NCBI RefSeq assembly: GCF_003697345.1
Contig: NZ_RFLY01000019.1
Span: 1-56,360, forward strand
Source: Solilutibacter pythonis
GTDB lineage: Bacteria > Pseudomonadota > Gammaproteobacteria > Xanthomonadales > Xanthomonadaceae
Direction of reading: 5' to 3'
Length of the DNA stretch: 56,360 bases
Below the pieces are notes generated by a model. It saw nothing but the letters and a program-made list of their open reading frames with translations. It was not told the origin of the DNA and ran no database searches. A program made the position numbers and the translations under genes. Of this stretch, positions 1-56,360 are shown in pieces; the stretch's first letter is position 1, and every line of letters starts with the position of its first letter.

Positions 1-2610
1 GAGCGCCCGCTGCGCCCGGATGTCCTGCCGCGCCTGTTGGATGTCGGCATCGGTGGTGAGGGCGGCGACGCGGATGACGCCATCGTCATCGCGGCGCAGA
101 TGGGCGATGGTGCTGTGGACGTCGTATTTGCCGGTGGCGTTCGGGTCGAGCGCGAGGGCGGTGTTGGCCGGGTCAAGCCCGGCCCGGGCACGGGTGGTGT
201 TCACCGCCAGATGGACGGCGGCCAGTGTTTCGGTATGGGGAGCCACGCCGTGGCTGGCATAAGTATTGGCGAGGTGGGCGAGGTCGCGTTGCTCCTGGGT
301 CGGGGTTTGCCAGACGGGTAGGGCGGCCATCGTCCGGGCGTGCTGGGCCAGTTGAGGTCGTAGCGCGGCGCGGGTGGCCGTGAGTTCGGCGGCGATAGGG
401 CCGCTGGCCACTTCATGGCCGTGCCGCCACAGGCCATCGTTGCCGCGTTGGTAGGGGCGGGCGTTGGAGGCTTGTAGGTGGTTGGGGTCGCGGGCGGTGT
501 GAATGGCGGCCGGGATGGAGACGGTCTCGATGTTCGCCCAGCCATTGAGCCGGTGGGCCACGTCGTAGCGGGCGGCAAGGGCGGCGGGGCCGTGGGCGAT
601 ATTGGCCTGGATGACGTCGGCGGCCTGGCGGTCGAGTTGGGCGGCGCGTTCGGGGTTGGCCACTTCCGGCTGATAGTGATAGCCGCCATTGGGCCGCGCG
701 TCGGTGGCGCGGTTGCGCTGCCATTGCTGGGTATCAGGGTCGTGCAACCACGGGGCGGGGGTAAGGCTGGGGCGATCCTGGTCGTTGGCGTCCAGGCGGT
801 AGGGATTACGCGGGGGCGGCAGGCGGGCAAGACCGATTTCCACGGACTGATTGGAAGCCTTGTAATCCAACTCGCGGCGGGTGTCGAAATCGGCGGCGAA
901 CGCTTGCGGAGCGGCCTGGCCGTCGGCGTCGAGGTCGGCTTGCAGGGGGCTGACCCACTCGCGGCGGTTGAACGTCCATTGCCGGCCGAGGGCGTCGGTC
1001 TGGGTGGCGACCTCGCGGGCGTCGAGGCGCCGCATGGCTTCTTCGGACAACACATAGCCGGCGATACCGCCCGCGATTCCCCCGGCGACCGCGCCATATA
1101 CGCCCCGCCGTCCCCCCAGTTCGGCGCCGAGTTTGCCCACGGTATACGCGGCGACCCAGGCGTTGGCATTATTGACGGCATAATCGCGCAATTCGTGCTT
1201 CGCGCCGAGCAGATTATCCTGAGCCAGGAGAGTATCGACGCGCTGGCCGGTGTGCATGGCGTCGGTAATGCTGGCGATGGCGCCGACGGCCCCCAAAGCG
1301 CCCGCGGCCCTGACGCCGGGGCGCTGGTGCATGGGGGGTTCGTAGGGCTTGAACTCCACAGGCCCCATTTGCCGCAACCGCGTTTCCAGCGTTTCTCCCT
1401 CGGTCAATGCCGGTGCGGACACCTGGGCCGTGCGTTGCACGGGTTGCGCTTCGCTCAGCATAGGACGCAACTCGGCCCGCAGGGGTTCCGGTGATTGTGC
1501 GGGAGCATGGGCGAGCATGCCTGGAGAGGTATGGTGTGAATAATCCGATGCGAGTTGCCGCACTTGCCCGGCAGGCAGGGCGCGCTCCATCTTGGGGGCG
1601 GTACGGAAAAGTAGATTGCCCTCTTCGGAGCGATGGATGACGTTCATCCTGGGGTCTTCCGGCTCGTGCAGGCGTGGCAGGATCGAGTCGCCGAGCAGCC
1701 GGTTGTGATAATCGGTCATCAGATTGAAGCTGCGGATGCCGAGCCCGTTGCGGATATAACTCCCGCCGACATCGGAATGCGCGCCGGCCACGGTGACGTT
1801 GAGGAATCGGCCATCCTCGGATAATCCTTTAGGGATGATCTGGTCGACTGGAAACAGCCCCCGACGCTCGTTGGCGGCGGTGATCTGGAAACCGGAAACG
1901 GTCGAAGACGGCAGCCTGCGGTCGAGCATTTCCATATAGCCGGTGGGCACCGGGTCGTATAGGCCGACGGTGAGTGGGGTTTGGCCGGGTGGTTGGAGGA
2001 AATGGGGAAAACTCTTCACCTCGTTACCTTGCGCATCCAGGGTGATGACAGGCCGATCAAGATCGGGAATACCTCTTTCGTCGATCATCCTTGCCAGTAA
2101 TGGCACCTGGCTGGCGCCTCGACTGAAGCCTTCCAGGTGGATGGCGATCTTTGCATGGGGGTCCGCCTCGTAGATTTTTTGTGCTCGTATAAAAAGGCGG
2201 TCATACATTTCCTCGGCGCGGGCCAGGCTGGTATAGCCTGTGGCGCTATCTACGCCCTTTTCAAAAAAGTTTGTCTGCGTGCCTGGGCCCTCAATATATT
2301 CGTAATAAATTCTCGATCCGGTTTTTGAATTTATTATGTCGCGTATTTGTTCACGGAACTTCGCCACATTGGTGGCATGCACTGGGTCTTGAGCAATGTC
2401 ATTTCCAGTGCCGTCCATCAATCCGATCAGTAAGTGCGAGTGAACATCGTTTGGATCGAATAGTTGGGGGGCTTTGAACTTGGATAGCTGATCGGAGGCT
2501 TGGTCGAAGCTGCGTAGATGTTCAGGCGTTGCCTCGTAGTGCGAGACATCGTCCATGGGTAAGCCATCCTGGCCCAGCATGAGGGAAACTTTCTTACGGT
2601 GCTCGGTCAT
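1..2610 (-). CDS. DUF2235 (Tle1-like) phospholipase-type effector, C-terminus beyond window
   Basis: This frame stays open from ATG at 2610 to the window edge, giving 870 codons with no stop. Residues about 60-300 carry the DUF2235 alpha/beta-hydrolase signatures: DGTGND near 66-71, the nucleophile elbow GFSRGA with Ser163, an Asp in LYDPVP near 219, and GAHSDVGG with His278. Known members include T6SS Tle1 phospholipases and effectors of the Xanthomonadales anti-bacterial T4SS. Residues about 477-525 form a Gly/Ala-rich hydrophobic stretch; the rest is a hydrophilic C-terminal half shared with the effector at 5407-7392. An SD-like GGGGAG lies 8 nt before the ATG, and the start is 14 nt after the upstream immunity-like gene. 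Lipase family is strongly supported. The secretion route is inferred, because the final C-terminal delivery region is outside the window. Confidence 0.85.
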   Translation of the reverse strand, partial: MTEHRKKVSLMLGQDGLPMDDVSHYEATPEHLRSFDQASDQLSKFKAPQLFDPNDVHSHLLIGLMDGTGNDIAQDPVHATNVAKFREQIRDIINSKTGSRIYYEYIEGPGTQTNFFEKGVDSATGYTSLARAEEMYDRLFIRAQKIYEADPHAKIAIHLEGFSRGASQVPLLARMIDERGIPDLDRPVITLDAQGNEVKSFPHFLQPPGQTPLTVGLYDPVPTGYMEMLDRRLPSSTVSGFQITAANERRGLFPVDQIIPKGLSEDGRFLNVTVAGAHSDVGGSYIRNGLGIRSFNLMTDYHNRLLGDSILPRLHEPEDPRMNVIHRSEEGNLLFRTAPKMERALPAGQVRQLASDYSHHTSPGMLAHAPAQSPEPLRAELRPMLSEAQPVQRTAQVSAPALTEGETLETRLRQMGPVEFKPYEPPMHQRPGVRAAGALGAVGAIASITDAMHTGQRVDTLLAQDNLLGAKHELRDYAVNNANAWVAAYTVGKLGAELGGRRGVYGAVAGGIAGGIAGYVLSEEAMRRLDAREVATQTDALGRQWTFNRREWVSPLQADLDADGQAAPQAFAADFDTRRELDYKASNQSVEIGLARLPPPRNPYRLDANDQDRPSLTPAPWLHDPDTQQWQRNRATDARPNGGYHYQPEVANPERAAQLDRQAADVIQANIAHGPAALAARYDVAHRLNGWANIETVSIPAAIHTARDPNHLQASNARPYQRGNDGLWRHGHEVASGPIAAELTATRAALRPQLAQHARTMAALPVWQTPTQEQRDLAHLANTYASHGVAPHTETLAAVHLAVNTTRARAGLDPANTALALDPNATGKYDVHSTIAHLRRDDDGVIRVAALTTDADIQQARQDIRAQRAL
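115..1290 (-). repeat. Direct repeat copy A of effector C-terminal half
   Basis: This 1.18 kb segment matches 5527-6702 base for base at a constant offset of 5412, with only scattered substitutions and no indel seen. It encodes effector residues about 440-832, from VGAIASITDAMHTGQ to KYDVH. The two host genes are unrelated before this segment and diverge again after it, so it is a shared module exchanged between effectors. Confidence 0.9.
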
Positions 2611-2624
2611 GTCGCTCACTCCCC

Positions 2625-3173
2625 TTAATAGGTTTTTGTCCAGGCTAGTAACATGTCATAGTGGGATATTATTTTGTCTGGGCATTCAATGGGGTCTTCT
2701 ATTATGTTTGTGGGGACGCGAGCTTCAATATAAATATTGATGGTGCGGTCGTTGATCTCTAGATAGATCCACGCATGGTGCTTCATGTGAGTGGCCCAGT
2801 ATTCATCAACACTTTCGCGTGGCACGTTATGCAGGATTTCATGCCCCGGGAAGACCGTCTCCAGGTCTATCTCCGTTTCGCGTTCGATGCCATCCAATGC
2901 CGTCCATTTGATGTCGACAGGCGAAGGGAATCCGCGAGTCTCGAATTCTTCCGTACTGCCAAATCCCGCATTCCAGTGCTCCTTCCAGTCAGGTCTGTGT
3001 GGCTCCCCGGAAGGCCCATTTAGCTCTCTGGTTAATGCAAATTGTGTTCGATCAAAAATGATGCTGCATCTGAGTGTGTTGTGGCATCGTGCGTCGAATG
3101 AATAACTATCGAACCGGAGCGGCCACGGCTCTTTCGGTTCTTTTCGTCTGAAAAGGTTATCGATGATCTTCAT
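2625..3173 (-). CDS. Putative cognate immunity protein of the DUF2235 effector (copy 1)
   Basis: This 182-residue soluble protein has no signal peptide or membrane segment. I do not recognise its family. It starts MKIIDNLFRRKEPKEPWPLR and belongs to a set of four tandem paralogues (others at 3362, 4097 and 4837). It carries N-half type A (DARCHNTL), a conserved centre (DIKWTALDGIERETEIDLE) and a C-half almost the same as that of the copy at 4837. A conserved AGGAAG precedes the ATG. It ends 14 nt before the intact DUF2235 effector, the usual place for an immunity gene in Xanthomonadales effector pairs. The role is inferred from position only. The lack of a signal peptide is unusual for a partner of a periplasm-acting lipase. 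Confidence 0.7.
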   Translation of the reverse strand: MKIIDNLFRRKEPKEPWPLRFDSYSFDARCHNTLRCSIIFDRTQFALTRELNGPSGEPHRPDWKEHWNAGFGSTEEFETRGFPSPVDIKWTALDGIERETEIDLETVFPGHEILHNVPRESVDEYWATHMKHHAWIYLEINDRTINIYIEARVPTNIIEDPIECPDKIISHYDMLLAWTKTY

Positions 3174-3200
3174 GGTCTGGCTTCCTGGGTGGGGGTGTTT

Positions 3201-3350
3201 TCACAGGGATAGCTGAGGGGCTTTGAACTTGGATAGCCGATCGGAGGCTTGGTCGAAGCTGCGCAAATGTTCAGGTGTCGCCTCGTAGTGCGAGACATCG
3301 TCCATGGGTAAGCCATCCTGGCCCAGCATGATTGAGACTTTTTTAGTCAT
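3201..3350 (-). pseudogene. Gutted DUF2235 effector remnant, 49 codons
   Basis: The frame starts with ATG at 3350, preceded by an AGGGAG Shine-Dalgarno-like site. It encodes the effector N-terminus through SKFKAPQ, then LSL and TGA. Residues 5-46 match the intact effector starting at 2610 almost exactly, while the rest of the effector is missing. The closing codons resemble the end of the effector at 5407 (PSL-stop), so this looks like an internal deletion joining N-terminus to C-terminus. It is still translatable, with start, ribosome site and stop intact. It lies between immunity copies 1 and 2. Confidence 0.85.
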
Positions 3351-3361
3351 TGTTTCGCTCC

Positions 3362-3907
3362 CTAAAACGTTTTGGTCCAGGCCAGTAAAAGGTCGTTAAG
3401 TATTTCATGACTTTCCGGTTCGTCTGGTGCATTTCTCAGGTTTTTCGTGCGCACCATCGACTTCATATGGAAGTTGATAGTTCGGTCGTTGACTTCTAAG
3501 AAAATTTCGGCATGATGCCCCTTGCCAAAGAATCCTCCCATAGCCCACCACGGCTCCAAATCCGCCTGCTTGGCGTTATGCAGGATTTCATGCCCCGGGA
3601 AGACCGTCTCCAGGTCTATCTCCGTTTCGCGTTCGATGCCATCCAATGCCGTCCATTTGATGTCGACAGGCGAAGGGAATCCGTGAGTCTCGAATGCTTC
3701 CGTACTGCCAAATGAAGCACTCCAATTCTTCGGAGGACGGGGTTCTCCAGAAGGTCTGTCCAAGTATATGGAGTGTTGGTAGCGGTCAAAAATGACGCTG
3801 CATTTGAGCGTGTTGCAGCAATGCACGCCGAATGAATAACTATCGAACCGGAGCGGCCACGGCTCTTTCGGTTCTTTTCGCCTGAAAAGGTTATCGATGA
3901 TCTTCAT
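3362..3907 (-). CDS. Putative immunity protein paralogue (copy 2)
   Basis: This 181-residue member of the tandem family opens with the same MKIIDNLFRRKEP. It carries N-half type B (GVHCCNTLKC, with a shorter variable loop) and the invariant centre through VFPGHEI. Its C-half is unlike the other copies, with a Trp/Gly/His-rich insert (WWAMGGFFGKGHH) and a different tail ending LLLAWTKTF. Its start overlaps the stop of the frameshifted effector remnant upstream (ATGA, 3904-3907), so the two could be translationally coupled. It is probably an orphan immunity gene protecting against a non-self effector variant; that role is inferred from context. Confidence 0.65.
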   Translation of the reverse strand: MKIIDNLFRRKEPKEPWPLRFDSYSFGVHCCNTLKCSVIFDRYQHSIYLDRPSGEPRPPKNWSASFGSTEAFETHGFPSPVDIKWTALDGIERETEIDLETVFPGHEILHNAKQADLEPWWAMGGFFGKGHHAEIFLEVNDRTINFHMKSMVRTKNLRNAPDEPESHEILNDLLLAWTKTF

Positions 3908-4083
3908 GGTCTGGCTTCCTGAGTGGGGGTGTTTTCACAGGGATAGCTGAGGGGTTTGAACTTGGATAGCTGATCGGAGGCTTGGTCGAAGCTACGTAGA
4001 TGTTCAGGTGTTGCCTCGTAGTGCGAGACATCGTCCATGGGTAAGCCATCCTGGCCCAAAGGGATCAAAATTTTCTTTGGCAT
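3904..4083 (-). pseudogene. Gutted, frameshifted DUF2235 effector remnant
   Basis: The chosen start is ATG at 4083, 8 nt after AAGGAG; another ATG at 4089 sits too close to it. The frame encodes MPKKILIPLGQDGLPMDD, a divergent first few residues, and then the standard effector N-terminus to SKFK. One C is missing compared with the sister remnants near 3956. The frame therefore misses the usual stop, reads on through the leader sequence as PLSYPCENTPTQEARP and stops by overlapping the ATG of immunity copy 2. This creates a four-base ATGA junction absent from the other units. Confidence 0.8.
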
Positions 4084-4096
4084 TACCATGGCTCCT

Positions 4097-4645
4097 TTAA
4101 TACGTATTCGACCATGCAAGCTTCATGTCGGCGCGTACGACAATGGCTTTATGATCATTGCTCGGATCTTTTAAGCGATTGGTTGCTACGAGTGCCTTGA
4201 TATAAATATTGATTGTGTGATTATTGACTTCGAGGAAAATCCAGGCATGGTGTCGTTCATTTGCGGCCCTGTACTCATCAATCTCTTCCCTGGGAACATC
4301 ATGAATGATTTCATGCCCCGGAAATACCGTCTCCAGGTCTATCTTCGTTTCGCGTTCGATGCCATCCAATGCCGTCCATTTGATGTCGACAGTCGAAGGG
4401 AATCCGTGAGTCTCGAATTCTTCCGTACTGCCAAATCCCGCATTCCAGTGCTCCTTCCAGTCAGGTCTGTGTGGTTCCCCAGAAGGCCCATTTAGCTCTC
4501 TGGTTAATGCGAACTGTGTTCGATCAAAAATGATGCTGCATTTGAGTGTGTTGTGGCATCGTGCGTCGAATGAATAACTATCGAACCGGAGCGGCCACGG
4601 CTCTTTCGGTTCTTTTCGCCTGAAAAGGTTGTCGATGATCTTCAT
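4097..4645 (-). CDS. Putative immunity protein paralogue (copy 3)
   Basis: This 182-residue family member has N-half type A, nearly identical to copy 1 through FDRTQFALTRELNGPSG. The centre is the same apart from a few changes (STVDIKW, ETKIDLE). Its C-half is distinct (DVPREEIDEYRAANERHHAW, then VATNRLKDPSNDHKAIVV). It ends 13 nt before the frameshifted effector remnant. No signal peptide or transmembrane helix is visible. Together with copies 1, 2 and 4 it shows N- and C-halves combined independently around a conserved middle. Function is inferred as immunity. Confidence 0.65.
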   Translation of the reverse strand: MKIIDNLFRRKEPKEPWPLRFDSYSFDARCHNTLKCSIIFDRTQFALTRELNGPSGEPHRPDWKEHWNAGFGSTEEFETHGFPSTVDIKWTALDGIERETKIDLETVFPGHEIIHDVPREEIDEYRAANERHHAWIFLEVNNHTINIYIKALVATNRLKDPSNDHKAIVVRADMKLAWSNTY

Positions 4646-4672
4646 GGTCTGGCTTCCTAGGTGGGGGTGTTT

Positions 4673-4831
4673 TCACAGGGATGGCTGAGGGGCCTTGAAC
4701 TTGGATAGCTGATCGGAGGCTTGGTCGAAGCTACGTAGATGTTCAGGCGTTGCCTCGTAGTGCGAGACATCGTCCATGGGTAAGCCATCCTGGCCCAGCA
4801 TGAGGGAAACTTTCTTACGGTGCTCGGTCAT
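4673..4831 (-). pseudogene. Gutted DUF2235 effector remnant, 52 codons
   Basis: This starts with ATG at 4831, eight bases after GGGGAG, exactly as in the intact effector. It encodes MTEHRKKVSLMLGQDGLP and the following residues to SKFKAPQ, then PSL-TGA. The last three codons and the sequence after the stop are the same as the end of the effector gene at 5407. An effector with its whole body deleted between codon ~49 and the final three codons explains this. Immunity copy 4 ends five bases upstream. Confidence 0.85.
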
Positions 4832-4836
4832 GTGGT

Positions 4837-5379
4837 TCACTCCCCTTGGTAGGTTCTTGTCCAGGCCAGCAACATGTCACGGTGAGATATTATTTTGACC
4901 GGGCATCCAATGGGGTCTTCTATTATGTTTGTGGGGACGCGAGCTTTTATGTAGATATTGATGGTGCGGTCATTGATTTCTAAGTAAATTCGTGCATGAT
5001 GCTTCATGTGAGTGGCCCAGTATTCATCAACACTTTCGCGTGGCACGTTATGCAGGATTTCATGCCCCGGGAAGACCGTCTCCAGGTCTATCTCCGTTTC
5101 GCGTTCGATGCCATCCAATGCCGTCCATTTGATGTCGACAGGCGAAGGGAATCCGCGAGTCTCGAATGCTTCCGTGCTGCCAAATGAAGCACTCCAATTC
5201 TTCGGAGGACGGGGTTCTCCAGAAGGTCTGTCCAAGTATATGGAGTGTTGGTAGCGGTCAAAAATGACGCTGCATTTGAGCGTGTTGCAGCAATGCACGC
5301 CGAATGAATAACTATCGAACCGGAGCGGCCACGGCTCTTTCGGTTCTTTTCGCCTGAAAAGGTTATCGATGATCTTCAT
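4837..5379 (-). CDS. Putative immunity protein paralogue (copy 4), mosaic
   Basis: This 180-residue copy is a clear mosaic. Its N-half is type B, matching copy 2 through RPPKNWSASFGSTEAFET. From the conserved centre onward it matches copy 1 (HNVPRESVDEYWATHMKHH, then ARVPTNIIEDPI), with a slightly longer tail, TYQGE. It is the first immunity gene transcribed after the effector at 5407-7392 and starts 27 nt after that gene's stop. The family is unrecognised. The role as immunity is inferred from repeated pairing with effector 5' ends. Confidence 0.65.
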   Translation of the reverse strand: MKIIDNLFRRKEPKEPWPLRFDSYSFGVHCCNTLKCSVIFDRYQHSIYLDRPSGEPRPPKNWSASFGSTEAFETRGFPSPVDIKWTALDGIERETEIDLETVFPGHEILHNVPRESVDEYWATHMKHHARIYLEINDRTINIYIKARVPTNIIEDPIGCPVKIISHRDMLLAWTRTYQGE

Positions 5380-5406
5380 GGTCTGGCTTCCTGAGTGGGG
5401 GTGTTT

Positions 5407-7392
5407 TCACAGAGACGGCCGGTCTGGCGCTGTCCCCGCACGGATCGATGTTTGCCGTTCGCCACGGATGTTTGCGGTTGCTGCTCGTTTCCCTCGCGGC
5501 CAGCATAACCGGCGTGGTCTGCGGGTGTGGACGTCGTATTTGCCGGTGGCGTTCGGGTCGAGCGCGAGGGCGGTGTTGGCCGGGTCGAGGCCGGTCCGGG
5601 CGCGGGTGGTATTCACCGCCAGATGGACGGCGGCCAGTGTTTCGGCATGGGGAGCCACGCCATGGCTGGCATAGGTATTGGCGAGGTGGGCGAGGTCGCG
5701 TTGTTCCTGGGTCGGGGTTTGCCAGACGGGTAGGGCGGCCATCGTCCGGGCGTGCTGGGCCAGTTGAGGTTGCAGGGCGGCGCGGGTGGCCGCGAGTTCG
5801 GCGGCGATAGGGCCAGTGGCTACTTCGTGACCGTGCCGCCACAGGCCGTCGTCGCCACGCTGGTAGGGGCGGGCGTTGGAGGCTTGTAGGTGGTCGGGGT
5901 CGCGGGCGGTGTGGATGGCGGCCGGGATGGAGACGGTCTCGATGTTCGCCCAGCCATTGAGCCGGTGGGCCACATCGTAGCGGGCGGCAAGGGCGGCGGG
6001 GCCGTGGGCGATATTGGCCTGGATGACGTCGGCGGCCTGGCGGTCGAGTTGGGCGGCGCGTTCGGGGGAGGCCACTTCCGGCTGATAGTGATAGCCGCCA
6101 TTGGGCCGCGCATCCGTGGCGCGATTGCGCTGCCATTGCTGGGTATCAGGGTCGTGCAGCCACGGGGCGGGGGTAAGGCTGGGGCGATCCTGGTCGTTGG
6201 CGTCCAGGCGGTAGGGATTACGCGGGGGCGGCAGGCGGGCAAGACCGATTTCCACGGACTGGTGGGTGGCCTTGTAATCCAACTCTCGACGGGTGTCGAA
6301 ATCGGCGGCGAACGCTTGCGGGGCGGCCTGGCCGTCGGCGTCGAGGTCGGCTTGCAGGGGGCTGACCCACTCGCGGCGGTTGAACGTCCATTGCCGGCCG
6401 AGGGCGTCGGCTTGGGTGGCGACCTCGCGGGCGTCGAGGCGCCGCATGGCTTCTTCGGACAACACATAGCCGGCGATACCGCCCGCGATTCCCCCGGCGA
6501 CCGCGCCATATACGCCCCGCCGTCCCCCCAGTTCGGCGCCGAGTTTGCCCACGGTATAAGCGGCGACCCAGGCGTTGGCATTATTGACGGCGTAATCGCG
6601 CAATTCGTGCTTCGCGCCGAGCAGATTGTCCTGAGCCAGAAGGGTATCGACACGCTGGCCGGTGTGCATGGCGTCGGTAATGCTGGCGATGGCGCCGACG
6701 GCGGCCAGTCCCTTGATCGCTGGATGGCCGTGCAGGTTGGGTGTGCGATTGACGTTGCTCAAAATGCCAATCGGTTCACCCAGTCCTTTGGCGACGACGA
6801 GTTGATCGTGCAGAGCAAGGTCGTTGCCGATACGAGTGATGTGGACGGCTTCGGAAAACAGCGCTCGATTGGGGACGAGATATTGCTCCGCACCGCCAGC
6901 CCGGGTCACGAGGCCATTCAATTCGGATGTGGGGGCGATTGAACTGATGAAGACCTCCGTCGGCCCCTTGGGGGTGATGCGATAGAGGTCGTAGACTTGC
7001 GCCTCGCTGGCAATTGGCAGGCCAAAGCGATCGTTGAGCCTGTGGCCCTGGGCCAGGGTGGTTTCGAACTCGGATTGCTTGGAGAAATAAGGGGAGTATG
7101 GGGAAACTTTCTCGCCTACGGGGACGATCTTGGTCAGGGGCTCGTCGATGATCTCCATACGGGGAAGTTCCCGGCCGGACATGAGTTGGCCGATAGCACG
7201 ATCATTAATTTCTCTCATGGATGCATTTGGGTCTGCCTCGATAAGCTTTTTTTGATAAATTCTTCCCTCTGCTGTTAGTAAATAACTCTCAACCTCTTGG
7301 GTGCTTACTCCAAGCGTCTTGAAGGTTTTGGCTTCATCAATATCAATATTTCGTCTCTGTCTAACATCGTCTGGAGTCAAGGAGTTATTCAT
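5407..7392 (-). CDS. Second modular effector: different N-terminal domain, shared C-terminal half, altered tail
   Basis: This 661-residue protein is modular. Residues 1-229 are unrelated to the DUF2235 effector. They include SPYSPYFSKQ, RFGLPIASEAQVYDLYRI and IAPTSELNGLVTRAGGAEQY. The last has a faint resemblance to the IAP...GGG.QY pattern of TNT-type NAD glycohydrolase toxins, a weak pattern match only. Residues ~230-622 are nearly identical to the effector at the window start, including the Gly/Ala-rich hydrophobic stretch. After KYDVH the shared sequence ends and an Arg-rich tail (RRPRRLCWPRGKR to PDRPSL) follows, so the native C-terminus has been replaced. The start overlaps the 113-residue upstream gene by 8 bp. 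If the missing tail is the secretion signal, this effector may be undeliverable. Confidence 0.75.
   Translation of the reverse strand: MNNSLTPDDVRQRRNIDIDEAKTFKTLGVSTQEVESYLLTAEGRIYQKKLIEADPNASMREINDRAIGQLMSGRELPRMEIIDEPLTKIVPVGEKVSPYSPYFSKQSEFETTLAQGHRLNDRFGLPIASEAQVYDLYRITPKGPTEVFISSIAPTSELNGLVTRAGGAEQYLVPNRALFSEAVHITRIGNDLALHDQLVVAKGLGEPIGILSNVNRTPNLHGHPAIKGLAAVGAIASITDAMHTGQRVDTLLAQDNLLGAKHELRDYAVNNANAWVAAYTVGKLGAELGGRRGVYGAVAGGIAGGIAGYVLSEEAMRRLDAREVATQADALGRQWTFNRREWVSPLQADLDADGQAAPQAFAADFDTRRELDYKATHQSVEIGLARLPPPRNPYRLDANDQDRPSLTPAPWLHDPDTQQWQRNRATDARPNGGYHYQPEVASPERAAQLDRQAADVIQANIAHGPAALAARYDVAHRLNGWANIETVSIPAAIHTARDPDHLQASNARPYQRGDDGLWRHGHEVATGPIAAELAATRAALQPQLAQHARTMAALPVWQTPTQEQRDLAHLANTYASHGVAPHAETLAAVHLAVNTTRARTGLDPANTALALDPNATGKYDVHTRRPRRLCWPRGKRAATANIRGERQTSIRAGTAPDRPSL
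5527..6702 (-). repeat. Direct repeat copy B of effector C-terminal half
   Basis: This is the partner of 115-1290, same orientation, 5412 bp apart, with no indel noticed over ~1.18 kb. It ends precisely after the codons for YDVH, where the two genes stop being alike. It could serve as a recombination substrate for swapping toxin domains or deleting the intervening immunity array. Confidence 0.9.
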
Positions 7393-7726
7393 TATTAAAT
7401 CTCCTTCTCATTTCCTCCAGTTGTTCAATGTTTTTCTTTTCCTTGTCGGTTAGCCCGCCCCTTAATTCTATTCTGAATTCTGTATATGCAGATCCGACAC
7501 TTGGGTTGCTGTAGGGAATAAAAGCGCCGTCAGAAAAACTGTAGGCTCCGGGGACATCTTGTCTTTCTATCGGTAATGACACCCTTCCTGCTTTGGCGTC
7601 TTTAATCAACGGGGATAGGCTTTGCAATAATTCTTGAATATCTTTTATGCCTGGATATTGCCTTAATACCCATTCCAGGTGCTCGGCGGCAGCCTTAAGC
7701 CTTTCTGGGTTGATGGTCTTTGTCAT
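7385..7726 (-). CDS. Small partner protein of the second effector (possible Tsi6-like immunity)
   Basis: This 113-residue protein starts at 7726 in an ATGA overlap with the chimeric relic upstream. It ends overlapping the effector start (7385-7392), so it is probably co-translated with the effector. It has an Ala/Leu-rich helical start (ERLKAAAEHLEWVLRQYPG), a middle KAGRVSLPIERQDVPG and a charged helical C-terminus. The helical N-terminus with QYPG recalls Tsi6-type immunity proteins, but this is a resemblance by eye only. Its place directly before a toxin gene makes immunity or chaperone function likely. It has no signal peptide. Confidence 0.6.
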   Translation of the reverse strand: MTKTINPERLKAAAEHLEWVLRQYPGIKDIQELLQSLSPLIKDAKAGRVSLPIERQDVPGAYSFSDGAFIPYSNPSVGSAYTEFRIELRGGLTDKEKKNIEQLEEMRRRFNNE

Positions 7727-8043
7727 GACGTTGCTCTCTGCTGATTGGTAAATTGTTGTCGGTTATTTCTACAGGCTTGGCGAGGTATGGCCTGAATAAT
7801 CAGATGCGAGTTGCCGCACTTGCCCGGCAGGCAGGGAGCGCTCCATCTTGGGGAAGGCCCGAGCAACTTGCTGTCGGGCATGAACTGGGAGTGGCTGAGC
7901 TTGACACTGCTACGAAGGGTATTGAAGCAGCGCACCCCGAAAGAGAGTGACTCAAAACGCAACGGCCACGGTGTGGGGATGGGCGTGAGCTTGGCCCGTT
8001 CTTCCTCGGATAGGTCGGATAGATAGACGAAACGCTTTTTCAT
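7723..8043 (-). pseudogene. Chimeric relic: immunity N-terminus fused to an out-of-frame effector fragment
   Basis: The 106-codon frame begins MKKRFVYLSDLSEEERAKL and then PWPLRFESLSFGVRCFNTL, clearly homologous to the N-half of the tandem immunity family. After about residue 62 it stops resembling an immunity protein. The DNA from about 7780 to 7856 instead matches effector interior sequence at about 1524-1600, read here in another frame. The relic ends by overlapping the start of the 113-residue gene. It is a recombination scar; the first half could still be translated and couple expression of the next gene. Confidence 0.75.
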
Positions 8044-8086
8044 GCGGGTCTCCCGGTGTTTGCCGCTTGCCGTTCGCCGCTGATGT

Positions 8087-8230
8087 TTACTGTCGCTTCC
8101 CGCTTCCCGCTTCCCGCTTCCCGCTTCCCGCTTCCCGCTTCCCGCTCCCCGCTCCCCGCTCCCCGCTCCCCGCTCCCCGCTCCCCGCTCGGCCAGCATAA
8201 CCGCTCTGGCTTGCGACCGTGGACGTCGTA
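8087..8230 (-). pseudogene. Truncated effector tail relic ending in heptad-encoded repeats
   Basis: Reading from 8230, the frame gives YDVHGRKPERLCWPSG and then 7-residue repeats of types GERGAGS and GKREAGS, stopping at TAA (8087-8089). A stop lies two codons upstream of YDVH, so no complete gene remains. The YDVH..RLCWP junction is the same as in the tail of the second effector near 5440-5540, showing two copies truncated at the identical place. Confidence 0.65.
8094..8184. repeat. Heptanucleotide tandem repeat, 13 units
   Basis: Seven copies of CGCTTCC (8094-8142) are followed directly by six copies of CGCTCCC (8143-8184), then a broken unit. The repeat is not a multiple of three, so any change in unit number not divisible by three shifts the frame of the overlapping relic. 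It sits between the truncated effector tail and the immunity-like relic, upstream of the 113-residue gene. Confidence 0.95.
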
Positions 8231-8904
8231 TATGCGCTAGTATCAGTCGTTATGCGTGCTGCACGAAGCGTCTCCCGCTATCGGCAAGCACGCGTTGACG
8301 GGTGGCCGCCCGTCGCACATCCACGCCACGCCGCAAGCCTTGAACTCCGCGAAGAGTACCGCCGTAGCGCAATCGTTCGGTATTCCTTTTTGTTTCCATG
8401 GCGCGGCGCTTTTTCGTCGATGCGCGCGAATAGCCGGTCCGTGCCACAGGCCGCCAGGTCGGCCCGCGCTGCGGTCCAGGTAGGCGATCTCTTGTTTGCG
8501 TTTGTAGCCGTTTTGGGTGGCCAGTGGCCCGTTTTCGCAGGTGAGTTGTCAGGGGAACGGGCATCCGGGCCAAGTGCGTTGGGCTGTCCCTGCTTGCCCC
8601 GAACACTTAAGTGTGGGCTGTTGTTGGTCATGGCTTTGAAGCGACCGGTCTATAGCCATCGCTGGGGCTGCTGCTAGGTTGCCTGCAAAGGCGGAAACTC
8701 ATGGGGAATCAAGCACCAGTGTGCTTTGGCCCGCGCATTCAGGGGGGCGTTGAACATCGGGCGCAAGTCGCGCTTGCGTTGCCGCGCTTGCGGGGCCATC
8801 ACGGCCAGGTAAGGGGGCGGCGGCCCATTTTTTGTCGGAATCGACAGTGGCATAAGAGGGCTTTATCCCGGCGCGATGTATTGGCCGGAAACCAATGTCA
8901 TGCT
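8231..8904. other. Gene-poor segment, possible relics only
   Basis: I see no convincing gene in these ~670 bp. Reading frames exist on both strands, but they are Arg/Pro/Trp-rich and match nothing I recognise. A short minus-strand frame near 8640-8800 (LRPMFNAPLNARAKAHW) looks like a fragment of something larger. A small inverted repeat AAGCACCAGTGTGCTT lies near 8713. The segment separates the toxin cluster from the ordinary chromosomal genes. Confidence 0.5.
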
Positions 8905-10302
8905 CTAGCGCGGATTGCTACTGCCAGTGGCGCTGGCGCCCTCGGCCATGTCCTCGAAAGCGTTGGCGCCGGGTATGCTTTCCAGCTTCAGCCAGCTCAC
9001 CTGGGGCAGGCCAATGGCGCTATCGAGGATGGTCGGCAACAGGCCCGAGGGCAGGCTGCTTTCGCTGTTCCACAAGATCGCCACGCCCAGGTCGCGACCG
9101 GGTAGGAGCGCCATTGCCGCTCGATAGCCCTGCACTGCGCCGCCGTGGAAATAGAGCGGCTGGCCGGCGTAGTGGTAAACGCGCCAGCCGATGCCGTAAC
9201 CAGCCGCGGTCAGGCGCTCGCGTCGCCAACTGGAGCCGTTCATTTCGCCCGGCGTATCGATGAGCGGGGTGTGGATGCTGCTCAACACCTGCGTGGAGAG
9301 CACGTCGGGGCGGTGCCCGGTTTGCGCCACCAGGTACTGCGCCATGTCGTGGATGCTGGCGTTGATGCCGGCCGCCGGTCCCAGCCGATAGTAGGTGGGC
9401 TTGGGCATCAGCGGACGCCAGCCGGCGCCACCGCGCACATGCGGCTTGGCCCAGCGCGGGCTGCGGGCGATGCCTTCCAGGCCCAGGCTGGCGTCGTTCA
9501 TGCCCAATGGCTTGAAGATGCGGCGCTGGATGTTGTCGTCGTAAAGCTGGCCGGTGGCGGCGTGAACCACGTCGCCGAACACGCTGAAGGCGACGTTCTG
9601 GTAGGAATAGCATTCGCCCGGCCCACAGCGCAGCGGTGCTCTGGAAAGCTTGGCGCGCGCGTCGTAGTAGCTGGCATTGCCCTCGATATCGCGGTCGAAG
9701 GCGTTGCGCGGCAGGCCGGTGCTCTGGCTCAGCACGTTGGCGATCGACAGGCGTTGGGTGTAATCGAGGTTCTGTAGGCGGAAGCCGGGCACGTAGCGGG
9801 TGACGGGTTGCTGCCAGGCCAGGGTGCCTTCGTCCACCAGCATGCCGGCCAGTGTGCCGGCGAAGGATTTGGACAGCGAGGCCAGGCGGAACACGGTATG
9901 CGCATCGACCGGCTCCGGGCGCACGGTATCGGTGATGCCGTAGCCGCGCGCGGAGAGCACCTGGCCGTTCTGGACGATGGCGACGGCCAGACCCGGCACG
10001 CGCTGGTTGGCCACCAACTGCTGTGCCAGCGATTCGAAGGTGTGGACATCGAATGGCAGTGGCGCCGTCATCCCCGGCTGCGGATAGAGCGGCGCCTGTT
10101 GCTGGCGTTCCTGCAAGTAGCGGTCCAGCGGGGAACCCGGCTGTGCCACCGCGGGCGTGGCGGGTGGCTGGGGCTGGTTGGCGGGCCAGTGCGGATTGCT
10201 CTGGGCGGGCGAAACCGAGGCGACCGGCAGCAGCATGGCCAAGCCGCCGATTTGTAGGCCCGACAGGGCGCGACGGAGACGATTCGGCATGGCGGGTCTC
10301 AT
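8905..10302 (-). CDS. Serine beta-lactamase-like hydrolase (class C / esterase fold), exported
   Basis: This 465-residue protein, starting at ATG 10302, opens MRPAMPNRLRRALSGLQIGG followed by hydrophobic AMLLPVASVSPAQS, a signal peptide. An upstream in-frame start at 10452 would bury that signal. The beta-lactamase-family catalytic set is visible: SLSK (Ser-x-x-Lys), YQN in the YxN position, and HGG in place of KTG, typical of class C-like esterases and D-aminopeptidases rather than true AmpC. It probably acts in the periplasm on peptide or ester substrates; substrate unknown. It is transcribed away from the MFS gene at 10509. Confidence 0.85.
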   Translation of the reverse strand: MRPAMPNRLRRALSGLQIGGLAMLLPVASVSPAQSNPHWPANQPQPPATPAVAQPGSPLDRYLQERQQQAPLYPQPGMTAPLPFDVHTFESLAQQLVANQRVPGLAVAIVQNGQVLSARGYGITDTVRPEPVDAHTVFRLASLSKSFAGTLAGMLVDEGTLAWQQPVTRYVPGFRLQNLDYTQRLSIANVLSQSTGLPRNAFDRDIEGNASYYDARAKLSRAPLRCGPGECYSYQNVAFSVFGDVVHAATGQLYDDNIQRRIFKPLGMNDASLGLEGIARSPRWAKPHVRGGAGWRPLMPKPTYYRLGPAAGINASIHDMAQYLVAQTGHRPDVLSTQVLSSIHTPLIDTPGEMNGSSWRRERLTAAGYGIGWRVYHYAGQPLYFHGGAVQGYRAAMALLPGRDLGVAILWNSESSLPSGLLPTILDSAIGLPQVSWLKLESIPGANAFEDMAEGASATGSSNPR

Positions 10303-10508
10303 CGGGTTCGTTCCTGCGACATGGGCTGGAGGCATACTAGACCTTGGCTCTGGAAAGTGCATGAACAGGCATAGCTTGTTGTCGCAGGCGGTTGATTTCA
10401 TAGGGGTATGCCTTGTCCGCGAAGGCCGGGTGGGCGTGACGGCGCGGGCCACGCTGGCCTGTGCGGCCTGCTTCGGCTAACGTGCGCGCCATTCGTATGG
10501 AGTCGCAT

Positions 10509-11852
10509 ATGCCGGAGCCGGTCGCCAACCAGGAAGTCTCCGCCCTTGCGCGCCTGCGCGAAGAACTGGCGGACTCGCCACCGCTGTGGTGGGCGCTTCT
10601 TTATTTCTTCTGCCTGCTCTGTGGCTATTACGTGCTGCGCCCGGTGCGCGATGCCATGGGTGCGGCCGGCAACGCCGTCACGGTGTTCCCGCGGGCGTGG
10701 ATTGAATGGGCCGGGTCGCATGGCTGGGCGCTCAAGGATTTCACCTTGCAGATCCTGTTCACCGGCACTTTCATCGTCATGCTGGCGTTGCAACCGTTTT
10801 ACGGCGCGCTGGTGGCGCGTTTCCCGCGCCGGGTGTTTCTGCCGATGCTGTACCTGCTCTTCATCGCCTGCCTGCTCGGTTTCTGGTGGGCGTTCGATCG
10901 GCAGATTTCCGGCCGGGGCGCGGTGTTCTTCATCTGGGTGGCGGTGTTCAACCTGTTCGCGGTGTCGGTGTTCTGGAGCTATATGGCCGATGTCTTCTCG
11001 CACGCGCAGGCCAAGCGTGTGTATGGCTTCATCGGCGCCGGCGGCACCATCGGCGCGCTGGTCGGCCCGGCGATCACCCGCGAGATGGTCGGGCGCATCG
11101 GCGTGGACAATCTGCTGCTGATCTCGGCCGGGTTCCTCGTGGTTTGCCTGCTGTGCATCGTGCAGTTGCGGCCGTGGGCGCAGCGGCGCGAGGGCGTGAG
11201 GTGGCCGGGCAACCGTGGCGAGGCGATGGGCGGCTCGATCTGGGCGGGGTTGAGGCTGGTGGCGCGCGATCCGTTGCTGGCGGCGCTGGCGATGCTGATG
11301 TTCTTCGGGGTTGGCGTCGGCACGCTGCTTTACAACGAACAGGCGGCGATCGTGAAGCTGGCCTATCCCGACGAGGCTTCGGCGACGCGCTTCTATTCCA
11401 CCATTGACTGGGCGATCAACATCGTCACCATCGTCGTGCAGTTGTTCGTCACCCGTTGGTTGCTGCGCCGGCACGGGCTGGCGCCGGCGCTGCTGATCCC
11501 GGTCTTCGGCATTCTGATTGGCTATTGCGTGCTGGCGATGTCGCCCTTGCCGCTGTTCGTGGCGATCACCCAGGTGCTGACCCGCGCCGGCGAGTTCTCG
11601 CTGGCCAAGCCGGGCCGCGAGACCCTCTACACGCGGGTCGACCGCGAGTCGCGCTACAAGGCCAAGGCTTTTATCGATACCGCCGTCTACCGTGGCGGCG
11701 ATCTCGGTTTCGTCTGGCTGCACAAATGGCTGGCGACGTTCGGCTCGCGGGCGGTGTTCGTGGCCGGCATCGGCGTGGCGCTGGCGATGCTGGCAAGCGC
11801 CTGGCAGGTACTGCGGCGGCAGAAGGCGCTCCAGGAGCAGGTCGAGCGGTGA
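10509..11852 (+). CDS. MFS / ADP-ATP translocase-like membrane transporter
   Basis: This 447-residue polytopic membrane protein has about 12 hydrophobic segments. The first helix region reads LLYFFCLLCGYYVLRPVRDAMG, an NxxRPxRD-like signature of proteins annotated as MFS or NTP/NDP exchange transporters in this order. A GAGGTIGALVGP loop helix and a conserved SRYKAKAFID segment near the C-terminus also occur in that group. ATG at 10509 was chosen over 10497 because GGAG sits six bases before it. The stop overlaps the GTG of the following metallophosphoesterase (GTGA, 11849-11852), suggesting an operon. The substrate cannot be told from sequence. Confidence 0.8.
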   Translation: MPEPVANQEVSALARLREELADSPPLWWALLYFFCLLCGYYVLRPVRDAMGAAGNAVTVFPRAWIEWAGSHGWALKDFTLQILFTGTFIVMLALQPFYGALVARFPRRVFLPMLYLLFIACLLGFWWAFDRQISGRGAVFFIWVAVFNLFAVSVFWSYMADVFSHAQAKRVYGFIGAGGTIGALVGPAITREMVGRIGVDNLLLISAGFLVVCLLCIVQLRPWAQRREGVRWPGNRGEAMGGSIWAGLRLVARDPLLAALAMLMFFGVGVGTLLYNEQAAIVKLAYPDEASATRFYSTIDWAINIVTIVVQLFVTRWLLRRHGLAPALLIPVFGILIGYCVLAMSPLPLFVAITQVLTRAGEFSLAKPGRETLYTRVDRESRYKAKAFIDTAVYRGGDLGFVWLHKWLATFGSRAVFVAGIGVALAMLASAWQVLRRQKALQEQVER

Positions 11853-12824
11853 AGCGCATGCGCCTGCCGCCCCGTTTCGTGCTGGCCGTGCGGGTGGTGT
11901 TCGTGGCCGGTATCCTGCTGGGCTTGTACGCGTTATCGATTGAGACACGCTGGTTGACCGAGCGTGCGTGCGCGCTCGAACTGCGCGGCTGGTCGAGCGC
12001 TTGCGAGGGCCTGCGCATCGATGTCGCCGCCGATTTGCATACCGGCTCGTTTGGAAATGGCACCGGCCAGATCGACACGGTGGTGGCGAAGCTCGTCGCC
12101 AGCGATGCCGGGATCGTTCTGCTCGGGCGATTACGTTACCTTCAAGGTGCTGTTCGGCGACTATGTGCCGGGTGAGGTGATCGCCGAGCATCTGAGGTCG
12201 CTGACGGCGAAAAAGCGCGTCTATGGCGTACTTGGCAACCATGATTGGTGGAAGGGCGGCAAGGCGGTGGCGCGGGCGATGCGCGCGGCGGGTGTGGAGA
12301 TGATCGATCACCGCGCGGTGCCGGTGACGGCGGGCGAGTGTCACTTCCAATTGGTGGGCCTGGGCGACGAAATGGAGGACCGCTCCGATATCGCCACCGT
12401 GTTCGCGCCAGTGCCGGCGGGCGCGCCGGTCGTGGCGCTGACGCACGAATCGGCCACCTTCGCCCGCCTGCCGGCGCGGGTGGCGCTGACCGTCAGCGGG
12501 CATACCCACGCCGGCCAGGTCAACCCGTTTTCATCGCCGTGGCGGACTTCCGGGTTCAGGCCCGACTCGTACTGGCTGAGTGGGCAGGTGCGCGACGGTG
12601 AGCGGCTGCTGTTCGTCACGCCCGGTATCGGCACCAGCATCCTGCCGCTGCGGCTTGGCGTGCGCCCGGAAATCTCTTGGCTGACTCAGCGCCGCGAACC
12701 ATGGAGCGGCAGCGAATGGCGGCGCGCCCAGTACACACCGCGTTCAATGCGCGCACCCGTGGCCGGTTGGCGCGGAGGAACACGAATCGCTCGATCGGGC
12801 GGCCGCTCCAGAACAGGCGCATGA
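11849..12824 (+). pseudogene. Metallophosphoesterase (YaeI-like), frameshifted
   Basis: A calcineurin-like metallophosphoesterase is split between two frames. The first, from GTG 11849 (or ATG 11858), has a membrane-anchor N-terminus (FVLAVRVVFVAGILLGLYAL), the metal motif DLHTG, and reaches AGIVLLG near 12125. The remainder continues in the +1-shifted frame: GDYV, GNHDWW, SGHTHAGQ and the C-terminus to 12824. One extra G in the GGG at 12125-12127 explains the break; without it the frame reads LLGDYVTF. All catalytic motifs are intact, so either a recent inactivation or a sequencing error is possible. It overlaps the transporter gene by four bases. Confidence 0.8.
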
Positions 12825-12964
12825 AGCCAGGCGGGTGGCCGGCGAATGCTATAGGCGGGCCACGATACCCACGCCAAGCGCGGCTTGAGGATAGGAATGA
12901 TCGCGCGGTCGGTCGACGGGGCGAATGGCCGCGGGCGTGGCCGGTGGAAGCGCCGCCAGAACGC

Positions 12965-13185
12965 GGGATGGCACCGCCCGAGTAGGCCGCCAAGAAATCC
13001 TGCACGTCGATGATGTTGTCATGGATGTCGTTCACGGCCGAGTGGGCCGCTTAGAAAGATTTGTGCCAGGAAGTGGGGCGCGCGGCGGGGTGCATGACCG
13101 CGTAGGCTGCTTGGAAATCAAGCGTTAGGTCGGCGCAGCCGTGGGCCAGGTTCACGGCCGCATAGTGCGCTTCGCGGGGCGCGCC
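12965..13185 (-). pseudogene. Decayed gene with 60-bp (20-residue) repeats
   Basis: Homologous blocks recur exactly every 60 bp, with the core at 12981, 13041, 13101 and 13161 on the plus strand. On the minus strand they read as 20-residue units beginning AHYAAVNLAHG, AAYAVMHP, AAHSAVNDIHD and AAYSGG, each closing in DF or SF. The unit boundary after KSF carries TAA where the sister units have CAA or TTG, so the frame is broken. Flanks toward 12840 are Arg-rich and unlike coding sequence. I do not recognise the family; the period and in-phase substitutions suggest a formerly coding repeat. Confidence 0.55.
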
Positions 13186-13201
13186 GCCGGCAGCCGGCCG
13201 G

Positions 13202-13680
13202 TCATGCCGCGTGGTCGCGCGCGGCGGGCGATATCCACATTGCGATGTGGGCGCGGAATACTTCCCGGCCGGTCGGATCAGTCACCGAGACCAGAAACGA
13301 CGGCGCGTAGCCGGCCTCGGCCACGCGCGGGTCGGCTTCAGGTGTCGCCACCGCGGTCATCCGGCCGCGCGCTTTTTTCAGGTATCCCACCTGCATGCCG
13401 CGAGGGATCCAGCGCATGCCGGGGGGGGGGGGGTCGCAGGCCAGGCCGCCGATCAACTCGGCCAGATTGCACAGGGCGATGGCATGGACGCCGCCGAGAT
13501 GGTTGCCGATCGCGCGGCGCTGGCGCATCGAGGCGATGCCGCGGCCCGGCCGCAAATTGCTCGACGCGCGGGACGATGCTGGAGAAACAGGGGGCTTTCA
13601 GGCAGACCAGCCGGCTGAACAGCCAGCGGCCGCCATGCAGGTGGGAGAGGCGATTTCAAATGGCGGGGAGGTCCATGCGC
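13202..13680 (-). pseudogene. DUF4442 / hotdog-fold thioesterase-like gene, disrupted
   Basis: The sequence corresponds to a PaaI-like DUF4442 protein. It shows LHGGRWLFSRLVCLKAP, then RQRRAIGNHLGGVHAIALCN, AELIGGLA, RWIPRGMQVGYLKKARG and a C-terminus ending near 13202. Three defects appear. TGA is the seventh codon after the ATG at 13680. An extra T in CAATTTGCGG (about 13557) shifts the frame. A run of 13 C encodes the Pro stretch after GGLACD. The downstream part (13202-13555) remains one open frame with an ATG and could yield a shortened product. The intact parent would be about 155 residues. Confidence 0.7.
13421..13433. repeat. Homopolymer run of 13 G
   Basis: Thirteen consecutive G on the plus strand lie within the DUF4442-like frame, where they encode four Pro plus part of Asp on the minus strand. 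Runs this long are prone to slippage in replication and to miscalls in long-read assemblies, so the length given here should be treated with caution. Confidence 0.95.
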
Positions 13681-13700
13681 GGCTCCGAGAGCGACTCCTG

Positions 13701-13730
13701 AAAAGACGATCCCCGCGCGCGGCGGGGATC
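13701..13730 (-). terminator. Rho-independent terminator of fadE
   Basis: A nine-base-pair stem GATCCCCGC / GCGGGGATC (13708-13716 with 13722-13730) closes a five-base loop. Read on the minus strand it is followed by GTCTTTT. It lies 21 nt beyond the fadE stop and before the DUF4442 relic. Confidence 0.75.
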
Positions 13731-13750
13731 GGTGGGGATGAAAGAGGGGA

Positions 13751-16231
13751 TCAGGCCACTTCGCGCCGTTGGCCCTCCTCGCGGGCGACGAGATCGGCAT
13801 AGCCTGCCGAGCGCAGTTCCTCGGGGTCGAAGTCGTCCACCGTGATGGTGTCGAGCGTCAGCACCCGCAGTTCCTTCAATTGGGCCGCCTCCTCGCCGGT
13901 AATCCAGCCTTCGCGCACGCCTTCGGCCAACTGGTCGTCGAATTCGAGCGCTTCGATGTCGCTGTTCTTCAACGCCTTCTGGAACTTGCGTTCGACCGGC
14001 TCGGCCAGCACGAACTTCGGCAGATAGCTGACGATGCGGCCGGCCGGGTTGTTCTCGGTCGGAGTGGTGAACACGCCGCGGGCCAGGCGGTCGCGGGCGT
14101 CGGATGGCGTCATCAGCAGGCTGGCGACCTTGTGGCTCAGCCGGTCGGAGGGCGCCTGGGCGCGGCGGCCCCACGGGAAGATGATCGGCCACAGCAGCCA
14201 CGCCATCGGGCGCGCCGGGAAGTTGCGCAGTGCGGTGGACAGCGCGGTCTCGATCTTGTTGACCGAATCGTGCACCGCCCAGGCCAGCAGCGGGTGGTCG
14301 CTCTCCGGGCGGCCTTCGTCCTCGTAGCGTTTGAGCATCGAGCTGACGATGTAGAGCTGGGACAGCACGTCGCCCAGGCGGCCCGACAGCGATTCCTTGA
14401 ATTTCAGCTTGCCGCCGAGCAGCAGCATCGACACGTCGGCCATCAGCGAGAGGTTGGCGGAATAGCGGTTGAGCTTGCGGAAGTAGCGGCGGGTGTAATC
14501 ATCGCCCGGCGCGCTGCCGAACCTGGCCCCGGTCAGGCCGAACCAGCAGCTGCGCACCGCGTTGGAGATGGCGTAGCCGACGTGGCCGAACAGCGCCTGG
14601 TCGAAGGCGTCGATGCGCTCACCGCGCTCGGCGATCTGCACGGCCTTCATCTCCTTCATCACCCACGGGTGGCAGAGGATCGCGCCCTGGCCGAAGATCA
14701 TCAGCGAGCGGGTCATGATGTTGGCGCCTTCCACCGTGATGGCGATCGGCGAAGCCTGCCAGGCGCGGCCAGCGAAGTTGCGCGGGCCGAGGATGATGCC
14801 CTTGCCGCCGATCACGTCCATCACGTCCTTGGCGACGATCCGACCCATTTCTGTGCAGTGGTACTTGGAGATGGTCGAGGGCACGGCCGGGTTCTCGCCG
14901 CGCGCCACGGCGGCGGCGGTGGCTTGCGACAGCGCGCTGATCGCATAGGCATGGCCGCCCATCCGGCACAGCGCTTCTTCCACGCCTTCGAAACGGCCGA
15001 TCGACAGGCCGAACTGCTTGCGGATGCGGGCGTAGGCGCCCACCGTGACCGCGCCCATCTTGGCGCCGCCGCTGGCGGTGGAGGGCAGGGTGATGGAACG
15101 GCCGATGGACAGGCATTCCATCAGCATTCGCCAGCCCTGTCCCGCGTACTCCTCGCCACCGATCAATTGCGACAGCGGCACGAATACGTCGCGGCCCTTG
15201 ATCGGGCCGTTCTGGAACGGGGAATTGAGCGGGAAGTGGCGGCGGCCGATCTCCAGCCCTTCGACGTCGCGCGGCACCAGCGCCAGCGAAATGCCGATGT
15301 CCTTCTTGTCGCCGAGCAGACCGTCCGGGTCGTACATGCGGAAGGCCACGCCGATCAGCGTCGCCACCGGGGCCAGGGTGATGTAGCGCTTGTTGAGGGT
15401 CAGCTTGATGCCCAGCACCTGGGCGCCGTTCCACTCGCCCTTGCAGACGATGCCGTAGTCGGGGATCGACGTGGCGTCGGAGCCGGCGAACGGGCCGGTC
15501 AGTGCGAAGCAGGGCACTTCGCGGCCATCGGCCAGACGCGGCAGGTATTGGCGCTTCTGCTCTTCGGTGCCGTATTGCATCAGCAACTCGGCAGGCCCCA
15601 GCGAGTTCGGCACGCCCACCGTCGAGCTGACCACGGAGCTTATCGAGGCCAGTTTCTGGATCACCTTGTGGTTCATCAGCGCGGAGAAGCCCAGGCCGCC
15701 GTATTCCTTTGGAATGTTCAAGCCGAAGAATTTGTTGCGCTTGATGTAGTCCCAGAGGTGCGGCGGCAGGTCGGCGCGGACGTGGTCGATCTCCCAGTTG
15801 TCGACCATCCGGCACAACTCCTCGGTGGGGCCGTCGAGATAGGCTTGCTCCTCGGCGGTCAGCTCGGGCTTGGGCTGGTCGAGCAATTGCTTCCATTCCG
15901 GCATGCCGGAGAACAACTGGCCCTCGAAGCCCACCGTACCCGATTCCAGCGCGGTGCGCTCGGTATCGGACAGCGGCGGCAGGATGCGCGTATAGAAGGC
16001 CAACAGCGGCGAAGTCACCAGCGCCTTGCGCACCGGCGCGATCAGCAGTGGCAGCGCGACGATGGCGGTGATCGCCGCGGCCACGGTGATCGCCGTGGTA
16101 TTGGCGCCAAGCAGCCAGCAGGCGACCAGGCCGGTGGCGGTCAATGCCGCCCACACCGCTAGACGCCAGCGATGGTAGGCGGCCAGCGCCGCGGCCACCA
16201 GGATGACAAGGAAAGGAACGACGATGCTCAT
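13751..16231 (-). CDS. fadE: Acyl-CoA dehydrogenase FadE
   Basis: This 826-residue protein is close in length and layout to E. coli FadE, which carries out the first, FAD-dependent step of fatty acid beta-oxidation. Two or three hydrophobic helices (residues about 3-65) anchor it to the inner membrane. The acyl-CoA dehydrogenase core follows, with GLNIPKEYGGLGFS, SSTVGVPNSLGPAELL, the substrate and FAD-binding ALTGPFAGSDATSIP, and KRYITLAPVA. A long C-terminal extension is typical of the family. Its promoter region is shared with the divergent TetR gene at 16405, which has palindromes between them. This suggests acyl-CoA-responsive repression; the ligand is inferred. Confidence 0.93.
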   Translation of the reverse strand: MSIVVPFLVILVAAALAAYHRWRLAVWAALTATGLVACWLLGANTTAITVAAAITAIVALPLLIAPVRKALVTSPLLAFYTRILPPLSDTERTALESGTVGFEGQLFSGMPEWKQLLDQPKPELTAEEQAYLDGPTEELCRMVDNWEIDHVRADLPPHLWDYIKRNKFFGLNIPKEYGGLGFSALMNHKVIQKLASISSVVSSTVGVPNSLGPAELLMQYGTEEQKRQYLPRLADGREVPCFALTGPFAGSDATSIPDYGIVCKGEWNGAQVLGIKLTLNKRYITLAPVATLIGVAFRMYDPDGLLGDKKDIGISLALVPRDVEGLEIGRRHFPLNSPFQNGPIKGRDVFVPLSQLIGGEEYAGQGWRMLMECLSIGRSITLPSTASGGAKMGAVTVGAYARIRKQFGLSIGRFEGVEEALCRMGGHAYAISALSQATAAAVARGENPAVPSTISKYHCTEMGRIVAKDVMDVIGGKGIILGPRNFAGRAWQASPIAITVEGANIMTRSLMIFGQGAILCHPWVMKEMKAVQIAERGERIDAFDQALFGHVGYAISNAVRSCWFGLTGARFGSAPGDDYTRRYFRKLNRYSANLSLMADVSMLLLGGKLKFKESLSGRLGDVLSQLYIVSSMLKRYEDEGRPESDHPLLAWAVHDSVNKIETALSTALRNFPARPMAWLLWPIIFPWGRRAQAPSDRLSHKVASLLMTPSDARDRLARGVFTTPTENNPAGRIVSYLPKFVLAEPVERKFQKALKNSDIEALEFDDQLAEGVREGWITGEEAAQLKELRVLTLDTITVDDFDPEELRSAGYADLVAREEGQRREVA

Positions 16232-16314
16232 ACTGCACTCCCGGAGCTGGATGGCAGGGTTTCGGATAAGGATGGAGGAGGTTGCGTCATGACTTCATCA
16301 ACCTGATGACGCAT

Positions 16315-16332
16315 CCATACGGAAAAGTATGG
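16315..16332. promoter_or_regulatory. Probable TetR operator between fadE and tetR
   Basis: The palindrome CCATAC-GGAAAA-GTATGG (16315-16332) lies in the 173-bp divergent gap. A second copy of one arm, CCGTATGG, occurs in inverted form at 16384-16391, 14 bp before the tetR start. Paired half-sites like these between a TetR gene and its divergent neighbour are the classic operator layout. Binding is inferred. Confidence 0.6.
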
Positions 16333-16404
16333 ATTGGTTTGGCGGCTGTCAAGCTGCACTGCCGCATACGCATTCAGACACTTCCGTATGGTTACAATGG
16401 CGAG

Positions 16405-16995
16405 ATGAACGACACCGCCAAGAAATCCGAACGCAGCGGCCGCCTGAGCGCCGACGACTGGGCGCAGGCCGCGCTCGAACAGATCGCCGAACAAGGCGTT
16501 TCCGCCGTCGCGGTGGAACCGCTGGCGCGCAAGCTGGGCGTCACCAAGGGCAGCTTCTACTGGCATTTCCCCTCGCGCGATGCGCTGCTGCAAGCGGCGC
16601 TGGAGCGTTGGGAAACGCATGAGCAGGAAGAAGTGTTCGGCCAGCTCAATGGCTTGTCCGACCCGGCCGAGCGCCTCGGCGCGCTGTTCAAGCTGGTCGC
16701 CCACGAGGTGCAGTCCCACGTCATCTACAGCGAATTGCTGAAGGCGCTGGACAATCCTTCCGTACAGCCGGTGATCGGCCGCGTTTCCAAGCGCCGCATG
16801 GACTACCTGACCGCCGCCTTCCGCCAGGCCGGTCTCGACGCCACCGACGCCCAGCATCGCGCGCGCCTGGCGTACGCCGCTTACGTCGGCTTCCTGCAAC
16901 TCAACCTGCAACTCGGCCAGCGCGACATGCAGCGCGAGGAATTCGAGGATTACGTCGACCACATGCGGGCGACGCTGATTCCGCACAAATCCTGA
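16405..16995 (+). CDS. TetR/AcrR-family regulator, likely of fadE
   Basis: This 196-residue protein has an N-terminal TetR helix-turn-helix at residues ~15-60: WAQAALEQIAEQGVSAVAVE, then LARKLGVTKGSFYWHFPSRD. The all-helical C-terminal ligand domain is variable, as usual. The ATG at 16405 follows a GCGAG site. The gene diverges from fadE and the intervening palindromes include CCATACGGAAAAGTATGG, so it probably represses fadE and itself and is released by an acyl-CoA or related lipid. The in-frame start at 16282 lies inside the operator region and was rejected. Confidence 0.85.
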   Translation: MNDTAKKSERSGRLSADDWAQAALEQIAEQGVSAVAVEPLARKLGVTKGSFYWHFPSRDALLQAALERWETHEQEEVFGQLNGLSDPAERLGALFKLVAHEVQSHVIYSELLKALDNPSVQPVIGRVSKRRMDYLTAAFRQAGLDATDAQHRARLAYAAYVGFLQLNLQLGQRDMQREEFEDYVDHMRATLIPHKS

Positions 16996-17065
16996 GCGCG
17001 GCATCGTCCCGCGCCGTTGTGCCGGAATTTCCGGCCCTACGCCATCGCCAACACACGGATACGCC

Positions 17066-18826
17066 ATGACCGCCACCACCAGCCAGCTTGCGTCGCTCAA
17101 CCAGTGGATCGAGGAAGTCGCCCGGCTGACCCGGCCCGATCGCATCCACTGGTGCGATGGCGGCGATGCGGAGAACCAGGCGCTGATCGCCCGGATGCTT
17201 GAAGACGGCACGCTCCTCAGGCTCAACCAAGAGACCCACCCGAACAGCTACCTGCATCGCTCGCATCCGGACGACGTCGCCCGTGTCGAGCATCTCACCT
17301 TCGTCTGCACCGCCAAGCGTGACGACGCCGGCCCCAACAACCACTGGATGGAACCGGCCATCGCCCGCGAGCAGATGCGCGGGCTGTTCGAAGGCTGCAT
17401 GCGGGGCCGCACCATGTACGTCGTGCCGTACTGCATGGGGCCGATCGATTCGCCGCTGTCGCGTTGCGGCGTGGAGATCACCGATTCGCCGTACGTTGTC
17501 GCCAACATGCGCATCATGACCCGCATGGGCGAGGCCGCGCTCAAGCGTATCGAGCGCGAAGGCGGCTTCGTCAAGGGCCTGCACTCCATCGGCGAGCTGA
17601 ACCCCGACCGCCGCTTCATCATGCATTTCCCGGAAGAGCTGGAAATCCAATCCTTCGGTTCCGGCTATGGCGGCAACGCCCTGCTCGGCAAGAAATGCCA
17701 CGCGCTGCGCATCGCCAGCCATCAGGCCCGCGGTGAAGGCTGGCTGGCCGAACACATGCTGATCCTCGGCATCGAAAACCCGCGGGGCGAGAAGCACTAC
17801 ATCGCCGCCGCCTTCCCCAGCGCCTGCGGCAAGACCAACCTCGCCATGCTGATCCCGCCGCGGGGCTACGTGCGCGATGGCTGGAAAATCACCACGATCG
17901 GCGACGATATCTGCTGGATGCGTCCCGGCCCCGACGGCCGCCTCTACGCGATCAACCCGGAAGCCGGCTTCTTCGGCGTCGCGCCCGGCACTTCGGAAAA
18001 ATCCAACCCGAACGCACTCGCCTCGCTGCAAAAGAACGCCATCTTCACCAACGTTGCCGTCACCGACGACAACCAGCCGTGGTGGGAAGGACTCGACAAG
18101 CGCGCGCCCGCCACCGACTGGAAAGGCAACGCTTTCGATCCCGCCTCGGGCAATCCCGCCGCGCACCCCAACTCGCGCTTCACCGTCAGCGCCAGGCAGT
18201 GCCCGAGCTGGTCGCCGATGGCCGAAGACCCGCGGGGCGTGCCGATTTCGGCGATCGTCTTCGGCGGCCGTCGCGCTTCATTGGTACCGCTGGTGTTCGA
18301 AGCCCGCGACTGGACCCATGGCGTCCTGATCGGCGCCGCGATGGGCTCCGAAACCACGGCCGCCGCCACCGGCGCGGTCGGCGTGATGCGCCGCGACCCC
18401 ATGGCGATGAAGCCCTTCTGCGGCTACAACTTCGCCGACTACTTCAATCATTGGCTGTCGTTCGACAAAGCGGGCGCCAACCTGCCCAAGGTCTTCCACG
18501 TCAATTGGTTCCGCAAAGGTGAGAGCGGCGATTTCCTCTGGCCGGGCTTCGGCGACAACATGCGCGTGCTGGAGTGGATGCTGAAACGCGTCGAAGGCAA
18601 GGCCGGCAGTATCGAGACACCGATCGGCCATCTGCCGAAGATCGAGGACGTCAACCTCGACGGTGTCGAGTTGACCCCCGAGGCCCGCGAAAAGCTGTTC
18701 GATTACGACCGCGAAGGCTGGGCCCATGAACTCGCCAGCATCGGCGAATACCTCGACGAGTACGGCGCGCGGATGCCGGAGGCGTTGAGGGATGAGCAGC
18801 GGCGGACAGCAACAGCGTTGGGTTGA
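17066..18826 (+). CDS. pckG: Phosphoenolpyruvate carboxykinase (GTP)
   Basis: This 586-residue enzyme converts oxaloacetate and GTP to phosphoenolpyruvate, the entry step of gluconeogenesis. The GTP-class kinase-1a loop is seen as FPSACGKTNLAML, with RCGVEITDSPYVVANMRIM upstream and a metal/nucleotide region near TTIGDDICWM. Length is normal for the GTP class and quite unlike the ATP-dependent PckA. It stands alone, 70 bp after tetR. The gap holds a perfect short palindrome GCCGGAATTTCCGGC at 17021-17035 of unknown meaning. Gluconeogenesis beside fadE fits growth on fatty acids or amino acids. Confidence 0.95.
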   Translation: MTATTSQLASLNQWIEEVARLTRPDRIHWCDGGDAENQALIARMLEDGTLLRLNQETHPNSYLHRSHPDDVARVEHLTFVCTAKRDDAGPNNHWMEPAIAREQMRGLFEGCMRGRTMYVVPYCMGPIDSPLSRCGVEITDSPYVVANMRIMTRMGEAALKRIEREGGFVKGLHSIGELNPDRRFIMHFPEELEIQSFGSGYGGNALLGKKCHALRIASHQARGEGWLAEHMLILGIENPRGEKHYIAAAFPSACGKTNLAMLIPPRGYVRDGWKITTIGDDICWMRPGPDGRLYAINPEAGFFGVAPGTSEKSNPNALASLQKNAIFTNVAVTDDNQPWWEGLDKRAPATDWKGNAFDPASGNPAAHPNSRFTVSARQCPSWSPMAEDPRGVPISAIVFGGRRASLVPLVFEARDWTHGVLIGAAMGSETTAAATGAVGVMRRDPMAMKPFCGYNFADYFNHWLSFDKAGANLPKVFHVNWFRKGESGDFLWPGFGDNMRVLEWMLKRVEGKAGSIETPIGHLPKIEDVNLDGVELTPEAREKLFDYDREGWAHELASIGEYLDEYGARMPEALRDEQRRTATALG

Positions 18827-18960
18827 TAGGTCTGGATCAAGCTAGGATGGACTGAATAGCGCCCGATTCGGCACATATCCGAGACTGGGGCTGCCAAAAC
18901 AGATAATTTGCATGATGGATTCTGAGCTGATTCTGTGATGTTGGAGCATCCTTGGGTTGT

Positions 18961-20253
18961 TCAGTGACTCGCCAGCGGGATCACATCGAATGCCAAACTG
19001 ATGCGTGGACGGTTGCCGCGATAGGGGCGAGTGTGGTGGAAAAAGTACGAAGGGAAGCTGAGCAATTGTCCACTGGCGGGGGTGTACACATCCTCGCGTG
19101 GTGACAGACAGGCTTGGCTGGCCGGTGGATGGCCAAAGATCAATTGGCCGTCACATGCATCTTCGGCATCGCCGCTATCGAGATAAAACACGCCACTCAT
19201 CCACCCAGCGGGATGGATGTGTGGACTTTGGTGTCCATCGTGATGAAGAACGGTGGCCCATGATTGTAAACGCCAGCGCTGTGGTATGTGGCTGGCCCAG
19301 GGATGAGAACGCAATGCTGAATTATTTCCAATCGCGGCGATCCGTGCGGCTACGTGTTGTTCAATCAAGTGCCCGTAATCGGCGAAGGCTGAGTTCCGGC
19401 TCAAATCCAGCATCACGCTTTGTTGGCCGTGGTGGGTGGAACGTCCGGTAGGCTCCCAGTGCAGTGATGGATGGGTGAGTGTGGCATCGCGCAAGGCTGA
19501 AATATCTAGAGCATGGTTTGTGTCCGGTTGCGGGCTAAGCAACTGTGGGTAATTCATCAGCTGATCCACCAGCGCGGTATCCCCCAAAGCATCGGCGGCC
19601 ATGTACAAGCCGGCCAAGGCGGTTTGATCCAATGGACTGATTGCGAACGCGCGCTCGAATCGCAAGCGGGCTTCATCGACACGACCACTGGCCAACAGTG
19701 CCATGCCATGGTCGGTGAGGGTAGCTGGATCATGGCTTGCGTGTTGTTCGCAGTGCGAGAGGGCATGGAGGGCTTCTTCGGTTTGACCGGCGCCTCGCAG
19801 GGCATTGCCTAGGCTACGTAGGATTGCCAGATTGCTGGGTGCCAATTGTTGTGCGATACGCAAGCTGACAATGGCTTCTGTGTAGTGCTCCATGCGTAGC
19901 AGCAGAATACCGGCATTGGCATGGGCATCACTTACTGCCGGCTGCAAACACGCTACATGACAGAAATCTGCCAGGGCTTCTTCGGTGGCATCCACCGCGT
20001 TATGTGCTAGTGCGCGGTTGAACAACACTGCGGGATTATCCGGTGAAAGCCGTAAGGAGGCGCTGAAATCGACAATGGCGGCGTACATGTTGTTCAATCG
20101 CATCCGTGCCATGCCGCGCAGATACAACAACTCAGGTTGGTTAGCATCGGTGGCCAATGCGCTATCTAGCAAGACAATCGCCGTTGAGTTGTGACCCCGC
20201 CGGAGGGCGGTGTGTATGTTTTCCAGCAGGCGATTGACAGGTGGTGTGCCCAT
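18961..20253 (-). CDS. TPR protein with C-terminal 2OG-Fe(II) oxygenase domain
   Basis: This 430-residue protein, starting at ATG 20253, has tetratricopeptide repeats at residues ~15-240 (for example AIVDFSASLRLSPDNPAVLF). They are followed by a double-stranded beta-helix of the 2OG-FeII_Oxy_5 type: SPHIHPAGWMSGVFYLDS, GQLIFGHPP, GQLLSFPSYFFHHTRPYRG and RISLAF. A TTG start at 20310 would overlap the upstream gene. It is last in a minus-strand operon after the OGT-like gene. It probably hydroxylates a protein or peptide side chain, with the TPRs binding the target; substrate unknown. GC content is clearly lower than that of flanking housekeeping genes. Confidence 0.85.
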   Translation of the reverse strand: MGTPPVNRLLENIHTALRRGHNSTAIVLLDSALATDANQPELLYLRGMARMRLNNMYAAIVDFSASLRLSPDNPAVLFNRALAHNAVDATEEALADFCHVACLQPAVSDAHANAGILLLRMEHYTEAIVSLRIAQQLAPSNLAILRSLGNALRGAGQTEEALHALSHCEQHASHDPATLTDHGMALLASGRVDEARLRFERAFAISPLDQTALAGLYMAADALGDTALVDQLMNYPQLLSPQPDTNHALDISALRDATLTHPSLHWEPTGRSTHHGQQSVMLDLSRNSAFADYGHLIEQHVAARIAAIGNNSALRSHPWASHIPQRWRLQSWATVLHHDGHQSPHIHPAGWMSGVFYLDSGDAEDACDGQLIFGHPPASQACLSPREDVYTPASGQLLSFPSYFFHHTRPYRGNRPRISLAFDVIPLASH

Positions 20254-20276
20254 GATGGTAGGTGATGTTGCCGTGT

Positions 20277-22250
20277 TCAGTCGTGAAGTGGTTGCGAATG
20301 CGTGATCCAACTGACTGAGCCAGCAATTAATTCCGATGAGATGCGTTCTATTTCGGCTGCACAGCGACGTGGTGAGAGCAGATCGAACTTACTCACTTGC
20401 AGGGCAAGCTGTTGCCGTACGGTAGCCAGTTGCTCGCTATTATTTGCCAAGGTGGTGGCTCGCCTGATGTATTGCTCAGTATCGTTGCACAGCAGTTCAT
20501 CCATGCCTAGATAGTGGTTGATCCCGGCACTCATCCGCGCTGCTGGCGTATTGCCTGCCACGGTGAGGAGTGGCAAGCCGGCAGCTATCGAGAATATCGC
20601 GGTGGCGCCCGCTTGATAGCGAAAAGCATCTAGAAACAAATCGCAACTGGCGGCGCGTTGCAGTTGTTCATCAAACGAAACTGCTTCGACAAATTGCAGT
20701 CGATTCAGGTCGCCGCCAAGCATATGCCAGGCTTCTAGAAAACCGGATCTGCTAGGTAAGTTGCGCATGAAAACCAGCAAATGCGCCTTTGGTGCACCCT
20801 GTAGGATACGTACCCAGGCGGAGAGCAGTGTGGTATCTAGTTTGTAGCTATTGTTGAAGCTGGCTAGGATCGGTGAGTCATGTGGGAAACCAAATTTTGC
20901 CCGGTCGGCTTTTGCTTGTGCGGGTTTCCATGCTGGAAACATCGGGGAGTCAATCCATATGATGCGATCCCGATACGGCCAATCGATGCTGGCTGGTGCG
21001 CAATACCTATCGAGGATGATGCCATCCAGCCAGGGCGCTTGTTGGCCGTGGATAAACCCCAGCCAGCCAAGCTGATGTTTGGCCGGGCGCATCGCTAGTA
21101 CTTCGGGTTTTGCGCCTAGTGTATAGCCGCCCAGATCGATTAACAGATCAATGCCATCTCGGTGAATTCTCTGGGCGATTTCCGCAGCGGACATCGATTC
21201 GCACATTACGAAATGTTCAACGTCAATAGCGATCTCACGTGCTATCTCGTCCTGATGATCGTGCAGGCTGTAGGCAAATACTTCGAAGCCATCACGCTGG
21301 TGGGCTGCAAAATGCTGACGCAATAGCTGACCGACTGCATGGTTGCCTAAATCGGGCGAGAGATAACCAATGCGAATGCGATTGCCCATGTGTGCTGGGG
21401 GTGTGGAAGGCAATTCGATGCATGAGGCTTCGGCACGTTTTACCACGCGCGCGGCGTAGGTTGTCAATGCATCGCGCTTGAACGCTTCCGGTAATGGCAA
21501 ATAGCTGAGCGGGAACGGTTCAATATGGTTGGCATCAAATTCATGGTATGGGTGGGAGGTGAGCTGTGCGACAGTGGCGCAGATGTCTTCCACTTCCTGC
21601 AAGTGGCACATTTGGGCGCAAACATTGGCTAGCCGCACTAAAATATCAAGCCGTCCCGGCGTGAGTTTGTTCGATTCCAAATAGTAGGCACGGGCGGCGG
21701 GCAAGTCGCCTGAAAGTTCGGCGCATATGCCGATATTGATGATATCGGTGGGCTGTGCCTGTGCAGACCGATGGTAGGCAGTTGCGGCTTCATGGTAGCG
21801 GCGCTGTGCCTGCAAGGATTCGCCCAGATAGTGCCAGGCCTCCGCAAAATCAGGGGCCAGTTGCAAAGCCTTGCGCAGGGCCGGCTCGGCGATGGCATGC
21901 TGGCTGTTCAACACGTACAGGCTGCCCAACATCAGCCAAGCGAGCGGGTGGTTCGGTAATAGTTGGGCTGCTGCCTTGGCGGCATGCAAGCCATCGCTAA
22001 ATTGCTGTTGGGTGCGTAATACCGTAGCCAATGCCAACATTGCTTCGGGATGTGAATCGGCTTGTGGCGGGATGGCGGCTAACAGCAGGCCGGCGTCGTC
22101 GGGGCGCCCGTCTTGCAGTAAGGCGATGCCCAGATCAAACATCAGTTGGTGGTCGTGTGGTGCCTTCTGCAAGGCCTGCCGATAGAAGGTGACAGCCTGC
22201 CCGAGCTTGCCAGCTTGATGTAGTTGCCGTGCGTGTGTGGCTTTATCCAT
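20277..22250 (-). CDS. SPINDLY/OGT-like TPR glycosyltransferase (GT41)
   Basis: This 657-residue protein has TPRs in residues 1-~235 and an O-GlcNAc transferase C-terminal region after that. Matches include RIRIGYLSPDLGNHAVGQLL (the human OGT DFGNH motif), LIDLGGYTLG, LASFNNSYKLD (the Lys in OGT FNQLYK), LFLDAFRYQAGATA and AGNTPAARMSAG. These are the UDP-sugar binding and catalytic elements of GT41. It would transfer a sugar (GlcNAc or fucose type) onto Ser/Thr of a protein; donor and target unknown. It overlaps the preceding methyltransferase by 8 bp (22243-22250), so translation is coupled. Confidence 0.88.
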   Translation of the reverse strand: MDKATHARQLHQAGKLGQAVTFYRQALQKAPHDHQLMFDLGIALLQDGRPDDAGLLLAAIPPQADSHPEAMLALATVLRTQQQFSDGLHAAKAAAQLLPNHPLAWLMLGSLYVLNSQHAIAEPALRKALQLAPDFAEAWHYLGESLQAQRRYHEAATAYHRSAQAQPTDIINIGICAELSGDLPAARAYYLESNKLTPGRLDILVRLANVCAQMCHLQEVEDICATVAQLTSHPYHEFDANHIEPFPLSYLPLPEAFKRDALTTYAARVVKRAEASCIELPSTPPAHMGNRIRIGYLSPDLGNHAVGQLLRQHFAAHQRDGFEVFAYSLHDHQDEIAREIAIDVEHFVMCESMSAAEIAQRIHRDGIDLLIDLGGYTLGAKPEVLAMRPAKHQLGWLGFIHGQQAPWLDGIILDRYCAPASIDWPYRDRIIWIDSPMFPAWKPAQAKADRAKFGFPHDSPILASFNNSYKLDTTLLSAWVRILQGAPKAHLLVFMRNLPSRSGFLEAWHMLGGDLNRLQFVEAVSFDEQLQRAASCDLFLDAFRYQAGATAIFSIAAGLPLLTVAGNTPAARMSAGINHYLGMDELLCNDTEQYIRRATTLANNSEQLATVRQQLALQVSKFDLLSPRRCAAEIERISSELIAGSVSWITHSQPLHD

Positions 22251-23241
22251 AACGGGCGGTCAAGCTCCAGCCCATTCGAATACCCTCTGCCTGCGTGATG
22301 GGGGTAGTTTCCACCACAAGTCCACGCTGGCGAAACCAGCTGGCAATGATGTTTAGGCGCTCAACACTGAGCAGGGCCTGTTGCAGATCGTGCAAGCGCT
22401 CATACTCGGCTTCTAGTCCGTCTCGCCAATCAGCGATGCGAGCATCAATGCCTGCATGGTCTGCGTGTTGAGCCATGTGCAGGATGTAGGCAATCTGTTG
22501 GGCGGATTGTGTCAGCACATGGGCTTTGGGGGTTTGATCGAGCCGATCCATTAACGAATGGACGGTATGATTGAATGCCAGCCGAACCCGTTCGGCGGCT
22601 GGGTTATCAGCCAACGCACGGCGTGCGGCGGGGGTGGCATGCTCGGCCAGTAATCCGGCCATCGCGCGGATGTTATCGAACAGGCTGCTATTGAGTAGGT
22701 AATCGATAGCATCGAGCTGAATTGGTGCGGTATGCGCCACTACTGAATCGTCGCTGTGTAGGATGAGGCCGATGCAGCCATCCCGTGCCAACACGCGGAC
22801 AAGTTCGGCTGCCGTGGACTCGTTTGCGTTGTATTCAAAGCCATATTGCGAGCAGAGTAGATTGGCCGAGTTATCGCGGAATGGTAGTTTGGATATCGAG
22901 GTGCGGGGATGGAAGTGAATGTCCATCGATAACGGGTCAATGGTGATTACATCGCGTACGGGGTCTATATCAGCCAGGTCCACGCCGTGGATATCAAGTG
23001 CGATACCGTTTTGCTTGCCATACTGAGCTGCAAGGAGTGCCAAAGCACCGTTGCCGGTGGCTAGGTCGATTACCTGATCGCCGCTGTTCAGCGACTGGAA
23101 CAGATCACCCCAGAAGCGGGCGATGGCGCCATCGTAGTTACCAGCGATGGCTGTAGCGCAAGAGTGTAGTACGCCACGCCGCCACAGGCGTGTCCATGCG
23201 TCAGCTTGTGCTGGCGTGTCGAATTCAAGACTGTTCTTCAT
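22243..23241 (-). CDS. SAM-dependent methyltransferase
   Basis: This 332-residue protein starts at ATG 23241 (MKNSLEFDTPAQADAWTRLW). The frame is open further upstream but would run back through the terminator. Rossmann motif I is VIDLATGNGALALLA. An acidic residue in the second strand (HGVDLAD) and a post-motif SQYGFEYN follow. The C-terminal ~150 residues are helical. The class resembles Methyltransf_25/11 small-molecule or protein methylases; the substrate is unknown. It follows the TonB receptor after a strong hairpin and overlaps the OGT-like gene. Together these look like one surface-modification locus. Confidence 0.8.
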   Translation of the reverse strand: MKNSLEFDTPAQADAWTRLWRRGVLHSCATAIAGNYDGAIARFWGDLFQSLNSGDQVIDLATGNGALALLAAQYGKQNGIALDIHGVDLADIDPVRDVITIDPLSMDIHFHPRTSISKLPFRDNSANLLCSQYGFEYNANESTAAELVRVLARDGCIGLILHSDDSVVAHTAPIQLDAIDYLLNSSLFDNIRAMAGLLAEHATPAARRALADNPAAERVRLAFNHTVHSLMDRLDQTPKAHVLTQSAQQIAYILHMAQHADHAGIDARIADWRDGLEAEYERLHDLQQALLSVERLNIIASWFRQRGLVVETTPITQAEGIRMGWSLTARYG

Positions 23242-23254
23242 CCGGGGATGATAT

Positions 23255-23290
23255 GGCAAAAAAGAAAGCGGCCCGCACAAGTCGGGCCGC
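23255..23290 (-). terminator. Strong hairpin terminator after the TonB receptor
   Basis: A perfect eight-base-pair stem GCGGCCCG / CGGGCCGC (23268-23275 with 23283-23290) closes a seven-base loop. On the minus strand it is followed by TTTCTTTTTT. It would attenuate transcription from the receptor into the methyltransferase, giving high receptor and low enzyme expression, or isolate the two units. Confidence 0.85.
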
Positions 23291-23320
23291 TCGTTTGTCA
23301 CTACAGCATCACAACGGCAA

Positions 23321-25984
23321 TCAGAAGCTTTGCTCGTAGCGGATGTATGGGGTGCGGCCCCAGATGTTGTAGATGGTGTTGTCGTAGTACGGGAAGCCGA
23401 ACAGGCTGTCATTGAACGGAGGCATCTTGTTGCCGATATTGCGAATACCCAAGGTGACCTTGCCCTTCCACGGTGTGGCGACCGAAACTTGGCCGTCAAA
23501 CGTGGTCCAAGACGGCAGGGTGGTGGCTGGTGTGCCATCGCTGCTGCCGGAGATGTAGTTGGTGATCAGGGCGGTACTAATCACGCTCTTATCCCAGCCG
23601 AGATACAGTTGGCCACGGTCCTTCGGAATACCGGCAGTGCCGGCCTGCTTCTGGGCCACGGTGTCGCCGATCGGGGTGAAGTTGCGCTCGATCACATGCG
23701 ACCATGCTAGCTTGCTGCTGAAACGGCCCATAGTGTCGGTTTCAATACGGTAGCTTGCTTCGAAATCAAGGCCACGAGTGGTGCGCGATGCGCCATTGTC
23801 AATTGGCAACAGGATAAGGTTGGGAGCGCCTGGCAGGGTGACACCGGCGGCCGGAGTGAACGGATCAGAACGCGTCACGCCGTAGCCAGGACGTCCTTCA
23901 TCGCCGTACTTGAACGCCAGTGCGCGCGGTACGGTGGTGATGATGTTATCAATCTTGATGTCGTAATAATCAAGTGCGAACGACAGGGTATTGGTCGGGC
24001 TCCACACCACGCCCAACCCCCAGTTCTTGGATTCTTCCGGCTTCAGGTTGGGGTTGGACGAAATCAGCCATGTGTACTGATCACTGCTGTTGCAGGGATT
24101 GACCGGGTACGGCTGGTATGCTGTATTTCCCGACGCTTGGCGGTAGGCAGTCAGGGCATCGCATGCCAGCTTGTCGCCACCCGGAAGACCGGCGGAGGCC
24201 AGAGGCGGGCTGTTGAGGTTGGTGCTAGAGGCCGACCGATGCAGATCCATCAGGGTTGGTGCGCGGAAGCCCTTGCCCCACGAGCCACGAACCAGCAATG
24301 AATCCAGCGGACGGAATTCGAACGAAGCGCGCGGCGAGAACTTGCCACCCACGTCGCTGTAATCATCGTAGCGGCCAGCCACGGTGAGGTTCAGCGAATC
24401 GAGAACCGGGAACAATGCTTCCATGTAGACGGCACTGTACTTGCGGCTGCCGTTGCCGCCTGCGCCTGCCGAGCCGAACACTTTGCGGGCAGCACTCTGA
24501 GCATCGTAGGTTTGACTCAGAGAGTCTTGGCGGTGCTCGAAGCCGGTAACGAAGCTGGCGGCGCGATCACCGATATTAAACAGATCGAACGAAATATTAC
24601 CGTCGATGGTTTTGCTGACCAGCTCGGACTCTACGAATACCGTGTGGGCAATCGATGGGGCGGCGGCGGCCACGCTTGGATGGGTCGGGTCGAACGGGTT
24701 GTAGGTACCGGAATCGATGGCTTGTTGCAATGCACTGCCGATACCGTAGTTGTAGTTCAGACTGGTCTGGGCGACGCGGCCATGACCAACGCCGATTTGC
24801 CAATCTGCGCCACCGAACCAGCCGTTGCTGCCGCGCAGGCCGAAGCTGTAATCGCGCATGGTGTCCCTGCGGATCGTGTCACGGGTGCCTAGCGGGGTGA
24901 AGCGGTAGTACAGAGTGCCATCCACGCCATAGGGGTTGAATGGGTTGTTGGCCGAGATGGTTGGCAGCATGCCGGGACCACGACCGCCATTGTCCACCGG
25001 TGCCGAGGCATACACGCCCATGCTGGAGGTGCGCGAGGAAATGGCGCGGAAGAAGAACGAGGTGTTGTCAGTGATGTTGTAGGTGGCATTAACCAGTAAC
25101 GAGTCACGGGTCAGCGATGACTCGTTGGCAGAGGTGGCACCATGATCGAAACCACAGGTGGGATTGGGGCCGGTACCGGTCACGATGCTATTTTCAAAGC
25201 TGCCACAATTCGGTGCACCGACTAAACCAGTCTTGGAGCTGAGGAAATTGGCGGCGGAGTTGTAGGCGCTGGTGCCCCATGGCATACCGGCACCGGTCAC
25301 GATGTCCTTGATGTCGCGGTTGTACATCATTTCGCGCTGTTGATGGTCAAGCACGAAGGTCACGTTGCCGCGGTCTGAACTGATACCACCGGAAATGCTG
25401 GCGGTGTTGCCGTTCGGTCCTACTTTCGGCATTTCATAGCCTGCGCTGAAATTCAGACCTTCAAAGTCCTTGCGCAGGATGACATTGATTACGCCGCCGA
25501 TGGCATCGGAGCCATACACCGCACCCGCGCCTTCACGCAGGATTTCGATGCGTTCGACGGCAGCAGTTGGGATCAGGTTGATATTGGCGGCACCGCCGGC
25601 AAGCGCAGCCGAAGTGGTCATGCGACGACCATCCAGCAGCACCAGGGTGTATTGGGAACCCAGGCCGCGCAGGCTGATAGTAGCTTGCGAACCGGTAGCC
25701 GAGCCGGACGATTCGCGGGTCGAGCCGAAGGAGTTATACACGTTGTTGCGCAGGTAATCGGCAACCGAGATTTCACCGGCGGCGTCCAGTTCCATGCGGC
25801 TGATAACGGTGACCGGGTTCGGGCCTTCAACTTCAGCGCGCTTGATGCGTGAACCGGTCACTTCAACACGGTCAAGGGTCTTCGAGCCTTCCGAGTCCTG
25901 GGCTGAGGCGATATTGGGAATGGCGACGCCGACGGCAAGCGCGACGATGATCGCATCGCGAAGTTTGTGGGTTTTGAAGCTCAT
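23321..25984 (-). CDS. TonB-dependent outer-membrane receptor
   Basis: This 887-residue protein starts at ATG 25984 (MSFKTHKLRDAIIVALAVG) with a signal peptide ending around ASAQD. An upstream in-frame start at 26017 was rejected because it dilutes the signal. A TonB-box/plug start, KTLDRVEVTGSRIKR, is followed by a plug domain with LRGLGSQYTLVLLDGRRM, AVERIEILREGAGAVYGSDA and GVINVIL. The 22-strand barrel ends in YIRYEQSF with terminal Phe. It is an Oar/CirA-like receptor of the kind abundant in Xanthomonadales. The ligand is unknown; neighbouring glycosyltransferase and oxygenase genes suggest a peptide or glycan-type substrate or a modified surface partner. Confidence 0.93.
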   Translation of the reverse strand: MSFKTHKLRDAIIVALAVGVAIPNIASAQDSEGSKTLDRVEVTGSRIKRAEVEGPNPVTVISRMELDAAGEISVADYLRNNVYNSFGSTRESSGSATGSQATISLRGLGSQYTLVLLDGRRMTTSAALAGGAANINLIPTAAVERIEILREGAGAVYGSDAIGGVINVILRKDFEGLNFSAGYEMPKVGPNGNTASISGGISSDRGNVTFVLDHQQREMMYNRDIKDIVTGAGMPWGTSAYNSAANFLSSKTGLVGAPNCGSFENSIVTGTGPNPTCGFDHGATSANESSLTRDSLLVNATYNITDNTSFFFRAISSRTSSMGVYASAPVDNGGRGPGMLPTISANNPFNPYGVDGTLYYRFTPLGTRDTIRRDTMRDYSFGLRGSNGWFGGADWQIGVGHGRVAQTSLNYNYGIGSALQQAIDSGTYNPFDPTHPSVAAAAPSIAHTVFVESELVSKTIDGNISFDLFNIGDRAASFVTGFEHRQDSLSQTYDAQSAARKVFGSAGAGGNGSRKYSAVYMEALFPVLDSLNLTVAGRYDDYSDVGGKFSPRASFEFRPLDSLLVRGSWGKGFRAPTLMDLHRSASSTNLNSPPLASAGLPGGDKLACDALTAYRQASGNTAYQPYPVNPCNSSDQYTWLISSNPNLKPEESKNWGLGVVWSPTNTLSFALDYYDIKIDNIITTVPRALAFKYGDEGRPGYGVTRSDPFTPAAGVTLPGAPNLILLPIDNGASRTTRGLDFEASYRIETDTMGRFSSKLAWSHVIERNFTPIGDTVAQKQAGTAGIPKDRGQLYLGWDKSVISTALITNYISGSSDGTPATTLPSWTTFDGQVSVATPWKGKVTLGIRNIGNKMPPFNDSLFGFPYYDNTIYNIWGRTPYIRYEQSF

Positions 25985-26323
25985 GATCTCTTTGGTCTCC
26001 AAGGGCTGGGACTGCAATAGGCAGGTCTTTCGTAAAGGCCATGCAAGGACCCGGTTGGGGGCCAGTGAGCATGGTCTGCCGGATACTAGCCACTACCAAA
26101 GAGAAATTAAAGTGTCGTTAATTTGGACTGCTTGTGACTAAAATATGAATAGGCCGGAATTTTTTTTAACTTATTGATTTTAAAGAAAAAACCGTCTATA
26201 TGAACGAATTATTAACGAGTTGCCTCAAGGGGAAGGCGAAGGTACTTTGGCGAGATTACGAGGGGAGGGGGAGCTGGACAGAGCCGTTGGGAGGTGCAGT
26301 GCGACAGAAATGGAAAGCAGGGT
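25985..26323. other. AT-rich promoter region of the TonB receptor operon
   Basis: This 339-bp gap contains the receptor leader with an AAAGAGATC site close to the ATG and a clearly AT-rich stretch at 26100-26215 (long A and T runs). I see no gene in it. The AT-rich block probably contains the promoter for the leftward operon and the terminator for the outer-membrane protein gene that faces it from 27151. Confidence 0.5.
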
Positions 26324-27151
26324 TCAAAGATCCTGCTGATACCGTACATACGGTACCGTGCCTTCGTCTTCGTTCTTGCTGTTTTGAGGCGCAAAGGGGT
26401 TGCGACCGCGGGTGACGACGTTCTCGGCGCCGACGCTGAGTTGCCCGCTCCAGGGGGTACGCCAGGTGAGGCCGACACCGAAGCCTGTCCACTTGCCGGG
26501 TTGGCCGGGCACTTCGATCACGCGCCCGAAGATGTTGGCGCGGAAGTTGCCAATGCCGCCGCCGACCGATAGGCCCAAGCTGTTCCACTGGGTGAGTGTG
26601 TGCGGCAGTTCGGCTGCCGACATCAAGCGGGCGCGGGCGGTGGTGCCGGCGATCGATACCATGCCACTGCGGCCGATGTTGTATTCGGCGAAGAGGGCGA
26701 TGTCGCTTTGGTCGATCCGACCGCGCTGGCCGGCGGTCAGCCAGTTCAGAAGGTTGCCGCCGCCCTTGCCGAGGGCGATACCGATGCGGCTGCTGCGGTT
26801 GCCGTAGGTCGCGCTGGCGGTGGTCGGGCCGATGGTGCCGAGCGCGCAACTGGCGGATAGCCGGTCCATGCGGTTGGGGATGCCGCCGTTGCCATCGCAA
26901 AGCAGAGCCAGCGACTGGCCGGAGGACAGGCCGAAGGCGGATTCGAGGGTGTTGCTGCCGAAACGCCAGCGGGCGGCGTTGGTGGGCTGGCCGGTCGGTT
27001 CGAGGGCGATCGCGCCTTCCACCTTGCCGCTCTTGCTGTTGACGATGGGCAGTACGGTCACATCGTGACGTTTCACCTGCGCGGCCGCAGACCCGCCCGC
27101 GAGGGCAGCCGATATCGCCAGCATTAGGATGGGAAGGTGACGGTGTTTCAT
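26324..27151 (-). CDS. Secreted hypothetical protein, probable outer-membrane beta-barrel
   Basis: This 275-residue protein has a typical signal peptide (MKHRHLPILMLAISAALAGG, cleavage near AAAQ). The mature part alternates short polar and hydrophobic strands rich in Gly, Asn and Ser, for example LGLSVGGGIGNFRANIFG and VGLTWRTPWSGQLSVG. It ends VRYQQDL, consistent with a small barrel. Two Cys (CDGNGG and SCALG) could form a disulfide. I do not recognise a named family. It stands alone, with a promoter-like AT-rich gap (27152-27284) upstream. Confidence 0.7.
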   Translation of the reverse strand: MKHRHLPILMLAISAALAGGSAAAQVKRHDVTVLPIVNSKSGKVEGAIALEPTGQPTNAARWRFGSNTLESAFGLSSGQSLALLCDGNGGIPNRMDRLSASCALGTIGPTTASATYGNRSSRIGIALGKGGGNLLNWLTAGQRGRIDQSDIALFAEYNIGRSGMVSIAGTTARARLMSAAELPHTLTQWNSLGLSVGGGIGNFRANIFGRVIEVPGQPGKWTGFGVGLTWRTPWSGQLSVGAENVVTRGRNPFAPQNSKNEDEGTVPYVRYQQDL

Positions 27152-27284
27152 GCGTGATCGATTGACTTTGCCCCAACCGGAAAGTTCCCCATTCCGGTAA
27201 CGGTTTCAACATACCTGATTTATGTTTATTTAACAATCATTCTGTCGGGTCGGATGTGAACGTGATGAGGCCGGAGTGTGGACT

Positions 27285-28220
27285 TCATTGCAGCCGCGCC
27301 GGTGGCTCGCTGTTGGCCGATGGGGCGGCGAACAGGGCCTCGATCTCGTCGGCATTGAAGAAGTGACGTTGGCCGCAGAATTCGCAGCGGACTTCGGCGC
27401 GGCCCGCGTGGCCGGCTTCAACCGCGCTGCGGGCTTCGTCGATGCCCAGGGTGCGCAGCACGTCCTCGACCCGCGCCCGCGAGCAGGAGCAGCCGAAGGC
27501 CAGAGACCGCTCGCTCAGCCATTGGCATACTTCCTGGTGGAACAGCCGGTGCAGCAGGGTATGGGCATCGAGGGTCTGCAACTCGTCGCCGCCCAGTGTG
27601 GCGAACAACTGTTCGATGCGGTTCCAGCCATCCGCGTCGGCTTCGTCGCCCGGCAGTTTTTGCAGTAGCAGGCCACTGGCGTGCCGGTCGTCGGCGGCGA
27701 GCAGGAGCCGGGTGGGCAGTTGTTCGGACTGGCGGAAGTAATGCTCCAATGCGCCGGCGAGGTCGGGGCTGTCGAGTGGTACCAGGCCTTGATAGCGCAT
27801 CGGGTTGCCGTCGAGGGTCGGGTTCTCGATGGTGATGGCCATCAGGGCGCCATCGCCGCTGCGGCGCAGGTCGCGGGCCACCTCGGCGGTTTGTTCGGGC
27901 GTGGCGTCCTCGGCCGGCCGGGCCAGCCCGCGCACGGTGCCGGCGGCGGTGCATTCGGCGAACAGGCCGCGCAAAGCGCCAGGCGCGCGCAGTTGCAGGG
28001 AGAGCCGGCCATCGACCTTGGCGTGGGCGCTCAGCAGGGCGGTGGCGGCGATGGCGTGTCCGAGCAGGTCGCGCAGGGGGCCGGGATCGTCGCTGCGGGC
28101 GATGGCCTCGCGCCAGGCGGGGCCGAGGCGGATGTGGGCGCCACGCACGCCGGCCTCGGGCAGCAGGAAGCGGGTGAGGCGGTCGTCATGGCCGGCGGAA
28201 GTGTCGGGGGGCAGGGGCAT
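27285..28220 (-). CDS. hslO: Redox-regulated chaperone Hsp33
   Basis: This 311-residue protein matches the normal Hsp33 length. The N-terminal chaperone domain has GHAIAATALLSAHAKVDGRL. The C-terminal zinc switch shows CSCS near residue 245 and CEFC near 280, the four cysteines that bind zinc when reduced and form disulfides under oxidative stress. It acts in the cytoplasm as a holdase. It is divergent from mtgA, with a 74-bp gap. Confidence 0.95.
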   Translation of the reverse strand: MPLPPDTSAGHDDRLTRFLLPEAGVRGAHIRLGPAWREAIARSDDPGPLRDLLGHAIAATALLSAHAKVDGRLSLQLRAPGALRGLFAECTAAGTVRGLARPAEDATPEQTAEVARDLRRSGDGALMAITIENPTLDGNPMRYQGLVPLDSPDLAGALEHYFRQSEQLPTRLLLAADDRHASGLLLQKLPGDEADADGWNRIEQLFATLGGDELQTLDAHTLLHRLFHQEVCQWLSERSLAFGCSCSRARVEDVLRTLGIDEARSAVEAGHAGRAEVRCEFCGQRHFFNADEIEALFAAPSANSEPPARLQ

Positions 28221-28294
28221 CGGGTTCTCGCGGCGGCGGCGCGGGCGTTTCTTGCCGATAATGCGCCATCAATGCAGCGAAAAGTGGGGGCGAA

Positions 28295-29032
28295 GTGAGC
28301 CAAGCGCAAGATGCACGACCTGTCCGCCGTCGCCGCTGGTTGTGGTGGGCGACGTGGCTGGCGGCTTTCGCCCTGACGTTTCCGGTCTTGCAGGTGGCGA
28401 CGCTTCGTGTCATCGATCCGCCTTTCTCCAGTTTCATGGCGATTCGGCTGGCGCAGGCCTGGGGCGGTGGCGATTTTGGCTTCCGCCTCGCTTACCAGTG
28501 GCGCGATCTTGGCCGGATGTCGCCTTCGGTGCCGGTGGCGCTGGTGGCGTCGGAGGACCAGACGTTCGCCGAACACAGTGGCTTCGATCTCAAGGCGATC
28601 GAACGGGCGCGCGCCGCCAACGAGCGCGGCAAGCGCATCCGCGGCGGCAGCACCATCAGCCAGCAGACCGCGAAGAACCTGTTCCTGTGGAGCGGTTCCG
28701 GCTGGAGCCGCTGGCTGCGCAAGGGGCTGGAGACGTATTACACCTTCTGGATGGAGCGCCTGTGGCCGAAGCGGCGCATCCTTGAGGTGTACGCCAATGT
28801 CGCCGAGTTCGGGGATGGCGTATATGGCGTGCAGGCCGCCGCGCGCACCTGGTTCGGCCGCGATGCCTCGCGCCTGAGGCCGGCAGAGGCCGCGCGTCTG
28901 GCGGCGGTGCTGCCCAACCCGAAGCGTTACAGCGTGGCGAAGCCCGGCCCTTACGTACAGCGGCGCGCGCGTGCGATCCAGCGGCAGATGGGCTACATCG
29001 GCGGCCCGTCCTATCTGGGGGAATTGGAATGA
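28295..29032 (+). CDS. mtgA: Monofunctional peptidoglycan transglycosylase
   Basis: This 245-residue protein begins with GTG at 28295 and has one N-terminal membrane helix (LWWATWLAAFALTFPVLQV). The GT51 glycan-chain polymerase domain follows: ALVASEDQTFAEHSGFD (catalytic Glu), RGGSTISQQTAKNLFL, and LEVYANVAEFGDGVYGV. It polymerises lipid II on the periplasmic face without a transpeptidase domain. Its stop overlaps the next ATG (ATGA, 29029-29032), so it is probably an operon with the glycosyltransferase. Confidence 0.95.
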   Translation: MSQAQDARPVRRRRWLWWATWLAAFALTFPVLQVATLRVIDPPFSSFMAIRLAQAWGGGDFGFRLAYQWRDLGRMSPSVPVALVASEDQTFAEHSGFDLKAIERARAANERGKRIRGGSTISQQTAKNLFLWSGSGWSRWLRKGLETYYTFWMERLWPKRRILEVYANVAEFGDGVYGVQAAARTWFGRDASRLRPAEAARLAAVLPNPKRYSVAKPGPYVQRRARAIQRQMGYIGGPSYLGELE

Positions 29033-30030
29033 GCATGCGCCTGACCGTGGTGGTGGCCGCATTCAACGAGGCCGAGGCGTTGCCGTTGCTGCATGCGCGT
29101 CTGATGCCGGTGTTGGATGGGCTTGATGGCATCGAGGCGCGCGTGTTGTATGTCGACGACGGCAGCGGTGATGGCACCTGGGCGACGATGCGGCGGCTGG
29201 CCGCGGGAGACCGGCGGGTGGCGTTGCTGCGGCTGTCGCGCAACTTCGGCAAGGAGGCGGCGCTGACCGCTGGTCTCGACCAGGTGCGCGAGGGGGCGGC
29301 GATGATCCTCGACGCCGATGCCCAGGACCCGCCGGAATTGATCCCGCGTTTCGTCGAGAAATGGCGCGAAGGCTGCGACAACGTGTATGGTCGCCGCATC
29401 GAGCGCGCCGGCGAAAGTTTCGCCAAGCGCGCCACCGCTTCCATGTTCTACCGTGTCATCGGTCGTCTCTCGCGCACGCCGATTCCCGAGGACACCGGTG
29501 ACTTCCGCCTGCTTTCGCCACGCGCGTTGGCCGCCCTGCGCGAGCTGCGCGAACGCCATCGTTTCATGAAGGGGCTGTTCGGCTGGGTGGGTTTCAATGG
29601 TGCCGAGATCGCCTACGAGCGCGAGGCTCGGGTGGCCGGGAAGAGCAAGTTCAATTTCTGGAAGCTGTGGAACTTCGCGCTGGAGGGCATCACCAGTTTT
29701 TCCACCGTGCCGCTGCGGGTGGCGACTTATCTCGGCATCGCCACGGCGTTCGTCGCGTTTGGCTATGGCGTGTTCGTGGTGGGCAAGGCATTGGCGTATG
29801 GCGATCGCGTGGCCGGCTGGCCGACGATGATGGCGGTGATTTTGTTCCTTGGCGGCGTGCAGCTGATCGCGTTGGGGATGATCGGCGAATATCTGGGCCG
29901 GCTCTACACCGAGGTCAAGCGGCGGCCGTTGTACTTGGTGGCCGATTGGCGGCCCGGGGCGGACGCGGGGTATGCTGGCGGCGGTTCCGAAGCGAGGAGC
30001 GGCCATGCGCCAGATGCGTCATCTGCTTGA
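29029..30030 (+). CDS. GT2 polyprenyl-phosphate glycosyltransferase (GtrB/ArnC-like)
   Basis: This 333-residue protein has the DPM1/GtrB arrangement. The GT-A fold has TVVVAAFNEAEALP, YVDDGSGDGTW, LSRNFGKEAALTAGLD, ILDADAQDPPEL, and DTGDFRLLS with KGLFGWVGF. Two C-terminal membrane helices lie at about 235-300. It would place a sugar on undecaprenyl phosphate for later transfer to a cell-surface polymer. It is translationally coupled to mtgA, which fits envelope work. It overlaps the CBS gene by 26 bp. Confidence 0.88.
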   Translation: MSMRLTVVVAAFNEAEALPLLHARLMPVLDGLDGIEARVLYVDDGSGDGTWATMRRLAAGDRRVALLRLSRNFGKEAALTAGLDQVREGAAMILDADAQDPPELIPRFVEKWREGCDNVYGRRIERAGESFAKRATASMFYRVIGRLSRTPIPEDTGDFRLLSPRALAALRELRERHRFMKGLFGWVGFNGAEIAYEREARVAGKSKFNFWKLWNFALEGITSFSTVPLRVATYLGIATAFVAFGYGVFVVGKALAYGDRVAGWPTMMAVILFLGGVQLIALGMIGEYLGRLYTEVKRRPLYLVADWRPGADAGYAGGGSEARSGHAPDASSA

Positions 30031-30436
30031 AGCCAAGAACAAACCCGGGGTGGTCTGGATCGCGCCCGGGGCCCCGGTGATCGACGCGCTGCGGCTGATG
30101 GCCGAGGAGGGCATCGGCGCGGTGCTGGTGATGGACGAGGGCAGGCTGGTCGGCATCCTTTCCGAGCGCGATTACGCCCGCAAGGTGGTGTTGCTGGGGC
30201 GTACCTCGGCCACCACGCCGGTAAGCGAGATCATGAGCCATCAGGTAGTCTGCGGGCGGCTGGGCGACAGCATCGACCAGTCGATGCAGGTGATGACCGA
30301 GAAGCGCATCCGCCATCTCCCGATCGTGGAGCACAAGGAGGTCGTCGGTATCGTGTCGATCGGCGACCTGGTCAAGGCGGTGATCGCGGCGCAGCGCGCC
30401 GAGCTGCGCCATTTGCAGGACTACATCGCGGGTTGA
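30005..30436 (+). CDS. CBS-domain pair protein
   Basis: This 143-residue protein starts at ATG 30005 (MRQMRHLLEAK) after GAGGAG. It is made of two CBS repeats: ALRLMAEEGIGAVLVM with RLVGILSERDYARKV, and QVMTEKRIRHLPIVEHKEVVGIVSIGDLVK. Such stand-alone pairs bind adenine nucleotides and act as sensors; the partner is unknown. The start lies inside the 3' end of the GT2 gene, so it was probably transcribed together with it. Confidence 0.88.
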   Translation: MRQMRHLLEAKNKPGVVWIAPGAPVIDALRLMAEEGIGAVLVMDEGRLVGILSERDYARKVVLLGRTSATTPVSEIMSHQVVCGRLGDSIDQSMQVMTEKRIRHLPIVEHKEVVGIVSIGDLVKAVIAAQRAELRHLQDYIAG

Positions 30437-30453
30437 GTTGCCGGGCGGTTGGT

Positions 30454-31107
30454 TCAGTCCGGCACTACCAGCGCCCACACCGCCACGAAGTGGCAGACCG
30501 TGCCAGCGATGCAGGCCAGGTGCCAGAGCGCGTGCGAATACTTCACGCGCTTGTTGAGATAAAACCCGGTACCCAGCGTGTAGCCGATGCCGCCGGCCAG
30601 CAGCCAGCCGAATTGCCAGCCGGTCAGCGCGTGGTAAACCGGTTTGGCGTAGAGCATGACCAGCCAGCCCATCGCGATATACACCAGCGTGGAAACGACG
30701 TTGAAGCGGCCGGTGAAGAACAGCTTGAACACGATGCCGACCGCCGCCAGCGACCAGATCGCGATGAACAATGTCCAGCCCGGGCCGCCGCGCAGCACGG
30801 TGAGGGTGAACGGCGTATAGGTGCCGGCGATTAGCAGGTAGATCGCGCAGTGATCGACGATCTTCAGCCGGGCGCGCTTGAGCGCTTCGACCGCGCTGTG
30901 GTAGGCGGTGCTGGCGAGGTAGAGCGCCAGCATCGAGGCGCTGAACACGATCGCCGAGGCCCATTGCCAGGCATTGCCGCCGCGTGCGACCGACGTTGTG
31001 ACCATGGTCAGCCCGGCGCCGAGCGCCAGTAGCGCACCGAGGCCGTGGGTCAGCACGTTGGCGCGTTCCTCTTCGGGTGAGTACGCGGAGGTATGGGGTG
31101 GGGTCAT
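30454..31107 (-). CDS. Hemolysin III family (PAQR-type) membrane protein
   Basis: This 217-residue protein starts at ATG 31107 (MTPPHTSAYSPEEERANVLTH) and has seven hydrophobic helices. Family motifs are the N-terminal NVLTHGLGALLAL, STAYHS with the helix after it, DHCAIYLLIAGTYTPFTL, and the C-terminal HALWHLACIAGTVCHFVAV. His and Asp residues in those motifs bind zinc in PAQR relatives. Function in bacteria is uncertain despite the name. It converges on the CBS gene. Confidence 0.9.
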   Translation of the reverse strand: MTPPHTSAYSPEEERANVLTHGLGALLALGAGLTMVTTSVARGGNAWQWASAIVFSASMLALYLASTAYHSAVEALKRARLKIVDHCAIYLLIAGTYTPFTLTVLRGGPGWTLFIAIWSLAAVGIVFKLFFTGRFNVVSTLVYIAMGWLVMLYAKPVYHALTGWQFGWLLAGGIGYTLGTGFYLNKRVKYSHALWHLACIAGTVCHFVAVWALVVPD

Positions 31108-31252
31108 GTGCCGAGCATACAGGGATGTTGCGTTGCGCAATCGGGCTTGGCATTCGTTGCTTCGCTACGTTCAGTCCTCGCGCATGTTCACGCCCCGGAG
31201 GAGCGGCGCGGCGCATCGATCGGGTCGTATGAATGCTGATGAGGCGGAAAAG

Positions 31253-31765
31253 TTAGACGATGCCGTTGGCCTTCTTCCACTTGCGCAGCCGCGCCCGCGC
31301 GTTGGCGTAGGGCGAGGACGTGTTGAGCTGGATCATCCGGCCCTGGGGATATTTTTCGTACCAGGGCGCGCCGTACAGCGATGCGTCGGTTTCGCTTTCC
31401 ACCAGCGCCAGGATGCGGGCATGCACGTCCGCGAATTGCCGCAACAGCGCCGGGTAGTCCTGGCCGGCGTGGTCGGCATAGAACTTCCGCGCCAGACGTC
31501 CGAGCTCGTTCCACCGGTAGCCGGTTTCCGGGAAATCGACCGGCAGCCCGCGGGCCTTGGCGTCGCACCACTTCAGCACGAGCAGGTTCCAGCCGATCAG
31601 ATAGGCCACCAGGTCGGCCACGCTCATCGATGTGCCCCGGGCATGGCCTTCCATCGTTGCCTGGCGGGCGTGTCCGGCCGGGATGCCGGCCAGTTCGCCG
31701 GCCAATTTCCGGTAGGTCGAGGTGATCGCGTCCAGCAATTCCCGTCGGTTTTGCGGCACTGCCAT
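31253..31765 (-). CDS. ClbS/DfsB family four-helix protein
   Basis: This 170-residue protein matches the ClbS/DfsB (DUF1706) family: RRELLDAITSTYRKLAGELA, VADLVAYLIGWN, YRWNELGRLARKFY, and APWYEKYPQGRMIQLNTSSPY near the end. ClbS hydrolyses colibactin and DfsB is linked to fructosamine use, but most family members have unknown targets. No neighbour suggests one here. It lies between hemolysin III and prfC on the same strand. Confidence 0.8.
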   Translation of the reverse strand: MAVPQNRRELLDAITSTYRKLAGELAGIPAGHARQATMEGHARGTSMSVADLVAYLIGWNLLVLKWCDAKARGLPVDFPETGYRWNELGRLARKFYADHAGQDYPALLRQFADVHARILALVESETDASLYGAPWYEKYPQGRMIQLNTSSPYANARARLRKWKKANGIV

Positions 31766-31838
31766 TTCGTGTCTCCGGTATGCGGGGGCATGGGCGCCCG
31801 CCTTCGGCGTGGCGCTTCGTCCGGTGGTCGGGCGGGCG

Positions 31839-33443
<1,605 letters not shown>

Positions 33444-33522
33444 GCTGAACGCGGCGTGCGGGCGCCTGCGGATAAGTCGGTGAGGGCGGCGATTATACGG
33501 CCAATGGCCTTACCCTTCCGCC

Positions 33523-34077
33523 ATGTCCAGTTATTGCGATATCGCCCCCGGCCACCCCTTGCACGGGCCGTACCACGATCAGGAGTACGGTGTGCCTGAA
33601 CGCGGGGAGGCGGTGTTGTTCGAGCGGCTGTTGCTGGAAATCAACCAGGCCGGATTGAGTTGGGAAACCATGCTGAGGAAGCGTGAAGGCTTCCGCCGCG
33701 CCTACGATGGTTTCGATGTCGACAAGGTGGCCGCTTATGGCGAGGTTGAACGCGCGCGCCTGCTGGGCGACGTGGGGATCGTCCGCAACCGTTTGAAGGT
33801 GGGGGCGGCCATCCACAATGCGAAGGTGATTCAGCGTTTGCGCGACGCGCATGGTGGATTCGCCGAATGGCTGGATGCGCATGTCGAGTTGCAGGGCCGG
33901 GCGCGCAACAAGGCCGAATGGGTCGCGTTGTTCAAGCGTGATTTCCGTTTCGTCGGCGGCGAGATCGTCGGTGAGTTCCTGATGAGTCTGGGCTATCTTC
34001 CCGGGGCGCATCGCGCCGATTGCCCGGCGGCACGGCGGATTGCCCGGCTCGATCCGGTGTGGATGCGTTATCGCTGA
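33523..34077 (+). CDS. tag: DNA-3-methyladenine glycosylase I
   Basis: This 184-residue enzyme removes 3-methyladenine from alkylated DNA. It begins MSSYCDIAPGHPLHGPYHDQ with the HhH-type fold. It shows YHDQEYGVP, LLLEINQAGLSWETMLRKRE, and the zinc-binding Cys/His pairs CDIAPGHP at the start and GAHRADC at the end, as in E. coli Tag. It is divergent from prfC and its stop overlaps the convergent DUF1272 gene by 10 bp. Confidence 0.94.
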   Translation: MSSYCDIAPGHPLHGPYHDQEYGVPERGEAVLFERLLLEINQAGLSWETMLRKREGFRRAYDGFDVDKVAAYGEVERARLLGDVGIVRNRLKVGAAIHNAKVIQRLRDAHGGFAEWLDAHVELQGRARNKAEWVALFKRDFRFVGGEIVGEFLMSLGYLPGAHRADCPAARRIARLDPVWMRYR

Positions 34078-34322
34078 AGCGGTGCGGGGCAATCCTCGTC
34101 ACGCACGATGCGCTGGGTGGACGCCGGGTACTGGGCCAACCGGTGGTTTGGCCCGGCTGGGCGTGGCGAGAAACCACCCCCGCAGTTCGGGCGGACGCCT
34201 TGCAGCCGTTCGTGGACGCAGTCCGCGCGGAAGGTGCATTCCAACGAGCAGATGAGCGCCCGGGCCGAGTCGGGCGGAAGGTCGCGTTGGCGGCATTCGC
34301 AGTTTGGCCGCATGTCCAGCAT
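34068..34322 (-). CDS. DUF1272 small zinc-binding protein
   Basis: This 84-residue protein starts MLDMRPNCECRQRDLPPDSA and continues ICSLECTFRADCVHERLQGV and RPNCGGGFSPRP. That is the DUF1272 layout of Cys knuckles. The usual C-x-x-C at the first knuckle reads CEC here, so the metal site may be shifted by one residue. The C-terminal ~25 residues are an extension beyond the usual family length. It starts one base after the stop of the upstream M23 gene, so the two are likely co-transcribed. Function unknown. Confidence 0.8.
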   Translation of the reverse strand: MLDMRPNCECRQRDLPPDSARALICSLECTFRADCVHERLQGVRPNCGGGFSPRPAGPNHRLAQYPASTQRIVRDEDCPAPLQR

Positions 34323-34323
34323 G

Positions 34324-35232
34324 TCATTTTCCGGCGGTGGAATTGCCCGGCATATGCTGCGTGTCCATGTGGGGCAGGCGCAGTTCGCCCTCGTGGCCGA
34401 GGATGCGCACGGGCACCGACTCCAGCCGCAGCCCGGTGTTCACCTGCACCGCGAAATGCAGGTGCGGGCCGCTGGAATAGCCCGAATTGCCGCTGCGGGC
34501 GATGACTTGCCCGGTTTCCACCCATTGCCCTGGCGTCACTTGCAGGCTGCCGTGTTGCAAGTGGGCGTATACCGCCATGCTGCCGTCGCCGTGCAGGATG
34601 CGGAGAAAGTTGGCTTGATCGAACCGGCCGGGGGTGTCGCCGAAGCGGCCTTCGGCCCGCATCACCGTGCCGGCGCGGGCGGCGATCACCGGCGTGCCGA
34701 CCGGCGCGACGAAATCGATCGCCTCGCGGTTTTCCGCATCGGCATGGCTGAAGGCGCCTTGTGGCGGCTGGCCGATGCGCGGCTGTGGCAGTCGCAGCGG
34801 AAAGCGATAGGCGATGTCGTGCGCGCGCGCGCCGGGTGCGCCGGGCACGGCCAGGAGTTCTAGGCGCAGCGCGCCGCCACCGGGCAGGCGGGCGATGCGA
34901 TACGCGCCGCGCCGTGGCAGCAGCCGCTGGATGGGCAGGCCCGGCACCGGCTGTTTCGCGTTGACGTGTACCTCGACGGGGCCTGAGAGTGCATTGTCGA
35001 CCCACACCTCGCGCGCGTCGGTCAGCGCCAGGATGCGCAGGCTTACCTCGGGGGCGGGCGGGGAATCCGCCGCCGGCGTGGCGGGCGGCGCTTCCGGCGG
35101 CCAGCCGATCCACTGTGCCGGCGCGGCCAACGGCAGCGTGACCAGCAGCCACGGCAGGCAGTTCAGCGCCAGACGGATGGGGCGGGCCAAGCGTGGGTGG
35201 CGGGCGGCGGCGGGGGCGTTGCATCGGTGCAT
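34324..35232 (-). CDS. Exported M23 family metallopeptidase
   Basis: This 302-residue protein has an N-terminal signal/anchor (IRLALNCLPWLLVTLPLAA) and a Pro-rich linker. A C-terminal LytM-type domain follows, with HADAENREAIDF (His...Asp metal ligands), VGTPVIAARAGTVMRAEGRF and the closing HLHF. This is a peptidoglycan endopeptidase or a structural M23 protein acting in the periplasm. It diverges from the metX riboswitch region. Confidence 0.88.
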   Translation of the reverse strand: MHRCNAPAAARHPRLARPIRLALNCLPWLLVTLPLAAPAQWIGWPPEAPPATPAADSPPAPEVSLRILALTDAREVWVDNALSGPVEVHVNAKQPVPGLPIQRLLPRRGAYRIARLPGGGALRLELLAVPGAPGARAHDIAYRFPLRLPQPRIGQPPQGAFSHADAENREAIDFVAPVGTPVIAARAGTVMRAEGRFGDTPGRFDQANFLRILHGDGSMAVYAHLQHGSLQVTPGQWVETGQVIARSGNSGYSSGPHLHFAVQVNTGLRLESVPVRILGHEGELRLPHMDTQHMPGNSTAGK

Positions 35233-35325
35233 GGCGATCAGTATCGCCCGGATGGGATATTGATCGTTTCATCCGAATAAAGCGATTGACTTTGCTGGAT
35301 GGCGCGGGCAGACTGCGCCCATCCA

Positions 35326-35410
35326 TCGAGATCGGCGGAGGGACAGGCCCTTTGATGCCGAGGCAACCCGGGGGTTTCCCGAAGGTGCCAATTCCTGCGG
35401 TGACGCCGTC
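35326..35410 (+). promoter_or_regulatory. SAM-I (S-box) riboswitch upstream of metX
   Basis: Ordered S-box core motifs are present: CGAGATCGGCGGAGGGAC, GGCCCTTTGATGCC, GGCAACCCGGG (the kink-turn/P3 region) and GGTGCCAATTCCTGCGG. These correspond to the P1-P4 junction strands that bind S-adenosylmethionine. It lies about 80 bp before the metX ATG at 35489. High SAM should lower expression of metX-metB-hom. I could not tell whether control is by termination or by hiding the ribosome site. Confidence 0.93.
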
Positions 35411-35488
35411 GCCGCGCAGATGGTCGAGCCGCGCCCCATGCCGCCCGACATCCGCAACCGCAGGACTCGACTCACTTCGGAGTCCGTC

Positions 35489-36481
35489 ATGAGCCTGGTT
35501 GCCGCTTCCTTTGATTCTTCCCACGACGAGGCCGCCTGCCGTTTCGTCGGCGCGGCCGCGGCCGAGCCTCTGGCCCTGCGCGGCGTGCATCGTTGCCGGC
35601 TGGCGCTGCGCCATGCCGGCGAGCGCGACGTGGCCATCCGTTGGGAATTGTCCGGCCCCGCCGATGCGCCGTTGCTGATCGTCGCCGGCGGCATCTCGGC
35701 GCATCGCCACGTCATCGCCAACGAACTGGATGCCGCCCCCGGCTGGTGGCAGGCGCAGGCCGGCCTGCTGGGCCGTCACCGTGTGCTGGCGATCGACTGG
35801 CTGGGCGATGGCGATGGGCTCGATGTCGCCATCGACAGCGCTGACCAGGCCGATGCGCTGGCGGCGGTGATCGCGGCGCTCGACCTGCCACGCGCGCACG
35901 CTTTCATCGGGGCTTCCTACGGCGCGATGGTCGGTCTGCATTTCGCCGCCTGTCATGCCGGCAAGCTGGGAGCGCTGGTCGCCATCAGCGGGGGGCATCG
36001 CCCGCATCCGTGGTCGAGTGCGTTGCGCTCGGTGCAGCGCAAGATCGTGACCCTGGGCGATGACGGCGCCGGTCTCGCCTTGGCGCGGCAGTTGGCGATG
36101 CTGTCCTATCGTACGCCGGCGGAGTTCGCCGAACGGTTCGCCGCGCCGGTGGAACTGCGCGAGGCGCGCGCGGTCTGCCCGGCCGAGGATTACCTGGAAA
36201 GCTGCGGCCAGCGCGTGCTGGCGCGTTTCGATGCCGCCTCCTACGTGCGCCTGTCGCAGTCGATCGACCTGCACCGGATCGAGCCGGAGCGCGTGCGCGT
36301 GCCGCTGTCGGTGATCGCCGTCGATAGCGACCTGCTGGTGCCACGCGAGGACCTGGCCGAACTCGCCGTGCGCGCGCCGGACGCCTGGTTGCAGGTGATC
36401 GCCTCACGCTACGGCCATGATGCTTTCCTGAAAGAAACCACGGCGATTTCCGCCGCCCTGACCGCCGCCCTGGATGCCTGA
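35489..36481 (+). CDS. metX: Homoserine O-acyltransferase (MetX family)
   Basis: This 330-residue alpha/beta-hydrolase starts at ATG 35489 (MSLVAASFDSSHDEAACRFV). It has the nucleophile elbow GASYGAMVGLHF, an AVDSDLLVP acid region and YGHDAF with the catalytic His. It activates homoserine for methionine synthesis. Family membership is MetX, but Xanthomonadaceae enzymes of this type have been assigned as succinyltransferases, so the acyl donor is uncertain. It is first in the metX-metB-hom operon under the SAM riboswitch. Translation could start upstream at 35420, but that lies too close to the aptamer. Confidence 0.88.
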   Translation: MSLVAASFDSSHDEAACRFVGAAAAEPLALRGVHRCRLALRHAGERDVAIRWELSGPADAPLLIVAGGISAHRHVIANELDAAPGWWQAQAGLLGRHRVLAIDWLGDGDGLDVAIDSADQADALAAVIAALDLPRAHAFIGASYGAMVGLHFAACHAGKLGALVAISGGHRPHPWSSALRSVQRKIVTLGDDGAGLALARQLAMLSYRTPAEFAERFAAPVELREARAVCPAEDYLESCGQRVLARFDAASYVRLSQSIDLHRIEPERVRVPLSVIAVDSDLLVPREDLAELAVRAPDAWLQVIASRYGHDAFLKETTAISAALTAALDA

Positions 36482-36484
36482 GCT

Positions 36485-37663
36485 GTGAGCCACGAGAAGA
36501 AAAACCACATCGCCACCCGCGCCGTGCGCGCCGGCATCGACAGCGATACCGCCTTCGGCGCGGTGACGCCGCCGATCGTGCTGTCTTCCAATTTCAGCTT
36601 TGCCGGTTTCGACGACAAACGTCGCTACGACTACACTCGCAGCGGCAACCCGACTCGCGACCTGCTGGCCGATGCGCTGGCCGGGCTGGAAGGCGGCGCC
36701 GGCGGTGTCGTCACCGCCACCGGCATGGGCGCGATCACCCTGGCGCTGAACGCGCTGCTGGCGCCTGGCGATACGTTGGTGGTGCCACACGATTGTTATG
36801 GTGGCAGTTGGCGGCTGTTCGATGCGCTGGCGAAGAAGGGCGCGTTCGAACTGATCACCGCCGATCTCACCGACGCCGCCGCGCGCGCCGCCGCGTTCGC
36901 CTGTGGGCCGAAACTGGTGTGGATCGAAACGCCTTCCAACCCGCTGTTGCGCATCACCGACCTGGCCCGGGTGGTGGGCGAGGCGAAAGCGGCGGGCGCT
37001 TCGAGCGTGGTGGACAACACCTTCCTCTCGCCGCTGTGGCAGCGCCCGCTGGACTTCGGCGCCGACGCGGTATTGCATTCCACCACCAAGTACGTCAACG
37101 GCCACAGTGACGTGGTGGGCGGCGCGTTGATCGCACGCGAACCCGCGCTTGCCGAACAGTTCGCCTGGTGGGGCAATGCGCTCGGCCTGACCGGCTCGCC
37201 GTTCGACAGCTTTCTCACCCTGCGCGGCGTGCGCACGCTCCCCGCGCGCCTGGCCGTGCACGAGGCCAATACCCGCGCCATCGTCGAGCTGCTCGATGGC
37301 CATCCGGCGGTACGCGCGCTGCACTGGCCGGGGTTGGCCACCCATCCGGGGCACGAAATCGCCGCGGCTCAGCAGTCCGGTTTCGGCGCGATGCTGTCTT
37401 TCGAACTGGCCGGCGAAGCCGCGGTGCGCGCCTTCGTGGCGGGGCTGGAATACTTCACCCTGGCCGAATCGCTGGGCGGCGTGGAAAGCTTGATCGCCCA
37501 TCCCGCCACCATGACCCATGCGGCGATGAGCCCGGAAGCGCGCCACGCCGCCGGGATTTCCGATGGGCTGCTGCGGCTGTCGGTGGGTATCGAGCACGCC
37601 GGCGATCTGTTGGCCGATCTCGCCGCCGCCCTGGCGCGGGCCGAAGCGGCGCGTGACGCATGA
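36485..37663 (+). CDS. metB: Cystathionine gamma-synthase / O-acylhomoserine thiol-lyase
   Basis: This 392-residue PLP enzyme of the Cys/Met metabolism family starts with GTG at 36485, three bases after the metX stop. It shows YDYTRSGNPTRDLL, VVPHDCYGGSWRL, WIETPSNPLLRITD, and HSTTKYVNGHSDVVGG with the PLP Lys. It ends before FDSFLTLRGVRTL and related C-terminal motifs. It joins the acylated homoserine to cysteine or sulfide. Its stop overlaps hom by ATGA at 37660-37663. Confidence 0.92.
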   Translation: MSHEKKNHIATRAVRAGIDSDTAFGAVTPPIVLSSNFSFAGFDDKRRYDYTRSGNPTRDLLADALAGLEGGAGGVVTATGMGAITLALNALLAPGDTLVVPHDCYGGSWRLFDALAKKGAFELITADLTDAAARAAAFACGPKLVWIETPSNPLLRITDLARVVGEAKAAGASSVVDNTFLSPLWQRPLDFGADAVLHSTTKYVNGHSDVVGGALIAREPALAEQFAWWGNALGLTGSPFDSFLTLRGVRTLPARLAVHEANTRAIVELLDGHPAVRALHWPGLATHPGHEIAAAQQSGFGAMLSFELAGEAAVRAFVAGLEYFTLAESLGGVESLIAHPATMTHAAMSPEARHAAGISDGLLRLSVGIEHAGDLLADLAAALARAEAARDA

Positions 37664-38706
37664 GTCTGCCGAAGCGGCTGGTGCTGCTGGGTACCGGCAC
37701 CGTCGGCGGCGCCTTCACCGAGCGGCATGCGCGGCTGCGCGCGGCGGGCGTCGCGGTACCGGCGATTCGCGCCATCGCCAATGCGCGCGGCTGGCGCGAG
37801 GTCGATGCCGATGGCGATGCGGCGCCGTGCCTGCGCGATCTGCGCGCCGCCGCCGCGCCGCGCGACGGCCAGTGGCTGGCCACCGCGCGCTTCGGCCGTG
37901 GCGACGTGGTGGTGGACGCCAGCGCCAGCGATGTCCTGGCTTCCCGCCACGCCGACTGGCTGGCGGCCGGCGCGGATGTCGTCACCGCCTGCAAGCTGGG
38001 GCAGGGCACGGCGCTTTCGCGTTGGCGCGCGATTCGTCAGGCCGCCGCCGACGGCGGTGGCGGCTATGGCGATAGCGCCACGGTCGGCGCGGGGCTGCCG
38101 CTGATCCGTTCGATCCGCGAATTGCGGGCCGGTGGCGACCGCATCCATGCCATCGCTGGCGTGCTGTCGGGATCGCTGGCGTGGCTGTTCAATCATTACG
38201 ACGGGATGCGCCCGTTCTCCGGTTTCGTGCGGGAAGCGCGCGATGCCGGTTATACCGAGCCGGATCCGCGAGACGACCTGTCCGGTGAGGACGTGCGCCG
38301 CAAGATCGTCATCCTCGCCCGTGCGGCTGGGGTTGAACTGGAGGCGGATGCGGTGCGGGTGGCGTCGCTGGTGCCCGAAGCGTTGGCATCGTTGCCGCTG
38401 GCGCGGCTCGACGCCGCGCTGCCGGTGTTGGACGAGCCGCTGCGCCAGCGTTACGCCAAGGCGTATCGCAATGACGAGGTACTGAAATTCATCGCCCGCT
38501 ACGCGCATGGTGAGGCCAGCGTTGGCCTGGAGGCGTTGCCGCGCGCGCACCCGCTGGCGGCCGGCGGTGGTACCGACAACCGGGTGGCGATCTGGTCGGA
38601 TCGCTACCGCGCGCAGCCGCTGGTGATCCAGGGGCCGGGCGCGGGGGCGGAAGTCACCGCCGCCGCGCTGCTCGACGACGTATTGCGGCTGACCCTCAGC
38701 GGCTGA
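37660..38706 (+). CDS. hom: Homoserine dehydrogenase
   Basis: This 348-residue NAD(P)-dependent enzyme reduces aspartate semialdehyde to homoserine, the substrate of the upstream metX. It shows the Rossmann start VLLGTGTVGGAFTE, GYGDSATVGAGLPLIRSI, and AGVLSGSLAWLFNHYDGMRPFS. GYTEPDPRDDLSGEDVRRKI contains the substrate-binding Asp/Glu. It is monofunctional, without an aspartokinase domain. It is translationally coupled to metB and ends overlapping the convergent lectin gene by 11 bp. Confidence 0.94.
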   Translation: MSLPKRLVLLGTGTVGGAFTERHARLRAAGVAVPAIRAIANARGWREVDADGDAAPCLRDLRAAAAPRDGQWLATARFGRGDVVVDASASDVLASRHADWLAAGADVVTACKLGQGTALSRWRAIRQAAADGGGGYGDSATVGAGLPLIRSIRELRAGGDRIHAIAGVLSGSLAWLFNHYDGMRPFSGFVREARDAGYTEPDPRDDLSGEDVRRKIVILARAAGVELEADAVRVASLVPEALASLPLARLDAALPVLDEPLRQRYAKAYRNDEVLKFIARYAHGEASVGLEALPRAHPLAAGGGTDNRVAIWSDRYRAQPLVIQGPGAGAEVTAAALLDDVLRLTLSG

Positions 38707-39286
38707 AGCGCCATTTCTGGTTGCGCCCGCCGTTGCAGCGCCAGGCCACCACGTTGCGGCCCGGGCCGTTCAACGTGGTCGGTGCGCCCAGGGCCACGTC
38801 CAGGCACCACTTGTCGCCGCGTGTATGGTTGATGAGTTGCCCGCCGAAGAGTTCCCAGCGTTGGTTTTCGTCGCCGTGGCAGGGCCAGGCGATGACGTTG
38901 CGGCCGGCGCCGTTGGTGCCGATGCGGCTGTTGAAATCGACATCCAGGCACCAGTTGCCGCGGCCGGCACGGCTGCGCAACAGCCCGTGATCGAAAGACC
39001 ATTGTTGGTTGTCGCGGCCATGGCAGGGCCAGGCGATGACGTTGCGGCCGCGCCGGGTTTCGCCGACGCGGCTGTCCATGCCGATGTCGAGACAGCCATA
39101 GGCCGAGGTCAGCCGACCGGCGAGCGTGCGGTAAGGCGGGTCGGCGGGCCAATCCGGCCAATCCATCCGTGGCGGGGAGATGATGGGCGGCGGAGGCATG
39201 GCCGGGGGCTGCGGCATGGCCGGCGGCGGCGGAAAGAGGGGGCTGGGGGCGAAGAAGGCGGAGAGCAGTAGAAGCGAGGCGTTCAT
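38696..39286 (-). CDS. Secreted ricin B-type lectin (beta-trefoil)
   Basis: This 196-residue protein has a hydrophobic start (ASLLLLSAFFAPSPL) and then a Pro/Met-rich linker. The beta-trefoil that follows has three repeats, each with a QxW motif: NQQWSF, NQRWEL and NQKWRF. Repeated GRNVIAWPCHG and WCLDV units appear. Such domains bind galactose or other sugars; this one lacks any enzyme domain. It is convergent with hom. The sugar partner is unknown. Confidence 0.85.
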   Translation of the reverse strand: MNASLLLLSAFFAPSPLFPPPPAMPQPPAMPPPPIISPPRMDWPDWPADPPYRTLAGRLTSAYGCLDIGMDSRVGETRRGRNVIAWPCHGRDNQQWSFDHGLLRSRAGRGNWCLDVDFNSRIGTNGAGRNVIAWPCHGDENQRWELFGGQLINHTRGDKWCLDVALGAPTTLNGPGRNVVAWRCNGGRNQKWRFSR

Positions 39287-39398
39287 TGGCTGGAAAAGGA
39301 TGGATGATTGCGCAAGGCGGGTGGATTCGGGGCCGTATTGTGCGGTGCGGAAAATTTACCGGAGTGCAACCGGCCGGCCGCGCGATGGCGGCCCGTTT

Positions 39399-40781
<1,383 letters not shown>

Positions 40782-40847
40782 GGATGCGGCTGCTGTGGGA
40801 GGATCGCTATTCTAGGCGCGATCCTCCACCGCACCCGACGCCCGCGC

Positions 40848-41081
40848 ATGGCCCTGATCCTCTACCAACGCGACGATTGCCACCTGTGCGACGAAGCGCT
40901 GGCGGTGCTGGCTGCGGCGCGCCTGCCGGAATTCGAGAGCGTCTTCATCGATGACGACGCGGCGCTGGCGTCGCGCTATGGCCTGCGCGTGCCGGTGCTG
41001 CGCGACGCCCGGCGCGGCAGCGAGCTGGATTGGCCGTTCGATCCCGCGCAGGTCGCGGCATGGCTGCGCGAGGTGGCCTGA
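40848..41081 (+). CDS. Glutaredoxin-like thioredoxin-fold protein
   Basis: This 77-residue protein is of the DUF836/glutaredoxin-family type. It has MALILYQRDDCHLCDEALAV with the active-site CHLC, the cis-Pro in RYGLRVPVLRD, and a DWPFDPAQVAAWL end. It is a likely thiol-disulfide oxidoreductase in the cytoplasm. It converges with the cytochrome b561 gene, whose stop is one base downstream. It diverges from sdaA by 66 bp. Confidence 0.9.
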   Translation: MALILYQRDDCHLCDEALAVLAAARLPEFESVFIDDDAALASRYGLRVPVLRDARRGSELDWPFDPAQVAAWLREVA

Positions 41082-41082
41082 A

Positions 41083-41631
41083 TCAGCCGCGGCGGCCGGG
41101 CAGCATCCGCCTGAGGGTGTCGTCGTTCTTGAAGAAGTGGTGGTAGAGCGCCGCCAGCGCATGGCCGGCGGCGGCCACGGTCAGCAGCCAGAACAGGATT
41201 TCGTGCAACTCGCCGGCAAGTTCGCGCAGGTCGCGGTTTTCGCCGACCAGCGCCGGGAACCGGAACAGGCCGAAGAAGTCGACCGGCCGCCCGGCCCAGT
41301 CCGACAGCAGCCAGCCCGACAGCGGCACCGTCAACAGCAGCAGATAGAGCGCGACGTGGCCAAGCGCGGCCAGACGATGGTTGAGCAAGCTGACCCCGGG
41401 CACCGCGCCCGGCCGGCCCGCGCCCAGCGCCCAGGCGAGGCGGGCGAGCGCCAGCAGCAGGATCAGCATGCCGATTGACTTGTGCAGCGGTACCAGCTGG
41501 CTGCGTAGTTCGCGGCCGAAATCGCCCATCACCAGCCCGAGAACGCCCTGGCCGAGCAGCAGCAGGACGATCGACCAATGGAAGGATTTGCTGATGGAAC
41601 CCCATTGGGTGGCGGTGTTGCGCAGGCTCAT
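41083..41631 (-). CDS. Cytochrome b561
   Basis: This 182-residue, four-helix membrane protein has the His ligands for two b haems: SFHWSIVLLLLG, PLHKSIGMLIL, HVALYLLLLTVPLSGW, HEILFW and the last helix HALAALYHHFFKNDDTLRRM. It transfers electrons in the inner membrane, probably from ubiquinol. The 292-bp gap to the sensor kinase upstream has no gene. Confidence 0.9.
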   Translation of the reverse strand: MSLRNTATQWGSISKSFHWSIVLLLLGQGVLGLVMGDFGRELRSQLVPLHKSIGMLILLLALARLAWALGAGRPGAVPGVSLLNHRLAALGHVALYLLLLTVPLSGWLLSDWAGRPVDFFGLFRFPALVGENRDLRELAGELHEILFWLLTVAAAGHALAALYHHFFKNDDTLRRMLPGRRG

Positions 41632-41923
41632 GACTTGGCTCTCGAACGAATTGGGCGTTGCCTATTCTAGGTTCTGGGCGATGAGGAAGTGGGGACGCTT
41701 TCACCTGGAACCTTGGCGCGGCGGGCCAAGGTCCGGCGCGTTGCCCGGAAGGGCGGACATCAGGTCTGATCTGGCGCGTGGCCGGGAGGGGCCGGTGCCA
41801 GGTTTGCCCCATGCCGGCCCGGGCGCGGCATCGCCACTGCCGGCGCTGGGCGGACGATCGGCTTGCGCTGAATGCGTTCACGCGCCAGGATCGCCACCTG
41901 GGGAGTCGGGCGGGGAGGTCGCC

Positions 41924-44900
41924 ATGCGAAAGATCATCGCCGGTTTCATTGCCTGCCTTGCCTGGATGGCGATGGCCCCGGCGGCGGCGAAAGTGCCGGA
42001 GAGTCCGCACCTGCGCGTGCTCGGCTCGCGCGATGGCGTGCCTTCGACCCAGCTCAACGTCATCGATGTCGACCGCGCCGGTTTCGTCTGGATCGGCAGC
42101 CTCGATGGCCTGGCGCGCTACGACGGCAATGGCTTCCGCATCTGGCGGCACGACCCGCGCGATTCACGCTCCCTGCCCGGCAACATCGTGCAGGCCGTGC
42201 ATGTGGATGCCCGCGACCGGGTATGGGTGGCCACCGAGTTCAGCGGCCTCAGCATGCTGGGGCCGGGGCGCAGCGGCTTCACCACCGTGCGCCGGGAGAG
42301 CCACCCGATGCTGGGCAGCAACGACATCTATAGCATCGCCAGTCACGGCGACACGTTGTGGTTCGGCACCGCCAACGCCGGCCTTTACCAACTGGATGCG
42401 CATGGTGACGATCCGGAGAAATGGCGGTTGCGGCAATTGCCGGGGCTCTCCACCCAGCCGGTTCTGTCGCTGGCGAAGGATGCCAAGGGGCGGCTGTGGA
42501 TCGGCAGTCTTGATGGCCTGTCGATGTGGGATGGCCAACGCATGGTGGCCCAGCCCCTGCCGGGCGAAACCGTGCCGGGCATCGTCTATTCGCTGCTGGC
42601 CGAGGGCGGCCGGCTGTGGGTGGGCAGCGCCGGTGGCGTGTTCCGTCGAGAAGCCGACGGACGCTGGCTGCGCCTGCCCTGGGCCGACATGTTCGAGCGG
42701 CCGAATGCGGTGGTGGCGATGGTGCGCGACCACGAGGGTGTGATGTGGCTGGGTAGCCAGCGCCGGCTGTGGCGGGTGCGCGACGACGAAAGCATCCCGT
42801 TGCCGGTCAACTTGCTGAAGGACAGCTTCATGCGCCCGTTCATGGCGTTGCGCCTGCAACCCGATGGCGGGCTGTGGGTGGGGATTCCCGGCGTCGGGCT
42901 TGGCTATCTGCGCTCGGACTGGCGCGGGATCGCCGAGCTGAGCCACAGTACGAGCGGTCCGGGATTGGCGGGCGAGAGCTATCGCGCCGTCACGCCGGCG
43001 CGCGATGGTGGGGTCTGGGTGGCCGGTACCGATGGCCATGTCGAGCGGGTCGATGGACAGGGCGTTGCCGAGAGTCTGCTCGATCGCATCGACAAGGCCA
43101 CTTACGAACGCGAACTGCAAAAAGCCAAGCCCAGTGGATTCCTTGAGGATGCGCGAGGCCAACTGTGGCTGGGCGATGGCCGTGGCATCCTGCTCAGGAT
43201 CGATCGTGCGGGTCGCATCGACCACTGGCACCGCAGAAGCCCCGTCGCTCCGGTGCCCCAGGGCGGCGCTATCGACATGATCTGCGCTGGGCCGGGCGAT
43301 ACCCTGTGGCTGTCGGTACAGGGGGGCGGGTTGCAGCAGCGCGACATCGTCAGCGGTCGGGTGCTGCGCAATGTCCCCATCGGCAGCGACAGTGGTTTGG
43401 GCGATGGCGACAACGAAGCGCTGCGCCTCGACCGGGAAGGGCGGCTGTGGATCGCCGGTGGCTTTGGCCTGGGCTGGCTGGACGAGGCCACGGGCCGGGT
43501 GGTGACGCCTCCCGGGCTGGCCGGCAACCGGGTGTTCGGGTTCGATTTCGACGGTCCCGACAGTCTTTGGCTGCACCGGCTGGATGGGCTGGAACAGTAC
43601 CGCCGCATCGGTGGGCAATGGCGGCGCGTTGCCCGGGTGCTGGCCGGGCGCGACCTGCCGGCGCTGGAGGCGGCAGGGTTGAGGGTCGATGACCGCCGCC
43701 GGGTCTGGCTCACCAGCCAGCGCGGCTTGTTTCTGTGGGACCCCGCGCGCCGCCGCCTGCGCAGCTATGGCATCGCCAACGGCTTGTCCAGCCAGGAGTT
43801 CGCCAAGCGCGCCCTGGCGTTTTCGCCCGATGGCATGCTGGCGGCCCCCACCAGCGTCGGCAGCGTGGTACTGGTGGACACCCGCTACCCGGACCCGCCG
43901 GCGCATCCCGTGACCTTGCGCATCGACGGCATCGATGTGCGTCAGGCGGGGCGCTGGGTGAGCCGGGTGGACGATGGCAATCTCACCTTCGCCCCCGATG
44001 ACCGGGAAATCCGCCTGACCGGCCACCTGCTGGCTTTCGACGACCCGGGAGCGATCCGCTATCGCAGCCGACTGGATGGCTTCGAACGCGATTGGGTGGA
44101 GCAGGGGGCGCTGGGCGAGCGCATCTTCACCGGGCTTGGCCCGGGCCGCTACGTGCTGCACATGCGCGCCAGCGATGCCGATGGCAACGTAGCCGACGAG
44201 CAACGCCTCGAATTCACCGTGACGCCGCCGTGGTGGCGTGCCCCGCCGGCGATGCTGGCCTATCTGTTGGCGCTGCTGGCGGCGGTCTTGCTGGGTTCGC
44301 GTAGCTGGCGGCAACGCCTGCGCCGGCGCAACGAATGGCGGTTGGCCGAGCAGCAGCGGGAACTGGCCGAGCAGGCTTCGGAGGCCAAGACCCGCTTCCT
44401 CGCCACTCTCGGGCACGAGATCCGCACGCCGATGACCGGGGTGCTCGGCATGGCCGAGCTGCTGCAATCCTCGCCGATGGACGCCCGTCAGCGCGGCCAG
44501 GTCGATGCCATCCATCGCGCCGGCCGGCATCTCTTGCGGCTGGTCAACGATGCGCTCGACCTGGCCCGGATCGAGGCCGACAAGCTGGAGCTCTCCGAAG
44601 CGGATTTCGATTTCCGCCAGTTGATCGACGATGTGACCGGGCTGATGCGGCCGATGGCCGAACGCAAAGGTTTGGGCTTCCGGCGGGTGCTCGACGCGGC
44701 CACCCCACGCGGGTTGCACGGCGATCGCACCCGGGTCGAGCAGATCCTGCTCAACCTGCTCGGCAATGCCATCAAGTTCACCGAGCGCGGCGAAGTGCGG
44801 CTGTCGTTGTCAGCGCTGTCGCCACAGGGCGTGGTGATCGAAATCAGCGATACCGGCCCGGGTCTCGACGACGAGCAGCGGCAGCGGCTGTTCCGTCGCT

Positions 44901-45475
44901 TCGAGCAGGCCGAAGGCGCGCGCACCAGTACCCGTTACGGTGGCAGCGGCCTTGGGCTGGCCATCAGCCAGGAACTGGCAGCGATGATGGGTGGGCGGAT
45001 CGACGTGGACAGCGCGCCTGGGCAGGGCGCCCGTTTCCGGGTTGAACTGCCGCTGGTGGCGGCGCGGGACACGCGGGCGGCCAAAACCGCGGCCGTGGCG
45101 GGAGGCCGGTTGCGGCCGCTGTCGCTGCTGCTGGTGGAGGACGACGCCACCGTGGCCGATGTGGTCGGTGGCCTGTTGCGGGCGCAGGGCCATGCGGTGA
45201 GCCATGCGGCGCATGGCCTGGCCGCCCTGAGTCAGGCGGCGACCACGCGTTTCGATGTCGCCCTGCTCGATCTCGATCTGCCGGGCATGGATGGCTTCGA
45301 GTTGGCGCGGCAGTTGCGTGCGCAAGGCCACGTCATGCCGCTCTTGGCGGTCACGGCGCGCGCCGATGCCGAAGCCGAACCGCTGGCCGTCGAGGCGGGG
45401 TTCGACGGGTTCGTGCGCAAGCCGGTGACTTCGGAGATGCTGGCCGAGGCGTTGGAAAAAGTGCTGGCGGCGTAA
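41924..45475 (+). CDS. Hybrid sensor histidine kinase with Reg_prop propeller and Y_Y_Y input
   Basis: This 1183-residue protein has a signal peptide (MRKIIAGFIACLAWMAMAPA) and a periplasmic input of repeated Reg_prop blades, for example GFVWIGSLDGLARYDGNGF and GRLWIGSLDGLSMWDG. A Y_Y_Y-like domain sits at ~655-740 and a membrane helix at ~770-795. HisKA with FLATLGHEIRTPMTGVLG is near 830, HATPase at ~940-1045 (NLLGNAIKF, GSGLGLAI), and a receiver at 1066-1180 (LLLVEDD; phospho-acceptor in ALLDLDLPGMDGFE). Unlike Bacteroidetes hybrids it has no C-terminal AraC domain, so the output partner must be elsewhere. ATG 41924 has GGGGAGG upstream; in-frame starts from 41381 overlap cytochrome b561. 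Confidence 0.93.
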   Translation: MRKIIAGFIACLAWMAMAPAAAKVPESPHLRVLGSRDGVPSTQLNVIDVDRAGFVWIGSLDGLARYDGNGFRIWRHDPRDSRSLPGNIVQAVHVDARDRVWVATEFSGLSMLGPGRSGFTTVRRESHPMLGSNDIYSIASHGDTLWFGTANAGLYQLDAHGDDPEKWRLRQLPGLSTQPVLSLAKDAKGRLWIGSLDGLSMWDGQRMVAQPLPGETVPGIVYSLLAEGGRLWVGSAGGVFRREADGRWLRLPWADMFERPNAVVAMVRDHEGVMWLGSQRRLWRVRDDESIPLPVNLLKDSFMRPFMALRLQPDGGLWVGIPGVGLGYLRSDWRGIAELSHSTSGPGLAGESYRAVTPARDGGVWVAGTDGHVERVDGQGVAESLLDRIDKATYERELQKAKPSGFLEDARGQLWLGDGRGILLRIDRAGRIDHWHRRSPVAPVPQGGAIDMICAGPGDTLWLSVQGGGLQQRDIVSGRVLRNVPIGSDSGLGDGDNEALRLDREGRLWIAGGFGLGWLDEATGRVVTPPGLAGNRVFGFDFDGPDSLWLHRLDGLEQYRRIGGQWRRVARVLAGRDLPALEAAGLRVDDRRRVWLTSQRGLFLWDPARRRLRSYGIANGLSSQEFAKRALAFSPDGMLAAPTSVGSVVLVDTRYPDPPAHPVTLRIDGIDVRQAGRWVSRVDDGNLTFAPDDREIRLTGHLLAFDDPGAIRYRSRLDGFERDWVEQGALGERIFTGLGPGRYVLHMRASDADGNVADEQRLEFTVTPPWWRAPPAMLAYLLALLAAVLLGSRSWRQRLRRRNEWRLAEQQRELAEQASEAKTRFLATLGHEIRTPMTGVLGMAELLQSSPMDARQRGQVDAIHRAGRHLLRLVNDALDLARIEADKLELSEADFDFRQLIDDVTGLMRPMAERKGLGFRRVLDAATPRGLHGDRTRVEQILLNLLGNAIKFTERGEVRLSLSALSPQGVVIEISDTGPGLDDEQRQRLFRRFEQAEGARTSTRYGGSGLGLAISQELAAMMGGRIDVDSAPGQGARFRVELPLVAARDTRAAKTAAVAGGRLRPLSLLLVEDDATVADVVGGLLRAQGHAVSHAAHGLAALSQAATTRFDVALLDLDLPGMDGFELARQLRAQGHVMPLLAVTARADAEAEPLAVEAGFDGFVRKPVTSEMLAEALEKVLAA

Positions 45476-45518
45476 TCCCGCCCGACCTCGTGCCGGCCAG
45501 GCGGGGTGGAAACGGGCG

Positions 45519-46586
45519 TCAGCGCCGGCTGTAGGCGTGGACTTCGTCCACCAGCACGGCGACGTGTTCCGGGTCCATGTCCGGCGACATGCCGTGGCCC
45601 AGGTTGAAGACATGGCCATCGCGCGAGCCGCCGTTGCCGTTGGCGTAGCTGTCGAGCGTTTCGCGCACCTGGGCGCGGATCGCCGCCGGCGAGGCGTACA
45701 GGGTGGCGGGGTCGAGATTGCCCTGTAAGGCCACCTTGCCCTTGCTGCGCCAGCAGGCGTCTTCCAGCGAGACCGTCCAGTCCACGCCCAGCGCCTCGGC
45801 GCCGCTGGCGGCGAGCTGATCCAGGTACGGCCCATTGCCCTTGCCGAAGAGGATCAATGGCGCTCGTTCGTCGCCTTCGCCGCGTTCCAGTTCCCGGGCG
45901 ATGCGTTGCAGGTACTTCAACGAGAACTCGCCATACAGCGCCGGCGACAGCACGCCGCCCCAGGTGTCGAATACCTGCAACGCCTGCGCGCCGGCTGCGC
46001 GTTGCGCGGACAGGTAGGCGATGACCGCATCGGTGGTGATCGAGAGCAGCTTGTGCAGCAGTGCCGGCGCGCTGTAGGCCATCGCCTTGATGCGGCCGAA
46101 ATCCTTGCTGCCGCCGCCTTCCACCATGTAGCAGGCCAGTGTCCACGGGCTGCCGGAGAAGCCGATCAGCGGCACGCCGCCATCCAGCTCGCGGCGGATG
46201 GTGCGCACCGCGTCCATCACGTAGCCCAGCTCGGTTTCCATGTCCGGCACGGCCAGGTTGGCGATGGCCGCCTCGTCGCGCGCCGGGCGTTCGAACTTCG
46301 GGCCTTCGCCTTCGACGAAATACAGACCCAGCCCCATCGCGTCCGGCACGGTGAGGATGTCGGAAAACAGGATGGCCGCGTCCAGCGGAAAGCGGCGCAG
46401 CGGTTGCAGCGTCACCTCGCAGGCGATGTCCGGGTTTTTCGCCATCGCCAGGAAACTGCCGGCCGCCTTGCGGGTGGCGCGATATTCCGGCAGATAGCGT
46501 CCGGCCTGGCGCATCAGCCAGATCGGCGTGCAATCCACGGGTTCGCGGCGCAATGCGCGCAGGAAGCGGTCGTTCTTCGGGGTCAT
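45519..46586 (-). CDS. hemE: Uroporphyrinogen decarboxylase
   Basis: This 355-residue enzyme turns uroporphyrinogen III into coproporphyrinogen III in haem synthesis. It shows [47 protein letters not shown], a QVFDTWGG segment and [14 protein letters not shown] near the end. It is last in the minus-strand aroK-aroB-WGR-hemE cluster; the sensor kinase converges on it. Confidence 0.96.
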
Positions 46587-46596
46587 GTCGGTTCCT

Positions 46597-46851
46597 TCAG
46601 CGAGGGGTGTCGATGCCGCGCGCGAACATCAGCTGGAAGCCTTTCCTCAGTTGCGCGTCGCGGGCTTTTTCCAGTGCGGCCAGCGCGCTCGGCTGGTCCA
46701 GGAACTGTTCGCGGCGCAGCGTGCTGCGGCTGCCTTGCTGGCCGCTTTCACGCAGCAATTCCCAGCCGCCGAGCAAATCGGGTTGCAGGGTGAGCTGGGC
46801 GAAGCGCGGCGCTTCGCGGCCATCGGGCCGTTGTTGCAGGAGCAGGCGCAT
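46597..46851 (-). CDS. Small WGR-domain protein
   Basis: This 84-residue protein consists of a single WGR-like domain: [20 protein letters not shown], then [19 protein letters not shown] and [18 protein letters not shown]. Here the family Trp-Gly-Arg appears as GGWELLRE. In larger proteins WGR binds nucleic acid ends, but alone it has unknown function. It lies 28 bp after aroB and 10 bp before hemE on the same strand. This position between aroB and hemE is a small-gene slot often missed in annotation. Confidence 0.8.
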
Positions 46852-46879
46852 GGGGGGATTGTACGGGTTGGCGAGGCCG

Positions 46880-47968
46880 CTACTTCAACACCGCCCGCAC
46901 CTCGGCTTCGTCCACGCCGCCCAGCGCGCGCGCGCGCCCCATACCCTCCAGCAACACGAAGCGCAGCCCGCTGGCATTGGCCTTCTTGTCCAGCCGCATC
47001 CGCGCAAGCAGCGCATCGGCGTGCAAGCCCGGCGGAATCGCCACCGGCAGGCCGAATTTTTCCAGCAATGCCCGCAGACGCGCGGCGTCCGTTTCGTCCG
47101 CCATGCCCAGGCGCGCGGACAGTCGCGCCGCCAATACCATTCCGATGGCCACCGCCTCGCCGTGCACCAGCTCGCCGAAGCCCTGCTCGGCCTCGATCGC
47201 GTGGCCGAAGGTGTGGCCGAAGTTGAGCAGCGCGCGCTCGCCTTGTTCGTAGGGGTCGCGCGCCACCACCGCCGCCTTGTAACGGCAACTGGCGGCGATG
47301 GCTTCGGCCAGGGCCTCGGCATCGAGCGCCAGCAGCGCGTCGGCGTTCGTTTCCAGCCAGGCGAGGAAGCCGGCATCGAAGATCGCGCCGTATTTCACCA
47401 CCTCGGCCAGTCCCGCGTGCAGTTCGCGTGGCGGCAGGGTGCGCAGCACGTCGGTATCGATGACGACCGCGCGCGGCGGGTGGAAAGCGCCGACCAGGTT
47501 CTTGCCCGCCGGGATGTCCACCGCGGTCTTGCCGCCGACCGACGAATCGACCATCGCCAGCAGCGAGGTCGGCAACTGCACGCAGTCGATGCCGCGCATC
47601 CAGCAGGCGGCCGCGAAGCCGGCCAGGTCGCCAACCACGCCGCCGCCGAGCGCGAACACGCAGGCGTCGCGGGTGGCGCCCAGCGCGGCCAGCGCGTCGA
47701 TCGCGCCGCCGAAGGTGTCCAGCGTCTTGTGCGCCTCGCCGGCGTCGATCACGTGGGTGGCGAGGCGGGCTTCGGGCCTGGCCGCGTGCAGGGTTGCCGC
47801 CACGGCTTCGGCGTAAAGCGGCGCGACGTGTCCATCGCTGACGATCAGAGCGTGACGGCCGCGCCAGCGCTCGCCGAGCAGTGCGCCATTGCCCAGCAGG
47901 CCGGGGCCGATGTCGATGCGGTAGGGCGATGGCCCGCCGACTTCGACTCGCTGCGCGCGCGCGTTCAT
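46880..47968 (-). CDS. aroB: 3-dehydroquinate synthase
   Basis: This 362-residue enzyme makes dehydroquinate from DAHP, the second step of the shikimate pathway. It starts with ATG at 47968 ([20 protein letters not shown]), overlapping the aroK stop by four bases. The NAD site reads [20 protein letters not shown]. Zinc ligands lie in [12 protein letters not shown] and [12 protein letters not shown] with HGEAVAIGM. It is translationally coupled with aroK. Confidence 0.96.
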
Positions 47969-48534
47969 GCCGCCTCTCCAAGCCATTGCCGACGGAGCAG
48001 CGGCAACAGCATGCGGCAGGCCGTTTCCGGCGTCTGGCCGTCGGTATCGAAGGTGAGGTCGGCGACTTCGGCATACAGCGACGCGCGCGCGCTGGCGAGA
48101 TCGCGCAGCACCTGCTCACGGTCGGGCCGTTGCAGCAGCGGGCGGGTGCGGTCGCGCGCCAATCGGCCGAGTTGTTCCTCCACGCTCACGCCCAGGTGCA
48201 CCACGAAGCCGTGCGCCGCCAGTTGCGCGCGGTTGGCTTCGGCCAGCACCGCGCCGCCGCCGGTGGCGATCAACTGGCCGTGGCCGGCCAGCAGTTCGGC
48301 GAGCATGGCGGATTCACGCTTGCGGAAGCCGGCCTCGCCCTCGCAAGTGAAGATGTCGGACACGCTGGCGCCGGTGCGCGTTTCCAGCATCCGGTCGGTA
48401 TCGATGAAGGCGAGGCCCAGCATCTCGGCCAACCGCCTGCCGATGGAAGTTTTGCCCGCCCCCATCGGCCCGACCAGCACCAGATTGGCGTGGCTTCGGG
48501 ACGGGGCGGAGGTGGCGTGCATCGCGTGGCTCAT
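47965..48534 (-). CDS. aroK: Shikimate kinase
   Basis: This 189-residue kinase phosphorylates shikimate with ATP. It begins [20 protein letters not shown]; a second Met at residue 5 is also possible. It has the P-loop [15 protein letters not shown], the shikimate-binding [14 protein letters not shown] and [13 protein letters not shown], and GGGAVL. It diverges from pdxH with only a 17-bp gap, so the two promoters must overlap the coding ends. Confidence 0.95.
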
Positions 48535-48551
48535 CGCGAGACAATACCGCA

Positions 48552-49154
48552 ATGGACACGCCTCTTTTGTTGACCGAAGCCCTCGACACCTTCGCCAGGT
48601 TGTTCGAGCAAGCCAAGCCGCTGGAAGCCGACGCCACCGGCATGACGCTCGCCACCGTCGACCGCGCGGGGCGGCCGGCGGCGCGCATCGTCCTGCTGAA
48701 ATCGTTCGATGCCCGCGGCTTCGTCTTCTACAGCCACACCGATGGCCGCAAGGGCGAGGAAATCGCCGCGCAACCGCGGGCGGCGCTGCTGTTCTGGTGG
48801 CCGCACGTCGGCGAAGCCGGGGTGCAGGTGCGGATCGAGGGGGATTGCGAAGCGGTTTGCGACGAAGAGGCCGATGCCTATTTCGCCAGCCGCCCGCGCA
48901 TGAGCCAGATCGGCGCCTGGGCCTCGGAGCAGTCGCGCACGCTGGATGCGCGCGAGTGCTTCGAGCACCGTATCGAGAACTTCGAGCGCGAGTTCGAAGG
49001 CCGGCCGGTGCCGCGCCCGAACGACTGGTCGGGTATCCGGGTGGTGCCGCGCGCCATCGAGTTCTGGCATGGCGCCAAGTTCCGTCTGCACGAGCGCTGG
49101 CTGTACGAACGTGGCGACGATCGCGGCTGGTCGAAGCGGATGCTGTATCCGTGA
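48552..49154 (+). CDS. pdxH: Pyridoxamine 5'-phosphate oxidase
   Basis: This 200-residue FMN enzyme oxidises PNP/PMP to pyridoxal phosphate. It shows [20 protein letters not shown], the FMN/substrate [19 protein letters not shown], and the C-terminal signature [17 protein letters not shown]. It ends MLYP. Because metB and sdaA-like enzymes need PLP or related chemistry, its presence here is housekeeping. Confidence 0.95.
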
Positions 49155-49182
49155 ACATGCCGCCCGGGCGCGCGCCGCGTCG

Positions 49183-50016
49183 ATGCACGCGGCGGCGGCC
49201 TGGGCCGGGCGAGGTGCCGTGACAGGCCCGCGTCGCATCGTCTGCCTGACCGAGGAGCCGACCGAAACGCTTTACGCGCTCGGCGAGGCGGCGCGCATCG
49301 TCGGCATCTCCGGCTTTACCGTGCGGCCGCCGAGGGCGCGCCGGGAGAAACCGAAGGTCAGCGCGTTCACTTCGGCGAAGATCGACGAAATCCTGCGGCT
49401 GAAGCCGGATTTCGTCATCGGCTTCTCCGACATGCAGGCCGATATCGCGGCCGAACTGGTACGCCGGGGCGTGGAGGTGTGGATCGCCAACCATCGCAGC
49501 GTGGCGGGCATTCTCGATTACATCCGCCGGCTCGGCGCACTGGTGGGCGTGGCGGAGAAAGCGCACGCATACGCCGATGGATTGCAACGCGGCCTTGCCG
49601 CCATCGCCGCCGAAGCCGCGCGTTTGCCCCGGCGGCCCAAGGTGTATTTCGAGGAATGGGACGCGCCGCCGATCACTGGCATCGGCTGGGTGTCCGAGTT
49701 GATCGCCATTGCCGGTGGCGACGACATCTTTCCCGAGCACGCCGCCGAGCCGCTGGCCCGGCAGCGCATTCTGGCCGATGCCGGTGAGGTGGTACGGCGC
49801 GCGCCGGAGATCGTCATCGGCAGTTGGTGCGGCAAGAAATTCCGCCCGGAGAAAGTGGCGGCGCGTCCGGGCTGGAGCGCCATTCCCGCCGTGCGCGATG
49901 GCGAATCGCACGAGGTGAAGTCGCCGTTGATCCTGCAACCCGGCCCGGCGGCGTTGACCGACGGCGTGGGTGAACTGGCGCGGATCGTGCGGGCGTGGGC
50001 GGTGCGGCGGCGCTGA
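49183..50016 (+). CDS. BtuF-like periplasmic-binding-fold protein without clear signal peptide
   Basis: This 277-residue protein has the helical-backbone binding-protein fold (Peripla_BP_2): RRIVCLTEEPTETLYALGEA, IDEILRLKPDFVIGFSDMQA, VWIANHRSVAGIL, and YFEEWDAPPITGIGWVSELI. Relatives bind cobalamin or ferric siderophore. Here the N-terminus (MHAAAAWAGRGAV) is not a convincing export signal; a GTG at 49219 is an equally good start. It follows pdxH on the same strand by 28 bp. No permease or ATPase gene is adjacent, so its role in uptake is uncertain. Confidence 0.8.
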   Translation: MHAAAAWAGRGAVTGPRRIVCLTEEPTETLYALGEAARIVGISGFTVRPPRARREKPKVSAFTSAKIDEILRLKPDFVIGFSDMQADIAAELVRRGVEVWIANHRSVAGILDYIRRLGALVGVAEKAHAYADGLQRGLAAIAAEAARLPRRPKVYFEEWDAPPITGIGWVSELIAIAGGDDIFPEHAAEPLARQRILADAGEVVRRAPEIVIGSWCGKKFRPEKVAARPGWSAIPAVRDGESHEVKSPLILQPGPAALTDGVGELARIVRAWAVRRR

Positions 50017-50026
50017 CGCGGGTGGT

Positions 50027-50545
50027 TCAGGCGGTGGCCGCGAACGCGGGCGCGAAGGCGACTTCGCCCTCGGGCGTGGCGGTATCGAAAGGCAGGGACT
50101 GGAAGTATTCGGCCGGCATACCGGGCAGATGCAGCGCCGGCCCGGCGTGGAAACCGAAGCGGCCGTAATAGCCCGGCTCGCCCAGTACGACGCAGCCGGC
50201 GCCGCCTTCCGCGCGCAGCCGCGCCAGGGCTTCCGTGACCAGGCGCTGGCCGATGCCGCGTCGCTGCCAATCCGGCCGGACCGACAACGGGCCAAGGCCG
50301 TGCCAGCCGAGGTCGTGGCCATCGATGGTGACAGGCGATGCGGCGAGGTGGCCGATGATTTCGCCGCCGAATTCGGCCACCAGCGAAAGGCTCAGCCGAC
50401 CATCGCGGCGCAATGCGTCGACGATATGTTGCTCGCTGCCGCCGCGATGCGCGGCCTCGCGGAAAGCGGCTTGGACGACGAGATGGATGGCGTCGGCATC
50501 GCCGGTGTCTTCCGCGCGCAGGACGAGGCCCGCAATCGTGTTCAC
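50027..50545 (-). CDS. GNAT-family N-acetyltransferase
   Basis: This 172-residue GNAT protein shows GGEIIGHLAASPVTI, a LGPLSVRPDWQRRGIGQRLV acetyl-CoA pyrophosphate loop (QRRGIG), VVLGEPGYYGRFGF and MPAEYFQSLPF. This is the YhbS-like subgroup. The substrate is unknown. It starts inside the stop of the upstream lipoprotein (ATGA, 50542-50545). Confidence 0.9.
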   Translation of the reverse strand: MNTIAGLVLRAEDTGDADAIHLVVQAAFREAAHRGGSEQHIVDALRRDGRLSLSLVAEFGGEIIGHLAASPVTIDGHDLGWHGLGPLSVRPDWQRRGIGQRLVTEALARLRAEGGAGCVVLGEPGYYGRFGFHAGPALHLPGMPAEYFQSLPFDTATPEGEVAFAPAFAATA

Positions 50546-51021
50546 GGCTTCGGCAATTCGCGGTTGAAGCGCATTTCGGCGCGGGTGCCGCCTTGGCGCG
50601 CATCGATTTCGACCCGCAGCGTCATGGGCGCCCTGGCCTCGATCTCGCCGATGAAATCGCCGAAACCCTCGGCATCAATCCGGCGCAAGGCGACCGGCTG
50701 GAGGGCGTCGATCAGACCGCCGGCGCGGGCCTTCACTTCCATGCCGTCGAGCGTGACGGCATCGCCGTTGGCCGTGCGCGGCGAAACCATCAGCAGCCAG
50801 GTATCGCCATCGCGGCGGAGGCCGTAGTGCTTGGCCATCGCTTCGCTCAGATCGCTGCTGCGGGTCAGGCGCGCTTCCAGCACCGTGTTGCCCAGCGTGG
50901 CGCGGGCGGCCTGGCTTGGGGCGTTCTCGCCCACCGGGGCGGCGGGCTGTGGCGCGGGCGCGCGATTGCAGGCGCCCAGGACGATGGCGAGCGGCAGGGC
51001 GAAACGGATACAGGCGTTCAT
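50542..51021 (-). CDS. DUF4426-family lipoprotein
   Basis: This 159-residue protein starts MNACIRFALPLAIVLGACNR with lipobox LGAC, so it is a probable lipoprotein. A beta-rich body follows, with TLGNTVLEARLTRSSDLSEA, MAKHYGLRRDGDTWLLMVS and AEMRFNRELP, matching DUF4426. It lies between proC and the GNAT gene and overlaps the GNAT start. In Xanthomonadales and pseudomonads DUF4426 genes often sit beside proC; function unknown. Confidence 0.8.
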   Translation of the reverse strand: MNACIRFALPLAIVLGACNRAPAPQPAAPVGENAPSQAARATLGNTVLEARLTRSSDLSEAMAKHYGLRRDGDTWLLMVSPRTANGDAVTLDGMEVKARAGGLIDALQPVALRRIDAEGFGDFIGEIEARAPMTLRVEIDARQGGTRAEMRFNRELPKP

Positions 51022-51029
51022 CGGTGTTC

Positions 51030-51869
51030 TCAATCGTGGGCGGCGGCGAGCTCGGCACCGCGCGCGCGCGCGGCGTGGATGGCGCGCGCGACGATGGCGC
51101 GGAAGCCGTCGTGCTCGAAACTTTCGAGCGCGGCCTGGGTGGTGCCGTTGGGCGAAGTCACGCGGCGGCGCAGCTCGGCGGCCGGGGTGTCGTCATGGGT
51201 CAGCATGCGCGCCGCGCCCAGCAGGGTCTGAATGGTGAGCGCGCGGGCGGCCTCGGCCGATAGCCCCTCGGCCTCGCCGGCGGCCTGCATCGCCTCGGCC
51301 AGCAGGAACACGTAGGCCGGGCCGCTGCCGGATACCGCAGTCACCGCGTCCATCAGCGCTTCGTTCTCGACCCAGACGGTCGCGCCGGCGCTGGCGAGCA
51401 GTGTTTCGGCGCTGGCGCGCTGGCCGGCATCGACCTCGGCGTTGGCATGCAGGCCGGTGACGCCGGCGCCGAGCAGGGCGGGGGTGTTGGGCATGCAGCG
51501 CACCACCGCGATGCCGCCGCCCAGCCAGCGGGCGATCTGCGTGCCGGTGATGCCGGCGGCGATCGAGACGACCAACGGCCGTTCCGCTTGCGCGGTGGCG
51601 GCCAGCGCTTCGCAGACCGTTCTCATCACCTGCGGCTTGACCGCCAGCACCCAGACGCCGGCGCCCGGCGCGGCTTGGCCGGCCTCGGCGAATACGCGTG
51701 CGCCGAAATCGCGTTGCAGGGCGTCGCGCAGTTCCGCCACCGGCTCGGCGACGCGGATCGATGCGGCATCGCCGCCGCCGCCCACCAGGCCGCCAATCAG
51801 GCTGCGGGCCATGTTGCCGCCGCCGATGAAAGCGACGGGAGGAAGAGACGCGGTACGCATGTCGTTCAT
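51030..51869 (-). CDS. proC: Pyrroline-5-carboxylate reductase
   Basis: This 279-residue enzyme makes proline from pyrroline-5-carboxylate with NAD(P)H. It has the Rossmann loop VAFIGGGNMARSLIGGL, VVSIAAGIT, VVRCMPNTPALLGAGVT, AVSGSGPAYVFLLAEAM, and RVTSPNGTTQAAL. Several ATGs are possible (51884, 51869, 51860). I chose 51869 by family length; none has a strong ribosome site. It diverges from pilT. The DUF4426 gene starts 8 bp after its stop. Confidence 0.93.
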   Translation of the reverse strand: MNDMRTASLPPVAFIGGGNMARSLIGGLVGGGGDAASIRVAEPVAELRDALQRDFGARVFAEAGQAAPGAGVWVLAVKPQVMRTVCEALAATAQAERPLVVSIAAGITGTQIARWLGGGIAVVRCMPNTPALLGAGVTGLHANAEVDAGQRASAETLLASAGATVWVENEALMDAVTAVSGSGPAYVFLLAEAMQAAGEAEGLSAEAARALTIQTLLGAARMLTHDDTPAAELRRRVTSPNGTTQAALESFEHDGFRAIVARAIHAARARGAELAAAHD

Positions 51870-52056
51870 GATCTTGGGGGCCATGGGGAAGCGGGGCAGG
51901 ATACCGGCTTGGCGGATTCCGTCGTCGCGATGCGGGCGGCGGCGTCCGGCCGCCGCCGCCGCCCGCGAGCACGGAGTGCCAAACCGGCGAGTTCTGGTTA
52001 TTCTGCTCCCATTATTTGGCCGGAGCAGGGGCCGGCCGCTCACCGGGGATAAAACT

Positions 52057-53094
52057 ATGGATATCGCAGAACTGCTGGCCTTTTCGGTCAAGAACAAAGC
52101 CTCCGACCTGCATCTTTCCGCGGGTCTGCCGCCGATGATCCGCGTCGATGGCGACGTGCGCCGGATCAACATTCCGCCGCTCGACCACAAGACCGTGCAC
52201 GCGCTCGTCTACGACATCATGTCGGACAAGCAGCGCCGGGATTTCGAGGAATTCCTCGAAACCGACTTCTCCTTCGAGATTCCCGGGCTGGCGCGCTTCC
52301 GCGTCAACGCCTTCAACCAGAACCGCGGCGCCGGCGCGGTGTTCCGCACCATTCCAAGTGAGGTGCTGACGCTCGACCAGCTAGGCTGCCCGCCGCTGTT
52401 CCGCGAGCTGGTCGACCAGCCGCAGGGGCTGATTCTGGTCACGGGGCCGACCGGCTCGGGCAAATCGACCACGCTGGCGGCGATGCTCGACCACATCAAC
52501 AAGAACGAGTACGGCCACATTCTCTCGGTGGAAGACCCGATCGAATTCGTCCACCAGTCGCAGAAATGCCTGATCAACCAGCGCGAGGTGCACCGCGACA
52601 CCCACGGCTTCAACGAAGCGCTGCGTTCGGCACTGCGCGAAGACCCGGACTACATCCTGGTCGGCGAATTGCGCGACCTGGAAACCATCCGCCTGGCGCT
52701 GACCGCCGCCGAGACCGGCCACCTGGTGTTCGGCACCCTGCATACCTCGTCGGCGGCGAAGACCATCGACCGCATCATCGACGTGTTCCCCGCCGGCGAG
52801 AAGCCGATGGTGCGCTCGATGCTGTCGGAAAGCCTGCGCGCGGTGATTTCGCAGGCGCTGCTGAAGAAGGCGGGCGGCGGCCGTACCGCCGCCTGGGAGA
52901 TCATGGTCGGCATCCCGGCCATCCGCAACCTGATCCGCGAGGACAAGGTGGCGCAGATGTATTCGGCGATCCAGACCGGCCAGCAGCACGGCATGATGAC
53001 GTTGGACCAGCATCTCCAGGATCTCGTCGCGCGCAGCATGGTGACGCGCCAGCAAGCGCGCGAATACGCCAAGGACAAGCGCCTTTTCGATTGA
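52057..53094 (+). CDS. pilT: Type IV pilus retraction ATPase PilT
   Basis: This 345-residue hexameric ATPase powers pilus retraction and twitching. It starts MDIAELLAFSVKNKASDLHL. It shows Walker A GPTGSGKSTTLAAMLD, an Asp box DPIEFVH, Walker B LVGELRDLETIRLALTAAET, the His box FGTLHTSSAAKTIDRIID, and the C-terminal AIRNLIREDK. The 48-bp gap to pilU has no terminator, so the two are co-transcribed. Confidence 0.96.
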   Translation: MDIAELLAFSVKNKASDLHLSAGLPPMIRVDGDVRRINIPPLDHKTVHALVYDIMSDKQRRDFEEFLETDFSFEIPGLARFRVNAFNQNRGAGAVFRTIPSEVLTLDQLGCPPLFRELVDQPQGLILVTGPTGSGKSTTLAAMLDHINKNEYGHILSVEDPIEFVHQSQKCLINQREVHRDTHGFNEALRSALREDPDYILVGELRDLETIRLALTAAETGHLVFGTLHTSSAAKTIDRIIDVFPAGEKPMVRSMLSESLRAVISQALLKKAGGGRTAAWEIMVGIPAIRNLIREDKVAQMYSAIQTGQQHGMMTLDQHLQDLVARSMVTRQQAREYAKDKRLFD

Positions 53095-53142
53095 CGCACG
53101 GCGGCGGCCAGGCCGTCGCTCCAGCCCCCGCGGAGAATCAGC

Positions 53143-54279
53143 ATGACCACACCCACCGAATTCACTTCCCTGCTCAAACTGATGGCCGCGCAGCGCGCCT
53201 CGGACCTGTTCGTCACCGCCGGCATGCCGCCGACGCTCAAGGTCGACGGCAAGCTGAGCCCGGTCAGCGAGGCGCCGTTGACCTCGCAGCAAAGCCGCGA
53301 CCTGGTGCTGTCGGTGATGACTTCGCCGCAGCGCGAGGAATTCGAAAAAACCCACGAATGCAATTTCGCGATCGGCCTGGCGGGCGTCGGCCGCTTCCGT
53401 ATTTCGGCCTTCTACCAGCGTAACCAGGTCGGCATGGTGCTGCGCCGGATCGAGACCCACATCCCCACGGTGGAAGCGCTCAACCTGCCGCAAGTCATCA
53501 AGACACTGGCGATGACCAAGCGCGGCATCATCATCTTCGTCGGCGCCACCGGCACCGGCAAGACCACCTCGCTCGCGGCGATGATCGGCCATCGCAACCG
53601 CCATTCGAGCGGCCACATCATCACCATCGAAGATCCGATCGAATTCGTGCACCGCCACGAAGGCTGCATCGTCACCCAGCGCGAAGTGGGCATCGACACC
53701 GACAGCTGGGAAAGCGCGCTGAAGAATACCCTGCGTCAAGCGCCGGACGTGATCATGATCGGCGAGGTGCGTACCCGCGAGGGCATGGATCACGCCATCG
53801 CCTTCGCCGAGACCGGCCACCTGGTGCTGTGCACCCTGCACGCCAACAACGCCAACCAAGCGATGGATCGCATCATCAACTTCTTCCCCGAGGACCGCCG
53901 CAATCAATTGCTGATGGACCTGTCGCTCAACCTCAAGGGCGTGGTCGCCCAGCAACTGGTGCCGCGCGTCGATGGCAAGGGCCGCCGGGTGGCGGTGGAA
54001 GTGCTGCTCGGCACGCCGCTGGTGCAGGACTACATCCGCGACGGCGAGATTCACAAGCTGAAGGAAGTGATGAAGGACTCCACCCAACTCGGGATGAAGA
54101 CCTTCGACCAGAGCCTGTTCGAACTGTACCAGGCCGGCGAGATCAGCTACGACGACGCGCTCCGCTACGCCGACTCGCAGAACGAAGTGCGCCTGAAGAT
54201 CAAACTGGCCCAGGGCGGCGATGCCCGCACCCTGGCGCAAGGGCTGGATGGGGTGGAAGTGGCGGAGGTTAGGCCGTAG
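53143..54279 (+). CDS. pilU: PilT-dependent retraction ATPase PilU
   Basis: This 378-residue paralogue of PilT begins MTTPTEFTSLLKLMAAQRAS. It shows Walker A VGATGTGKTTSLAAMIGHRN, ITIEDPIEFVHRHEGC, MIGEVRTREGMDHAIAFAET and CTLHANNANQAMDRIINFF. A longer C-terminus (VRLKIKLAQGG) distinguishes it from PilT. It assists PilT under load. The 127-bp region after it becomes AT-rich and leads into the RHS gene; no clear hairpin terminator is visible. Confidence 0.94.
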   Translation: MTTPTEFTSLLKLMAAQRASDLFVTAGMPPTLKVDGKLSPVSEAPLTSQQSRDLVLSVMTSPQREEFEKTHECNFAIGLAGVGRFRISAFYQRNQVGMVLRRIETHIPTVEALNLPQVIKTLAMTKRGIIIFVGATGTGKTTSLAAMIGHRNRHSSGHIITIEDPIEFVHRHEGCIVTQREVGIDTDSWESALKNTLRQAPDVIMIGEVRTREGMDHAIAFAETGHLVLCTLHANNANQAMDRIINFFPEDRRNQLLMDLSLNLKGVVAQQLVPRVDGKGRRVAVEVLLGTPLVQDYIRDGEIHKLKEVMKDSTQLGMKTFDQSLFELYQAGEISYDDALRYADSQNEVRLKIKLAQGGDARTLAQGLDGVEVAEVRP

Positions 54280-54406
54280 AGGAGGGGGCTTTAAGAATGG
54301 ATTTAAATCAGGGGGTTTGTCGTTGAGTGAGGCTGTGTTTGTTTTATGCGCGGATTAAAATCATCCGAATGAAATTTAATGTGGGGTTATAGGGGAGGTT
54401 GCTTTT

Positions 54407-56360
54407 ATGTGGGGAAGATTCTTGGGTAGGGTTGTGGGAGGGGTGTTTCTCCTGTCATGTGCAGGGGGTGCCAGGGGGCAGTCCAACTGGGTTGATGTTT
54501 ATCAGGAATACTCCAAGGTCGTCAAGGCTGCTGAGATATCTGGCCCTCTGGAAAGAGGGCTGTTTGGTGAAAGTGTCAGTTTGTATAATGGCGCCACGGA
54601 ATTCTCCGTGGTCGACATAGATATTCCTGGAAGCAATCGTCTCCCAGTCCAGTTGGGACGGCGGTTGAAAATAGAGGCTCGTAGTCATAATTCCGAAAAC
54701 ATTGGTGGCTTTGGTGTCTGGGATATCGATATTCCATATTTATATGGTGTTTTTGACTCCTCTTATAAGTGGAATCAAGCTGGGAATGGGGCAACGGCTC
54801 GCTGTTCGCAGCTCTGGTTCCCGAAGGTGCATTTCAATGCAAATGTTGTTGAAATATGGTCAGGAAACTATATCCACCTTCCTGGAAAGGGTGATCAGGA
54901 AATATTGAGTCTAATACCAAATACACCTGCTCCGATTGATGGAAGAGGTTATCATTGGACTACGCGTGGTGATATTCGCTTCACGTGCAAGCCAACTACA
55001 TCAAATGGTTATCCAGGTGAAGGATTCGTTGCGGTCACGGGTGATGGTACAAGAATTACGTTTGACGTGGGGGTTGAGCGTATGGCGCCCGATGTCGATG
55101 CTGGTAGAAAGTTCTATGCAGGACGAGTTAAGGTGCTGTTTCTGGCTAGTCGAGTCGAGGACGTATCCGGGAATTGGGTAAATTACTCATACTCTGGTCA
55201 CCTTCTTACAAGCATCACTTCAAGTGATGGTCGGAGAATTGATCTTGCGTACGGTAGTAAAGGTGAAATTGTAAGGGCGACGGCTCATGGGAGGACATGG
55301 GAGTATTCTTATTTGTATCCCGACTATAATAAGGCATTTAATAATCTTAAGGAGGCGATTCTTACAAAGGTCACTAATCCAGGTGGGCAGTATTGGGAAT
55401 TCAGCTATTCCGGTGGTTTGATTCCGGGGCTGTATGGTGGTGGAAGCGTTAATGTGGGGTGTCCGGAGCCTTCAATGAATGGTTCTTTGGGCTTTTATAT
55501 TAAAATAAAGCATCCTTCTGGCGCAGGGGGTGATTTTGATTTCTCATATTCAAGGCATTATCGTAGCGGTGTTCCAGATACATGTAAGGCTCAATTGCAG
55601 GGATGGGAGGATTTGCCGAATAATTTCGAGGGTGGTGGCGGGAGAACCCATGCTCTTGATACTACTGATTTTTTTGATTCTTTTTCAATTGATGCGAAAC
55701 GTATAACCGGCTTGGGGCTGGGGGAAATGCTGTGGCGTTATGATTATGGGGCTGTTTCGTATGGTCGCACTTATGGAGGGGCGGAAGTTCCATGCTTAAG
55801 TTGTCCGGCCAGTAAGACGGTTGTGGTGAAGAATCCAGATGAAACCTCGACCCATTATATATACGGTGTTCGCTATCATGATAATGATGGGCGGCTGATT
55901 GAGACCAGGGTTGTAAACTCTTCCGGGGAAGTGATTCGTTCTGTCGTAAATACCTATTTGACTGATGCGGAAGCTTCATCTCAACCTTTTCGGGATATAT
56001 ATGGTGGGGCAGGGGCGGCGGGAGATGATCCGGTCAGCTATCGGATTCGCCCGGTAAAGCGGGTGGATACCCTGGAAGGAGGGGTGAAGTTTTCTTATTC
56101 GGTCGAGAGCTTTGATAATTTTGTTCGTCCCATGGCATCGACAAGGAAGGTGGAACTTTTGGGAAGCCCTGCGCGCACAGAAGCTACCACTTACTACGAT
56201 AATCTTGTCAAATGGGTAATTGGCAGAACTAAACGCCAGACCACCAACGGCACCGAAACCACCCGCACCGACTACGACCCCGCCACCGCGCTGCCCATCC
56301 GCCAGTATGCCTACGGCAAACTCCAGCAAAGCCTGACCTACCACCCCGACGGCACCGTGG
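54407..56360 (+). CDS. Secreted RHS/YD-repeat protein, 3' end beyond window
   Basis: The frame opens at ATG 54407, eight bases after GGGAGG, and stays open to the window end (651 codons). The N-terminus has a signal peptide, possibly a lipoprotein type (MWGRFLGRVVGGVFLLSCAG). An N-terminal region of RHS-protein type (SVSLYNGATEFSVVDIDIPG) follows. From about residue 260 come YD/RHS-like repeats, for example NYSYSGHLLTSITSSDGRRI, WEFSYSGG, TRTDYDPAT and QSLTYHPDGT at the edge. DNA is AT-rich until about 56220, then abruptly GC-rich. Known relatives are wall or secreted toxins with a variable C-terminal tip; the tip is not in view. Confidence 0.85.
   Translation, partial: MWGRFLGRVVGGVFLLSCAGGARGQSNWVDVYQEYSKVVKAAEISGPLERGLFGESVSLYNGATEFSVVDIDIPGSNRLPVQLGRRLKIEARSHNSENIGGFGVWDIDIPYLYGVFDSSYKWNQAGNGATARCSQLWFPKVHFNANVVEIWSGNYIHLPGKGDQEILSLIPNTPAPIDGRGYHWTTRGDIRFTCKPTTSNGYPGEGFVAVTGDGTRITFDVGVERMAPDVDAGRKFYAGRVKVLFLASRVEDVSGNWVNYSYSGHLLTSITSSDGRRIDLAYGSKGEIVRATAHGRTWEYSYLYPDYNKAFNNLKEAILTKVTNPGGQYWEFSYSGGLIPGLYGGGSVNVGCPEPSMNGSLGFYIKIKHPSGAGGDFDFSYSRHYRSGVPDTCKAQLQGWEDLPNNFEGGGGRTHALDTTDFFDSFSIDAKRITGLGLGEMLWRYDYGAVSYGRTYGGAEVPCLSCPASKTVVVKNPDETSTHYIYGVRYHDNDGRLIETRVVNSSGEVIRSVVNTYLTDAEASSQPFRDIYGGAGAAGDDPVSYRIRPVKRVDTLEGGVKFSYSVESFDNFVRPMASTRKVELLGSPARTEATTYYDNLVKWVIGRTKRQTTNGTETTRTDYDPATALPIRQYAYGKLQQSLTYHPDGTV

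Follow-up and report, generated by a model that had tools for sequence, protein, structure and literature searches.

The window, by which we mean the whole stretch of 56,360 nucleotides analysed (C10, 1-56360), carries four immunity-like open reading frames (ORFs), all on the minus strand, ahead of one Tle1-like (PF09994) effector gene, and a copy of the effector 5′ end follows each of the first three immunity-like genes (Table 1). The ORFs confirm a tandem series with starts 734, 738 and 734 bp apart, as given in the preliminary description of this DNA. The window begins at a contig end and the 3′ end of the effector at 2619..1 is therefore cut off; the Tle1-like catalytic domain was nevertheless recognised in this effector (Table 1), as well as in the effector on contig C24 (E 1.1e-18). 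Upstream of the array, the neighbouring effector-like gene at 5407 departs from its C-terminal module over its last ~40 codons, which enter the immunity leader. The 113-aa ORF beside it is, by position, a candidate immunity gene of the 5407 effector, and profile searches placed it in no family above its cut-off. The eroded unit that follows retains codons 1-64 of a C24-type immunity gene (87.5% amino acid identity), which run into a piece of the Tle1 catalytic domain (30 codons, 80%).

Table 1. Features of the immunity array and its upstream neighbours in the window.
Feature	Position	Strand	Evidence
Tle1-like (DUF2235) effector, last gene of the array	1..2619	-	PF09994, E 3.9e-14
Immunity-like copy 1, blocks N-a + C-1	2625..3173	-	182-aa ORF, immunity profile match, block typing
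Immunity-leader end, last 36 bp, abutting the stub near effector codon 53	3174..3209	-	
Effector 5′ stub, 49 codons	3201..3350	-	
Immunity-like copy 2, blocks N-b + C-2	3362..3907	-	ORF, immunity profile match, block typing
Effector 5′ stub, 61 codons, one base short before the junction	3904..4089	-	
Immunity-leader end	3908-3943	-	
Immunity-like copy 3, blocks N-a + C-3	4097..4645	-	ORF, immunity profile match, block typing
Immunity-leader end, 40 bp	4646-4685	-	
Effector 5′ stub, 55 codons from GTG, 52 from ATG	4673..4840	-	
Immunity-like copy 4, first of the array, mosaic of blocks N-b + C-1	4837..5379	-	ORF, profile match, block typing
Immunity leader	5380..5520	-	
Neighbouring effector-like gene, other N-terminus, shared C-terminal module	5407..7392	-	
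113-aa ORF overlapping the start of the 5407 gene	7385..7726	-	ORF call
Eroded C24-type unit	7723..8043	-	Sequence match to C24-type genes

The stubs match the 5′ end of the effector read downward from 2619 at 160/167, 123/135 and 126/137 positions (4673-4840, 3904-4089 and 3201-3350, respectively), with local alignment scores of 306, 217 and 230; the highest scores among 100 shuffles were 39, 32 and 31. All three have start codons, and their ribosome sites were judged by eye. The effector remnants reported earlier are thus real, but they match the 2619..1 effector and not the one at 5407, and their lengths range from 49 to 61 codons instead of 46-49 codons after an ATG. A shared stop was found in two of them; the stub at 3904-4089 misses it, and its frame continues and overlaps the start of the next immunity gene, an overlap likewise seen in the C24 stubs. 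What had been taken for the final codons and stop of the 5407 effector turned out to be the end of the immunity leader (its last 36-40 bp), which abuts the stubs near effector codon 53. A 141-bp leader query gave nine matches in the genome, namely three long ones, four short tails confined to the interior of arrays, and two weaker partial repeats. Of the long matches, that of 141 bp follows the 5407 effector, that of 140 bp follows an effector tail on C5, and that of 103 bp follows a VirD4-like gene on C20. On C5 nearly the same 140 bp stand ahead of the first of the immunity genes, and the 103 bp on C20 lie between the VirD4-like gene and an immunity gene.

A genome search with the stub core returned seven copies, including the effector itself and two cut by contig ends. 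All seven lie directly 3′ of an immunity gene, and stub frames without immunity neighbours, which the preliminary description had named as possible counter-evidence, were absent among them. A single junction is common to the four complete codon-53 stubs (C10 has three of them, C5 the fourth), while the stubs at the C5 and C20 contig ends stop just short of it; one window stub and one C5 stub have each lost one base. A second array in the same genome, on C24, has a different junction, at codon 65-66, in two stubs. C10, C24 and G009 alone had hinted at a fixed break just before a DGTG motif. A special break site, or a precise end-to-end deletion, was dropped as an explanation once the wider survey gave breaks spanning codon 3 to 126, and there is no precise break site across loci.

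Of 98 confirmed loci, the survey covered the best 80, some of them from one record. Within these 80, a Tle1 catalytic domain directly followed the immunity gene in 76, and 17 contained tandem immunity genes or fragments (one immunity copy is broken or partial in L077, L088, L095 and L120). Effector 5′ remnants were present in 13/17 tandem loci, compared with 1/62 in the control, and were lacking in the other four. A hand-picked set of 24 loci, many also among the 80, supplied the range of breaks given above; 23 of them were scored, C5 having no intact effector, and eight of the 23 had no remnant. The remnants in L122, L129 and L131 comprise the first 3-12 codons only. Relatives hold full tandem pairs, effectors cut to ~370 codons, and remnants of ~126, 50-70 or few codons, and the same architecture, with different joins, was found in further genera and within one 3.5-Mb contig (L091).

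The immunity copies of the array are mosaics, in which two variable blocks are reassorted among near-identical segments. The 111 informative sites form 6105 pairs, 2646 of them incompatible, and a PHI-like statistic (our own version, 2000 shuffles) reached 0.216; the shuffles averaged 0.433, and none was as low. Copy 4 agrees with copy 2 at 43/43 sites to the left of its break and with C20 at 112/113 sites to the right; the recombination signal is absent from some triplets. The variable blocks have pS values of 0.58 and 0.66, versus 0.14 and 0.16 in the other blocks, and pN/pS of 0.00-0.38 in the four blocks gave no indication of positive selection on the immunity gene. At 67% versus 54%, block N-a stands nearer to Xanthomonas nasturtii proteins than to the N-b and N-c blocks alongside it in this genome, which, together with the mosaicism, argues against plain duplication alone as the source of the copies. 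N-b and N-c are nearest each other (68%), and C-1 and C-4 are also mutually nearest. Judged by similarity rather than by a tree, N-a and, by score, C-2 are nearer to genes of other strains or species than to those of their own genome, whereas N-b/N-c, C-1/C-4 and C-3 are not. Pfam yielded no model at E 1 for six immunity proteins (two from the window, one each from C24 and C44, and two from relatives), the DUF3304 domain being absent from the same six at this sequence-profile threshold; NCBIfam yielded none at E 1 for three, and the search of solved structures gave no convincing match (best E 0.055, chance-level rows).

The 13 stub-intact pairs, three of them devoid of silent changes, gave a summed pN/pS of 0.23. 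The median for 50 intact-intact pairs (identity of 60% or more in both regions, pS 0.05-0.7) was 0.20 in a 42-codon region that is set by the DGTG motif and is not exactly the stub stretch; an earlier estimate of 0.37 from 146 intact pairs was set aside because the ungapped comparison had misaligned many of them. The seven stub copies on C10, C5 and C20 gave 0.14, with two of the seven missing a base, and an X. albilineans stub gave 0.86. Because the intact pairs equal it, the low pN/pS of the stubs is no evidence for a stub function, and selection on the stub peptide was dropped as its explanation. The stub divergence looks as if it had accrued mostly while stub and intact sequences were both constrained.

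We regard it as probable that this immunity array, which adjoins one Tle1-like phospholipase effector, arose by one illegitimate join, followed by recombination and copying, and that it provides a repertoire of immunity variants. One leader-immunity-effector unit would have been joined illegitimately to another, bringing effector codon ~53 to the last 36-40 bp of the leader; this join, whose junction is visible, would then have removed the toxin body while keeping the immunity gene and the leader end. Homologous recombination among the repeated units, and with diverged copies from other loci or strains, would then have changed the number of units, and the same process would have reassorted the two variable blocks of the mosaics, which such copies presumably supplied. 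The stubs would be leftover effector 5′ ends, probably without a role as products. The variants would likely cover several Tle1 toxins jointly; the idea of an immunity bank is, however, weakened because the array copies begin, by eye, without the lipoprotein-like start of their relatives.

A partly overlapping, and hence not exclusive, course of events is sequential displacement, in which incoming immunity-effector pairs displaced the resident effector body and left the immunity gene and the 5′ end. Displacement by incoming modules was proposed for the type VI secretion system (T6SS) immunity arrays of Vibrio cholerae (Kirchberger 2017, PMC5361080), and it would accommodate the strong differences between units in the variable blocks, the position of N-a nearer Xanthomonas and stubs that seem to have diverged under constraint. 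We consider it possible but distinctly less probable, in that independent insertions should not strike the same base pair whereas the four visible junctions agree, and the mutual nearness of N-b/N-c and of C-1/C-4 fits divergence within the genome equally well. Rather unlikely, in our estimation, is that the array serves as a recombination-driven generator of immunity variants, whose constant segments (immunity codons 1-25 and about 80-100, and the effector stub) would be homology arms around two swapped variable blocks, with the stubs persisting as a 3′ arm shared with intact immunity-effector loci.

The preliminary description had proposed repeated duplication of the whole pair, followed by separate and precise deletion of each toxin body, immunity being kept against relatives. 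Tandem units that have lost their bodies do recur in relatives, some of which also hold tandem full pairs and part-length effectors, and the breaks do differ between loci. Because the junction is one and the same in the complete C5 stub and all three window stubs, one illegitimate joining with subsequent copying fits better than separate deletions; the immunity mosaics also speak against them, as does a block with more similarity to a different genus than to its sister N types in this genome, and we consider this history improbable. Slightly less credible still is a role for the stubs as expressed peptides, be it as decoy, chaperone or translational-coupling leader for the next immunity gene. 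Their start codons, low pN/pS and the overlap of the C24 stubs and one window stub with the next immunity start would suit such a role, but they have no common end, two have lost a base, four of the 17 tandem loci among the best 80 of 98 do without a remnant, and import before truncation explains a pN/pS which intact genes show as well. An assembly artefact from mis-joined repeats is very improbable, for although the assembly consists of 74 contigs, three of which (C5, C20 and C24) break off within such repeats, the C10 units differ at many sites, the array itself lies away from the contig end, and the architecture recurs in the 3.5-Mb contig and in other genera.

With respect to delivery, TssC/VipB (PF05943) had no match in the genome, with a positive Escherichia coli control, while VirB4 (PF03135) was found at E 3.3e-53, and the VirD4-like protein on C20 is encoded next to an immunity gene. 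VirB4 occurred in 20/20 immunity-bearing genomes, hand-picked out of 118, versus 6/20 genomes without the family, and TssC in two of the same 20 immunity-bearing genomes. The XVIPCD domain (PF20410) was not detected in the C24 effector, whose frame is open at the contig end; the genome has 13 XVIPCD matches, none at the array places or on C8, and the end of the window effector is missing. At the level of genome association, delivery by a bacteria-killing type IV system is more likely than delivery by a type VI system. The X-Tfe effectors and X-Tfi immunity proteins of such a system, the X-T4SS (Sgro 2019, PMC6536674), come from the same bacterial order as the array host; DUF2235 is listed there among X-Tfe domains and cytosolic X-Tfi forms are proposed, whereas the Tle1 effectors that we tested yielded no XVIPCD.

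A Tle1 effector preceded by two tandem immunity genes is also described in Pseudomonas aeruginosa, where tli1a and tli1b lie upstream of tle1 and one of the two is proposed to be a pseudogene (PMC13133936). Those proteins are DUF3304 lipoproteins accompanied by a T6SS, in contrast to the absence of DUF3304 and TssC matches here, and the text cited mentions no stub. The array resembles homogeneous polyimmunity loci (Zhang 2012, PMC3482391) in its tandem paralogous immunity genes of one orientation; according to that description, toxin genes or cassettes never interrupt such loci, whereas a stub lies in 3/3 gaps of the window. The closest known system is that of the V. cholerae T6SS immunity arrays (PMC5361080), which likewise combine one effector and several immunity genes with a partial effector gene, homologous recombination and mosaic loci. 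Since arrays with a partial effector gene are thus already in print, the earlier remark that such a locus is not a standard description holds only in part. As reported, the V. cholerae array lies 3′ of the pair, contains different immunity types and keeps the effector 3′ end, whereas here a single family lies 5′ of the effector with effector 5′ stubs, blocks are shuffled inside the immunity gene and the genome is without TssC. The usual account of immunity arrays is whole-module displacement; in this array every unit's join carries a toxin-gene remnant, which lets the kind and order of recombination be read from the sequence, and the two-block mosaic allows one to test directly which region of the immunity protein determines specificity for the toxin.

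The arrangement of tandem immunity genes separated by stubs, the 5′ remnants of an effector gene, is real and recurrent. In the 2.93-Mb, 74-contig genome of Solilutibacter pythonis (window, contig C10:1-56360), all array genes lie on the minus strand, and immunity-gene starts are spaced 734, 738 and 734 bp, in agreement with the preliminary description, whose anatomy largely stands. The similarity of the stub DNA to the 5′ end of the Tle1-like effector (PF09994/DUF2235) at 2619 is far above that of shuffled sequences.

Features of the window array, in reading direction
Feature	Coordinates	Strand	Place in the array
113-aa ORF	7726-7385	-	first in reading direction
Effector-like gene, different N-terminus (5407 gene)	7392-5407	-	second in reading direction
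Immunity copy 4	5379-4837	-	after the 5407 gene
Stub	4840-4673	-	between immunity copies 4 and 3
Immunity copy 3	4645-4097	-	after stub 4840-4673
Stub	4089-3904	-	between immunity copies 3 and 2
Immunity copy 2	3907-3362	-	after stub 4089-3904
Stub	3350-3201	-	between immunity copies 2 and 1
Immunity copy 1	3173-2625	-	after stub 3350-3201
Tle1-like effector	2619 to contig start	-	last in reading direction

The 5407 gene, with its different N-terminus, matched no Pfam/NCBIfam family above cut-off and carries the shared C-terminal module; the 113-aa ORF overlapping its start may be the corresponding immunity gene. At 7723-8043 (-) lies an eroded unit of the type found on contig C24, in which a C24-type immunity gene, after its first 64 codons, runs into a short piece of the Tle1 catalytic domain.

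The stubs had been described as jumping to the final codons and stop of the 5407 effector. This shared ending is instead part of the immunity leader, the 141 bp 5′ of the first immunity gene, into which the 5407 frame merely reads, because matches to the leader also follow an effector tail on contig C5 (140 bp, 98%) and a VirD4-like gene on contig C20 (103 bp, 97%). The genome-wide search with the 141-bp query returned nine matches. Three are long, these two and C10 itself; four are short array-internal tails (36-40 bp; three on C10 and one on C5); the remaining two, on C24 and at C10:8067-8108, are weaker and partial. All three window stubs, and on C5 the one stub that is complete, share a single junction at about effector codon 53; the stubs at the C5 and C20 contig ends are cut just before this point. 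One base is missing before the junction in two stubs, one from the window and one from C5. Two copies of an intergenic repeat (5452-5543 and 8067-8235) adjoin effector loci, a count that is no independent test, the search pattern having been built from those same copies; part of the repeat also occurs 5′ of the C24 array, and a 7-bp repeat run follows the second copy.

The proposed history, duplication of an immunity-effector pair followed by deletion of the effector bodies, proved too simple. An alignment of seven immunity genes, four from C10, two from C5 and one from C20, shows them to be mosaics. Alignment codons 1-25 and ~80-100 are near identical, and the variable blocks, codons ~26-65 and 119-end, come in three N types (a-c) and four C types (1-4); typed by eye, the seven copies read a1, b2, a3, b1, c4, c4 and c1. 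The variable blocks show silent divergence of 0.58 and 0.66, versus 0.14 in codons 1-25 and 0.16 in codons 66-118. A home-made PHI-like statistic was 0.216, where shuffles averaged 0.433 and 0/2000 gave a value as low. Copy 4 agrees with copy 2 on the left (43/43 sites) and with the C20 copy on the right (112/113). In a triplet recombination test, five of the seven triplets stood at 0/10000 shuffles, one C5 triplet was weak (405/10000), and copy 3 with copies 1 and 2 showed no recombination (5104/10000). With X. nasturtii proteins, block N-a shares 67% identity, versus 54% with blocks N-b and N-c from the same genome as itself. Those two blocks are nearest each other (68%), as are C-1 and C-4 (66-69%).

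Summed over 13 stub-intact pairs, pN/pS was 0.23 (single values 0.06-0.86 where defined), equal to that of 50 intact-intact pairs (median 0.20, summed 0.22). The simplest reading of these sequences would be that the divergence between stub and effector built up with both still intact, truncation following later; the equality does not require a stub function, yet is compatible with one.

The C24 array holds three immunity genes (42-44% identity with window copy 1), two stubs of 72 codons with the junction at codon 65-66, and a Tle1-like frame of 1091 codons open at the contig start. A genome of the same genus (G009) has the order immunity gene, 50-codon stub, immunity gene, effector. Among the best 80 of 98 loci from a scan of named genomes, a Tle1 catalytic domain lay ≤600 bp after the immunity gene in 76, and 17 carried tandem immunity genes or fragments. 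Effector 5′ remnants occupied the gap in 13 of these 17, three of which (L122, L129, L131) cover just the first 3-12 effector codons; immunity genes lacking a tandem partner, tested alike over the 350 bp upstream, gave 1/62. Hand-picked tandem loci, overlapping the 80, had remnants in 15 of 23 scored and none in 8. Breaks in 15 loci fell at codons ~3, 6, 12, 28, 30, 46, 46, 46, 52, 53, 66, 70, 71, 78 and 126, those of L054 and L101 being approximate owing to gapped alignments; two of the three codon-46 breaks (X. albilineans and its relative GPE 39) may be one event. Longer stages also occur: in one genome (L147) the effector frames of three tandem units measure 539, 650 and 539 codons, and shortened effectors of 377 (L148) and 369 codons (L149) precede a further unit.

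In two Variovorax loci (L118, 6496-7170; L120, 5704-6471) the stub frame continues into the next immunity gene as one long fused frame. On contig C44 of S. pythonis, an immunity-gene fragment (L036, 7433-7516) lies upstream of an intact lipoprotein-type copy, and both C44 and C33 end just within the effector 5′ region. An immunity homologue without Tle1 directly after it (L075, 5974-6471), in a record titled Methylobacterium brachiatum (Alphaproteobacteria), would reflect transfer or contamination.

As for delivery, this genome has VirB4 and no match to TssC, and none of its 13 XVIPCD matches lies at the array places. The immunity family occurs in 118/395 genomes; 20 carriers chosen from those 118 had VirB4 in 20/20 and TssC in 2/20, and 20 genomes without the family, compared for VirB4 alone, had it in 6/20, counts that are non-independent since the genomes are related. 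By eye, a lipoprotein-like signal opens many relatives' immunity proteins and is missing from the C10, C5, C20 and C24 array copies. An immunity protein in the cytosol would be better placed to guard its producer than to stop a periplasmic attack. Cytosolic forms of X-Tfi, the X-T4SS immunity proteins that are the subject of PMC10933484, are proposed (PMC6536674), and Tli7a and Tli7b are reported without signal peptide (PMC13340143).

Related arrangements appear in several papers: polyimmunity loci (PMC3482391), tli1a/tli1b in tandem (PMC13133936), DUF3304 immunity paired with a DUF2235 effector in the Stenotrophomonas T6SS (PMC13055248), and immunity genes of agrobacteria, orphan as well as clustered (PMC8546570); PMC8263058 held nothing relevant. 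The literature searched did not describe Tle1 immunity genes in tandem with 5′ effector stubs between them, a weak negative with subscription papers mostly outside its coverage. For V. cholerae, PMC5361080 describes immunity arrays including a partial effector gene, with a displacement model. The S. pythonis array is best described as working like these arrays, its new features being the 5′ effector stubs and the two-block mosaic.
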